Shown here in pieces: positions 1 through 64,000 of a stretch of DNA of 64,000 bases. Position numbers and translations under genes: made by a program. The stretch is from positions 54,439 through 118,438 of the forward strand of contig NW_001865052.1 in assembly GCF_000002865.3 (NCBI RefSeq), read 5' to 3'. Within the stretch, counting starts at the first letter, position 1. The number at the start of each line of letters is the position of its first letter. The notes under the pieces were generated by a model, which saw only the letters and a program-made list of their open reading frames with translations, was not told the DNA's origin and ran no database searches. This DNA is from Monosiga brevicollis MX1 (Eukaryota; Opisthokonta; Choanoflagellata; Craspedida; Salpingoecidae).

Positions 1-454
1 AAGCCGGGCTGCTGCCAAGTGTGTGAGCGCCAAGTGTACATGATGGAGAAGGTACGCCTGTGTGCATGTGTTGCTTGTGGGCACCGAGCCTTGCGCTCAG
101 GCCCTCGTACCCTGGTGATGTGCGTACCCAGACTTCTTGGCTCACCATATCCATTTGACTCGTCATTTGCAGATCCAAGCGGATGGTAAGACATATCACA
201 AGACGTGCTTTCGATGCCGCGAGTGTAACCGCACCCTGTCCACGGGCACGTATGCTGCCGTCCATGGTGCATTGTACTGCAAGCCCCACTTTAAACAGAA
301 ATTTCGCGAAAAGGGCAACTACGATGAGGTGAGCTTGCCCTGTTCTTGTACTGCTCGCAGAGTTTTCTTGTCCCCTACTTGCCCTGTGTGACATCAGAAT
401 GTTGCTTGGCAGGGATTTGGCCAAACTCAGCGCAAGTACGATTTTTCCAAGTGA
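1..454 (+). CDS. LIM domain protein, EPLIN/LIMD2 type (3' part only)
   Basis: Three exons are visible: 1-51, 173-328 and 413-454 (TGA at 452-454); the 5' end lies outside the window. Splicing with GT/AG introns in phase 0 gives one LIM zinc-binding domain with every ligand in place: CQVC, then H..C and C..C in [11 protein letters not shown], then CKPH. The sequence after the last ligand pair, KGNYDEGFGQ, matches the signature that follows the LIM domain in EPLIN/LIMA1 and LIMD2 (known family feature). A short basic tail ends ...YDFSK. LIM domains of this class bind actin-associated or signalling partners; a cytoskeletal role is inference. The missing N-terminus could carry further domains, so LIMD2-like versus EPLIN-like cannot be decided. 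Confidence 0.85.
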
Positions 455-725
455 GATCATCACCGCCGATGCGGAGATGCAACGCGCGCCTGCATCACCC
501 ATAAAATGTACCTCAGCCACTTGCAAGAGTTGTCGACTATACATTGGATGTACACAACCGTTTGTACATGATAATTCACATGTCATGACCAAAAGGGGTG
601 GTCATTTAGACTCCCATCGAATTTATCAAAAGATGGGTGACTCTTTCGTTCATGGCCTCGTTTGGTTTCGATTGATATGATTTGACGTTGCGATGCTCTT
701 GTTCTTTTTTTTAATTGTGTGGATT

Positions 726-2765
726 TCATTTTGTTCGAAAAATGCCGCCTGAGCCACCAGTGTAGACCCACGGGGCGCCTACATGATGGCGTTGAGCTCT
801 GACATCAACCTGCGCACGCAATACAAGTGACCAGTTTGTTGAAGTGAGCTGTAATTGACTCTTAACCATGACAAAGGTGGAGCATCTCACATACCCGGGT
901 CCCATAAGAGTCGGAGTAGGGCCGTTGAATAAGGATACGCCCTTGTGTTCCCATTTCAGCAGTTCGCCCGCCAAGAGTCGGTGGTTGGGATCCACTGTCA
1001 AAGCCTTATCCATGAAAGCGACAACAGCTTCTGAACTGCGATCACGCGCGATTCTGCCCAAAGCGCAGAGTCAGACGGCAAGTTGAGTAAACCGTTTGTG
1101 CGTGCCGCGGCCCCGACACGACCACCATGCTTGCAGAGCGCAAGCGAGGAGCCAGCCAGATCAAGATGACACGTACAGGGTATTGAAACGCTGCGAAACT
1201 TGACGTTTTTTGTGGCCTTTAGCAGGTAAGAGGGGGCAGTCCTCCAGCCAAGCGAACGAGTCGGTTCCACAGAGCTGTACGGGGCAACAAAGAACCATCA
1301 TGATACCAAGCGTCGAAAAAAAAAAACAGGCCCCCTGTTCAAAAATTGATTGTCGTCAGATCTATCGCCGCATGACAGCTCAAACCACGACCTTTTGAAT
1401 CTGAATAAACTGATAAGTTTCGGCTTTTGTCCGGCCGTCTGCTGAACTCGTGCGACCGTCAAAGAGCGGATCAAGGTTGAAAAGCTCGCCCATCACAACG
1501 GCCTGGGTGAATACGACGGGTAACATGGGATGGCAAGACACGGAGCGCACAGGAGTCAGTGGTGTGTCACGTCAGTTGAGGAAGGAGAGATCGGGTGGTG
1601 AGACAAGGACGAATGCCCTACCAAGCTCCACGAGTCAATCTTCTCGGGATACGAGACTTGACCGGCCAGAAGCTCTGGGGGGCGATACCATTGCTGGGCG
1701 AGGAGAAAGCCAGAGCATAGCCGTGAGCCGAGCACGTGTGTGGTCGACAGGCATGGGTAAGTCTCCACTCGTGGCATAGGACAAACGGACCGAGCAGACG
1801 AGCGCTGTATGGCCCTTGCGTTCATTATGAACATCTGGGTGATGGTATTTGGCCAGACCAAAATCGGCCAGCTTGATGACGCCTTGTGCGCTGAGGAGAA
1901 TGTTTGCAGCTGAAGGTGACAACGGGGCAAGGTGGCAAGCACGCAATGATGAGCATAGGAAATTCTCGAATGGTGGTGGGTGCAGATGCCTAAAGAATGA
2001 CAAATGCAAAAGCAGACATCATACGTTTCAGGTCGCGATGCAAGACGCAATTCTTTTCAAGGTGGTCCAGTCCACGCAGCATTTGCAGGGCCAGTCCTTT
2101 GAAGATTGTCGTGGAGACGGGAGATTTGCGGGATCCGGCGGGCTTTTTGGCTTTGATGGCGGTGAGGATGCGGTTTAAATCATGGTCGACGAATTCGAGT
2201 ACCATGTAGCAAAATTTACCCGACTTTGTGTTCTTCACCTCAGCTGCGCCCCGACCAGAACACGCACACGCAGCGCTGAGTCATGGACATACGCGGCAAC
2301 AAGTTCGGGCACTCTTTGTCGGTAAAAAGGAGCGGCAGAGCATGTTGGGGCAAGTACAAACATTCTTTGCTAACGACGGCAACGGATTGCAGTTGCACAA
2401 TGTTTTCATGGCGAAGCTGCTTGAGAATCTGGATTTCGCGCAGTGCCGTTTGTGGAAACCCGTTGGCCTCTTGCTCCGTTTTGATCTTTTTCAGGGCCAC
2501 AATCTGCTGGGTGGCCACGTGACGACAGCGCTTCACCTCACCATAGGTGCCTTCGCCACCCGTTCCATCGTTAACGGGCGAAAACTTTCTGTGACCCGGC
2601 GAACAATGGTGATGAGTCTCAACCAACCCCGTCAGACCGTGCGATGGTGGCAAGCCGAGAAAGCTGAGCCGGGACGGAAAAGACGACATACGTGGCGTTG
2701 TCAATGCGCGTGAACTGAAAAGAAAAGGCTTTTTTACGTTTTGCAGACGGTGCTTCACTAGCCAT
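726..2765 (-). CDS. Cyclin-dependent kinase, CDK9/CDK12-like
   Basis: Nine exons on the minus strand (2692-2765, 2362-2588, 2025-2243, 1791-1909, 1622-1693, 1392-1502, 1177-1274, 939-1053, 726-809) join in frame to about 372 aa. Visible kinase motifs in order are the Gly loop GEGTYGEV, VALKK (ATP-binding Lys), a cyclin-binding helix FPQTALREI (compare PITALRE of CDK9 and PITAIRE of CDK12), HRDLKPAN, DFGLAK, an activation loop ending in WYRPPELL, MGELF, LCGT and a C-lobe helix with LTVDPNHR. CDKs of this group phosphorylate the RNA polymerase II C-terminal domain with a cyclin T/K partner; that role is inferred from the family. The start ATG at 2765 is followed by a short basic stretch (AKRKK), a possible NLS. 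The final exon has no family landmark, so the exact C-terminus is uncertain. Confidence 0.88.
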
Positions 2766-2979
2766 GCTGGCCAGTGCTGTGCTGCTCTGCGCTGCGCTGC
2801 GTTTGGAACAGGCCAATCACCTCCGATGACGACACCAAACGGTACGCCAACCCCTCACGGACCGGTTCCACCACCCTGACGCTTGGATGCTTGTCTAGCC
2901 CGTGACGGTAGCTTTCAACTGGTCTGGACGACTCCTTTCCTGACGCGTATCCTGTGTTCAACTCGTCTCCGTGCAATCT

Positions 2980-3115
2980 CTCCGCCGCTGTGCGGTCCGT
3001 CACCGTGCGGTCTCTCCGCCGCTGTGCGGTCCGTCGCCGTGCGGTCTCTCCGTTGTCGTGCGGTCTGTCCGTCGCCGTGCGGTCTCTCCGTCGTCGTCTG
3101 CGCTGCCGTTCGATC
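2980..3115. repeat. Degenerate ~18-bp GC-rich minisatellite
   Basis: Tandem copies around the core GTGCGGTCTCTCCGTCG with alternation of GCGGTCCGTC and GCGGTCTCTC. Units of roughly 18 bp recur six to seven times with substitutions. The array lies about 220-350 bp upstream of the CDK start codon. Confidence 0.75.
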
Positions 3116-3260
3116 AGCCGTGGATTAAATACACCACAGAAATGATGTCCTCTCTGAAAGACTCTCAAATGCGTACTGTCTCTTGTTGCCTTTTGCTTTC
3201 CCTTTGTTACTAAACTTTCAAGCATGTCAACGCCTCCTCTCTCTTGTATCCGTCGCTTTT

Positions 3261-3262
<2 letters not shown>

Positions 3263-3353
<91 letters not shown>
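3263..3353. repeat. (CT)n microsatellite, about 45 units
   Basis: An uninterrupted CT run of about 91 bp. It creates spurious Ser-Leu ORFs on plus and Arg-Glu ORFs on minus. Confidence 0.98.
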
Positions 3354-3356
<3 letters not shown>

Positions 3357-4208
3357 GATTGTCAGATTTGAAAGGCCGATATCGTCACTGCATTCGTGGT
3401 TTGTGTTCTTCAAGCCTTCGCGTATGCTGAGTTCATCTCTTAAGGTTCATTCGCCTTCTTTCTCTGAGATATAGCTACCCATTGGCCCTCGTCTCTGACT
3501 TACTTGTAGAAAGCATGCGAACAACACTCGCTCTCTCCCTTGTTCATTCTACACCTCTTCAGTACAACCTCGCCAACCTCTCTCTCTCTGAAAGGAAAAA
3601 GGTACGACCTCGTCACCTCCCGCCGCTGCCGTCGCCGTCGCCGCTGCCGGTTGCCATCGTTGTTGGGGCGATCTGCAAGCAGCTTTTATATGCACCAGAC
3701 AGACGTGGTGTATCGGGTCGATCAATGCCCCTCCTCCTCTTTGTGTTTCCCCCCGATCAAAGTCCGGCTCGCTTGGTTTGGTTCACTCATACACCTCACT
3801 CGGCTCGCGCGCTTCTTCCAGGGCCCCTCCTCCGGTGTTCCGCCTAATCCGTGCAACGCCACGCGTAGCATAGCCGTCATCCAAGTGAGACACGACCTTC
3901 AAGCAAAAGGACTCTTCTGAACGATCCCGGGCCTTTGCCTTGCACTTGGCAGGCTCGCTTCCGCTCGGGGCAGGGATTTCTATTGGCCCCGTCGCACCGC
4001 ACAACCGCCCGCCTCCCTAACGAGGCCTCTCTGGCCTGCTCCTCCGATATCCGGCATGGTACGCAAGCTTGAGCTGACGGCCGCCTCTTGATCTGCCAGC
4101 CGCACTCCTTGGGGAGATACGATCCAGTTTACACGACCCAGTTTACACGCCACGCCACTGTATCCTCGCAAGCCTATCTGAACCTATCGGGCCCAGGCTC
4201 TGAGCGCC

Positions 4209-7200
4209 ATGGCGTCGGCCACCGGCACCAACACCAACTCTGGCGCCGATGCATCGGGGTGGTGGGCCATTTATCACACTATGCAGGTCAAATATCAGCA
4301 TGACCTGCTGCCCCCCAACATGGATCAATTGCTCCTTGAGGTCGGCCAATTCAACGACCTGGTGCGGAATGATGAGATCAAACTGCTGCATGTAGACGCT
4401 GGTTCGGATCTCGGTGCCAGCGCCTTGCTCGCGGCTTGGATTGAAGGCTATGCCCAGCATCTTCTCAGCCGTCAAACCTCGTCGGATCGCACCGTCGCCT
4501 TTCACTTTTGCGAGTGCACCCCATACTCTCATCTTCAACGCACCACACTTTGCAAGCTCATCACCGACCTGGAGCTACAGCTCGGCCAACACGATGCTGC
4601 CCCTCTCCACCTCCTCAATGTCAACGCCCTTATCGCCAGGCTGCAGGCCCTCCTTTCCCGCAATCAGCGACCGGCCATCATCCTCCTGACAGACCTTCAA
4701 CTCTGGAGCCTCGGCAGTTCCACCTCGGACCTCACCTGGCTCACTGAGCTCGCGTCTCGGCCCAACACAACCCTCGTACTAGCCACGAGCGAAAGCAAGC
4801 TGACGCGTCATTTTAAGCGAACCCCCGGCTACCACCGCTACCCACTTTTAACGCGTGATCGCAACGCCGTCATGGCTGAAACCGCCGCTACCATGTCCCA
4901 CGCGCTCGGTACCTCGGTCCACGTTGGCCAGCTCTTCCCAGTCTTTCAGGAGATCAAGGTCAGTCTGACTCGACTCCGCAGCAACAGCCGTTTCCCTGTG
5001 CCTTTTGTGTCGGACCGGGCGCATGCGAGGGAGGAAGGAGACTTGTCAGACGATCGCTTGCGCCTCTTCTTGTCCATCTTGACCCTTTGTATATTCTAAG
5101 GGTGTCTTGCAAGCGAGGGCAATCCGAAGAGTATCAGTCACCGGTCCACTCTTGTGGGCGAGCTCGATGCCACCACATCTCATGTGATCCACCTCCCTCC
5201 TGCTTCAAACGCAGGTCAAACGACTTGGCGGGCTTCTTTCCCGCACAGAGTGTCCGACTCTCCAATGGTTTGTGACGCCCCTCATCTCACTCTACTTTTC
5301 ATAGGATACCCATGTAAAAAGTCACCACCGCTCCGCCTCTTCCCTCATCAATAGGAACGTGGCGCGCCTTCTGGCTCGGGCCTCTGCAGCGCTAGCTCTT
5401 GGCGAAGAAAAGCCCTCGCTCCGCACAGATGCTGCCATCCGACATGCGCTTCAGCTTTCGGCTCAACCTAGCCAGCAAAAGCGCATGGAGAGTGTTTTGG
5501 ATGCCGTTCTTGCGACGCACAACTCCGTCCGCCGGTTTGTAGGCCGCCATCAGATGCTTGTACTTTTTGTCAAAAATGAGCTTACACTGCATGTTAACCC
5601 TATGCGCAGCGACCTGATTCAAGTCTTGGCAATCATCGCTGCCACCGCAACGGGTGCCTCACCAGCTGAGCTGTCTCTATTGCTCGGACCCGACCCTTTG
5701 ACATTGCGCACAACAGTATGATGCAGTGCAACACCCTAAGCCAGACCATACAAGCCTCGCAAGCGGATCTTGTTGGCTCGAATCTCACGTCTTTGACTTG
5801 ACCTTTGTTTCCAACCCCCGTCCATCTCGATTAGCTTCTTCTGCCGCTACAACCCCTGCTACAGGGTGACGTCAACGATGTAGTGCCCCTTCATCTGGTT
5901 TCACCGCTTTTGAAATCAGGCATTGCTCACTGGGCAGCTGAGCTCGGGATCGAGGCTGACTGGGCACAGCATTGCCGGTGGCGGTTCGTGGGCGCCACTT
6001 TTTTGCCGCGGTGCCCTCCATGTGTGCCTCTGGCGCCGCTGGCGGCAGCGTGACAAGACTCATCACTTCACCCGCGTTGTCATTTTGCAACTTCAGACTG
6101 TTTCTGAGCATTCGACACCACGAGCCTGAACAGGAACCGCGTTGTGCGTCCGAGCTTCAAGCATGGCCACCGACCCCGGGCCAGGTACGCCAGGCTATTC
6201 GCGTGCATGACACTCGCAAGACTCTTGCTCGCTCACTTGTAGGCTCTTCTGCCGTGTACTCTGCGCTCGCGTATTAGGCCACTCCTGAAAATGCTATGTT
6301 ACTCGTGGCCGCCGCGTCCCCTACGCTAGTTGGCACTGAGCTCAAGTGCGCTTTACGCCACATGTGCTCTCGCACCATCGCACTCACTTCACCATGCGTG
6401 GTCACTCATGTTTATCCACCACTTCTCCTTCTTAGTTTTGCGGACATGACCAAGTTGGCCACGCCATCGGCGTTTGAGGAGCTCATGCAGGTGCTGCGTT
6501 TGCATCGAGCATTTAAATCCATCGAGTATGTTTTTATTTGTTTCACCCCTCCCCAACACGCACACGCACGCATCAAACTTACCCGTCGAGGCTTTTCCAT
6601 TCATTGTCGCATGTGAATGCTTTATTATTCTCACACCGACTCACACCCGTCTGCATCGGCGCGTGAACCGTGTACATATAAGTCTAAGTGGGATTGGCTT
6701 CAACGATGACCAGGCGGCGACCCTTGCACAAAATTTGCAAATGTGTCCCAAGTTGGAGTCTGTGCGGTTCGTAAAGTCTTCGCATTGCTGTCGCGCCTCG
6801 ACAAGTCATGTCTCATGTCCAGGCTCTTTTTTCTTTTTCTTCAACTTTTTTTTTACCTCATCCGCAATAAAAAATGGCAAATACAGGTTACACAAAAACC
6901 ATATCACGCGTACTGGAGCCATGGCCATGGCCCTGCATCTACCAGCTCGTGCCTTGGTGAGAATTGTTTTGCGATGACAAATTGACCTGGGCCTATACTC
7001 GCCGCAGGTACTGACGCTCGGCACCACCCTTCTTCAGGTATCTGGCGTTGAGGAGTGGAAGCGAGCTTCTGTGCTGGTAGCCATTCGAGAAGGCACTGCC
7101 AGCGAACTTTGCCTGGATGAGAACATGATTCTGCCTCCCCCCATTATCAATTTCCTGGGCAATGCGCTGGCCTCTTGTGAAGCCGTCACCCGCATCACGT

Positions 7201-8547
7201 CAGTCTCCGCATCCAAGTCATGTTCAGACGTGATACGACTGCTAACGTTTGCCACGCATGTCTTTTGTGGGTTTAAAATGCCACAGGCTGGTTCGCCAGA
7301 CGCTAACAGACGACCAAGCAACAGCACTTGGACACGCTATGGCGCGCATGCCAAGCCTTACGCACCTCAAGTCAGGATGTGTTGCGCTGTGTTCTGTCAT
7401 GCCTGCGTTTGTCCAACGCTTTCATCTCATCTTGCTGTTAAACGCTTGTATCTCATATAGATGGAGCAATTGTGGCTTGAACAACAACGGGGTCCTTGCC
7501 CTCTGTGATGACCGACACAATGCATTGCGTCTGCGCCAGCTCGAGTATGTGGCAAGCGTGGGGCCAACGGTGTACCCATACCTGTTCAAGTACATGCCCG
7601 ATTCTCCACGATGCTGACGTAGTTTTGATGCGCTCGTTGTGCACTATCGTAGCTTGTCTCAGAATAAACTGCGAGACGATGTTGGTGCTGCCCTCGGCCG
7701 GTGTTTGAAGGGAGCCAGCCCCTTGACACATCTCAAGTAGGTAGCATGTGCCCACGAATGTTTCTGTCTGGTCTGGGTTTTGCTGCTGCTCCCTATCGCC
7801 TGAAACCCCTGCTGTGAGCATTCTCCCACTGTGTCAAAAGGCCCTCTCTGACTTGTTTGTGAAATGCCGCTCCTTATTTACAACACTTTCAAATGCAGTT
7901 TGGCGGACAACCTTTTGCAAGACAAGGGTTCGCGAGGGCTTGGCGATGCGCTCAAGAACAACACAAATCTGAAAGTGCTCAAGTGGGGGACTTGCCAAGG
8001 CCCGCCACCCACACCTGACAGTGCATTGCTGCGCTCTAAAATACAGCTCACTGCGCGTGGTTCTGCTCGATTGCACGCTCTTGGCTGACAGCTTGTCTCG
8101 GAACAAATATATTACGCAGATGGGCGTTCGCTTCCTCTGCGAAGGCCTCAAGTCCAATACGGGGCTGCGCCTATTTGCGTTCGTTCTGTTGCGACCCCCC
8201 TAAATACCTGTGCTCGTATCTGAATCCATGTGCATGAACAGATGTAAGCAGGTGCGCTCACAGAATTTTTCACCTTTTTTAGATTTGTCGACAATATTGG
8301 CACTGGGGATGCTGGAGCCCTGCAGTTTGCAGAAGCTCTTCGTCACAATCGAAGCCTTGAGGAGCTCGAGTAAGCTGGCGCACGTTGCTTTGAGCATTTT
8401 CACCGTAGTCAGGAGGTATCTTGCAGCTCACGTTGTGCCTTGGACCTGTCTTCCCCACCTAGTATACATGGCAACAATATCGGCCCAGTGGGCCTGAATG
8501 CTTTACAGGACGCCGCGCAAAATTGGCCCGGTCATCTCCAAGTTTAA
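4209..8547 (+). CDS. NACHT-like STAND ATPase with C-terminal LRR array (NLR-like)
   Basis: The first exon (4209-4958, 250 aa) resembles the NACHT module of the NPHP3/TEP1 group: a P-loop-like region LLHVDAGSDLGASALLAAW, a following strand FHFCECTPYSHLQ, a Walker-B-like AIILLTDLQLW and a sensor strand NTTLVLATSES. The Walker A lysine is missing (GSDLGASA instead of GxxxxGK[ST]). Middle exons at about 5117-5220, 5355-5715 and 5866-6150 carry a helical segment; SPAELSLLLG is typical of the winged-helix region after NACHT, but their borders are uncertain. From 6436 the protein is ribonuclease-inhibitor-type LRRs: exons 6436-6525, 6683-6766, 6887-6956, 7008-7198, 7287-7370, 7461-7544, 7653-7736, 7899-7982, 8092-8178, 8283-8369 and 8463-8547. 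Typical repeats are LSQNKLRDDVGAALGRCL and LADNLLQDKGSRGLGDAL. No CARD, PYD or TIR domain is seen. A sensing role is inferred only. Confidence 0.75.
6436..8547 (+). repeat. Exon-per-repeat LRR array in coding sequence
   Basis: Nine of the eleven LRR exons are 84-90 nt, counting the 85-nt terminal coding segment, and five are exactly 84 nt (28 codons). The boundaries between these repeats fall in the same phase: the last two bases of a codon, usually ..CTCAA or ..CTCGA, precede GT, and the next exon supplies the third base. This implies growth of the array by exon duplication. Confidence 0.85.
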
Positions 8548-8950
8548 GCCCTCTACAAGTTTCACATGTCATTTCTCAGCTGCTACCAACATTCAATTTA
8601 CATCTGATCGACCTGGCTGCCTTTTGTGCTGTTTCTTGCTACTTGATATCGCCCACCATAACCCCCCGAACCACAGCAATTCCAGATTCTATTATAATCT
8701 TCTATCAAGAAACATCCAACATACAGACAAGTTCGCCAAGCTGCACGCGTGCATACACACTTCAAAACTCATGCGGCCATGGCATTGAGGTGCAACAGGG
8801 CAAACCAACAAATCTCGACGATTAATCAAACAAAAATGTACCAACGTTCTTCTTCCGTCTGAGTCTCAGCACATGCATCGGGCACCAATTGGGCACAAAT
8901 GTTGACTGAAGCTAATGAAATAATCTTAAAGTGACCAATCCAAAGTGTAA
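8548..8950. other. Short intergenic region between convergent genes
   Basis: About 400 bp, AT-richer than its surroundings, between the stop of the NLR-like gene and the stop of the cyclase gene. It must contain both 3' UTRs. No ORF of interest is seen. Confidence 0.6.
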
Positions 8951-11668
8951 CTACTTGGGAGGAGGGCACTCCTCCAATCCTTCCAAAAAGTCAATGCATT
9001 TATCCAAGGCATCATCGGCGTTGCGATGAGAGAAGCTGAAGATTTCCCAAAGTCGCGCTTCCACGTTCTCAATCTGTCAAGATGGTTCAGCCCACAGTGA
9101 GAAAAAAACGTACAACTCGCAATCACCATGAACACGCAACAACAACAACAACAATAACAGCAACAACAACAGCAACAACAACAACAACAACAACAAGCTC
9201 TGCAGTCCTAAAGCAATATGAAATACCAAACCCAGCGTGATGCAAACTCAAAACATTCTCAAGCTGGCACGAAGCAACGTACGTCGGTCAAATGCTTTTC
9301 CAAATTCTGCAGGCGCAACTGCAATTGAGAAGCTTGGCCGGCCGATTGTGGCCGACGAAGCGGAGAGTGGTCGCGCTTACTGCTGCCACCCCTATTGCTG
9401 CGATGCATATGTGGTGCTTGATGCTGCGGCAAGTGTATGTGTTGGTGCTGGGGCAAAAATGATCCATCGGAGTAGGAAGGCACGCCAAGCACGTATTCAT
9501 GCATGCCCGACTTGGGGCGCGACATGTGGGTCATGGATAGATCTGGGCGCCCGTAATGTGATGCAGCGTCTGCTTGCTGGCGCACCTCGTCGTGGTGGCG
9601 GCTCAGTGGGGAGCCTTGGCGTGCGTCCAAATGCATGGGCGACATGACTGTGTGACCGCGATTTGGAGGCCGGGGCAAGGAACCTCGCGTTGGAACAGAA
9701 GGGCCGTGGTCATGAAACCCAAAGGAGAAGTAAGATGCTTTGTCCATGCTTGAGTCGTTGCTTGACACGGATGAAGTGGTTTCAGAGCGCGTCCGTATAG
9801 GACTCTCTCGGCGCACGGCCACAATATTAGCATGAGAGCGACGCCGCGATCGACCACCCGCGTTGACGCTTCGCACACGTGTGTCCACGCCCATAGCCTC
9901 AGCTTCGTGGCGCAAATCCAACTCGACATCATCGATAGGAATGAGAGCGTTATCCTGAGCCATCTGTAGACAGGATCAGACGCAGGCCACAAGGACAAGA
10001 GTCAGATGGAGGCCAAAGACGGCAATGAGCAGGCAAGAAAGGTAATTTTTGCTCAGCAGTGCGTGGGTCTGCATGAATGCTTGACACTCACCTGGGTCGT
10101 GATTGGAGCAGAATCGTCGATGCGAAGGGAAAAGCTATACATGGAACGCTGTGCGACCATGCACAAGCATCACGCAGATCCCCAAATCGTGAGAATGCCA
10201 ACGCGGATCAGCGCGGTGCGGTAGGCGCTTCTGGTCTTGATCAACCGTGACAAGTAGCGTGTTGAGAAAACGATGAACATACCCGTGACAAGCTGGGATG
10301 ACGTCGACGATGAATTTTACGCCACCAAGCTTGTACCTTGTGCGTGGCCGTCAGAACCTTGACCTCCCGCTGGCGGCAGATGTCACGCACGGCTTTGCGA
10401 TCACTGCTGCTCATGACCTTGAACACTTGAACCTTTAGCAATTTGCTCACAAACTGATAAGCAGGCCACGGCCAATTATCGTGTGGCAAAAAGTTGACAA
10501 CACTGCGCGGGATGTTCTCGCACGGCACGAAGATCTCGGCTTGTTGAAGTTGATGAAAGTGCTGCAGGTTGGCAACGAAAGCAAGTCACATAACGCAAGG
10601 TTAAACGTCGACGGTGACTGGTGAAATATCATTGGGCTAAGCAGAATGAAACCGCCTTGACTTTATTAAGAGAACCCGAGGAATGAGCCTGCCTGGGCAT
10701 GGCATAGACACGGTAACAAACATACCATCAACAACATCTCACGGTTCACCGTGCGGTGGGACACTTGGTGCATGAGAACCTCCAGCATGGCCGGTGTGAA
10801 AGAATCCAAGCTGCTGGCCGTCTGCGATATGATGGGTTGGTCATGCAGGTCAAGTTCTCGTGCAGGTGGGTAAAGCAACACGTCAACTGCGCAGCGGCAG
10901 AAGCCTGGGCCGTACCTTCACAATCAGCTGGTGATAACTGTTGAGCGTCTCGTAGATGTGCAGCGCAGCATGACGCATGCCCACCGGAGTGATAACATCC
11001 TTGAGATTTTCAGCCAACATTTCAATGCGACCGTTGCCCCATTTACGAATGGCAGCACCGTTGCCGTTGCGCAGGGCCTGAGCAGACAAAAGACTCTAGA
11101 AACACGATAATGGATGACACAACCATCCCAGAAAGCAGGGGCAGCATGCGAACCATGAGAAGGAAGGTGGGCGTGTGGGATCCGCAGGTGATCGCTGAGA
11201 GGCGAAGCCAAGATGGGGAAGATGAATACACGAGGCTTGTTGGGGCACACCTCGACTAAATCGACAATCATACGCGGATGGCCAGCGGTGCGATCATCAA
11301 TCAGCTACAGATGGGAAGGAAAAGAAGAGGATTGCCAGGGTGAGTAACGGTGATGGCATAGTTTGCGCATTTCCACGAGCGGCTCGGGTCGGAAACAACG
11401 AGGCAACAACTACTCTGCGAGCAAAACGTACCTTCACTAAAGAAGGTGGCAAATCGGCCGGCCGCACAACCACGCCACTGGGCTCGGCGTTGCTCAAGAC
11501 GGTCGCCGCCCATTTCAGACGAGTTCGCTCAGAAAGCAACCGCAGGTCTAGACGGGTGTTGGTGCGCTCTGCAAATTTGATCAGGTCCAGCACCTCCACG
11601 CGCTTGCACGTCTCCAATGGGTTGGAGAGCACAAACAAAATCAAAGGTTGTAGCAACTGTGCAAAGGC

Positions 11669-11700
<32 letters not shown>

Positions 11701-14700
11701 AGCATGTGTAAGTTTGAGGCATGCATGGCCAAGACTTTGGTGCAGGTAAAGACCACACGTGCTGGCCGATCATATTTGAAAATGAGCGTACGTGATCTTC
11801 ACGGGAGTCGCAGAGTCGAGCCAGTTCGTAGAGGAGCAACCAGCCACCATCGTGTGCAACATCCACCGAGTTGTGAAAAAGTCGCATCACAAGAAAAGTA
11901 GGATACTCGTCGGCGTAGCTGGTGACGATCCGAGCCACGATTCGCACAACCAAGACGTCGTTGATGGACACCTCGGGAAGCTGCAGACAACACACAGCCA
12001 GGCACATCAGCACTTATCCAAGCCCCAGCTAACAGCGTACATGAACTGCGTGCACACATACCTCGCCCATAGGAAGATCCTCCAAGTGACGCCACAGGCT
12101 GATAGGGATGGCTTTGCAGCCAACCAAGCTATGGTGTGACCAATTAGGGACAGACCAACAATAAGAAGAAGGGAGCAAGGAAGACACTGTCTGATTGTAA
12201 AAGCGCACACGCCACACATCATAAACACCGACGCACTCTTCGCTTTCTCGATCATTTGGGGCAAGCATGGTTTCAATCCACTTCTCCACGTCAATATCCT
12301 TCTTTTTCAGATTGGTAAAAAGCTATGCCAAAACGCGTTGTTCCAATCAAAAAGCGTCCGTTGGTGAGACGTGCACAAGTAGCGCGCCCATCAGTCTCAT
12401 CAGGCCACGACAAACCTGTTGAAGGATGGCAGCGGCGTATTGCCACTTTTCATCGCTCACGAGAACCATATGTCGTGGGCCAGCATGCTCGCCCTGCGTC
12501 TGCTTTCGACGCTGCGCCTGGTCTCCCACGCGCAACATGGCGCGCTGATCACTGGGAGCAATTACCACGTTCATCCCACGGTCGCGGGCGGCTGCAGCCA
12601 AGCACAGACAAATTGATCGGCAACACACACACACATACATGTGAGTTGCATGTTCAAAAAGAAAGCCGTGCATAGACTGGAGCCCTTGCAGCCCTTGCCA
12701 GCATGGGATGAGGGCATTCTTGAGTAACCATGCGATAGAGTCAGACTGGAAAGCACGTGGAACGAAGCAGAGCTAGATGTCCAACGTACAGCGCATCAAA
12801 GCTGCCGCCAGTGGGGTTTTGCCGTAGCCGGGTTGTGCGGTCAAAAGGATTGTTCCCCCCTGTACGCCCAGGAGCAAGCCAGAAGACGACGTGAGTTGCG
12901 GAATGAGGGCGGCGTTGAGGCCTGAAAAAGCCCGCGAGGCTGGGTTGGCATTTCGAGTAGGCCCAAAAAAGCGGTGACCAAGCAGCTGCCACGCACGCTA
13001 TGATTATAAAGACGTCCGAGCCAACCGCGAAGGGTTTCCAGCTCGTCTTCGCGACCTGCCATGTACGTGTCTTCTTCCAGACGATCATCATGATCGCTCT
13101 TGAGATAGTCAGAGAGGATGCTGGAGCGGGGGGCTGGTTGAAAGGCTGGCACGGGGTGGGCCTTGCCCTTGAGTGTCAGGGGCTGCAGCGTTGTAAATTC
13201 AAAGTCATCTCCAGCATATTCAGCCACCACGGCCCGCGTGGCCTCATCGATCAAAACGCCTGGACACGACAAGGCCAAGACCAGTGAGCGGCGCGCAAAG
13301 TTTAGAGCGACGGGGCTAGTGCTGCACGACGAGAAGACAAGTGTCCATACTTGATGCCGTGGCCTTGGCCATGAGGCGTGCCGAGAGGTTGACGGCATCG
13401 CCAAGAACGGTATATTCATGGCGTTCCTTGGAGCCAACAACACCGCAGAAAACACGGCCGGTGGTCACGCCAACACGCGCAAACACGTGATCACCCAGAT
13501 TACTGTCCCCCATTCGTTTGCACCAGAGGTCGCGGTCGTGAGAAGGTCTGATAGTTGGCGGACGGGCATGATTGGCGGCGAAGACACAATGTGTACCTGA
13601 TACCAGCTGCCAAGTCAAGGGCGGCACAGACGGCGCGAACGGGATCATCGCCATGATGCACAAAGGGAGGAAGGCCAAACACACAGAGTGCTAGTAGACC
13701 CTTGTCGTCCACAAGAAGCTTGTTGATGACACCCTCGTAGTTGAAGATGACGCGCTGCAACTCGGTCATGAGCCGCTGGCCAGCCGCCACGGCCTATGGA
13801 CGAAAAGGATGGTGCTTTGAGCTGGCTCAGCTTCGGGAGCCAAGACAATCCAAACGAGACAAACCTCTTTGCAGTCGCCACTTGGAGACGGTTCTAATCG
13901 TAGCCCGCGAATGTTGACAAAGACAATGGAGAGCTGTCCATACCCAGCGTGGTGAGTCAGTGACGAGGCAAAACAATAGGCCTCAACGGCGGCGGCGGCG
14001 GGCACGTACAGTTCGCAGTTCGGCGATATGCTCCGCTGTGGAGGCTTCAAGGCGAACACGGGCAACTTTTGGGATGTAGCGAGCCATGTACGGCACCAAG
14101 CTGGTGGTTACCGGGAGCACAGGTGGAGTGCAGTCCGTGATCACGTGCTCGGTATCGACTGAGCGCAGCTTGACAAAACGCTTTAGGTAGTCAATGTCTA
14201 TTTCAACACCGCTGTATATGAGCCTCGGCCCGCATATTCGAGCAACCGGGATGGGCGCATGGTGGATCCATGGTCACGACGTGGAAGGCGGATAGGCAGG
14301 CACCAAACCTGAGAAGCCATCAGCGCTGGCATCCACGACCGGATTTGTCAAGGGATCCACCTCGACCAGATCCCCGAGCAAGTCGTGACTCTCTGCATCA
14401 TTAGAAAGGACACGGAAGCCATGAGTACGCATGCACGTGTGTATGAGATCCAAACGCATGGGATCAAAGCGGCAGCTCGCTCGCTTCCCTGGCTTCAGGA
14501 TACGAGTCAGCAGACCGAGTACCGACCTGGAGATAACACGACCTCGCCTGCGATGCTGTTGGCCTCTGCAATTGCAATTTGCTTGAGTGGTTGGCCAGCC
14601 AGAACGTACTCCCAGCATTTGAAGACGCCGCCCACATGGATGGCAGCCAGCTTGCCCACCTAATCATTTTTTTTTATATATATATTGATAAAAATAGGGT

Positions 14701-16761
14701 GAGACGAACAAAAGAGATGGTGGATACCATGAAAAGCAGCCGACTTACGCCAAGACCCATGTGAAGGTTCAAGTAATGAGTGTCATTCCCGTCACTTGTG
14801 TGGGCAGGCCAAGGACAAAGCTTGAGAAGTTCAAGTGCACAAGCGGCGGCTTGGGTGGCCGCCTGTTGTAGGTTGCGACAGCCGTTGTTGCTTTTGGGAT
14901 TGGCAGCCCAGGTGACGGTGACAGCATCACCTGCAAACTTGACGACATCACCACCGTAGGACTGTGGAGCGGGCATTGAGTGAGAGAAGGGGCGCAATTT
15001 CATTCAGGCAAAGGAAACAATATGAGAAGGTAGGGCGAGGGACCCTGTGCGTACATGTGCCGTGCCGATGAGTTGTGTGAAGAACTGGTTGATCACGCGA
15101 CACAAGTCTTCGGCGCCGCTGTCATGGGCCTCCTCATCGTGAAGAAAGTTGTCCTCGTACTTGGCAGCAAGTCTCTCCGTGAGTGCCGTAAAGCCACTGC
15201 AGTCAGTGAAGAGGACGGCAGCTTCATAGACCACGCCGCACTCACGCTCGATGCCCATGTGTACGTTCTCAGCGAGAAAAGTATGAAGTTGGTGTGAGAG
15301 GAAGGGGCGGTACGGGGGGGCCTTGAAGGCAAATTGGTGAGCGATGGAGACCAAACGGATTGACTCCTTAATCTTGAGCCAGTGCTGTTTAGCCCGGGAA
15401 GAGCGGCGGGCACTGAGTGTATCGCTACCAGGCGGTGGTGTTGTGGGAGGTGGCGGCCCTCCTTCCTTGACAACTTCGGAAGCAGCAGTCGGGGGTGGAT
15501 TACTGGTTGCCACCCCAATGACCGCGGCTCGGGCCGGGGCGGCGGCGGAGTCGGCCTCTTCTTCTGCCGCTTCGGAGGACAGGCGTCGTGTTGGGCCTGA
15601 AGCTAGATTTGAAGCGGGGCAGTTCTGGGCGGGCGAGCTGGTGGGCGAGGAGGTAGTACCTGCGCCACTGCCAGCGCCATTCCCGAAAGTAAACTGCACG
15701 CGCGAAAGGCGCTGACGCCGTGGTGCCGGCTCCTTGATAGCTTGGGCCTTGGCAGTGGTGGCGACTTCGTCGCTCGGGGGCGCGGGTTGCGGTGGGACGA
15801 CAACATGGCTGCTGCGTTCGAGAGAACGACGGCGGCTCTCGGCGGCCAGCGTGGCAGAGTCGGGCAGTGAGGCGCCGCGAACAATGTGCTGGGAGTCCAT
15901 GATATCGTGGCCGTTGTTGGTGAGGATGCTCGGCGCGGGAGGTGCACTGACACGGCGGGAGGTGGATAAAACGGCGTCAGTATGTTTGGAGGGACTGGCG
16001 TTGAAAGCGACAGGATCACGACGCACGGCCCGAGGAGGACCGTGCGCCAGAGGGCCAGTCCCCACGAGGCCACCCTCAGAGTCCAGTGCGCCGTTGGGTC
16101 GAGGAGGAGAAATGGGGCGGGCTTCCATCACGAGGGCGGCGGCTTTGGGGTTGATGGGTGAAGTGGGGGTTGGATGAAAACCGTTGCGATTTGCGGTGGG
16201 TGATTGGGAAGCTGAATTGAGCTTTGGAGCCACGGCTGATGATGCGGGTGCGGCCGCTGATGCGGCTGTAGCGTTGCTCTCTGCGGGATTTTTGCTGGCG
16301 GCTTTTCCATTGCCGTTCATGCGATGCTGAACAGCAGGGTGATGGAAGGCACCGGCTCGCGCCGCATGCCGGCCTGCCGCAGCCTCGGAGAGCTTTTGCA
16401 GCATGGGTGTGGGGCCAGCGCGTGGCCCGTTTCGCGGGGGCATGGGTGCAGAGACGGAAGGGTCACCCACATCTATGTCAGCTTGCAGCATGATGGGAGG
16501 CACGGCATCGGAGAGGAAGCGGGGCCGCGGAGCCTCTGCGTTGGGCCGGATGGTCGTTAGTTTGGTGCCCCACATGATTGTCTGAGTGGTACAACTGGCC
16601 ACGACAACGCCAGAAGAAGGACTCAAGTGGGGGTGGGGCGTGCCCCAGATTGCAGGACGAGAAGAAAAAGTCGAATCAGGTTTTGTTTTTTCTTCAGGTC
16701 GCTGAGGCGCTAGGCACCATGGCGGGATTCCGGCGTCGCCAAGGACTGCAAAGGTAGGCAA
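8951..16761 (-). CDS. Soluble adenylyl cyclase (ADCY10-type), two class III domains plus AAA module
   Basis: A large multi-exon gene. Exon 1 (15055-16761, 569 aa) has a long Pro/Ser/Ala-rich N-terminus and then cyclase domain C1, with the first metal Asp in VLFTDCSGFTALTE; exon 2 (14749-14961) holds the second in YGGDVVKFAGDAVTVTW. A further exon (about 14535-14665) completes C1 (..ANSIAGEVVLSP). C2 runs over about 13980-13200: SIVFVNIRGL (Asn where C1 has the metal Asp), HVFARVGVTTGRVFCGVVG and YTVLGDAVNLSARLM with catalytic Asn and Arg. Next come a Walker A, AQPGYGKTP (about 12820-12860), and AAA-like and helical exons down to 9963. The Ser/Arg/His-rich exon 9290-9963 and a last exon ending at 8951 (...EECPPPK) are assigned by phase continuity. 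The enzyme makes cAMP and in the known family responds to bicarbonate and Ca2+. The very long disordered N-terminus is unusual; a downstream ATG could be the start. Confidence 0.85.
9136..9196. repeat. (CAA)n microsatellite
   Basis: CAA/ACA triplet run with a few interruptions, inside the last intron of the adenylyl cyclase gene. Confidence 0.9.
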
Positions 16762-17910
16762 AGCTTGGACGGGTGCAAAAAAAAAGGGGGGGCTCTTCTT
16801 TCAGCGACTGGTTGACAAGACAAGCCTGCTCCTGAAGCAGCTATCCGGCAGCAGGCAGGGCCACGCCAAAGGCAATGAGATGATCAGTTGCAGGACATGG
16901 ACACGGTGCACGGTGCAAGGGTTGTTGTTGCCGTTGCTGGTTGTTGGTGTGTTGTTGCCCGAGTGGCGAGAGAGGGACGTCAGTCAGTGTGTGGGCACAC
17001 CGCGCACCAGGATTTGTATGACACAGAGGCAAGACGACAGGCTCGGGAGGAATAATGCAGCCAAGAGCAAAAGTCCGCGCACAGGGGAGGAGACGGTCAA
17101 CAAACGCACCCACAGATGGACGGACAGGCAACCAGTCAAAAGTGATTAAAAAAGTGGTAGCAGTGTGTGGGAGAACCAGAGCGTGAATGGCGGGTGGAGT
17201 TGGGGATGATGGAATGACGCGAGAGAGCGAGAGAGAGAGAGAGAGGAGGGAAAGCCATCAGAGGGCGGACATGAACCAGGACGTGAATGTCAAGGGAAGG
17301 GGACAACGAGGGATAGTGGTTAAGCTTTGACGTGAATGCTCGACGCACAAGGGGAGGGGGCACAGAGGAGGAGGGGGCGGACAGAAGCAGGGAGGTGAAG
17401 CGGACACGACAAATGATGTTGCAAGGTCGGGGCACAACGCGCGAGTTGGCAACGGGGTGGGTTGTGGGTGTGGGTATGGCACCAACTGGGTCTGCTTCGG
17501 TACGAGACGCCAAGGCAACCAGGAACACGGCGCTGTCAAGAGGTGCCGATCGGCTGCCATATCAAGTCGCTTCTTACCTCATCAAAGGGCACAGCCACCA
17601 AATCACACACACAGACACACACACCCGTCTACTCGACAAGAAGCGCCAACAACCGTCTCTCTTCCGTCAGGTCCACCCTTACCAACGGTATCAGCGAGAG
17701 GGACAGAGACACACACAGGGAGAGAGAGAGGAGGGGGAAGGGAGCGAGAGCGGGGACGGGAGGCTTTGAAAGAGAGAAGGCAGGGGCGGAGGGGAAGAGA
17801 GGGAGCTAGGCAGCAGGGCCAAGCAGCCGAGGTGCCAACGAGCCAGCAGCAGTAGCAGCAGCAGCAGAGCCAGGGGTCCCCAACCTTACCAGTGAGACAG
17901 AGAGAGTAAA

Positions 17911-17941
<31 letters not shown>

Positions 17942-18466
17942 GTTGGATACAACAAAGTTCTTTTGTTTGCTCTTGATTAACATGTCTCTCATTTCTCTCT
18001 ATTCTCTGTCTCAGATCTCTCTCTCTAAATCTCTTAGAGACTTGTCTTTCTTTCTCTCTCTCCTTCCATAGAGCTGAGTCCGGGCGTCGAGCAGAGATGA
18101 GTGTGCGGCTCCCTTGAAGGGGGTTCGATTACTAACGCGACTCGGACAAGACTTGAGGAGACATATTCACTCGCCATTCATCACGACACAAAAGTCTCTA
18201 GCCAAGCCACAAGCCACAATCATGGTGGTCGGCCTTCACCGCCGACCTCACTCCACCTCACACTATCTCACACTACCGTGCGGACATGGGTGGCAGGATG
18301 GCCCAGGATCACTGGGAAAAACCATCCACCTCAGACAGCATCAAATTGCATCAAACCGCAACAGTTCAGGGGGCAGACAAAAAGCCCACTTTTTCAAGGC
18401 ACAGCCAGGCAAGAAGCGGAACGACTCCGTATCGATGAGGGAATGTGGGACCCAGCAGCGCCGAGT
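16762..18466. other. Intergenic, purine-rich with GA and GT microsatellites
   Basis: A stretch upstream of the cyclase and downstream of the helicase with no credible coding exon. It carries GAGAG tracts (about 17220-17245 and 17720-17800), a GT run (17915-17941) and TCTCT tracts (about 17990-18065). The ORFs here are low-complexity and show no family similarity. The cyclase 5' UTR and promoter probably lie in 16762-17400. Confidence 0.65.
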
Positions 18467-20638
18467 TTATTCTTCATCGTCCGAATCAAAAGTAATCCGC
18501 TTGGCCTCCTTCATGGGTGGCCCGTTGTCGGCCTTAAAGTGCGCGCCGTACAGGGCGTGCTCCTTGCGCTTGGTGTGCTGCCCAAACTTCATCAAAGCCT
18601 CGGGCACCTCGACATCGGCCTCGCGCAGAACATTGCCCAACGCTCCTGCATGCGCTTTGTCGTGCTGGGTAAAAAAGGTATAGGCAATACCCGTGGCACC
18701 GGCACGCCCCGTGCGACCAATGCGGTGCACATAGTCCTCAATCGTCAGCGGAAATGTGTAGTTGATGACGACAGCCACCCCCTTGACATCGAGGCCACGC
18801 GCGGCCACGTCCGTGGCAATGAGGATGTGTGAATCGCCAGATTTGTAGGCCCGAAGAGCTGCCTCGCGCTGACCCTGCACGCCGCCAAAACATGTCAAAT
18901 GAGCGCATGAGATCGGAATGATCAACCCTTGCATGTGGCAAGACTGCACGCACGCACCTGGTTCAAGTCACCGTGCATGCCCACAACATTGTATGACTTG
19001 CGCTGCAGAAAGCTCTCCAACCGCGCAGCCTCCTTCTTGTACAGGGCAAAAATCAGTACCTAAGCCACCAGATCCCACCCCCCAGCCACGCCATACCGAC
19101 AACAATTGCATCCATATCAGAGACGGGTGTGCTGTGCTGTGTGTCGTAAGCCTCGGACATGGAGATACCAAGCACGCATCGCGGGCCCACCTTGGCATTC
19201 TTGGAGGCGGGGTGCTTGCGAAGCACATCGAGGAGGCGGCGATCCTTTTCCATGGGCTCGACCACATCGACCACCTGCTTGACATTGCGGTTGGCTGAGA
19301 GCTCCTCAGAGCCCACGGTCACCTGTCAAGGAGCAGCGCCCGGCCCGACCAGGGCAAGCCGTTGGAAAACTAAGTTATGACATGGCACGGTGTCCACACC
19401 CTCGTCGGTAGGCCCAACCAAAAGGCGGCAAGGTCTGGCACGCCCGCCTGGAGAAATCACAACGAGTTGTCAGTGCATCATCGATACGTACCCGCAGCGG
19501 GTTTTTCATATAGTTGGCGGCAATGGCGCGCACTTCCTCGGGCCACGTTGCGGAAAACATGAGCGTTTGTCTGCCAGCATGTCAGGCCGAGTGGGGGTCA
19601 GAAACAAGCCGAGAAATAAGCAGATGAGAAGGAACAGAATTAATAAAATAACATCAAAGACAGTTGAGGGCAACAGGCCATTCATGGAACAGACCGTTGG
19701 GTGCCCACGGCGCCAAGAATGAGCTTGATATCGCGTTCAAATCCCATGTCAAGCATGCGATCGGCTTCATCGAGGACAAGGTAGGAGACATGGCTGAGAT
19801 CAAGCTTGCCGTCGTTGAGAAAGTCCACCAAACGGCCCGGGGTGGCGATGACGAGCTCGCAGCCTTGACGAAGGGCGGTGAGCTGGTCGCGCTTCGAAGC
19901 ACCACCGTACACGCACACGGCGCTGATCTGGTTCAAACTCTTGACAGCATCTTGAGCAACCTTGTTGATCTGAAGGGCGAGTTCGCGGGTTGGGGAGAGG
20001 ACGAGAACGCGGGGGCAGTTGGTTTTGCTGCGACCAAGACCCTTGACGTGCTGGAGGGCGGGAAGGGTAAAGGCCAGAGTTTTGCCGGATCCCGTTGCGG
20101 CCACGCCGACCAGGTCTTGACCCTGGACGACAATAGGCCAGCAGCAGCTCTGAATGGCAGTGGGCTTGTCAAAGCCCTTGGTGCAGGCCATGAGGTCGGC
20201 ATCGACGCCTGCGTCGGCAAAGGTCATGGCCGGAGGGAAGGCGTAAGCGTCGTGACCCTCGCCAGCTTCAATGGTGACGTTAAACTCCTTCCAGAGCGCA
20301 TCAATGGCTTTGCGGTCGGCCTTTTTCACTGATGGCGTGGCACCAGCTGCGGGAGTCGGGGCAGCCGACGCGGCTGCGGGGGTGGTCTTGGCCTTTTTGT
20401 CCTTTTTGTTCTTCTTCTCCTTCTTGTTCTTCTTCTCCTTCTTTTCCTTCTTCTCCTTCACCTCGACAGGGGCGTGTTCATGGACGTGTTCGTGATCCGC
20501 GGCCTTGGCGCGCTTGGCCTCGGGGGCAGCGGCAGCCGACGCCGCGGTGGATGCAGCCTCAAGCGCCTGGCGTTTTTGCTTCTTCTCCTTCTTGCTCAAC
20601 TTGCGCGCCATCTGAGCGCCATCCTGAGGAGCCGCCAT
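18467..20638 (-). CDS. DEAD-box RNA helicase, Dbp3-like (ribosome biogenesis)
   Basis: Five exons (19695-20638, 19492-19570, 19191-19322, 18958-19059, 18467-18874) give about 554 aa. The N-terminus is a Lys/Glu-rich tract of repeated KKEK/KKDK units, as in yeast Dbp3. The helicase core carries a Q motif (GFDKPTAIQ), motif I ATGSGKT, Ia [10 protein letters not shown], Ib TPGRL, II DEAD, III SAT, then HGDLNQ, motif [12 protein letters not shown] and [12 protein letters not shown]. The tail ends with an acidic FDSDDEE. In yeast, Dbp3 acts in the nucleolus on 27S pre-rRNA processing; the same role here is inference from the basic N-terminus and core. An in-frame ATG at 20803 would add an uncharged extension; the start at 20638 (MAAPQDGAQ) is preferred because the basic domain follows directly. 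DDX5-type helicases share the core, so orthology is likely but not proven. Confidence 0.88.
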
Positions 20639-21007
20639 TCTGACAAGACCTAGATTGAGAGAGCCCCCCACACGCGCACCAACACAGGGACACACTGTGA
20701 GCGTGCACCCGCACGCAAATTGTCCATCAGCATGTGCGCCAGATGGCGCGGCGCGTCCATCCGTCCATGCGTGCGTGCTTCCCAAACCAGCAAGCACGAC
20801 CAAACGGCAACCACGATCCCACGCACCCTTTGGGCTCTTCTTTCACGTGCTGCACCAGAAAACAGGTATAGACCAAGACGAGGGGAAAGGCGCGGAGACG
20901 AGAAGAAGAACCTGATTCTAAAACCTGCTGATCAATCGCCTCCCGAGCCAGCCGCTCTCTGCCAACTGCGCGCCCCCGACACACACGCACACACACACGC
21001 GCGCGCG

Positions 21008-21038
<31 letters not shown>

Positions 21039-21048
21039 ACACACATAA

Positions 21049-21051
<3 letters not shown>

Positions 21052-21112
<61 letters not shown>
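21052..21112. repeat. (GT)n microsatellite, about 30 units
   Basis: Uninterrupted GT run of about 61 bp, preceded at 21006-21038 by a CT run and a short CACACA block. Confidence 0.97.
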
Positions 21113-21116
<4 letters not shown>

Positions 21117-21460
21117 GGCTGACAATTTCTAATATTGTCAGCATGTGTGATTGAGATGAAGGAGGGGAAAAAGCAATCAAGTTTTGAGCGAGGTGTATTT
21201 CTAGACTGATAAAAGTTGCTATGTTTAGAGGATTTGCGGTGCGATATCGTCGTCATCACCCTGACACTGGTCCTTTGCCTCTCGGTCTCTCCAATCTCTG
21301 AATCCCTCTCGTCGTCTCTCAAAATCTCTGAATCCCTCTCGTAAATCGCTTCTATCCTCTCTTCATCCCTCTCAAGTCCTCTCAAAATCTCTCCTCAAAA
21401 CCTCTCTTCCCTCTTCTCTCTCTCTCAAAAACTCGACTCTTTGGTTTTTTCTCTTTTTCT

Positions 21461-21461
<1 letters not shown>

Positions 21462-21501
<40 letters not shown>
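21462..21501. repeat. (CT)n microsatellite
   Basis: About 20 CT units ending less than 20 bp before the SH2 start codon at 21520. It would lie in the promoter or the 5' leader. Confidence 0.95.
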
Positions 21502-21507
<6 letters not shown>

Positions 21508-21519
21508 TCACGGATCAAA

Positions 21520-22995
21520 ATGGGTACGTCGCTCTCTCGGTTTCGTGCTCTCTCTCGCGGCTTCGGTGCCTGGCAGAAACGGCAGCGTCGTTTGGCAAAT
21601 GCATTCATGGTTTGGAGAATGAATCAAAAGGGCAGCCAGGATCCATATGTGTTTTCGTCATTCACTTGCTGAGCAATGGCAACATGAGACCAATACATCA
21701 ACACCAGAGCCCCGCCCCTCCTCGTTCACTGCTCTCGTCACTCGCTCTCACCGGCACGAGAGAGGCGAGAGGGAACGAGAGAGGCGAGAGGGAATGAGCG
21801 AGTGCGGGGCGCACGCGGCCTGATCTACCTTGGTCTCCATCGTTGATCCATCCTCACCCCACCTTCTTCTCCAATTTTTGCTCGGATCCGCGACGTAGCT
21901 GCCAAGGGTTTCCCCGGTCTTGATAGCTTTGAAGATGACGACATCAGCACCCAGCCGTATGTCCTGTTTGCCATGTGTCTTCCCGCCGATCCCGCAAGAG
22001 CCTGGTTCCCCGGCCATGGTCGTCCCAGCCAGGGGCAAAGATGCCTCGCCATGCATCCACCTGGCCTTGTCGGGGCGACTCGCTTGCTTTGCGTTCCCTT
22101 GACCACCCCCCGCCCATATCCTCACACACCCGCCGCGGCATCCGATCATGTAGCTGGAACTGGGGTCGCATCAGCCGCGAGGAGGCTGTCAAGGAGCTTG
22201 CCGGCAAGCCCGTAAGTTTGACCATGGCGTCTGTGCCACCCCGCATATCCGACTTTTTTGGAAGCCAAGTCACCCGATCTTGCCCTGACATTCCGTTCCC
22301 ACAGGAGGGTACCTTCCTTGTTCGTCTGAGCCAGACTCAGGACGACGCCTACTCCATCTCTGTGGTGTACGTCCTTGACCCTTGTCTTTTTCTTCAGTGC
22401 ATCCCCAGCCACAAGCCGCTCTAGCCAATTTGACTGCATCTCTTGGGCTCACACCATGCAATTCCCCGTGACCGCTCCGATTCTTCCCGGCTGTTTTTTG
22501 TCCCTTTTTGAGCAGCCAGGACGGCCAAGTCCGCCACATTCGCGTCATCTCCACTGATGAAGGCTTTTGCATCAAGTGAGTACCCCCGCTTTCACACCCA
22601 CCCATAATAACACGCACGCGCACACATACCTACCATGCCGGCCCGACCAATGGACCGCGTCGCTGACCTCTTCTTTCACCCGAATCCCACCCACGCTTCG
22701 ATCCGTAGCAAGGCGGATGCGCCCTGCAGGACAATCGCCGAGCTTATTGCCGAGAAGCAAGGCGAGAAGATCAAGAGCAAGTGCGTAGCCACGCCTTTCC
22801 TGCCGCGCCCTGGTCCCTTCAACTCGCGCTGGTCCCAATGCCCAGTGCTGTTGGCCTCACCATCTGCTTTCTCCCATGACCCGACTCAGGCTTCAAGGCG
22901 AGAATGCTAAGGAGACCGTGCTTCTCCGTGACCCCCTCCCCTATCAGGATGATGACGACATTGCCTTTGACGGCAAGGGCTTCATCAAGAGCTAA
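21520..22995 (+). CDS. Single-SH2-domain adaptor protein, 142 aa
   Basis: Seven exons: 21520-21523 (ATG plus one base), 21899-21965, 22154-22211, 22305-22366, 22516-22575, 22709-22780 and 22890-22995. All junctions are GT/AG and keep frame, giving 142 aa. The SH2 domain starts WNWGRISREEA and has the phosphotyrosine-binding arginine in TFLVRLS, then YSISVV, VRHIRVIS, GFCI and TIAELIAEK; the layout is closest to p85/Src-type SH2 domains. The N-terminus is a short acidic segment (DSFEDDDIS) and the C-terminus is acidic (YQDDDD) ending GKGFIKS. There is no SH3, kinase or other domain, so it is a free-standing SH2 adaptor, like SH2D1A in size but not demonstrably related. It should read phosphotyrosine; partners are unknown. 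The four-base first coding exon is unusual but splices into a good MAAKG start. Confidence 0.85.
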
Positions 22996-23800
22996 ATGCT
23001 CTTGCCTCTCTTCCCACTGGCCGGTTTCCTTCTTCCCTCCTGTTGTTTTGGTCCGCAGCCCTTGCCCTGATCCCAACCCCGTCAAATACACCGCCTTCAT
23101 CTTTTATGCTGTTGGTGCTTGCTTCTGCCTCCCCTCGTCCTTCCAATGGCCCATTGGGCCTTTCCCCTGGTTATCGGGCCTCCCTTCCTCTTCCTCTGCT
23201 CTTCTGCCCACATGTGGCCAAGTCCTTGGTGCTGTTGTCAATAGAATCTTGGTGTTATACCGCCCCTCGGGTTGCACTACTCAATCTCAGAATCAATTCG
23301 GGTTCAGGCCACACCGCCTGTGGGGGTTGCACGCACACAGGCAGGCATACCCAAAGCGATGCGCCGCCCACAAGCAGATTTGGGAGGTCAAACAAAAGCA
23401 AGAATGAGGGAATCACAAGAGTATAGAGAGTGAAGATGAAATCAAAAACCTAAAAGACTTAATGGAGAGTGGACCCCAAACAGACGCCCACCCAAAACTC
23501 AAGAGGAAGGCAAGAAAAGGCAAAGATCACGCGATTGTGGCTCAAGCTATGCCTCCGAGGTGGCCTTTTGAATCGACGAGTAGAAGGAGGACTGCCGAGA
23601 AGCGCGCGCCGCCGTGGGTGCCGCGGCAGTCGTCTCCAGCGTCTTGTGTGCCATCATTTCATGCATGCTACAAGGTTATGGTCAGGCAACATTGGCAAAT
23701 GAGCATAGCAACTTGAAAACTGTTCCCCGCCAACCCGTTCGACATCGACGTCCCTCTCTGGTCCTCTACCATCCCCGTACTCGAACCACGCGACAAGTAC
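22996..23800. other. Intergenic region between convergent genes
   Basis: Contains the 3' ends of the SH2 gene and of the Cys-rich receptor gene. No exon with similarity to a known family is seen. Confidence 0.6.
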
Positions 23801-26800
23801 TTACTTGGTCCAGTCGTCGTAAATATCGTAATCTTTGGTCAGAGATGAGCCCTCACCCGAGGAGATGTCCATACCACCCTGACGACGGCGCCGCACAACC
23901 GCGATGCCAACCGCGACAATGACAATCACGATGCCACCGGCCACAGCGGCAATGATGATGACCAACGTGGTGTCATCGTTACTCGACTCCTCCCCCGTCG
24001 ACTGCTCGCCGCCGACCGGATTCGATGATGACTGCGGCCCTCCATTGGACGGCGTCGTGGTTGTCGTTGTTGTCGTTGAGGTTGTGGTGCGACGGCGCGT
24101 CGTGGTCGTCGTGGTCGTGGTCGTGGTCGTCGTCGTCGTGGTTGTGGTCGTCGTCGTCGTCGTCGTCATCTTCACCGCTGCCAAGTCTGGGGCACTCTGC
24201 TCGCTGAACGGATTCTCACTGCTCGTGGGCTGCTCGTTTGCGCCCGAACGAATGGCCGGGTTTTGAAGCTCAGCAACCAGTTCGTCAGTGTCATCCAACA
24301 TGGCAGCGGCCTCGCCCTGGTTCAAGCTCGTAGGTAGCTCCACAATCACGTCCACGACTTGGTTCAAGTCGCGACGACGCGTGTCAACAGCCACCACGCC
24401 CACGCGCACCTCATCCATGTCCACGGCCGAAATGAAGAGCTTTCGCACAGCGTTGATGAAAATTCGCCGCGCAAGCGTGTTCTGAGTCAGATCCTGCGTG
24501 CCCCCCACATTGGTCAGCTCGAAGGAGCGCCTCAAGAAGAAACGGTTGGCCCCAGGAAGAGCGCGGATCGGACCACATGTGGCATCGCGACGCGAAGACG
24601 GCGCCTGAGATTCCATCTGTCCCGACGCGCAGGCGGTCCAAGCAAAGCAGGTCGGTGCACCATCGATGCCATACGTGCCAAAGGGACATGCTTTGCACTC
24701 GGTTGGCTGTGTGGGGCCTGTCACGCCGCAGTAGGTCGCCACATGCTCGTCGTCCGCACAGCTAGCACAAGGCGTGCACGTAACGGTTGTGACGCCATTG
24801 GCGCAGCCACCCGTGCGATAGGAGTTGTCCTCGCACGTGTTGCAGGCCGCGCATTGGCGATCCGTGGTGCTGGTGGGCGATGCCGTTTCGACGCTAAACG
24901 CCCCACATGATCGCAGGGGCGTACACTCAATGTCCGAGGTGGTTGTCGCTGGGCCGGACTGGTATGAACCGGCGGGGCAGGCGGAGGAGACCGGCTTGCA
25001 GCTCGCGGCCCCCGCTTCATCCTGATAGGTCGTGCCCTCCACGCAAGCCGTGCACACCGCGCCGTCAGAAGGCCATGCCCAAGTGGAACCAGCGCAGTAG
25101 AGCCTGGGGCTGTCCGCCGCATACCCGGCCGCACAAGATACGGCACAGAAACTGCCAGCTCCATTGCTGGCGGTGCAGTCGGTCGTGCCGATGCCTTCAA
25201 AGTCGCTCTCCGACACCCCCGCGCTGCAGGTGCGGTACTCGCACGGGAAGGCAGAACCAGTTTCCCAGCCATCGGCGCCGCACCGCACGAGCAAGGCCGA
25301 CGTGTTGACGTAGCCCACTTCGCAGGACACATCGCACACGGTCCCAAAGGTGGTGGCTTCGCAGTCCACCTCGGCGTTGGTGATTGTGGGCTGGGTACCG
25401 CAATCCTTGGGCGTGCAACCTGAGCTACCAATACCATCGCCTTCATACCCGTCGGGACAAACGTCGCACGCAAAGGAACCCGCCAAGTTTTGGCAGCCTA
25501 CACCCGGATAGCAAGGATCATCCACACACTCATCGTCGTCGATGCAGGTCCCATTGGGTGCTTGGGTATAGCCCGAGGGACAGGGCTCACACTCGTAGGT
25601 TCCATTCAGGTTGACGCATTCACGCAGCGCCGGGCAATATTGAGCAATGCCGGCGCGTTGCTGCGCGCACTCGTCAATGTCCCGGCACACGCGACCTTCC
25701 TGATAGGTCGTGTACCCTGTCGGGCAGTTGGAGCAGGAGACCACACCGCTGGCAAAGGAGCAGTTGCTGAGTGGATCGCACGGACTATCCGCGCACAGGT
25801 CTTGGAGCTCGCACGTCAAGTTGCCCTCCCAAGAGCCGTCACCGCCGCAAACGAACGTATTGGAAATGCCGTCCGGCACGACATAGTGCGTCCTGCAGCG
25901 CTGGACGCAGGTCGCGCCGTACGCCACGTTGACGCAGGCATCATTCCGCGCATTGGCATCCAAACCGGGGATGGTAGTCGGGCACACCACCTCCTCGCAT
26001 GTGTAGCCATCGCCGGTGTAGCCCGCGGGGCAAGGATCACACGTGTACGTATTGGATTCGGTGCCCGGATGGCAGAGTTCGGGCAAACCGCATGGCCCCA
26101 GCAGGCAGGCATTGACGTAAGCAGTAGTGGTGCTCGTGGTCGTGGTCACATCCAGGGAACTGCAAGCATTGTCAGCAAAGGTGCAATCGTCGCGTGCAGT
26201 GCATTCGCTGGAACTGAAGATGTACGTGCAGGGCACATCTGCGCCGGTGTTAACGCAGACATCGTAGGCATCTCGCCATTCGCATGTCTGAGTCCGCCCG
26301 TCGTTGTCGTGGGTACAGGAGGTCGCGGTGGGCAGCGCTTGGCACGGGGTCTCGTGTCCGGCCGCGAAGCACTCCTCCTGGTAGGCGTCGTAGACACATG
26401 CGTCGAGAATCTCACAATAGAAACGAGAGGAGACAAGGCCGCAGTCCCGCTGCTCACAGGAATTGGTCCCGAACGAGCTGCAGTAGTAGGCTGGACACTC
26501 GGCGGCACTGAACGAGCTACAGGCCGGAAGGTCTGCGGGAGCGGCGCACTCGGTAGGATCGCTGCACGGCTGACAGCCCTGGCTCGAGTCGTATTGGCAA
26601 CCGCCCACAAAGGTACAGGCGGCCTCCGTCTGGTAGACCATGCAAGGAACGGTCGAATTGAGGTCGTAACAGCGGTTTGCATACACGTTGAACGTACAGG
26701 TGGGGTCTTCCGCGCAGCGCGTCTCATCAGTGTACAGATGGCAGTCAACGGGATCTTCTTTACCCAGGCACTGCTCAATAGCATCGTAGTAGATGCAGCG

Positions 26801-28016
26801 CGTGTCGGGGCACGAGGCCGCATCGTAGAGGTGGCAGGGTGTGGCCTCGCCCTGCACATTGCAGAAGGCACGAGCGCTGTCCCATTGGCAGTCCTCCGAG
26901 GCGGCGCAAGTGGCAGCGATGGTAATTTCGTTACACGGATCGGGGGCGGTGGCATTCTTGCAACGCCCACCTTGATCGTCCACGTTGTCGACAAACACAC
27001 AGGTGCCCTGAAGAAAAGTGGTGCATTCCTCTGCCAGTGTAAGGGCGTCGCACGTCATTGGCGCGCAGGTGTCAAAGCCGCCATAAACGTTGGTTGTAGG
27101 CACGCAGCGGGGCAGTGCAGCCAGGCAGGCCGCGTTGGAAGTGAGTTCAGCGCATGGTGCGCCGCTATCGACGTCGGTGCACTGGCGACGGGTAGAGATG
27201 TAGTTGCATGACTTCTGATCGCAAGCACAGCGCTCGTCGCCCAGGTCAAAACAGGACACGGGAGCACAGGTGTCGTTGCCGTCCCAGCGGCAAAGCGGGG
27301 TATCGGCACCACACGTATCGCCGTCTGATATGCCGTTGCAGTTGGCATCGTAGGTTGGACAAGCCTGAACACAGGAGGCGCTCTGGCCAGCAGCGCAGGG
27401 CGAGCACTGCAGGCCCGAGCTATTATAAGTGCAGTAGTCGCTGTAGAGGCAGTCGTCGCGAGCGAGGTACATGCACGGCAGGCTCTCATTGATGGCCAGG
27501 CAGTAGGCGCCATTTGCAACGAAGCGGCAACGATCGCCGTGGCTGAGGCAGCGTGCTTGATCGCCGTTATACACCTCGCAGCTGCTGGCCGTGTCAGGGT
27601 CCGTGCAGAAGGATAGATCCTCGACAAAGCTGCAGTAGTCGGGGCAAGAGGCCGCAGTGCCGTAGTACGTGCAGGGCACTTGCTCGTCTTGGTCAAAGCA
27701 ACGGTCAGCCTCTTGGCTAAATTTGCAGTTCAGGGAGCTTGAGTTGCACACGGCCTCAGAACTGAGATCGCTGCAGCGGAGGTCTCGGCAAGCTTCGTTG
27801 TCAACGCCCAGCGGGAAGCAGCGTGTTTGAGGACAGGCCTCAACGCTGTAGCTGTCGCACGCTTGGCTGGTGTCAACGGGCGAGCATACTTCGCGATCGC
27901 TGAGCCAACTGCAGTCGGCCTTGTTTTGGCAGGCGGACTATTGCGAGATGAACACGCCAAAACACGAGGCGTGAGTTCGTTCGGAGGCAGTAAGACTGAT
28001 TTGAGCGGGAAGGAAG

Positions 28017-28071
<55 letters not shown>

Positions 28072-30418
28072 GTTGTTTCATACCTCGGAATAGCGCTCGT
28101 AGCAGTACTCTTCGCGACAGGTACCGTCGTTGGTGAGATCGTCCCAGATGCAAGCGTCGACGCAAGCTTCGGGACTGAAGCGCTGTTCACACGGCAAACT
28201 AGGATCTATGTGTCATTGCCAGAATCAGGCCGAGGAAACAAAAGTTGTGTGGCTATGTCCAAAGAATAATCCGAGGCAATCTTGACGTACCGATGGTGGT
28301 GACGGGGGCAGCGGTAGTGGTCGGACATTCGCCCTCACGATGACATTGGTTGTCTGAGGTGCAAAACTCGCAACTGGGCTCGACCGAACAGTTGACCTCG
28401 GGCAGGCCCGGGCACACATTGGGCATCGCCGTGGTCGAGGGTGTGGCGCTAGCGTTTTGACACATGTTTTGGGCATACGTGCAACCCAAGTCGGTACACC
28501 ACTCTTCCTGCGCAAATGGCACGGATAAGAAGATGAGGAACCCAGTGGCCGCGGGGGGAGGGCAAAGGGAGGTGGGTGCAGGGTACGGGCGACATTTGGC
28601 ATTTGGTCACTGACCGTTACGACAGAAGAGCATTCGCGGGGTTCACAAGCGGTGGCGCCGTCCTGACAACGGACAGGGCAGGCCCCGTTGGCGAATTCAG
28701 AGCAAGACTTGCTGAAATCGTCTGGGTCATGCGCAGGAGGGAGGGGGTGAGTTGGCTTGACTCGGGACGGGAAACGTCGACGAACAGGCGGTGGTCCGTC
28801 GACGATGGATAAGGGAAGGAATGGAAAGCGCGCGAGCGCAAACCTTTTTGAAAGCACTGGCCGTAGTTTGCGGAACAATCGGCGTAATCCTCGCACATGG
28901 CAGCTCCGACATTCGCGCAGGCGGGGTCCTCACAGGCGTTGGTGTCGGGATTTACGCTGCACATCATACTAATGTTGGCACAAATATGGATGGGGTATTT
29001 GGATTAAAACCAAGGTATTGGCAAGGCAGGGTGCGGGCGGGGCCGGGATAAGATGAATCCTACCTGGGACATTCAGCAGAGGAGTACTGGTTGCAGTCTT
29101 TGACGGGCTTGGGGCAAGTGCCCGAGTACTGAGCCAGGTCCATGCAAACGGAGTTGTCGTGGCAGCAGTGGTCAGCGGCCATGCAAGAGCGATAGTCGAC
29201 GGACATCATATTGCAAGGGACTGGAACGGTGCTGTTGCCACAGTAACCGAAACGCTCGTAATAGGTGCAAGCATCGCTGTTTCTGCACGAGTCAATGTCG
29301 GTAAACCGACAGGGAAGCGGGGTGCCCTGTGGACGACAGTGAAGCGAGTTGTCGTCCCAGACGCAGGGGGATGAGGTTTGGGTATTGTTCTCACACAGCG
29401 GCCTCGAAGAACTGGAATAATCTTGACATGTCGGGGCCTCTCCTGAAGCAGTGAGGAGGGGGGCGATGTTGGATCATGAGCAGGGAGAGTGATGGTGGTA
29501 GCGATGACGGCAAATGGGGTGGCCTTACCTTGGGGCAAGCACTTTGCAATGTCGTCATAGAATTCACATTGCAGCGCGGGGTGATAGCTAGAGTTGGAAC
29601 ACTAAATGTTTTGAAGCGGCCGGTGGCGCAATCTGTGAGCGGGACTGTTATTTATCCAATAGCCGGGCCGGTGTCACAGGGGCGGCTGTCAGACGCACGC
29701 ACCGCGATGGAACCGAAATCAGAGCAGGTGGCGGCACGACAGCCAGTGCTGGCATAGTCATAGGTGCAGCGAACGGGGCAGCTGTTGGGATCGTCAGGAT
29801 ATGACTCACAAGCAGCGCCCGTATCTACCAAGACCAAAGGCAATTTTTCGGACGGGGAGCGGGGGTGCGAAACGGAGGGTTAGTCGAATGCCATATGATG
29901 GCAGCGGCAGGGTGGGGCACTGTTGCTGCTCTGAGCGCGGCATACCTCGGGCGTAGCAGAGATCGCGCCATTCCACCCATTCGCAGTCGTTGTTGCAAGT
30001 TGCTTGCTCGCGGGAGAGGCAATCTAACGAGAGCAAGGGTGTGCCAGAGGCGCGTCCGCGTGAGTGAGGAGGAGGCAAAACAGAAGGGGCGGAGGGAAAG
30101 GGACGAAGAATAGAAGCGGAACATGAAAAGGCAAAGGCGGGAGAGAAAAGGCGAGGGACGGCCAGAGGGAAGCAGAGGGACGTCAAGGGAAGAAGAGGGA
30201 GGAAGAGGCAGAGCGAAAGGGAGCAAGAGGGGGGAGGGGCGACTGCCAAAAGAGGGCGTTTGGCGCTCGCACGCGCCAGAGGGAGCAAACCCAAACAAAC
30301 AAAGAGGGCGCGGATGACTCCATTGCCAAACGACCTTACCAAGCTCATCAGCACCCGAAGACACCACCGCCATGAGCAGAACACAGCCCACCAAGGCCAT
30401 GCGCTTCCAATACACCAT
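23801..30418 (-). CDS. Giant Cys-rich type I membrane protein (Cys repeats, Sushi, EGF, TNFR-like, poly-Thr stalk)
   Basis: Exon 1 (30340-30418) encodes a signal peptide (hydrophobic MALVGCVLLMAVVSSGA). Several small exons between about 28080 and 30025, then one large exon (23801 to about 27937), encode many copies of a 35-50-residue module with spacing of the form C..Y..C...D..C.W/Y......C......PC. After these come Sushi-like segments (GGDGSWEGNLTCE; CGADGWETG), calcium-binding-type EGF domains starting DIDEC and DDDEC, and TNFR-like Cys pairs. A stalk of mostly Thr encoded by GTC/GTG repeats (about 24050-24175) precedes a single transmembrane segment (TLVIIIAAVAGGIVIVIVAV), a stop-transfer RRRRQ and a roughly 25-residue tail containing KDYDIYDDWTK. 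It should be a cell-surface receptor or adhesion protein; ligand unknown. The tail tyrosines sit in acidic context and could be phosphorylated. Exon borders in 28000-30300 are approximate. Confidence 0.85.
24050..24175 (-). repeat. Coding trinucleotide repeat (poly-Thr stalk)
   Basis: GTC/GTG/GTT triplets on plus read as Thr codons on minus. They form an O-glycosylation-prone stalk interrupted by a short basic RRR and a Ser. The repeat is likely variable in length between strains (inference). Confidence 0.9.
28017..28068. repeat. Poly-A/poly-T run of about 52 bp
   Basis: Homopolymer A on plus (T on minus) inside an intron of the Cys-rich receptor gene. On the gene strand it forms an extreme poly-T tract. 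The length could include sequencing or assembly error. Confidence 0.95.
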
Positions 30419-31000
30419 GGTCTCCCGTTACTGCAGGACACGACTCGCCCCACGTCCGGCTGCCATTCACCCCCCAAAAGCACCCAACAGAGTCACAAGA
30501 AAAATAGTTGTGCGTGTTGTGCTGTGAATACGACCCCCTCTCTCTCTCTCTCTCTCTCTCTCTTAAATCTCTCAAATCTCTCGAGTCTCTCTCGATTCTC
30601 TCGAATCTCTCTCGAATATGTAAACTCTTCTAAACTCCCTCTCACACACTTTTCTCTCTCTCTCAAACTCTCTCTCAAATTCTCTCTCTCTCTGTTTTCA
30701 TCTCTCTCTCTCTTCCCTAAGTCTCTCTTTTCTTACATTTGATTGATTTCCTCTCTCTCTCTCTCTCCTCTCTTGGTGAGAAGTCACACGGAATATCCAA
30801 GGTCATAAACATGTTAACTGTCTGCACTATATTAGTCACCACTTCCTAACGAATCTGCACAAGGAATAGTTTTCACTGCAACAAGTCCCCGCTCACAAAG
30901 TGCGCGGTTGATTCGCTGATACACTAACAAATGGTAATGCCACACCATTTGGGCACAACAGCTGTTTGGTTTGGTGGCGTATCGTCACTGCTTGCGTGAG
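30419..31000. other. Intergenic, CT-rich
   Basis: Upstream of the receptor gene and downstream of the sphingomyelin-synthase-like gene. It has a CT run at about 30536-30562 and irregular TCTCTC blocks to about 30770. No gene is seen. Confidence 0.65.
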
Positions 31001-33245
31001 CTAGTGAATGAGGTCAATGGCATGGAGAAAAACGTAGGCCACCGGCACCACGGCCAGGATGGCCAAATGCTTGACACCAAAGTGCCCACGCACCGGAAGC
31101 TTGTCAGTGTAGCGCGTCGCGGCATTCAAGGCCAAATGCATCAACACCGTCACCGCCACCGCCTGCACCATGTCCACCTGACCCACGCAGGCACAGCAAG
31201 TCACCGTCGATTTTACAATCCGTCAACCCGTGCATGGTCCATAGGGAGCCCCGACAAGCAACCAGGGTGCGTGTGCGGGGCGGCCGCTGATGCGTGCATC
31301 ATCACATACCGTGTAGTGAAACCGCTCCATCGCGCTGACAAACATCGAGTGCACCCCAAGAGCCAGAAACACCAGCCGCAGTGCCCACGGCACTCGCGGT
31401 TGAGGCTGCGTGACGATGCCACACAAAGAGGATGAAAGCTTTGCAAAGGCAAGAGCAAAGGCATGGCAGGCAAAGTTGAAAGCCTCGGCTGGCCTAGCTC
31501 CGAGAGCGGGCCAACACAACAGATTGCTCACGTGAAAAAAGACGGTCATGATGGTCGATGCCACCAATGTACCGTGCCCGCTGAATAACAAATCACCACA
31601 TCCTCCCGATTCGCTCGCATGCTTGAAGATTAGCCTACAGATCGATGGCCCACAACAGAAAGCGAGCCCCAGATGCCAAGAGTCAGTTTGGAACGCCCAA
31701 GACACACCGGACAACACCCTCACAAGCGCAAAGGGTGAAATCAGATCGACAACAGCAATCTGCCGGGGCCGGGGCGCACCGGCAGTTGGGATTCAGAGGC
31801 CCCAGCGTTGTCGATAAGAAGGATAAAGACCGCAAGGCCCGTGTCAAAATGTGCAACCCTACACGCGGAGCATGAGAAGACGCCATGCGCATCGCATGAT
31901 CGATATCCCAGGCGCCTGCCGGAGCGGGAGCATCAACGTACAGACGGTATGCACAAACGCCGTTTGGCGATAACCCGTCCGAACCTAAGTCCAGCACCCA
32001 GCACCCGCAAGCATGCTTGAGCACGCTTGCCCGGGAGCAAGCCAAAATTGCAAACACAATGATCGGTATCCAGCCAAACAAACCACCATGTACATGACCA
32101 GGCCAATCTGCACGCCCAAAAACAGAAAAGTGGGGGTCTGGTGCTCCACCAGCCACCGCAATGAAGTGTCCTCTGCACAGCCGCGTGTTCGTCCCTCTCG
32201 CTACGCGCACAATAAAACCACCTGAGAACGCGAGGCATATTTCCCAAGACACACGCCGAGGGCCGAGTGCCAGAAGCAGGCGCATTTGCCGCTCGCAAAA
32301 CCCTGCATACCCAGCAGTGTGGAAACCACAACCAATCATGAAGCACATCGCGGATGCGTGTCAAAACCAGATGACCCTCTAAGACGTGCTGGCGCCCGTG
32401 TAGCATCTGCCAACGCCAACATACATAACCAGACTCGAGGTCAATACGGCCCAGAATTTGCAGTGGAACGCCTTCTCTTGGTCGAAATCATGGGCCACGC
32501 ACCGCTGTTCGGGCCAACAAGACATGCTTGTCTGCCTCACTCAAGTTGCTAGCCTACTCGAACCAAGAGAATGAGTGTCAAGAAGAGGCTCAGAGTTCTT
32601 GTCAAGGCAAACAGGGCGTACCAGCAGCGCCTTGCTCAGCTGCTGCCATGAATGCTCAGCGCTGTTGTTGAGTCTAAAAAGGAAGGCCCGCGTGAGGTTG
32701 AAGTCGCTGCGCATGCTCTGCCCCAGCGCTTCGGCATTTGATGATCCGCTACAGGTGTGGAAAAAAACTGCCCGCTAAATACGTACTCTACGGCATGACG
32801 CGGGCTCATAGCCAGCCCTGCTTCCTCGCGGAGCCACCGTGCGCCAGTCTTAGCCTGATGCCCAGTGGCACACAAAACACGCACGCCCCAGAATATGAGA
32901 CCAGCGCCGGAAACAGCAGTTGGCTGGCTTGGAACTGATGTATGCTCACCTCCCAGGATGGATAATGTTGATGGTAGTCTCGATAAACCAGATCTTGCTC
33001 GGTGGGCTGCGAGACCAGGTTCACAAACTGCACCTCGGCGTACATGTACACCAGGCCGGCCAAGAGACTCAGCAGCGCCGTCACCGGCCAGGCATGCCAT
33101 GGCCATCGCTACCAGGCATGAGCATGAGCAGAAAACCAATCAAGCAGTGAGTCCTCCCCAAAGCACCCCTGCTAATAGATGCCCAGGTCGGTAGCTCCAC
33201 CCAGCGCGCCCTGACCTCGGGCGCAAGATGGCTCCTGATCCCCAT
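31001..33245 (-). CDS. Sphingomyelin-synthase-like (SMS/SAMD8) multi-pass membrane enzyme
   Basis: Several exons on minus. The last is 31001-31177; the one before ends at 31310 with ..ERFHYT, so the joined motif is HYTVDM. Further upstream an exon ending near 31531 gives GGCGDLLFSGHGT. These are the D3 (CGDxxFSGH) and D4 (HYTxD) motifs of sphingomyelin and ceramide-phosphoethanolamine synthases, with the His/His/Asp triad present. Another exon (about 31743-31875) has STTLGPLNPNC, matching the segment before D3 in this family. The N-terminal part (32000-33245) encodes hydrophobic segments (e.g. VTALLSLLAGLVYMY), consistent with six membrane spans. The enzyme would move a phospho-head-group onto ceramide in the Golgi, ER or plasma membrane. 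Which head-group is made cannot be told. There is no SAM domain in the visible N-terminus. N-terminal exon borders are approximate and the start could be at 33266. Confidence 0.78.
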
Positions 33246-33911
33246 GATCACACAGAAAAAAAACACGAAAAAATAATCTAATGAACAATACTGAAATCAA
33301 CGCCGTCGTCGATTTCCCGAATTTTATCTGCAACAACTTGTCTTCACGCCCATTTACATCTCTACTGCACATTCAAAACATCGACGATAACCTGCACTAC
33401 ATCATCACCAAATCTTGTAATCTGACATGCTGACATCTCTTTAGTGTGCACGTCCGGCTGAGGAAGGATGGCCAGTTTGATCCGAGGGCTTGGAGAAGAA
33501 GGAGGAGGAGAAGGAGGAGGAGAGAGCATGAGCGGGAGGCGGAGGAGAGAGTATGAGGGGGAGGCGGAGGAGAGGGTATGAAGGAATAGGGAAGGGTGAA
33601 GGATGGAAACAGGGTCAGAATCGATTTCGGGAATTCAGGAAAAGTGGCGCGTTGCGCCCTATTGACTAGCTGTGTAGCAACTATGGTCGCTTAAATGAAC
33701 AGACAAGAAGGCCGAAGACAAGCAGGCCGTCCTAATGATGGCCCTCGGCTCGAGTAAAGCGCAGAGGGTGGTTTCTATGCTCAACCATGTGGCTCGAGCC
33801 CCATGGTCGTGGCATTGAAACAAGGAAAAAAGACGGAATGTATTGGTGTAAGGTAAACGCTCGCTAAGCGAGGCAAATCCACCAAATCAGCAGTTGGGTG
33901 CAAAAACTCTT
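33246..33911. other. Intergenic region
   Basis: AT-rich near 33260-33440, then GGAGGAG-rich (33500-33580). No coding sequence recognised. The promoter of the SMS-like gene and the 3' end of the kinase lie here. Confidence 0.6.
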
Positions 33912-35039
33912 TCAACATATGTATTGAGCGGCGAGGCGGTCCAAGTTGGCGCGGCCCGGGGTGACCGAGCGCTTGCGATGGCCGTCTGTCATGTCACTGT
34001 CACTGCTAATGGCGCTGTCTCCGCTGACCTTGCTTTGAATCACGGTGGGATCCAGGAAGCCAGCACGGTGGCTTTTGGGGGTGGCACAACCGCCAGCGGA
34101 GCTTGCCAGCTTGATGTCGGGCAGGATTGAGGACGGCGCAGTGTGTTGACGTTGATGCTCATGGCGATGGTGACGAGACTGCCGTTGGTGATGCTTTTGA
34201 CTGGTTTTCTCGGGCTCCTTCAATGACACGAACCAAGGAAAGTTGGCGTCCAGGAAGAAGGCGACCTCGTCGAGCGTGGCACGCATTTCCGGGACTGGAT
34301 TGAGCATGCGTAAAAGAACATGTCGCATGGCAGGGGTAAGGAGCTCTAGGCGAGCTTGCACGGGCAGAACGCCTTGGGCAAAGTAGTCGCGGAATTGTTG
34401 GTCTCGGCGTGAGGCGCGGTCCCAAGGCAGATCAGCAAAGAGCATGGCGTAGAGGACGAGACCGATGGACCAGACGTCTTGGCCAGTGTGGCAAGGGTGA
34501 CCGCGAAGAATCTCCGGCGCCATGTACATTTGTGTACCGGGAATCTGTTGTCCGTGTTGATGGCCGATGGGAACCATGGTGCCCAGGTCGTGGAGAACCA
34601 GATTGTTGTGCTCGTCCATCAGGCAGTTTTCGGGTTTGATATCACCGTGGACAAAGCCGGCAATGGCCACTTCTTGCGCTGCGTGCACAAGCTGGCGAAG
34701 CCAGCGGTGAGCATTTGCTTGGCTCAAGGAGACGGGGGCGTGAGGACAGATATGATGGTAGAGGGTTCCGCGAGGCATGTCCCGCATGACGATGGCCGTG
34801 CGTCCGTCGCTGAGGGCAAAGGTGTCCTCGAGGCGAACGATGTTCTGAGCATGAGCCAGCAGCTGCATCATCTGGATTTCGGTCATGGCTTCAGCGTAGC
34901 GGTGACTCGCGACGAGCTTGACTGCCACCGTACCAGTGGTGGCAATGTCCAAGGCGCGATGCACGGTGGCGGTGGCGCCATGGCCCAACTCAGCGCCAAG
35001 CAGGTAGCGCTTGTTGAGGAGCTCGGTTGGCACTGCCAT
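33912..35039 (-). CDS. Single-exon Ser/Thr protein kinase with HGD catalytic loop
   Basis: One open reading frame of 375 aa with no intron, unlike almost all neighbours. Motifs: Gly loop GHGATATVHRA (residues about 19-29), VAVK (ATP-binding Lys), catalytic loop HGDIKPEN (HGD replaces HRD, so the Arg that contacts the phosphorylated activation loop is missing while the catalytic Asp is kept), HDLG in place of DFG (Asp retained), MAPEIL, and DVWSIGLVLYAML. The C-terminal 110 residues are His/Arg/Gln- and Ser-rich and probably disordered. It should be an active kinase that does not need activation-loop phosphorylation (inference from the missing Arg). The nearest recognisable group by layout is the SBK/CAMK-like kinases, with low certainty. 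Lack of introns suggests either retroposition or a young gene. Confidence 0.85.
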   Translation of the reverse strand: MAVPTELLNKRYLLGAELGHGATATVHRALDIATTGTVAVKLVASHRYAEAMTEIQMMQLLAHAQNIVRLEDTFALSDGRTAIVMRDMPRGTLYHHICPHAPVSLSQANAHRWLRQLVHAAQEVAIAGFVHGDIKPENCLMDEHNNLVLHDLGTMVPIGHQHGQQIPGTQMYMAPEILRGHPCHTGQDVWSIGLVLYAMLFADLPWDRASRRDQQFRDYFAQGVLPVQARLELLTPAMRHVLLRMLNPVPEMRATLDEVAFFLDANFPWFVSLKEPEKTSQKHHQRQSRHHRHEHQRQHTAPSSILPDIKLASSAGGCATPKSHRAGFLDPTVIQSKVSGDSAISSDSDMTDGHRKRSVTPGRANLDRLAAQYIC

Positions 35040-36291
35040 TTTGTGAGTCGCGTATGCTCAAGGTTCAATCCGAAAAATGTCAAATGAATACTTCGGGGTG
35101 GGGCAGGAGGGGGTTATATCAAGGGGCGACTTGAATGTGACCGGTTGGCGCGGTTGAATGTGTCTCTAGTCTAGCCAAGTCAACCGGTCCCAAGCACGTT
35201 GGTGGCACCGAAAGGAGAAAAATGAGAGATGATCGGACCACTTCTTCATGATCAGCACAGAGTCAGCGGGAGAGACTGGGGGCAGGAAGAGGAGAGGGAT
35301 GCGGATCCATGTTGTGCCCGTCCCGGCGCGTCATTGTTGCAATGCAAGGCAAACGCGACAATCAGGATGGGTGCTGTCAGGTGCACCGGCACGAGACTAA
35401 GGCATGAGCTAGGGTTGTTGTTTGTCCAGAGTCACATGGTCTCACTCATTCTTCTGTCCCCTACAAAACCTACCTCCGAGGTACCCACCAACGCTTGGTT
35501 TTTTCCGCTGTATTTGGATCTCTCTGTCTCGCTCCGTAGCTCTCTGTATCTCTCTGTACATCTCTGTATCTCTCCATAGCTCGACCTCTGTCTCTCAAAC
35601 TTGTTGGGGGTACACCTGACTCAAGCAGCTAGAATTTAGGACAATGACGTCATGGTATCGTATATGACAATGCAAGACAGCACACGCGATGCTCCTTTTT
35701 ACTTGGAACGACAACAGCTCGAGCCAACAACTCGCGAAGGCTTCTGTCAGTTGCATCAATCGCAATTTGGTCTGGGTATCGTGTGCGTCATCCAAACACT
35801 GATGAAAGCTCGGGGATTGATTCATAGTACATGCAGCTTTGTGCAAGACCTTCTGCCGATGCCTTTCTGGTGTGCCGAGACGGAAACACACGTTGCATCA
35901 TAAAGAACTGCCCGGGGCAGAGCCATCGCAATACAACGTCGTACCGCGTGACTTTTGTGACTGCCACAGTCAAAGGAATCGTCCGACCTGAGAAGGAGCA
36001 AACGACGCGGAGACACGATTTTTCTGGAACGAGGACTTGCTCCCTCAGCGCTGCGTGTGGGTGGGTGTGCTGTGCTGTGATGTGGTGTGGTGTCCCAAAC
36101 GGTTCACGACCTCTTGTTTGCCATCTTGTGCCGTTCTGGTGTGAACGTCTTTGAATTACCAACATCGGATGTACATGTACTGGCATGTGAAAGTCTTTCC
36201 TCCTCATCACGTCTTGTGTGAAAACTGAAAACAAGGCAAAGCCAAGAAAGTATCTGACATTCCGGCTCAAGGCCACAGTTGCCTTTTAAAC
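35040..36291. other. Intergenic region
   Basis: No gene recognised. It holds a short TCTCTGTATCTC-type repeat (about 35518-35600) upstream of the kinase. ORFs here do not resemble any family. Confidence 0.6.
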
Positions 36292-37809
36292 ATGACAGGC
36301 GTCAAGAGGTGGAAGTGGGGGTGTCGTGCCGCTCCTTTCGGTGACGCTTGCGCTGAAGGTCGCGCTGCGATAACAAGTGCGTGGTCTCCGACCTCGCATC
36401 AATGTCTTCCTTGTTGGCGTCATCCTCGCGGCTCTGTTGTTGCAGTCGCTTGGACTCGAAACGGCTCGGTGCTGAATGACTCGGATATGCAGATTTTGCG
36501 TGACTATGTCAATCTCTATGGCAAAACTGGGTCGGCATCGGATGCGCGTGCCTATCTCTATGACAAGCGTTATCGTGATCTAGAGGCGAAGGGCGAGATC
36601 CAGTCGTGGTGCGTGAGCATCAGCACCATCAATAGGCAGCTCAAAGCCATCGAGTCCCAAGTCGCAGACGGTGTTTTAAACGATGTTTTGGTGGTGCCAA
36701 ACGAGCGACGCCCTGCCTCATTCAAGCCGACGACACGCGAGGCATGCCTCAACTACATTGCCTTCCTCGACGCGCTGGAATCAAAACACAACATTCTGAC
36801 TAAAAATCGCCACAGTCTCATTTCTGCTGGCGAAGCCTGTGTTGACGCGGCCAGCTCCAGGCATGCCAAAGGCAGGCACCAACGGGTCGTGCCAGCCTCA
36901 CGCTGCAACGTGTCCTGCTTTGCCGCAATTAGCTACGCGGCAGAACGTGTTTTTCTGCAGACCAAGGTTGGCATCGAAACTACTGAAAACACCCAAAGCC
37001 GCCTCGAGGCCACCATTGCAGCATGGCGTGTGCACCACGGTCCCCAGCTGCTGGTGATCACCTTGGACGACGTCCGGCACCACCGCAATGCCCTCGCTCT
37101 AATGTGTGGACAGCAGGGGCTGCAGCAATGCCAAAAGACCTTTGTGCGCTCATCCTGCGAAATTGCACCCGAAGACGCCAAATACTGCCCGCTCATTTAC
37201 TATGAGCTGGACGAGCAGCAGTATGACGGCCCGGTGATCTGTGTTCTCACGCCTGCAGATCAGCCCGATTTGGCACCGGTCATGGCGGTATGTAGCACAA
37301 CCAGCTATGCCGCTCAAGGCCTCCGCGCTCAAGGCGTGCAAACCGCTCGCCTAGACGATCAGCTGGTGAAGCTGCTCGTTGCCGCCTTTCACGGCTATTT
37401 GTCAGAGCAGATGGTGCTCGATGCCGTTGACGACACCATTGGCTACATCAACGCTTGGCGTTGTGGGGCTGCCACTGAGCATCAAGCTCGAGCCATCCGA
37501 GACCGTCAGCGACGACGCAACAAGGAATCCTATGAGCAATTCAGGCAGGCATCATCGTCTGGCAGCACCTCTGAATTGTGGTATGGAGCAGAAGCCTTCC
37601 TGTTGGTCCCGATCGCAGACATGACTGTGTCGGCCAGCGGCGGCCATGCGGCTGAGCAGGTGATAACAAGGGAGCATCTGGCGGCAAAACTTCATCTGCA
37701 ACCTGTCGTCTGCGTGTTTCAAAGTCACGACGCCAACGTCCGATGGTCGCTACGGGAAACTTTTTGCGGAAGCGCTTCTCGAGAGCAAGCGCAATGTCCT
37801 TGTCGGTAA
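36292..37809 (+). CDS. Unrecognised 505-aa ORF, possible mobile-element-derived gene
   Basis: A single uninterrupted reading frame of 505 codons. Residues around 65-115 read as a helical DNA-binding-like region (SDMQILRDYVNLYGKTGS ... STINRQLKAIE). The middle has a well-mixed globular composition (e.g. LLVITLDDVRHHRNALALM), and near residue 400 there is a basic helix (RAIRDRQRRRNKES). I do not recognise a family and see no clear DDE or tyrosine-recombinase signature. The last 90 codons (37541-37809) overlap an open frame on the other strand and look like antisense, so the true end may be earlier or spliced. The long intron-free frame and HTH-like N-terminus make a domesticated transposase one option; a chance ORF is also possible. 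Confidence 0.4.
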   Translation: MTGVKRWKWGCRAAPFGDACAEGRAAITSAWSPTSHQCLPCWRHPRGSVVAVAWTRNGSVLNDSDMQILRDYVNLYGKTGSASDARAYLYDKRYRDLEAKGEIQSWCVSISTINRQLKAIESQVADGVLNDVLVVPNERRPASFKPTTREACLNYIAFLDALESKHNILTKNRHSLISAGEACVDAASSRHAKGRHQRVVPASRCNVSCFAAISYAAERVFLQTKVGIETTENTQSRLEATIAAWRVHHGPQLLVITLDDVRHHRNALALMCGQQGLQQCQKTFVRSSCEIAPEDAKYCPLIYYELDEQQYDGPVICVLTPADQPDLAPVMAVCSTTSYAAQGLRAQGVQTARLDDQLVKLLVAAFHGYLSEQMVLDAVDDTIGYINAWRCGAATEHQARAIRDRQRRRNKESYEQFRQASSSGSTSELWYGAEAFLLVPIADMTVSASGGHAAEQVITREHLAAKLHLQPVVCVFQSHDANVRWSLRETFCGSASREQAQCPCR

Positions 37810-37963
37810 ACACGGTGGCAGCATCGCCCAGCAGCCACAGAAACATGGAGCGCTGTTCGGCCGTGTACGAGTTTTGGCGACCACGAGCACGCGAATGGGT
37901 GGGCACAGGTGGCGACGGACCGGTTGTGACCTCGTCACCTGCACCTGCAGCACCGCGCGCCAT
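37541..37963 (-). CDS. Possible HTH-domain protein fragment, convergent with the 505-aa ORF
   Basis: An open minus frame, extendable upstream to about 38090. It contains SYTAEQRSMFLWLLGDAA, then TDKDIALALEKRFRKKFPV and TIGRWRRDFETRRRQ, a pattern of helices that looks like a transposase or homeodomain-type helix-turn-helix. A donor-like GTTGCA follows RRRQ, after which the frame becomes low quality. It overlaps the 3' part of the plus-strand ORF. Function unknown; it could be a remnant of the same mobile element. Confidence 0.35.
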   Translation of the reverse strand: MARGAAGAGDEVTTGPSPPVPTHSRARGRQNSYTAEQRSMFLWLLGDAATVFTDKDIALALEKRFRKKFPVATIGRWRRDFETRRRQVADEVLPPDAPLLSPAQPHGRRWPTQSCLRSGPTGRLLLHTTIQRCCQTMMPA

Positions 37964-38176
37964 CGACGCTGTGTCGTTGACAGCCTGCTGAAGACTCTCG
38001 AGCGCTGCCCCCGACGATGGGCTCAGGTCAAACCCCTGCGCAGCCCCACGACAAAAGACCGACGTTCTGTCAACATCGTAACTGCATCAAGGTCATCAAA
38101 GAAAGACGTGACGACAGCCGGATTGTCAGATTGTCAGATTATAGAGATGTCAGCGTTTATGTGCTACCAAGTAGAA

Positions 38177-38375
38177 TTAGGGTTGTATGTTTCCACCCCC
38201 CCCCGACCCCTAACCCCAATGCAACGCCAAGCAGAGAATTGTTTGATCCTCACGTCCTTCTCAGAGAGAGCGTCGACAAGCTGATTCGGTACACTCTGCA
38301 AAACGTGCCAAATCCAGAGGATTAAACCTCCTTTGCGACGCCCACAGAGATTAGCAACACGCTCGCTTTAGGGTT
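38177..38375. promoter_or_regulatory. Cluster of telomere-type TTAGGG motifs upstream of the TRF-like gene
   Basis: TTAGGGTT at 38177-38184 and 38368-38375, and CCCCTAACCCC at 38207-38217 (its complement contains GGTTAGGGG). All lie 195-395 bp before the TRF-like start codon. In animals the telobox Myb domain binds TTAGGG; regulatory use here is inference. Confidence 0.4.
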
Positions 38376-38569
38376 ATGAAGGATTTTTTTTTTCAAGATT
38401 AACGGTCAAACGCGAAATTTTTCGGTTTTTTTTTCGCTGATTTGGCGGTCACTCGTCCTCTGTCCTCTGGAGCTGTGAACGCTTCAAGAGGGAGGCGTCA
38501 ACGCCACGGGGGGAAGCGGTTGTGTGAAGCGGTCCATACTGGGGGGTGGGGGGAACTGTGCACAGGAGG

Positions 38570-40928
38570 ATGGCCCGATCCAAGACGCGTGCTGGCCGCG
38601 CGGCTGCGGCGGCGAGCACGACCACGACGCGAGGCGTGCTGACGCAGACCTCTGTGTTGGAGGCTGCGCTCAATCCAGCCATGAAGCTGCGTCTCAATGA
38701 GGACCCCGAAGCCGAAGCCTGGTAAGTCATGGGCATAAGGCCTGCTTGTTCGCCTTGTTGTTTGTGTTTTGTGTATCTTTGTGTATCTTGCTCTCTAGTC
38801 TGCCTCGCCGCACGCTGCGCGAGCTTTCCAGACTCACCCGGTTGGTGCCCGGGCAGGTGGAATATTGTCCAGGCCTGCTTGGCTGGCGTGCAGACGCTTA
38901 ATGGCGGGCTCGACAGCACGCTCGTGCGCCGGCTCAATATTGTCAAGTGCACCTTCACTCTGACCCAAGAAAATGGGCGCGATGCCAGTGCACTCGATGA
39001 TAGCATCGAGAGTTTTGAGCAACTGCTGGATGAATTTCCGCAGTGCTTCGAAGCTGACGCCCACCGCATTCTCCTCCGCTTTGAGATGCGCGTTCAAGTG
39101 AGCCTCTTGCTCCACCCACCACCATACCTCGTGCACGCAGATGGCTTTTTATCCTGATTGAAATCGCTGCTGTCTAGCGCCTGCTTGCCTTCTACCTCCC
39201 GGGCACATATGGAGATGACGCGCCCGAGCCCACAGAAAGCATGTTTCTTGAATTTGATGAGCATGCCTTTGACGAGGAATGCCTGGACAATGGACGCCTC
39301 AAGCTGGTCCGAAGCTGCTACCGATCCCCCTCTCGTTTTAGCCCCCCTGCCTACTTGTGTCGTCGCTGACTCACTGGACCGGCTCGATTTCCGCAGTCCA
39401 CATTTACCACGCGCGTCCTCAGCAAAATCCGCCAAGATCCCTCCAAGTACCCTGACTACGTCTCCGCCTACGTACGCCTTCCTTGACCCGTCTTCTCATC
39501 ATGGTGCAAAAGTCGCGCTGACCACCGCCGCCTTCCGGTTATCCTCAAATTCAACCTCTAGCGTGACTGGGATGACTTTAAGCGACGCGCCCTGACCTTC
39601 CTTCAACGCGCCTACGATGAGCTACCTGAACCCCTTCTCGTGCGAGCCGTCCGCCATACCGTGCAAGGACCCCCGCCCACCGGTGCTGCCGCACCTGCAG
39701 CTCAGGTTGCTTCCGCGCCTCTCAAAGTTCTCGGCCGCTCCGAGGTCCAGCAACTGGCCCGGCGCCTTCAGTTGGAGGAGCCCTTCAACTCTGCCGTTCA
39801 AGGCGATCGAACTTCGGCTGCCTCTCCCCCCACTGCACCTCGCATGGCGGCAAATCCGCCTGCCTCGCCCCCGCAGCCCAAGGCTAAGAGACAGAATCGC
39901 CAGCCCGCTGCGCCAGCCGACCTCGACGCCCCCATGGATGAGCTCGATGCCATTCTCATGCAGCGTGCGTCCCTTGCCGCCCAGCATCTGCTCATTCCCG
40001 AGAGCAGAGTCTCTCCTTTGAGTCTGTTACACACGCATTCTTTCTCATTTGTTCTTTTGTATAACCCCTCCCTCACTCAATGTTTTTAGAAGCCGCCCAA
40101 ACTCGCTCCCCGGGCACCGGCTCCAAACAGGCTGCACGTACTCAAGGCGAGGCAGACCCGACCCCGACCGCCAAGCGGGCTAAGAACAGGTACTAGGATA
40201 GCTCCTTGATTGCTTCTCCCAAACGCAGATCTTGCGGTACATGAACCTCTGATTGGCACCCAACTTTCCTTCTCTTTAGCTCAGCACCTAGTGCAGGCAA
40301 CAGCGCTTCACTCAACGTATGTCCTTGTGGATGTGTCATTGGCACACCCGACTCTGCATTGCTGCTGCTGCACGGCCACTGATTGTGTGCTTGCCGCTGT
40401 AGGGGCATGCCGGACGCCTCTTGGCCGCATCGCGCCATCTCAAGGGCATTGGAGCTGACCCCATTGATGAGTTTCGCCGCCAGGCGCCTCGAACGGGTGA
40501 CACAGTCTCGACCCTGGCCCCCGCCGCTGCCAGCGTGCGCACCGCTCCAGCTGTACAAGCCACCCCTACCGCTGCCTCCCAGGAGGAAGATGGGACCATT
40601 GCCTCGCCCAACACCCTGCCTTCACCCACGGCGCGCCGGCGAGCGGGAGGTACGCATGGCTTTGGGCGTGTGTTTAGCTCCCTGCCAATGTTGAGCGCGA
40701 TCCAATTTGACAACTCACAAGCGGTTTTGCCGGGATGGGATGGGACATGCTTCTGAACGTGTAGCCACGCGGGCGCGACGGGCTTGGACGGAGGAAGAGG
40801 AAATGATGCTTGAGGAAGGCGTCGCCAAGTTTGGCAAAAAGTGGCGGGCCATTCAAGCCCATTATGACTTTAAAGATCGCACAAACGTTGACCTGAAGGA
40901 CAAGTGGCGCAACATGTCACGGAACTAG
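38570..40928 (+). CDS. TRF-like telomere-repeat-binding protein (TRFH-like domain plus C-terminal telobox Myb)
   Basis: Exons 38570-38721, 38799-38856, 38894-39097, 39178-39306, 39397-39471 and 39562-40021, then 40090-40192 and smaller exons to a final exon ending 40928 (TAG). The N-terminal helical half resembles the TRFH dimerisation domain: [36 protein letters not shown], and the last helices [16 protein letters not shown] and [16 protein letters not shown], which align with the end of TRF1/TRF2 TRFH. A Pro/Ala-rich linker with a basic NLS-like TAKRAKNR follows. The C-terminal Myb domain [13 protein letters not shown]...KKWRAIQ ends in the telobox [11 protein letters not shown], the diagnostic motif for double-stranded telomere-repeat binding. 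The protein should cap telomeres as a dimer. The TRFH assignment is by pattern and less certain than the Myb. The 5' UTR region carries TTAGGG motifs. Confidence 0.85.
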
Positions 40929-41594
40929 TCGTGCGAAAGCAGGCCAGGCCGGCATGCAAACTTGAGCATGTTTGTGCTTGATGACCGTAATGATGTGATG
41001 TTTTCAGTTTTGTTTTGTGCTGTGCTTTGTTTTGTTTCTTTGTTTTTTACACGTGTATTTTGTGTGGTCGAGTCGACCCCTTGCCAAAGAGGCTCAAACT
41101 CGAGTGATGCGGGCTGTTGCTTTGGCTTGTGAATGAATGCCGTCTGTTTCTTGCCCCAGGTTAACTAGCTGCCCTCCTGTGTGTCTCTTGCCTGCTGTGC
41201 CTTCTGTGCCTTCTTGTGTATGAAAGGGTCAGAACGGATGAGTATGGAGTCATTTGCAAAATCTAAATTGGGTCTCGGCTCGGTCAAAGATCCATGCTGG
41301 TGAGCGTGGGCGTGCACACGCACACGTAAACACCTTGACACCTCATGTTAGGTGCGATGGCACTGAAAGCGCTATGGATATGAACCTCGAGGACTTGAGG
41401 GCAGAGGCAAGACTCCGCTCAGCGGAATAAAAGAAACGCAACAGAGTTGCCAGGAATAAAACAAAGGAGCGCATACCAATCACGACACGAGCATCTTGCT
41501 TGGCAAAAAAATGCAGGAGGGCGGTATGCACAAGGGGAAATATGAGCAAAATTATGGGTGCACGGCACTGTTGTTGATGGCGGAGGCGATCAGC
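40929..41594. other. Intergenic region between convergent genes
   Basis: T/G-rich just after the TRF-like stop (TTTTGTTTTG tracts), consistent with 3' UTRs of both flanking genes. No ORF of note. Confidence 0.6.
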
Positions 41595-42965
41595 CTAGAG
41601 AATGAGAAGGTGTTCTTCTAGACTCGAGCCCTGCTCGTCATCCAGAATGCAGATGGAATCAAAGGACAGTCCGCGGGACAGGGCTTCTGATGTGGACGGA
41701 TCAGAGGGGAGACGGCTCGCGGATTGAGAGGCGGCAGCAGAGAAGGTGGTGGTGGTAGTTGAGTGGGCCCGGGGATGGAAGGGGGCCATGCGTTCGTCTT
41801 GATCGATCAAGTCGCGACGGCTTTCGTGGGCGTCATTGCCATCGTCGTCATCGCTGCTGTAGCTGTTGCTGCTGTTGAGCTTGGTGGTATGCCGGTGATC
41901 CACGTGAAAGCGGTGCGGACTGCGATGAAGGTAGAGGGTGGAGCCACCATGTGCATCGTCGTCGCCGTCGTCGTCGTCGTCGCTGGCGCGATCATAGCCG
42001 AGGTGGATGGACGTGTGCTCGGAGCCGTCTGTGGGTGACTCGCCAATGGCGGTGAGGTGGGAAGCAGTGCTGTTGGTGCGAGAGTTGATGGTGTTGGCGC
42101 TGCGCAGGGAAAGGCGGTCCCAGGCCCGGCGCATTTTTTGCTTCAGGCGGGAGCCGATGGAGGACTCTGGATCAACCACATCAGCCGGAAGGTCGGGAAT
42201 GCCGGGCTGGAAGCTGCTCTGGACCAGGAGGGGCGAGGGGAGAGCGGCTAGGAGGCGCTCTTCCTCAGCACGTCGCAGCTGGGCGTTGTCCGAGTCTTCG
42301 ACGCCAGCCTGAATGAGACGGGAGGTGGAGAAGCGGAGGCGCGCCTCGCGTCGACGCTCCAAGACGCGCGCTGCGGTGACGGCAACGACAATGACGGCAC
42401 TGAAGACCCCAATCTGCAGGCCCAAGCTCATGCTGTTGGGCACCTCAATCGAGTCGTAGTAGTGGGTAGGTTTAGCTGTTGAAGCCCCCGTGGCAATGGT
42501 GGTGGCCACGGCCGCGGCCGCGACTTGGGCGTCGCTCTGCGCTTGAGCAGCGGCCATGGCAGCGGCCGCCTTTTGTGCTCGGTCGTAGGCATTGGCTGCC
42601 GCAGCGGCAGCGGCAGCAGCAGCAGCCATGGCAGCGGCAGCATCGCGAGTCGCAGCCTGCTGACCCCTCTCCACGGGCTCGGTCAGAGCTTCTGCGGCGC
42701 GACTGGCCAGGGCTTCGGGGTCTATCGCGGGTTGCGAGCGGCCAGGCCCGGCGGCAGGGAGCTGGGCAGAGGCAGAGGCTGGCGGGCTCGTGCCAGTATC
42801 AGAGGTCGGTATGACGGTGGCATTGACAGGCGCCGCATGTTCAGCGCCAGTCGTGTTTGAGGGTGATATGGGCAAGGCTGTAGCGGACGGCGCTGCCGCC
42901 ACGGCGATGAAGAGGGCCAACGCCCATAGCAATGGCCGGAGCCCACGGTGGTGCAGGGGTGCCAT
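41595..42965 (-). CDS. Single-pass type I membrane protein, Ala-rich ectodomain, acidic/Ser-rich tail
   Basis: One exon, 456 aa, starting MAPLHHRGLRPLL with a clear signal peptide (ALALFIAVAAAPSATA). The ectodomain (about residues 30-200) has N-glycosylation sequons (NTT, NAT), is Pro/Ser/Thr-rich, and then has a long Ala-rich helical stretch with Gln and Arg (AAAAMAAA...ANAYDRAQKAAAAMAAAQ). A transmembrane segment follows (LGLQIGVFSAVIVVAVTAA), then basic VLERRREARLRF. The cytoplasmic tail is 230 residues with acidic runs (DDDDDGDDD), His-rich parts and Ser-rich phosphorylatable sites, ending EEHLLIL. No known domain recognised. A cell-surface or adhesion function is only a guess from topology. 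Confidence 0.8.
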   Translation of the reverse strand: MAPLHHRGLRPLLWALALFIAVAAAPSATALPISPSNTTGAEHAAPVNATVIPTSDTGTSPPASASAQLPAAGPGRSQPAIDPEALASRAAEALTEPVERGQQAATRDAAAAMAAAAAAAAAAANAYDRAQKAAAAMAAAQAQSDAQVAAAAVATTIATGASTAKPTHYYDSIEVPNSMSLGLQIGVFSAVIVVAVTAARVLERRREARLRFSTSRLIQAGVEDSDNAQLRRAEEERLLAALPSPLLVQSSFQPGIPDLPADVVDPESSIGSRLKQKMRRAWDRLSLRSANTINSRTNSTASHLTAIGESPTDGSEHTSIHLGYDRASDDDDDGDDDAHGGSTLYLHRSPHRFHVDHRHTTKLNSSNSYSSDDDDGNDAHESRRDLIDQDERMAPFHPRAHSTTTTTFSAAASQSASRLPSDPSTSEALSRGLSFDSICILDDEQGSSLEEHLLIL

Positions 42966-44604
42966 GTTGACGGTCCGCCTGGCGCTGGCACCGCAGCGAG
43001 CGTTTAAAAGAGACGCAGCAAGGGCCAGCGTAGCGCTGTATAATGTATCTTTAGGTAGTGGGGCACGCTGGTTGGACGTGCGTCTGTACCGTGTCAATCA
43101 CGTCCAGCGCGGTAGCGCGCATGGTCCACAGCTCGAAAACGTTGAGGCCTCGTCGCCTCCGACACCTCCGAGTGTCAACCTCTGGCAATGCCCAACGCCA
43201 ACGCAGGAGATACGACCCCAGACACGTCCAGCCCCCCTTGTTTTTCAAATGCAATCCTGCTCCAACTGAACGCACTCTTCCTCCAGCGCGCTGCCCTTTT
43301 CGACCAGAGAGAGTGAGAGTGAGTGAGAGAGACGAGAGACAGAGACGAGAGACGAGAGAGAGAAAATGAAGGAATCGCAACGCGTGAGAGAGAGAGGAGA
43401 GAGAGAGGAGAGAGAGAGAGAGAGTTATACTACAGTCGCAATGCGTTGCATTGTAACATGAGCTACAGGTTAACAATGCTACACTGGTAACATTGTAACA
43501 CCAACAGTAACACCAACAACACCCACGACTGCTATGCTTACTACCCTTACTACATGTACATGACATTGTACTGTACACTGTGTTGCTGTTACGCTGGTCC
43601 GTTGCGCTATTCTGAATTGTCATCATTTATGGAAGCATGACTGGATTTGAGCTCATCATGCATCATGGGTAACGCACTGTGTGCTCTGTCTGTGTGTGTG
43701 TGTGTGTGTGTGTGTCAGCTGATGTGTGCGATGGGGTGTGTGACACGGGGGTCCAGCGGGGAGGTTGTCGCGGTGCTGCCGGCTGGTGTCAGGTTGGTTG
43801 CGCTTTTGGTGTCTGGACGTGCCGTTTGTCGGTTGGTCTTGCCATGCCTCGAAAGAGCTTTCGAGTTGTGGTCGCCTCCCAACTCTCAAGGTTACGTGTG
43901 TGCAGTATCAAATTGTATAAAGTGAACGGAGTGAGTTCAACAAGTCGGAGACTACCGCAAAGAGAACTAACGTAAAACCGTGTTTACATCGACACAAACT
44001 TAAAGTCCTGACGACACAAACCCCAAGTTGAACCACTCACTAAGGCCTCCTCGGCGCATTGCCCCAACCGCTGCTTCCCCTTTCTCCCCGCCCCAACCTG
44101 CACTGACCAGGAGAGGGAGGGAAAAAAAAAACCGGACGACCAAGAGCAGCTGAGGAACCGACCACGCACCACCAGATCTTGCCACAAAACGGGTCAGGTC
44201 GCGGCGGGACCTGAACTCGATTGGTATGCATGGTGGTGCAATTTGCTAGCTACGACTTTCAACACCGTCCATCCTCAAAGCAACGTCGGCTCCAAGACCA
44301 CCCTACCTGCGAGTCCTGACCTTGAAAGCGACGTGATCAGCAGTGCAACGAGTGCCCGGCACCACCACGTGAGCAATTTTGAAAGCACACACACATCCAA
44401 CATCTGTTGCACTTTTGGCAATCACACCTCCAAGCCTCACTCAATGGATCACGCACGCCCGTTTGTGCTGGTGAATCCAACACCATGCGCATGCCGGTGA
44501 TATGAAGGTGAAAAGCAGATGCAGCAAGGCCAGCTGCCAGTCGAAAACGGCTACCATCGATCATAGGGTATGCGGGCATGCACAGGGTCATAGCTTTGGG
44601 ATGC
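42966..44604. other. Intergenic region with GA and GT microsatellites
   Basis: GA-rich tracts (43310-43425), palindromic-looking TTGTAACATG/ACATTGTAAC segments (about 43440-43510) and a GT run (43690-43715). No gene recognised; ORFs show no domain. The 3' end of the ceramidase-like gene lies at the right edge. Confidence 0.6.
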
Positions 44605-45192
44605 CTACTGGTCAATTTGCCCCTGATCCCCGGCATTCGGGCTGTTGCGATCTCTAAACTGGGATTTGAAAACAAGGTGTCGCTGGCCACGGACGCGCCA
44701 AAGCATGAGATTGTCACGTGGCCGCATGACACAGTTCATGACCGTAATGGCACTATTGACGGGCGCATCGCGGTACAGGTCCAAGAGGGGCTGACAATCC
44801 GGCCCTTGACAGCGCGCCGCAGCCTTCCGTGCCGCCGCCTCTCGCGCTTCGCTATCCGCAAGCCCCAGGTCCTGGAGGCCCGCTAGTGGAGTCTCGCCCT
44901 CGTCGTGATTGATCACAATGACGCATCCCCCACCAACGGAACAGCTAGTCTGCACATGGTCGGCATGCTCAACTGCATACGCGCTGCGCACGAGCACCAT
45001 GCCCTGGCCTGGCACTCCACACAGGGCCAGGTAACAGGGGCTGACCAACGGTACTGTTTCAAGCCAAGCCTGGGCATTGGCCAAGGTATCACACTCGGTC
45101 AGCGCCCAGCGCGTGGCAAAGGCCACGGGCCAAGCTTGGTCCACGAGATAGCGGCGCAGGGCCCCACTCAGCCTCGTTGCTGATGCTGACAT
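44605..45192 (-). CDS. Acid-ceramidase/NAAA-like C-terminal half (catalytic N-terminus missing)
   Basis: Single exon, 195 aa. The stretch from about residue 28, ATRWALTECDTLANAQAWL, then VPLVSPCYLALCGVPGQGMVLVR, follows the acid ceramidase (ASAH1)/NAAA beta-subunit pattern of a helix, 'PLIxPxYxIxxG...GxGxVxxR', and later a short VMNCVMRPRDNLMLW strand matching the 'TIYTTVMxPxxxxxxxR' region. The family is an Ntn hydrolase whose nucleophilic Cys begins the beta subunit; that Cys, the alpha subunit and the expected Asn/Asp-rich loop (ETNYDHW) are not seen here. The ORF starts 246 bp from the start of the divergent WGR-WWE gene, leaving little room for missing exons. It is either a truncated paralog or a pseudogene; it would not be expected to hydrolyse N-acyl lipids. 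Identity by pattern only. Confidence 0.55.
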   Translation of the reverse strand: MSASATRLSGALRRYLVDQAWPVAFATRWALTECDTLANAQAWLETVPLVSPCYLALCGVPGQGMVLVRSAYAVEHADHVQTSCSVGGGCVIVINHDEGETPLAGLQDLGLADSEAREAAARKAAARCQGPDCQPLLDLYRDAPVNSAITVMNCVMRPRDNLMLWRVRGQRHLVFKSQFRDRNSPNAGDQGQIDQ

Positions 45193-45437
45193 GTTGCTTT
45201 ATCTGACAAAAATACCGCCAAACCTGTGTGAACACGTTTAAACCGATCCTTCATACTCTAAACACCTATTCAAACGAAGGGGCGGTACCTCACAATCGCT
45301 CTCCCTCTCTCTCTCATTTTCTTTGGACCACTGGCACTGATCATCATCATCATCATCATCACAGTACAGTGCAGTGCAGCTCAGGATCTGGATCGTGATT
45401 TCGCCGCTGGTCATTGGAATATAACATCATCAAAGCC
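45193..45437. promoter_or_regulatory. Shared divergent promoter region
   Basis: 245 bp between two divergent starts. It contains a pyrimidine tract (CTCTCCCTCTCTCTCTC, 45298-45316) and an ATC run (about 45340-45360) just before the WGR-WWE start codon. No TATA element is obvious. Confidence 0.5.
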
Positions 45438-47778
45438 ATGGCGGCAGCACCGACGACCACGTCTCCGCGTGTGACGCGCACCAGCTCTCGCGTGACTAAA
45501 GGTGTGCGCGAGCTGGACCCGGACTTTCAGTACGTAGGACAACGTGCGTGCCTCCTTTGCACTCCGCTCAGCAGCGATCGCGCTGACCACTTCCCCCACA
45601 TCTGGCTTCTCGCTCGGCCGGTACTCCAGATATCGCCAGGTCAAGAAGATGGAGGATCACCCCTTTGTTGAGCTGGTGGGCAAGGAGATTGAAATCCATC
45701 TCGGAACCACGCTGGGCTGGCAAAACGGCAAGGTGGTGGAGTTTCACCCTTTTGATGGCATGCATCTCGTCGAAATGGCTGATGGCACCAAGGTAAGGCT
45801 TGGACGCATGGTGGCTCTGAGAGCCGTTGAATTTGATGCCAACCTTGTCTGTTTGTTTTGCTTCGTGCCATCTTTCGCTGCGCGTTCGTGATTGATGGGA
45901 CTCTCTGACATGATCACGCGTGACATGGTGCGCAGCGCCTTTTCCACCTGGATCAGCGAGAGATTCGCCTCAAGGGTCGCAAGCGCGAGTACACCCGACT
46001 GAAGGAGCAAGTGCACAAGCACCCCATGCATACGCGATCCCAAGACCCCGCCCCAAAGTCCAAGCGCGCCAAGGTGCCGATCCGTGGCTTTTTTTTTTTG
46101 TTGTTGTTGTTGTTGTCTGACACCCGCCGCTGGCTGCACTTTGCCTCTGATACTGGATCAGAACCGTTTTCATCCAGCCCTTTTTCTGACCCTCGCCTCC
46201 TCTTTGTCCCTCTGACGAATCAAATTCAGGCAACGGCCGATGCGGATGGAAGCAAGACGGCAACCTCACCCACGGGCTCTGCCAGCAGCTCACCTGCCGC
46301 TTCGCAGGCCTCGGCGGCAGCAGCCTCTGATGCCGGCATTGACGTCGGCGCCAGCACGACACAGGCCGACAAGAGCAAGGCGAGCCACGCCCACAACCAC
46401 GCCAGCAACGCCATCCACGTCTGCTACACTGACCCGGAAGTGGACGAGATGACGGGCCTCAAGGGCCAAGCAGAGGTCTTGATCGACGCCAATCATCAAG
46501 TCTTCGAGGCTGACCTGGTCTATCTTGACCTGAGCCAGAATCACGACAAGTACTACAAGGTAATCCTTGTTTATCCTCGTCCCATTCCAAGGTGTAGCAT
46601 CCTCAGTTGATCAAGCAGTGATCAAGCAGGGAGAGTGAGGCGCTCGTGAGCTGCTTTTCTCATTCATCCTTGTGCCCCTGTCCATATCGCCGCTTCCTTG
46701 CCATGCTCTAGCTGCAAGTGCTCAAGGCCAAGGATGGCAGCGCCTACTGGTGCTCGCACCATTGGGGGCGCACAGGCACTCACGGTCAAAGCCAGGTCTT
46801 CAAGTTTGATGACGAAGCTACCGCCATTGCCGATTTTGAGGACAAGTTTCACCAAAAGACTGGCTTCCAGGTGAGCGCCGCCCGTTGGTTTGGCCCGCGC
46901 CCAGTCTCTCTCTCTTCTCTTCTCTCTTCTCTCTCTCTCTTTCCCCTCCCGCCCTCTCTCTCCCTCTTTCTCCCTTCCTCTCTCTTTCTCCCCACCACCC
47001 TCTTTTGTCCATCAGTTCTTTGGCATTCAGTCTGGCATTGAGACTGCCTCTCTCACCGAGCTCATCTTGCACAACTTTGGCTGCTTTCGACAACTGATAG
47101 TGGAAGGATCGCGATACCGCCTCGCGCAAGCCTGGCAAGTATGCGCTCAAGCGTAAAGTCTACCTATCGGTGGGCGCCAACCCAGCCAATAGCACTGGTA
47201 CCAACGCAGCTGCTGGCGAGTCGGTGGTGTGGCAGGTACGCCCACTTGTACACATGTCGTCCACCTCTGCGACGGCTGTGTGGCCTTTGTCTTTATTCTC
47301 ACCACTACCTGGGGCCGACAGTACTATGTTGATGACTTTGTCGATGGCAAGTCTGTGGGCTGGTATCCCTACACGGTACGTCCCGGCCTGCCGCTGCCCT
47401 CATCGATGTTTCTTTGTGCAACTAATTGTGCAACTGATGTATGCATCTTCTGTGCAACGATCGTGGCAATGTCACAGGAATCGGCCACGCGTGTGGTGGA
47501 GGGTGTCTACTCGGAATGGCAAAACAACACCTGGCTTGACGTGCGCCAAGTCCAATCGGGCTACTTTTCCTACCGTAAGCCTTCAGGCCCTGTGCCGTTC
47601 GCACGCCCATCGCCAGCATCGCCAGCATCGGTCCAATTTTTCTGCCCCCGGTTCCTCATCCATCTCCCACCTCTATCGCGGTCCGATGGCGCTAGGTGTG
47701 GACTTTAACACCATGACGCAAACCAACACCAGCACCAACACTTGCCGCCGCATCCGCCGTCAAGCTCAAGCGGCCTAA
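45438..47778 (+). CDS. Tudor-like / WGR / WWE domain protein without PARP catalytic domain
   Basis: Nine exons (45438-45529, 45630-45792, 45936-46073, 46230-46559, 46712-46870, 47101-47235, 47322-47375, 47478-47574, 47696-47778), all in frame, give 416 aa. Residues about 35-100 form a Tudor/PTM-like barrel (VGKEIEIHLGTTLGWQNGKVVEF ... LDQREIRLKGRKREY, written here in two pieces around an intron). A Ser/Ala/His-rich linker follows. A WGR domain comes next: DKYYKLQVL, WCSHHWGRTG, then KDRDTASRKPGKY, as in PARP1-3. The C-terminus is a WWE domain: YYVDDFVDGKSVGWYPYT ... VDFNTMTQTNTSTNTCRRIRR, matching the MTQTN...R.R signature. WGR binds DNA 5'-phosphate ends and contacts the PARP catalytic domain; WWE binds iso-ADP-ribose. 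The catalytic domain is absent. Likely a DNA-damage or ADP-ribose reader (inference). Confidence 0.85.
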
Positions 47779-48382
47779 GTCCACCCATGACGTTTTGTGT
47801 GTGTTTCACGTGTCGCGACCGTCCGGTTGCTCCAATGCCAAGCCGTCTTGTCGAGTGACAGGCACGCCCCCTCTTGATCGTGCAGTGTGTTCATCAATCA
47901 ATCAATGGACTGATCGAGGATGGATGGATCGATCTGAGAACAAGAATTGAATGCTTCTTTTCGGTCACGTCTGTGCGACGGCTGGGCCTTTCTCTGCCTA
48001 CTTGGCCTGTCCCCTTCTTGCTGCGCCACATCCAAGCACTGCCTTTTTGAGCATTTGGTATCGCTTAAAAGAGATGGGATGGGCGCGTGTGTGCAAGGAA
48101 AAAAAAAAAAAACTGTATACTTTTAAAGTTCTTAATTGTCGCCGAGCCTTTCCGGAACAGAAAAGGGCACGGCAGAGCAAAAGGCGACATTCAATAAGAA
48201 ATAGAAACAAGCCGCACTGCGGGGCACAGCCCAGCACACAAGCACGGCACAGGAAGGTGGTAGAGACAGCATCAGCATCGAGACGTGTCAAACACAAAGA
48301 GACTCAAAGAGACTAAACGATCAATGACATCACACACAGTTGCAAGCGAAACAGAAAAAAATGTGGTGTGAAGGCTTAAGAC
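47779..48382. other. Intergenic region between convergent genes
   Basis: Contains short tandem GATGGATGGATC-like and TCAATCAATCAAT repeats (about 47890-47935). No gene seen. Confidence 0.6.
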
Positions 48383-48622
48383 TTAAGCAGACTTGGCCTC
48401 CTTCTGCAGCATGAGAGCAACGGCATCGTAGTGCTTGCCGGCATCGAGCTGGGCACGCTCCCAGTTGGTGAGCATCTTGTCGCGCGACTGGTCGGGGCGG
48501 AGCCAGACGTTGCGGTAGACGGTCCAGACACCAAACGAGGAGGCGAAGGTGCAGAGAACGGCCAGAGGCAGAATCTCGGGCTTCTGGCGCAGGTCGGAGA
48601 TAAGAGAGCGAATGGCCGACAT
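48383..48622 (-). CDS. NDUFA4/COXFA4-like mitochondrial inner-membrane protein (MLRQ/B12D family)
   Basis: 79 aa, one exon. The layout matches the family: a short basic N-terminus (MSAIRSLISDLRQKPEILPL), one membrane segment (LAVLCTFASSFGVWTVY), then RNVWLRPDQSRDK...NWE and a charged tail (YDAVALMLQKEAKSA). Human NDUFA4 is 81 aa with the same order: basic start, one TM, an NPD/DxxN stretch. The protein associates with cytochrome c oxidase in animals and fungi. No other ORF competes in this interval. Confidence 0.7.
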   Translation of the reverse strand: MSAIRSLISDLRQKPEILPLAVLCTFASSFGVWTVYRNVWLRPDQSRDKMLTNWERAQLDAGKHYDAVALMLQKEAKSA

Positions 48623-49934
48623 GGTGATGGGCTAAGCAAAAGGGTAGCTGGAGCTGTTGGCTGGAAGAGGCTGTTGTTGCTTTGAGGCTGATGAGAGCTG
48701 GTTGTAAAATGCCAGTCCACCCCGAGCCGGCTTTAGATATACTGCGCGGGCAGGGGTGGGTGTGATAGCCGTGATGGCAACGGATGCAGAGAGCAGAAGG
48801 AGGCGGGAGGTGGGGGGGGGGACCCTTGATGCAAACCATCCCGCTCGCTCATCACGCAAGGTCGGGTCAATCCGCCATCACGACGGCCCCTCACGCAACA
48901 CAACACACACACACTGAGCGCGCGCGCGTTTCCATAAGAAGCGCACAACACTCGTAAGCGCGATGGTGATGTGATGACAATGTGTGTGTGTGTGTGTGTG
49001 TTAGCAAGACAACGGGGTTGGCCAAGTGGTTTTGTCAGACGAAATCCATGAAGCGGAATCAAGCTGGCGGGCTTGGTGTATGGAAAACGTAACCTTGGGG
49101 TGGGTAACGTTAGAGTGATGCAAGAGGAGGGGTGTTTGAAGTGTGATGTATGTCACGGTTTCACGCGGGTATTGGGTGGGAATTGCATCGCGGCACCCAG
49201 CGCAAGAGCAGCAGGCGCCGCTGATGCAAGCTGCATCAAGGTTCCTTCCCCAAAATGTCAGATTTATCAATGTCAGACCAAATGTAAGAAATAGGTGTTC
49301 TGAACCATATTGTGCAACACTGAATTAGTCCAGCTGTTGTAAACAGTCGTTTGTAAAATTTAGATGACTGATTTTCAATCATATCCAATTTATATTACAA
49401 TCGTTATACCTGCGTTTTTACTCCCAAATCCAATTCCATATCTGCCGTTGATCTTCCCGCGCCAATTCGAATATCCTTTCTTCGCTGACAAACTGCCAAA
49501 AAAAATCAAAAAAAAAATATTGAAAAGTATTGCGGACTTGCGCTCAGACCCCATTTCACTCTCTTCTCTTGCCCTTGTCGTCTTGCCCTTTGCGTTGTTG
49601 CGTGGCTTGATGCATGCTGCTGGTGGGTGAGTCAGTTGCACCCATACAGTCAATCGTGGGAGATCAACCCCTCCCCACCCATATCAGCAAACAAAGGTAC
49701 AGCTGCCTGCCCGTTCAATGTGCCCGAACCACTTTCCTGACCCCGTCTTGAAGCACCTACCTACCTACCTGCCCTAGCACACCTGCGCACACACAAACCC
49801 ATCTAAATCATCGTTGCTCGCGCGTTTGGCACTGCCACGACCCAATCACATAGCTTTGTCGTTGCAGCAGACGTTGCGCCTGCCCAGACACACCCTGTCT
49901 CTCCTCGGCATCAGCTAGCTTGACCAACTTTACC
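48623..49934. other. Intergenic region upstream of NDUFA4-like and forkhead genes
   Basis: GT run (48981-49000), AT-rich DNA around 49320-49520 and CACA-rich short repeats. It is a divergent promoter interval. No gene recognised. Confidence 0.6.
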
Positions 49935-52138
<2,204 letters not shown>

Positions 52139-53412
52139 ACTCGACCTTCATCCGTCCATGGCGCTGCGTAGCCAGGGATCCATGTGCTCCTGCCATTGTT
52201 GGGCCTGGCGCTCGACAATACCCGAGGTCACCTTGCGCTGCTGAATCGGCGAACTTCTTGCATTCAGAACAACGGCTCTGCACGGGCTTTCGTTTGAGCT
52301 GTCTCAGCTCTTTGGTCTCTGCGGCCTCGACGTTTGTTTGACGTGGCTTGGCCCTTCTGCACGATCGCGGGCGTCGTGCTACTGTTTGTAGGCCCCAGTT
52401 GAACCCCTATGATTGATTTTGTGCCTGATGTCCAAGTGTCTGTGTGATGTACCTGTGTATTTGTGCGTGGGCCCCCGTCGTGTGGCCATTCAGAGAATCG
52501 TAAGCGAGATTGATTTTAGTGTCCTCCATGTTTGGGCGTTGGTGGTATGTTTCCCATGTCCTTCGATGAGCTTGTGTTGGCCCGATTCTTGGTTTTGGTT
52601 GGTTTGTTTTTGGCTCATGCCTCGCGTACTACTTCTGGGTTCTGCTGACCGTTTGGTGGGTCCGGTGTGGCTTACGCCTGTTGTTCATGGTCCAGAGGTC
52701 GTCTTCGCCGTGGCTGAGAGTATGGTATTAATTATGCGGGACACGTTTTTCTTCCGTTTGACTGTGCTGTCAAGTTTTGAGACCTTGGTCACCCGTCACA
52801 CACCTGCAAATTTAGCTGATAACAGAGGTGTCTCTACAATTTTGAATGCTTTTGGCACATGTCTCACCCGTGCGTACGGTTGATATGCGAGAAGATCGGC
52901 TCTTGCCTTGCCTGACCCCTGAGCGTCCCCTTTGGACCGTCGTTTATACACGTTCGACACGATCACTTTGTTTTTACTCTTCAAGTCACTGATCGAGATC
53001 TGTTCATGTATCCAAATGGTTGCCAGGACATGACTTTGGTAGAGCCAATTGTCGCATACTTGGGCATGCGGCATCAATCAGATCCTGGTTCTAAGAGCAG
53101 CCACCACTTGGCAATCGTGGCGCATCGCAATTGCCACCCCAAACCCCATGAAAGATACAAGAGGGGTCGAAAAGGCGGTTTTAAAAATTTCACCAAAATT
53201 AGCCGAAAATGTTCGAAAATTATTTTACAAAACAAGATGTTGTTGTCATTTTGCTTTGTGCGTGTGTGTGTGTTTTGGGCTCAAGTTTTTCGTGAAAATA
53301 CGAAAGCACGCATGAAGCCGTGTATCAAAGTCCTGAATTGAAATCGGGCTGCTGCTTTAACACTGCAGTCTCATATAGGTAGGAGCACGCAGGGTGACAC
53401 AACAACGGGGCC
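52139..53412. other. Intergenic region between convergent genes
   Basis: T/G-rich downstream of the forkhead gene. One 156-codon plus ORF (52413-52883) has no domain and biased Val/Leu/Trp content; I do not consider it a gene. No repeats of note. Confidence 0.55.
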
Positions 53413-56400
53413 TTAATGCTTGGCAGCCATGCTCTCATCAACAAGCTGCAAGGTACGGAAGAACACGAGTGCGAATGCGGGTCAACACGACACATGGCAG
53501 ACGTAAGTGCATTCAGCATTCATGGTCGCAGGATATCAATGGCAAGACGAGCAAAGCCAGCAAAGCAAGCCAGCGGATGACTCACCATGCGCACACGCGT
53601 CAGGGCTGCTTGCACCGAAGCAAAGGTGCCATCCAGAACCACGCTGCCCACACGCTCAGCATCGTCCACCTCCATCTTGACATCGTATGTCCTCTGAATG
53701 TCCTTGATGTTGCCACCTTGGCGGCCGATGATGGCGCTAACGGCAGCCTTGGGAACATCCATTTGCACGTGGAAAACGGGCAACTCACAGCCTTCGGTGG
53801 CCTCGGCGTGTGTCTGAAGAACCAAGGCCCGACACAAGTGAGGCGGTTGTTGTTTTCTCAATGAACATGCCGGATAGGCGAGTGCAACCAACGCACCTTC
53901 ATATGACCAAAGATATATTGATGCAGCTTCACCTGCTCCGCGGTGGGGCCCGAAATGGTCATGATGGCACTCTGCGCGAACAATGACGGGGTCAGCAGTC
54001 GCGGTACAAGAGTGAGCGGCGTGTGAAATCATGAATGAATAAGGAGGACAACGGGGTCCACGTCAAAAGAAGGCCCAAGACAAGCACGGCTGTTCGAAAT
54101 AGCAACTTACGCCATCTTCGCGAGCCTCCGACAAATCAACCTATTTTTTTTTTTTGAGCAGCAGCAGATGGCAGCAGATGAGCGAGCCTAGAGCGTGAAT
54201 TGCATTGGAATTGTCTATCAAACATGGGGTGCCCAGGCTACCAACAACGGACCTCAGCTGACGAAGACTGACGCAGACGCTTGATGTGTGCGCCCTGACG
54301 GCCAATGACCGATCCCATGAAAACAGCGGGGATGGTAATCTGCGTGCGCTCCAATCCTGTTCACCATGGTCAGTTGGGCTCATATGTACACGAGCTAGAG
54401 CGGGTCAAAGCAGATGATGACGATGATGCTGATGATTATGAGAGTTGTGTTTGAGCAAAGAAACTTACGGCCAGCGGCGCTGGAAATGTTCACGTCGTCA
54501 CCTGCCGTCACGGTAAAGTATCGAACGCACATCTGCAGCGCACGCTTCAGTTGCGAGTTGGTGCCGCTGAGCTGTAAAATGCTAGAAAAAGGCAAGCCCC
54601 CCAAAAGCCCAACGCCATGCAAGAGGCGAAGTGAGGAACTTCCACGGTGACAAGTATGATGCAAAGCATATTAAAAGATTGACATGAAATGAAGAATGGG
54701 ATCGGCAAAAACAACCGCACGGGCCTATCGTCGACCATCACCCTTTTGACGCCGCAACAGAGGGGACATCGACAAGAGCTCCAATCGGGACTTGCAAGAC
54801 GTACCGTTGGGCCGGTTCAAGGGCCGGGTAGGCCTGGTTCACAACGCGGGCAAAAGCACCGCTGACGTCCTGAATGTGGCGGATGGTGCGACCACTCTTG
54901 CCAATGATGCGACCCACAATGGCCTCCGGAATAGAAAACTGGAGCATGGGAGGGTTGCCCTGCTATCGGTTCGCAACATGTCGGATGACCATGTGAACCC
55001 AGGTCGAAGCTAGATGATTTGTAAGATAGTCTCTTTGTGGATGGCGGCGGGCCTACCTGGCCCGAGCCGCGCTCTGCAAGGTCATTGGCTTGCATCAAGT
55101 GAAGAATGTTCATGCAGGCCGCTACCAGTTGCGAAGAGGAGCCCTGAAAGAAAGAAGCCAGATACGCATATGACATGCGCATGAGCGGAGGCGCAAACAG
55201 CACTGATCATGATCGATGCACGCCTGGCGACTTGAGATCTGCTGTTCGAGACGCGATGGGGCCCTGACCTGAATTGTGACAATGCGATCTTGGCCCATAT
55301 CGCCTGACTGGGATTGGACGCGAATGTTGGTCGAAGTCTTGGCTTGCAGTTCACGGATGTTAGCACCGCCCTGGCCGATGATGGCACCGGCCTGGGAGTG
55401 GGACACAATCATGTTGGCAGGCAGCAGCTATTGATGACAAATACTCCAATGAGGGTCGATCACAGTGCCACAAAAGGGCAGCGCTTTGCTGCACAGGTAC
55501 GGGGAAAGTCGATGGGTCGGTGGGCTATTGCCGTGGGACGTACATGGAGATGTTGCGCGCTGCGCACCATGACCTCCAGCTCTGGGCCCATGTACAGGAA
55601 CGACTAGATACGCATGTTGGAGAGATGAGCATGCAGCGTGGGAAGAAGCAGGCGGACAAGTCCGTTCGGGGCTCTGAGACGTACGGCTGCGGCCGAAAGC
55701 TGGGGTTGAGCGCGGAGATGAGCCGCAGCTTCCGCAGCCTTCATGGAGCCGGGGAAGATGAGGATGTAGTGGTGAAAGTCTGGCGCGGACTTGGCTTCAC
55801 CTTCGGCAACGGGAGGGCCACGGATGCTGTTGGCCTCGAGAACCTTGAAGTTCTCGCAGAAGGCACGCATTTCATCGATTGTGACGGCCGGGTCAACATT
55901 GGCCACCACAACGGCAACCTGGGAAAGAAGCGTGCGCATATGGAGTGGGGCAGGTACCGTGGGAGTGAATGAGAGAAAACTGGGCGGGAAAATGGCGAAA
56001 AAACCATGCCTTGGCGTCGTGCAAACATACCGGGCCATTGCGAAGGCGGTCTTGCTGAGTGCGCTGGGACGAGTCGACCGAGATTTGGAGCGGGGAGTCG
56101 TTGATGACTCGGTCTGGTTGATTGGGTGCATTTGGTGAGATGGAGTGATCTTGGGCGTGCAGCAGGACCAGAGCTGGGAAAGGGGGCAGCGGCGCATGAA
56201 ACGTACCGCGAAGGGCGGCACAGACGGCTTCTTCGTCGACGGTGGCAGTAAACTTGACAAAGCCGATGCGCTTGACCAGAACAATAGACTCGACCTGTAG
56301 GTACCAACGACGTTTGTGTTGGGGCAGGTAGGAAGGGTGGTGTGAGCTGTAGGTTGGTGAAGCGTGGGCATGGGTGTCTGTTTGTGTCGATCGCTGGCCC

Positions 56401-56608
56401 GATTAGGCCAGCGTGTGCGCAATCTAGGGCTGGAGGCGTGGAGGCTGAGCTGCTCGCTCGCCCCTAGCCGCATTGCGTCGACTATGGAGGGCTGGTACGA
56501 GCTGGAATGGCGTGCATCATGTACCTGGCCGTAGACACGGAAAGCCTCGTGGAGGGCGATGGGCGCCGACCGGACCCGGGCCACGTTACCAATCCAGAAT
56601 AGCGACAT
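53413..56608 (-). CDS. IGF2BP/IMP-like RNA-binding protein (2 RRM + 4 KH)
   Basis: Many small exons on minus. Start at 56608: MSLFWIGNVARVRSAPIAL begins RRM1, followed by an exon with RIGFVKFTATVDEEAV. RRM2 starts VAVVVANVDPAVTIDEMRAF (about 55920-55660). Four KH domains follow in order, each with a GxxG loop: AIIGQGGANIRELQ (about 55400), RIIGKSGRTIRHIQ (about 54910), SVIGRQGAHIKRLR (about 54310) and AIIGRQGGNIKDIQ (about 53730). The last exon adds LVDESMAAKH and ends at 53413. The 2xRRM + 4xKH order is that of IGF2BP/IMP/VICKZ proteins, which bind mRNAs in cytoplasmic granules and control their localisation and stability (known family). Exon borders between domains are approximate. Individual domains match poly(C)-binding KH proteins too; the order makes IGF2BP the best call. 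Confidence 0.8.
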
Positions 56609-57575
56609 GGCAAGAGGTGTGGCAGGTGTGCGTGTAGGAGGAGGAAGAACAGGAGGGTGGGGGAGGCAAAGCCTATGGATGGACACGAGGCAGACGGGTC
56701 AAGGTGAGCGTCCAGTCAGTCAATCAGCCACAGCACGAGCCAGACCGTGCGTGCGTGCGTGTTGGGGGGGTCGCCACCAGACAGGAGAAAGAAAAGTGAA
56801 GAATTAAAAAAAACCCGTTCGGCACGACCAAGAAAGAGGTTCCCGGGCCGTCAGTGGAGGAAATGGAGATGCCCGAGTCGAATGCAATCAAATTGCATTT
56901 GCCATCCTTTTCCAACCGTTCTGCATTCTCCAGCCAACCGCTGCCCTTTCCTTCCCCGTCCCCTCAAACTCGCGCATGAGCACACATCGAGCGCCACTGA
57001 ACCGACCTTGAAAGAGAGAGAGAGTGTGTGTGTAGAGTGTGAGAGAGAGCGAGAGAGAGAGAGAGGTGAATGATCGAATGGTGCCGCGTGGTTTCTTCTG
57101 AATGTGTGAAAGAACGAGAGAGAGGAGAGAGAGAGAGAGAGAGAGCGAGAGCTTGAGAGAGAGAGAGCTTGAGAGAGACAGAGAGAGAGAGCTAGAGAAA
57201 GAGAAAGAGAGAGAGAGAGAGAAAGCGAGAGAGAGAGAGGGAGAGTCACACGTCAACACCTTTCGTGTGAAAGCGCACATGCAGCCGCCACAGCAGCAAA
57301 CCACGCTGACATTCTGACAAACACCAAATTATCAGCATGTCAGATAATTACAATTCCGAAGCGATTATATTTAACTTTGGAGCCAGGGTGCTGGAGGGCA
57401 TCATCAGAGATGGTAGGTGAGCCAATGGAGGAGGCCCGGTCACTGACAACCGCGTCGCGACGACGGGGCGGCCAGGGGCGGGGGTCTGCGTCCTCGGGCG
57501 TGCTGGCTGCTTACACAGACGCACGCTGAGACGGGCACAGACATACACACACTTTGTATGTGTGTGCGCGCGTGT
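56609..57575. other. Intergenic region, GA-rich
   Basis: Divergent promoter interval holding GAGAGA blocks from about 57008 to 57245. ORFs are Arg-Glu or Ser-Leu repeats. The 57300-57575 part has no recognisable exon. Confidence 0.65.
57008..57245. repeat. Interrupted (GA)n tract
   Basis: About 240 bp of GAGAG blocks with spacers, in the interval between the IGF2BP-like and DAK genes. Confidence 0.9.
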
Positions 57576-60500
57576 ATGTGGTTGCTGAATCTTCCATTGC
57601 ACGCCGCCCACTCGCTGACGTGTGCGCGTGTGCTTCCTCATGCTCTCGCTTCAATTTCCTCACATACTCGCGTGCGCTTTTATCGGGCTGATCAGGCAGC
57701 AACAACAACACCGGTGGTTCAGTTTATCAACAACCCCCAGACGGTGCGTGCTCGCCGATCAACTCGAGTCTGCCCGATTATCAGACATCTTATCGTGCTC
57801 ACCTTGCACTCGTGCTCCCATCAGGTGGTTGAAGAGGCGCTGCAGGGACTGTGCCGTTGCAACCCACACCTCGTCAAGATCAAGGGCCTCAACGTCGTGT
57901 GTCGTGATGATATTCACGCCCATCGCCAACAACATGTCGTCGTCATCTCTGGCGGGGGTGCGTGGCGACGCTGCTAATACGCTGACCGCCTCCTCCCCCG
58001 TTCGGCAGCCGCATTCCTTTCCACCCAGCCTCTCAATCATTTGATCTGCGTCGGTGACGCAGGTTCGGGACACGAGCCGGCCCATGCTGGATTCGTTGGT
58101 GATGGTATGCTGGCCGCAGCCGTTTGCGGCAACGTGTTTGCCAGCCCCTCGGTTGCTTCCATCCTTGATACGATCCGCACGTGAGTCGGCCCCGTCGACG
58201 CTCTTGCCACCACCGCTCCTCCCCTCCCGACATTGTTTTCAAGAGACTGAACTGAGTCTATGGCCATCTACTCATCGCGATCGCGTTGTCAGCGTCTCGG
58301 GACCCAAGGGTGCCCTCTTGGTGGTGAAAAACTACACCGGCGATCGCCTCAACTTTGGTCTGGCTGCCGAGAAAGCCAAACAGCTTGGTATCCCAGTGGA
58401 CATGGTCATCGTCGCCGATGACGCCGCCGTTCAAGCCCGAGGTAAGGACCAATCGTTGCATCTAATGCCTTCTGTTTGTTTACTTATTCGGGTGGGGCGG
58501 GGGTGGGGGCTGAGTTTTTTTTTTTTTTTTTGGCTTCAACCGAAGCAGCCTCAATCCGTCGCACCGAATCTGACTGAGCCCAGGACGAACAGGCAATCGC
58601 GGCCTGGCTGGCACACTCTTTGTCCACAAAGTCGCCGGTGCCGTGGCAAGCACCGGTGCCTCCCTGGCAGAAGTCAAAGCCGCTGCACAGAGCGTAGCCG
58701 AGACCGTTCTTAGCGTTGGCGTCGCTGCCGGTCCTTGTCAGCTGCCCGGTGGGGCCCCCAAAGACCCTTGGCCGCACAATACCGTCGAACTCGGTACATA
58801 CCCCTCGGCACCCGCTCTCCTTGCCCACGAAGCACCTTTCTCCAGTCGAATGCTGCCCTGATTTCTGACACACGCTCCCAGGCCTCGGAATCCATGGCGA
58901 ACCAGGTCGTGAGCAGCAGCAATTCCATACGGTCGACGCGCTCGTCACCGAAATCTGTGGCCACTTTGGCCAGCTTCAACCCAAGACTGACGTTGCCGTG
59001 CTCATCAACAACCTGGGCGCCGTCAGCAACCTTGAAATGGCCATTGTAGCAAACTCTTTGCTCTCCCACCTTCAAAACACAATGCATCTCAATATCCGCC
59101 GCGTCTTCATGGGTGCTCTTATGACGTGGGTCTTGGCGCCCCTTTCGTCTGATGCCCCCTCAAACGCCCTTTTGAACAGCATACTGCATGCGTGCTCAAA
59201 TCCCCTTCTACTGCCCGACCCAGTTCCCTCAACATGCCAGGTTTTTCTGTCTCGCTCCTTCCTGTTGGGAAGGACGGCGAACTGCAACGGGTTGAAGACC
59301 TCCCTCTTGAAGTGGTCAGTTGCTGGCTCCACGCAGGTGCAACTCTTTTGACATTTTTTCGGACAACAGCATGCTTGCCTGCTCTGATCTCCTGGCTTGC
59401 TGCCAAAGTGGCTCGATTATACTACCGCAGCACCCGGCTGGACAGCCTTTGCCCATGCGCATGCACTCGATGCCCGCCAATCGCGGTATGTTTGTTCATG
59501 CTGCACCCTTGCCGGCTCTCCAATTCGCTGGCATCTTATCATCTCTGTGCATGCAAAAGGGATGGCGCACATGCTACTGAGATTGAGCCGGCAGCCGAGG
59601 TCAACCCAGGCCAGCCGGCTTCCTCAAACGATGATGACGTCAACAGCGACGCACTTGATGCCGTCACCACGCAAGCCATCAAGACTCTTCTCCAAGGTTT
59701 GCAAGTTTTGAAGTTTTGTCGTGGCAAAAGAGATTCCCCCGCCCCTCTGAGGGAACGACGCCTTTTAGCTGCTCGCCGCTGACCCGGACCTGGCAAGCGC
59801 AGTCTTGCCTCACGCTCACCTTGTCCTATCATCCCAATGCCTATCATTTGCGTACACCCGTCATTAGGGGGCGCCGAGCGTCTGATTGCCGCCGAGCCAG
59901 AAATCACCAAGCTAGATCAACAGGTGGGCTGCTGACATCCCCACCTCGCTGCTCCACAAGAGGCGAATGTCCACTCATTTCCCGAGCGTGGTTGTGGTAC
60001 GGTGACAGATTGGCGATGGTGATTGTGGCGACACCATGTCACGGGGTGCTCGGGCGCTACTGACATTGCTGAATCAAGAATCCTTACCGACACATGCCAG
60101 CCAGTGGTGCTCTGCCATTGTACGACGCTTGCACGCCCCCTTCAAGCACCTCGCTGAACATGTCGTGTGAAAGCAAAGGCCCTGACAAGACTGCTGCGTG
60201 CCTGACAGGGCAAGACATTGGAAGCGAGTATGGGTGGAACTTCAGGCGCCATCTTTGCTATTGGGTTGGCGGCCATGGCTGCGCAGCGGGATAAAGCAAC
60301 TAGTTTCAAGGTACGGCATTCAAGCGGTTGTGAATGCATGCATATGTGTGGTCAAAATATGTGGTCTGGCACTCTTGATATGGCAATTGGCCTATTATGG
60401 CTGCGGGTGCCACACGGTGCTTCTCAACCGGGTCTGAAATCACGTGGTCCCTCCGTGCACAGCATCGACTGCAGGCAGCGTGTGAGCAAATTAGCTTGTA

Positions 60501-61083
60501 TGGCCGCGCACAGCGCGGCGATGCAACGCTTCTCGACGTTCTTTTGGCCTTGCAGGAGGCCTGGCCCGAGACCGGCACGGCCACTTTGAAACAAGATCAT
60601 GGCGAGCACCTGTCCAGCGTGGCACTGCGAGCCGCCGAGGCGGTCAGACTCCTGCTGCCTTTTGCCATGCTTGAACCACTCGCAGAGTGGCCATTCAAGC
60701 TGAAGCACGCACGCACACGCACAAACACAACACATACACATACACACACAACCACAACCACACACTCGTCAACACTAAGCAATCATGATGGCACAAGTGA
60801 CTCATTCGTCACAAATGGCCCCCTTTTGCTAGACGGCAGACATGGTTCCCCAGGCAGGTCGAGCAAGCTACGTTGACGGGAAGAGCGCGCGCACCATCAT
60901 GGATGCCGGTATGTTGGCGACTCTGAAGCCCGATAGCAGTAATCGCACAATCGCAGTTTGCACTTTGAATATGCCTGGCTCACTCTTGAATCCGCCGCAA
61001 CTCCGGCCGACGTCTTGCGGTGTGTAGGTGCGCTGGCCGTTGCCCGCTTTGTCCAAGGTGCCTTTTTATCGAGTCGAAACTGA
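57576..61083 (+). CDS. TKFC: Dihydroxyacetone kinase / triokinase (DAK, TKFC-like)
   Basis: Multi-exon gene. After QFINNPQT (end of exon 1) come [14 protein letters not shown], then VVVISGGG joined by splicing to [20 protein letters not shown], then [32 protein letters not shown], and GLGIHGEPG. The [11 protein letters not shown] and IHGEPG motifs carry the substrate-binding residues of the DhaK domain, including the His that forms the hemiaminal with dihydroxyacetone. The DhaL domain in later exons shows IGDGDCG (metal and ATP binding), GGTSGAIF and AGRASYVDG...TIMDAGALAVA, ending at 61083. The enzyme phosphorylates dihydroxyacetone/glyceraldehyde with ATP; the animal form also cyclises FAD to FMN-cyclic product. 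The first 45 residues ([16 protein letters not shown]...) are Arg/His-rich without acids and could be a mitochondrial presequence, but the start is uncertain. Several internal exon borders (59100-60300) are approximate. Confidence 0.88.
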
Positions 61084-61209
61084 GGAGCACTTCAAGCGGC
61101 CTTCCGAAATTATGCCAATTGACACAACTCCCACCCCAACTCAGTCTGTATCGCCTTGCCTTGCGCCGACAAGGCGAGTTGTTCCTAATTAGCACCGAAG
61201 AACTAAACA

Positions 61210-63545
61210 CTATGCTGAAGGTGCCGGCTGAGGGTCGGCACTGGCAGAATAGAGTCGGCTGCGATCCTCCAAAAGGCGGCGTCGCTCCAAGTGAAACCGC
61301 TGCTTGAGGACAGACATGGTCATGTTCTATATTGGCCGGAAATAAGCGCACGGTTTTCGAGATGAGTTGCTCGGACAACAATCAAACAGTCGAAGGGGCA
61401 CCAAGGCAGCTGCGAAAGAAGCGAGCAAACCAGCATACCAGTGAATCCAAACTGTCATCGTTGAGCATGAGCATGAGCTCGCCATCCACCATCTGGTCTC
61501 GAAAAGCTTTGAGGACGGGCTCGGGCATGCGAATGGCTTGGAGCCAGCGCTGGGTATCAGAGACAGACCATTGCAGGACCGTGTCTCGCATGATGCCCTG
61601 CACCGGGGTCGGGGGAGCACCGGCGGAAGGGGTTGGAGATGCCAGCTGCATATCCATGACCGGCGTGGAGGCGTGTTTGGTCGGAGTTGGCTTGGTGGCT
61701 TGGTGGGCGGCAGACGAGTTGGGGGAGGCATCAGAGTTGCTGGTGGCATTGCCGGTGACTGCATGGGGGGTGCCGAGGTGAGGCCCACCTGCCATGGCGG
61801 CGGCAGCGGCGAGACTCCCGACCGCGGCATAAGTGGGCAGGTTGGAATCACTGAGAGGGCGTTGAAAAGGGTAGTTGGTGTTGGGGTCGATGGAGGAAGG
61901 CACGATGGTGGTTCCAAAGGTGGTGTGGGAGGGATCGAGGCTGGCACGCTTGCCAGGGTTGACGTCTCCACTGCGCGCCTCCCTGGTAGTTGGCGCTGTG
62001 GCTGGGCGTTTGGCGCGGACGGTGGTGGCGGTGGTTCCGCGTTTGGTGCGAGTGCCTCGATCACGAACGACGGTGGATTTGAAGACCATGGGCAGGCTGT
62101 TGGCGGGGGTACGGGCATGAAGCTGTTCCATGGCGGTGCTGGCCGACAGGTCGGCCAGGCCATCAAGCGCACGCACCACGGCCGAGGGGATGCCTCTTTC
62201 CTGCAACACCTCGGGGGAGCACTGGGACTGCCGGAGGGAGAAAAGCCAAGGGTCAGGTGAGAGTGGAAAGCCGGCAGCGGCAAGGGAAACACGAAGCATC
62301 GAGTTTTTATGGGTCGGCAGGACGCTGAAGCAGCACGAGCGAGGGGTGGGCACATACCTCAAGGTCTAGGATGAAGGGGATGACGCGCATGGTGCGGTCT
62401 GTGGCCATGGTGACGATGGTGTTGTTGCAAATGATGGTGCGGGTAACGCTGCGGGTATGGCCGGCCAGGGTGAGAACGCGCTCCCAGGTGAAGCGGTCAA
62501 TGACATATGCCTTGTGCGTCATGGAGCTGGCCGTGATGTAGCGTCCGCAGATCTGAACGTCCATGAGCATGTCGTGGCAGTTGTAGCGGTGGAGGACGGT
62601 GCCGCGGACATAGTCAGCGAGGATGATTTCACCACTGGCACCACCGATGAGCATGTGCGTGGGCTTGTCCGAGTTGGTGTCCGAGTCGGTGGGGTGGGCG
62701 TCGGAGCTGATGTTGACAATGTCCTGGTCGGGGTGGTCGTCGAGAAAGTGAATTCGTACCACGCCGCGGCTGGCGCAGGCTTGGATCATGCACATTTTGG
62801 TGGCGGTGGCCGGGGCATCGCGGTTTCGACCGACCACACGAACGCGACCGTCGTTGGTACCGACGGCGATGACATCTCCGCGCGGGGCGCGAATGGCGGC
62901 GCAGGTGGCTTCCATGGAGGTGTCCATGGTCAGAATCTCGCCTTGTGCCTTGATGGAGAGGACCTGAACAATGTATGGGGTGGAGGCTTGGCTGGGGGTT
63001 TTGTGCTTGCCGGCAATGACAATTTCATCCCCGCAGATGGAGATGGTGGGGGACTGCGCCGCGTAGGTGATTTTGGTTACGGGCGTCCAGTCGCTCGTGT
63101 TCCAGATTTTAACGTTGTGGTCGTATGCGGAGGTGATGAGGAGGCGGCCATCGTCTGAGAAGCCCATGTCACGGATGCCGTACCGAGGATGGGCTTGAAA
63201 CAGCAGCTCGGGGGCACTGTTTTCAATGGGAGCGGTGAGGTGCCGATAGACGGCCACCTCGCCGGACATGAGGCCCACGCAGAGGATGTCGCGTTGGGCA
63301 TCGTAGGCCACGGAGCGGGGGGATTCGGGAAACACGAGGCAGTATTGGCTGGCCATCGTGGCGGCGGCCGTGGCGGCAGCGGCATCCTGGGGCGTCTCCG
63401 CGGCCGCGCGTGCTCGCGTCGTTGCGCTAGCGCGCCCACGGCCACGCGCTGCCGTTCCGCGACCCCTGGGCCGCCCTCTCGGTCGTCCGCGCACAGCCGG
63501 TTCCGAGCTCGCGCCCAGCATTGCGGTAGCTGATCGCGTCGCCAT
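61210..63545 (-). CDS. AT-hook / WD40 / SAM-domain protein
   Basis: Three exons (62358-63545, 61439-62227, 61210-61326) give 697 aa. The N-terminus is basic and Gly/Arg/Pro-rich with AT-hook-like RGRPRGRPRGRG. A WD40-type beta-propeller follows (SPRSVAYDAQRDILCVGLMSG, GFSDDGRLLITSAYDHNVKIW, GGASGEIILADYVRG, LAGHTRSVTR). After a roughly 170-residue Pro/Thr/Ser linker, a SAM domain closes the protein: LQWSVSDTQRWLQAIRMPEP, then DGELMLMLNDDSLDSL joined by splicing to NMTMSVLKQRFHLERRRLLE, the standard SAM end. Known WD40-SAM proteins use SAM for oligomerisation; the AT-hook suggests DNA contact (inference). Stop 127 bp from the stop of the convergent DAK gene. Not assigned to a named orthologue. 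Confidence 0.8.
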
Positions 63546-64000
63546 GTTCCACCTGACACCTCACCAACAGCACCACGACAGCGACACCAGCGTCAACAGA
63601 GGCACCAATCGATCCCTGACCACGGTACACGCCCCGCAGAGGGTTCACACCGGGCGCGCAGCGGGTCTCTGCCTCTGTGTGTGTGTGTGTGTGTGAGTGT
63701 GTGAGAGAGAGAGAGTGAGAGAGAGAGAGAACTGGAACTTGAGACCGGCACACACACACACACGCGCGCCAGAAGCAGAGGCAGAGAAGTGTGCCAAGGG
63801 GGCTATAAATTCAGAGAGTGGGTGTTGATCAGGGTTGAATGTAGTGGAGAAAGAGAGGGTGTTGAGAGAGGAAGTGTACTTTGTGTCGATACGTCAGAGA
63901 GGGCGAGAGCAGGTCAGGCGGCTTTGAACGTGTAACGGTCAGTAAGACAAGACAACTTTTAGCGGTAATAACGACAGCCACAGGCACTATAGCCAAAAAA
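63546..64000. other. Upstream region of the AT-hook/WD40/SAM gene
   Basis: Contains GT and GA microsatellites at 63674-63732 and a CA block near 63752. No coding sequence recognised to the window edge. Confidence 0.6.

Follow-up and report, generated by a model that had tools for sequence, protein, structure and literature searches.

The question raised by positions 4209-8547 (+ strand) of the window, that is, of the whole 64,000-nt stretch of DNA analyzed here, is whether a choanoflagellate encodes a protein with the layout of a NOD-like receptor (NLR), a NACHT domain followed by ribonuclease-inhibitor-type (RI-type) leucine-rich repeats (LRRs), and what such a protein could do. The first-pass annotation had proposed a NACHT-type STAND module in a probable choanoflagellate and had noted that the layout is usually described as an animal innovation. 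The source is a choanoflagellate, as supposed: it is Monosiga brevicollis or a very close relative, since one Munc18 exon of the genome agrees with chain 2XHE_A at 47 of 49 aligned residues, with mismatches at the two ends only, and 2XHE is the M. brevicollis Munc18-syntaxin complex (PMC3693963). To find the layout outside animals is not new. In the available text of Richter et al. (2018; PMC6040629), the LRR-containing NLR family is reported as undetected in choanoflagellates, and NLRs are concluded to be possible animal innovations; its methods describe NACHT and LRR proteins in multiple choanoflagellates, with Death or CARD domains in none, and the plant NBS-LRR pathway is cited as independently evolved. 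Going by these parts of the paper, the NACHT and LRR pair was already known in choanoflagellates; what is added here is the NACHT subtype and the lost active site, rather than the layout outside animals. At roughly even odds, the locus is best explained as one gene for a pseudo-ATPase NACHT of the NPHP3/TEP1/NWD type that a linker, placed where a winged helix would be, connects to RI-type LRRs; the protein would act as a nucleotide-independent scaffold or modulator.

Gene model and exon structure

The gene model was built by hand from splice signals and reading frames. It comprises 15 exons on the + strand that encode about 780 amino acids. Each of the 14 introns begins with GT and ends with AG, and the frame stays open for 778 or 796 residues, depending on the choice made at exons 2 and 3. 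The first in-frame ATG lies at 4209, shortly after an in-frame stop (4179-4181), and the stop codon is at 8545-8547. Exon 1 (4209-4958) runs from this ATG through 250 codons to a gt donor, within a stop-to-stop frame of 305 codons, and holds the NACHT-like NTPase domain. A first block reaching from 4209 to 5720, as initially drawn, has to be redrawn: exon 1 ends at 4958, and exons 2-4 follow to 5977. Exon 2 (5215-5271, donor at 5267 or 5271) is placed by splice signals and frame only, exon 3 (5305-5715, acceptor at 5305 or 5355) by its coding score, and exon 4 (5835-5977), where the STAND part ends by position, by the model and its coding score.

The LRR half begins with exon 5 (6436-6525). 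The first LRRs follow in exons 6-8 (6683-6766, 6887-6956, and 7008-7198), with repeat-profile matches in exons 6 and 7, and exons 9-13 (7287-7370, 7461-7544, 7653-7736, 7899-7982, and 8092-8178) each carry one LRR. The model, Pfam and the repeat profile all place the last LRRs, together with the stop, in exons 14 and 15 (8283-8369 and 8463-8547). Exon 6 and exons 9-14 are 84 or 87 nt long, in phase 2 at both ends, with one repeat apiece. Codon scoring, which penalizes stops in the two other frames, is highest in the model's frame for every exon but exon 2 (14 of 15), and the in-frame score falls slightly below zero in exons 7, 13, and 15.

The NACHT-type domain of exon 1

Searched against Pfam, PADLOC, and NCBIfam, exon 1 yields nothing above any cut-off, and the Pfam NACHT model finds no match in exon 1 or in the spliced models. 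Pfam's AAA_16 matches it at E 0.018, below the cut-off of that family. MmeI_N, also below cut-off (E 0.039 in exon 1; E 0.016 against 0.074 for AAA_16 in an alternative model of the NACHT half), was set aside as a chance match, since an NPHP3-type profile accounts for this region much more convincingly. A search for related loci with one protein as query found no relative, and one with an alignment found no conserved stretch fit for use. On the other hand, a profile of 52 prokaryotic NACHTs of the NPHP3/TEP1 type matches exon 1 with 39.6 bits (E 4e-11), while the highest of 2222 controls reaches 8.8 bits and two M. brevicollis NACHT loci of other types reach 17-18 bits. The 52 rows were drawn from 59 matched loci, seven having been dropped for too short a frame; the alignment, under a slightly looser length rule, has 53 rows, and a longer profile has 46. 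A P-loop pattern was used to collect the set and fixes residues 64, 65, 67, 69, 70, 72-75, and 77; that Gly64, Gly67, Lys70, Ala72, Leu74, Ala75, and Trp77 are conserved is therefore no evidence alone. A profile with the P-loop part removed, which serves as the control for these forced residues, still matches exon 1 (25.3 bits, E 9e-7).

Within the genome itself (39.5 Mb in 57 contigs, the window being C43:54439-118438), pairwise searches with exon 1 and with the whole NACHT part found only this gene. The closest NACHT, the TEP1-like locus L003, is unconvincing as a one-to-one relative (blastp E 0.007 in a seven-sequence database; phmmer E 0.11). When any other member is left out of a profile of the genome's seven NACHTs, exon 1 ranks first at E 3.4e-6 or better; with L003 left out, it falls to E 0.11, and one control scores higher. 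By sequence, exon 1 thus encodes a NACHT of the NPHP3/TEP1/NWD subtype, beyond chance only with the profiles built in this analysis. The assignment to the NPHP3/TEP1 group by the first-pass annotation is thereby upheld, and its expectation that a profile search of exon 1 would recover a STAND/NACHT domain is borne out by the built profiles but not by the curated collections.

The domain spans residues 38-235 (about 4320-4913) by the profile matches, the AlphaFold model, and the AAA+/STAND fold neighbors. The model of the domain (pLDDT 77.7) has an AAA+/STAND fold; a run on exon 1 alone gave a pLDDT of 38.9 and was discarded. Among the best 50 fold neighbors listed, Orc1/Cdc6 and TnsC chains lead, about 2 Z above the first STAND chain, Avs3; plant NLRs also appear, and animal NLR chains do not, which excludes nothing. 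These neighbors support a predicted AAA+/STAND fold, not NACHT specifically.

The stretches first read as the P-loop and the Walker B-like AIILLTDLQLW are correctly located, yet the residues that define these motifs are substituted. In the Walker A stretch (4398-4421), the candidate reads AGSDLGAS where its relatives have GESGSGKS, with Gly64 replaced by Ala, Gly67 by Asp, and Lys70 by Ala. These three residues occur in 53 of 53 prokaryotic rows, at pattern-forced positions; in NACHT pieces of the same genome that bear a P-loop and were not chosen by pattern, the Walker A lysine is kept in nine of ten (the exception is L057, GSGCRE). At unforced positions of the same alignment, the Walker B acid (Asp161; 50 Asp and 3 Glu among 53 rows) has become Thr in the strand AIILLTDLQ (4674-4700), Ser192 (52/53) Ala, Gly102 (51/53) Glu, and Arg188 (41/53) Thr. 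His99 (49/53), Leu163 (44/53), Leu175 (47/53), and Trp177 (49/53), also unforced, are retained. Because the Walker A residues and several unforced positions, among them the Walker B acid, are replaced, a working ATP switch is very unlikely, and the exon 1 domain is best described as a putative pseudo-ATPase NACHT; reading the STAND module first suggested as a working switch finds no support in the residues.

These substitutions speak against a working, ATP-switched immune sensor of the animal NLR kind. The order of the domains, NACHT then LRR, and the presence of Avs3 and plant NLRs among the fold neighbors speak for such a sensor, but the Walker A lysine, two Walker A glycines, the Walker B aspartate, and Ser192 are all substituted, and no CARD, Death, PYD, TIR, or DUF4062 domain appears in the Pfam matches of the model; it is given very little credence. 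The domain negatives extend to E 10 for CARD, PYD, Death, BIR, and TIR in exon 1 and the spliced models, and cover DUF4062 in the spliced model; they apply to the model from 4209, and a spliced exon further upstream is possible. The absence of a CARD, PYD, or TIR effector had been noted before and is confirmed within this range.

Exons 2-4 span the place where a winged helix is expected after the NACHT domain, and neither winged-helix profile supports one there: the own-genome profile gives 1.3 bits, a score that about 350 of 2000 shuffles exceed, or about 250 if exons 2 and 3 are chosen the other way. The 46-row prokaryotic profile is colinear but scores -1.3 bits. Together with the lost catalytic positions, this would suit an NPHP3/TEP1-type gene that is decaying into a pseudogene. 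Decay is nevertheless highly improbable in view of the 305-codon open frame, the intact GT/AG pairs at 14/14 introns, and the coding bias in 14/15 exons, and His99 and Trp177 are kept while the catalytic residues are gone.

The LRR half and its probable join to the NACHT part

The C-terminal half matches Pfam LRR_6 with 57.6 bits (E 6.1e-16; cut-off 23.4), and five stretches match on their own. All Pfam matches of this half in the spliced model are to LRR families, and a WD40 or TPR C-terminus has no Pfam match there. Of the two domains anticipated from Pfam for the spliced protein, LRR_6 is therefore found, but NACHT is not, AAA_16 staying below its cut-off. Among PDB sequences, the best of 78 matches (60 listed) is 5irl (1.9e-15), entered as 'Uncharacterized protein' and presumably rabbit NOD2; behind it stand LRRP, LRRC34, ribonuclease inhibitor, DRC5, and several NLRPs, and further matches include NLRP3, NLRP5, NLRP14, and NLRX1 chains as well as radial spoke protein 15. 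The half is, by its sequence, an RI-type LRR array beyond chance, as originally proposed. No function is read from the matches, since RI-type LRRs look alike across functions.

LRRC34, DRC5, radial spoke protein 15, and LRRP, several of the better PDB matches, are flagellar or ciliary proteins, and NPHP3 is a ciliary protein as well. The LRRs might accordingly dock in the flagellum as part of a ciliary or axonemal scaffold in which the NACHT relic is structural, a reading that overlaps with the preferred one and differs from it in place. It appears rather unlikely: ribonuclease inhibitor and NLRPs stand in the same PDB list, as expected of repeats that cross-match between functions, and NPHP3 carries TPRs, not LRRs.

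That the NACHT part is fused to the LRRs was part of the original claim; both halves are real and placed as claimed, and the fusion, judged from splice signals and phase, is likely. The exon 4 donor and the exon 5 acceptor have the same phase, and the direct intron (5978-6435) scores highest among the chains tried, under an ad hoc weighting in which the runners-up lie within 1 to 1.5 units of it. The exon 5 acceptor has 14 pyrimidines of 15, a count shown by 10 of the 4010 + strand AGs in the window. The alternative is two adjacent genes, a short degenerate NACHT gene that opens at 4209 and closes with the stop at 6051-6053, and an independent RI-type LRR gene whose start codon is ATG 6446. 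Exon 4, left unspliced, does meet this in-frame stop, the LRRs can be read in frame from ATG 6446, no other intron of the model is as long as the 458-nt gap at 5978-6435, and the matches of the LRR half include free-standing RI-LRR proteins, ribonuclease inhibitor among them. However, the strong acceptor lies just upstream of ATG 6446, in phase 2 like exons 6, 7, and 9-15, and the 24-codon extension of exon 4 to the stop averages about -0.18 bits per codon, whereas all exons of the model score higher. Seven hexamers of the AATAAA/TATA type were sought between 5901 and 6865 and none occurs there, which carries little weight, as the region 3' of the stop is nearly devoid of them too (one of the seven, AATGAA at 8914, in the 450 nt past 8547). 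Two genes are thus a serious but distinctly less favored possibility, and the NACHT part and the LRR half quite probably belong to one gene.

Relatives, proposed role, and meaning

Other NACHT genes of M. brevicollis were covered by twelve 10-kb stretches, which take in all nine rows that the Pfam NACHT search gave at E 0.00103 or lower, plus three P-loop loci with weaker matches. They include an intact DUF4062-NACHT relative (L053; DUF4062 1.6e-13, NACHT 7.2e-10), a NACHT-WD40 gene (L055), an NPHP3_N gene (L054), and NWD1-like NACHT genes in which HTH_NWD1 is above its cut-off (L058 and L060), just below it (L059), or further below (L056). A profile made from the repeats of the present gene finds no convincing RI-type LRR array in the twelve stretches, its sole match being in L060 (E 0.68), and the 48 LRR_6 rows obtained genome-wide all fall more than 10 kb away from the twelve loci, in a search that missed this gene's own LRRs. 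The absence of LRRs beside other NACHT genes is therefore weakly indicated.

With the NPHP3/TEP1/NWD1/NWD2-type proteins (DUF4062-NACHT, several with WD40), the candidate has the NACHT subtype in common, by profile, but it has LRRs instead of WD40, no DUF4062 match, and a lost ATPase site. Animal NLRs (NLRC, NLRP, and NOD) likewise place RI-type LRRs after a NACHT domain, the join in the candidate being likely; unlike them, the candidate has no CARD, PYD, or Death match, no Pfam NACHT match, and a NACHT of the NPHP3/TEP1/NWD subtype whose P-loop is lost. The choanoflagellate proteins in PMC6040629 have the same domain pair and also lack Death and CARD, and their NACHT subtype and P-loop go unmentioned in the available text. 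An analogy for a dead family member is offered by the plant modulator NLRs NRCX and NRG1C, which, in the available parts of PMC9851556, have lost executor function and are proposed to tune other NLRs; theirs is an NB-ARC domain rather than a NACHT, and NRCX retains its P-loop. The parts available of PMC2939053, PMC4986451, PMC12909245, and PMC8075586 hold nothing on this gene.

The preferred reading, a single gene for a pseudo-ATPase NACHT-LRR protein, would yield about 780 residues with the NACHT domain, the linker in the winged-helix position, and some ten RI-type LRRs. The NACHT fold would be kept and the residues for ATP binding and hydrolysis gone, so that the protein would not switch between ADP and ATP; the LRRs may bind a protein partner, and the dead NACHT may pair with or restrain a second protein, perhaps one of the cell's own intact NACHT proteins. 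In the available text of a 2026 preprint (PMC13174449), DUF4062, which usually neighbors this NACHT subtype, is shown to act as a TIR-like NADase, both in bacteria and in human TEP1. It adjoins NACHT in NWD1, NWD2, TEP1, and NPHP3, and the assay gave activity for TEP1 but none for the other three. It is conceivable, though improbable, that a pre-animal NLR layout arose apart from animal NLRs, when an NPHP3/TEP1-type NACHT was joined to RI-type LRRs, and later became a catalytically dead partner. Its LRRs would then do the sensing, and it would license or restrain one of the cell's intact DUF4062-NACHT proteins; L053 is an example, and its DUF4062 could have the TIR-like NADase activity shown for human TEP1.

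An ancestral scaffold of animal NLRs, one of the roles first considered, looks unlikely given the NPHP3/TEP1/NWD subtype that the profiles assign to the NACHT. If this is a NACHT-LRR gene with a NACHT of that subtype, it would suggest that the layout arose separately once more. The lost ATPase site means that domain lists alone can overstate the 'NLR' repertoire of choanoflagellates, and the intact DUF4062/NACHT relatives in M. brevicollis are direct test objects for the NADase question.

Domain-bearing frames around the probable NACHT-LRR gene

The probable NACHT-LRR gene (window 4209-8547, plus strand) lies head-to-head with a protein kinase piece at 2240-2854 on the minus strand (Pfam Pkinase, 2.1e-15), and the interval of approximately 1.35 kb between them contains a (CT)n repeat at ~3263-3354. 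On the minus strand, a class III nucleotide cyclase piece occupies 12844-13690, with a Guanylate_cyc match (2.9e-7) for 13319-13690. The neighboring frame of this match (12844-13464, minus strand) reads AGREDELETLRGWL. On visual inspection, this sequence looks similar to the AAA_16/STAND part with which soluble adenylate cyclases begin; a Pfam search returned no match for this frame. The window also carries calcium-binding EGF domains (EGF_CA, 2.6e-9) in a 1378-codon open frame at 23804-27937 (minus strand), as well as a Forkhead domain piece (4.9e-13) at 50939-52135 (plus strand).

NACHT and STAND-type genes elsewhere in the genome

In the 10-kb stretch L057, a NACHT at 555-2174 (plus strand) has the P-loop GDSGSGCRE, and is a second one in the M. 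brevicollis genome, besides that of the NACHT-LRR gene, whose P-loop is without lysine. A STAND-type gene extends over three open frames of L061 (G000:C44:695501-705500), which score 46.7, 35.1, and 21.0 bits against the NPHP3/TEP1-type profile built here; its nSTAND_NTPase5 match (1.5e-5) is under the cut-off for that model.

A DUF4062-NACHT gene

L053 contains a DUF4062-NACHT gene of the TEP1/NPHP3 type at 8077-9999 on the minus strand (G000:C50, ~235-237 kb), the P-loop of which is intact. An NWD1-like NACHT gene (L058) is located ~4 kb from it. The DUF4062-NACHT gene is a candidate TIR-like NADase.
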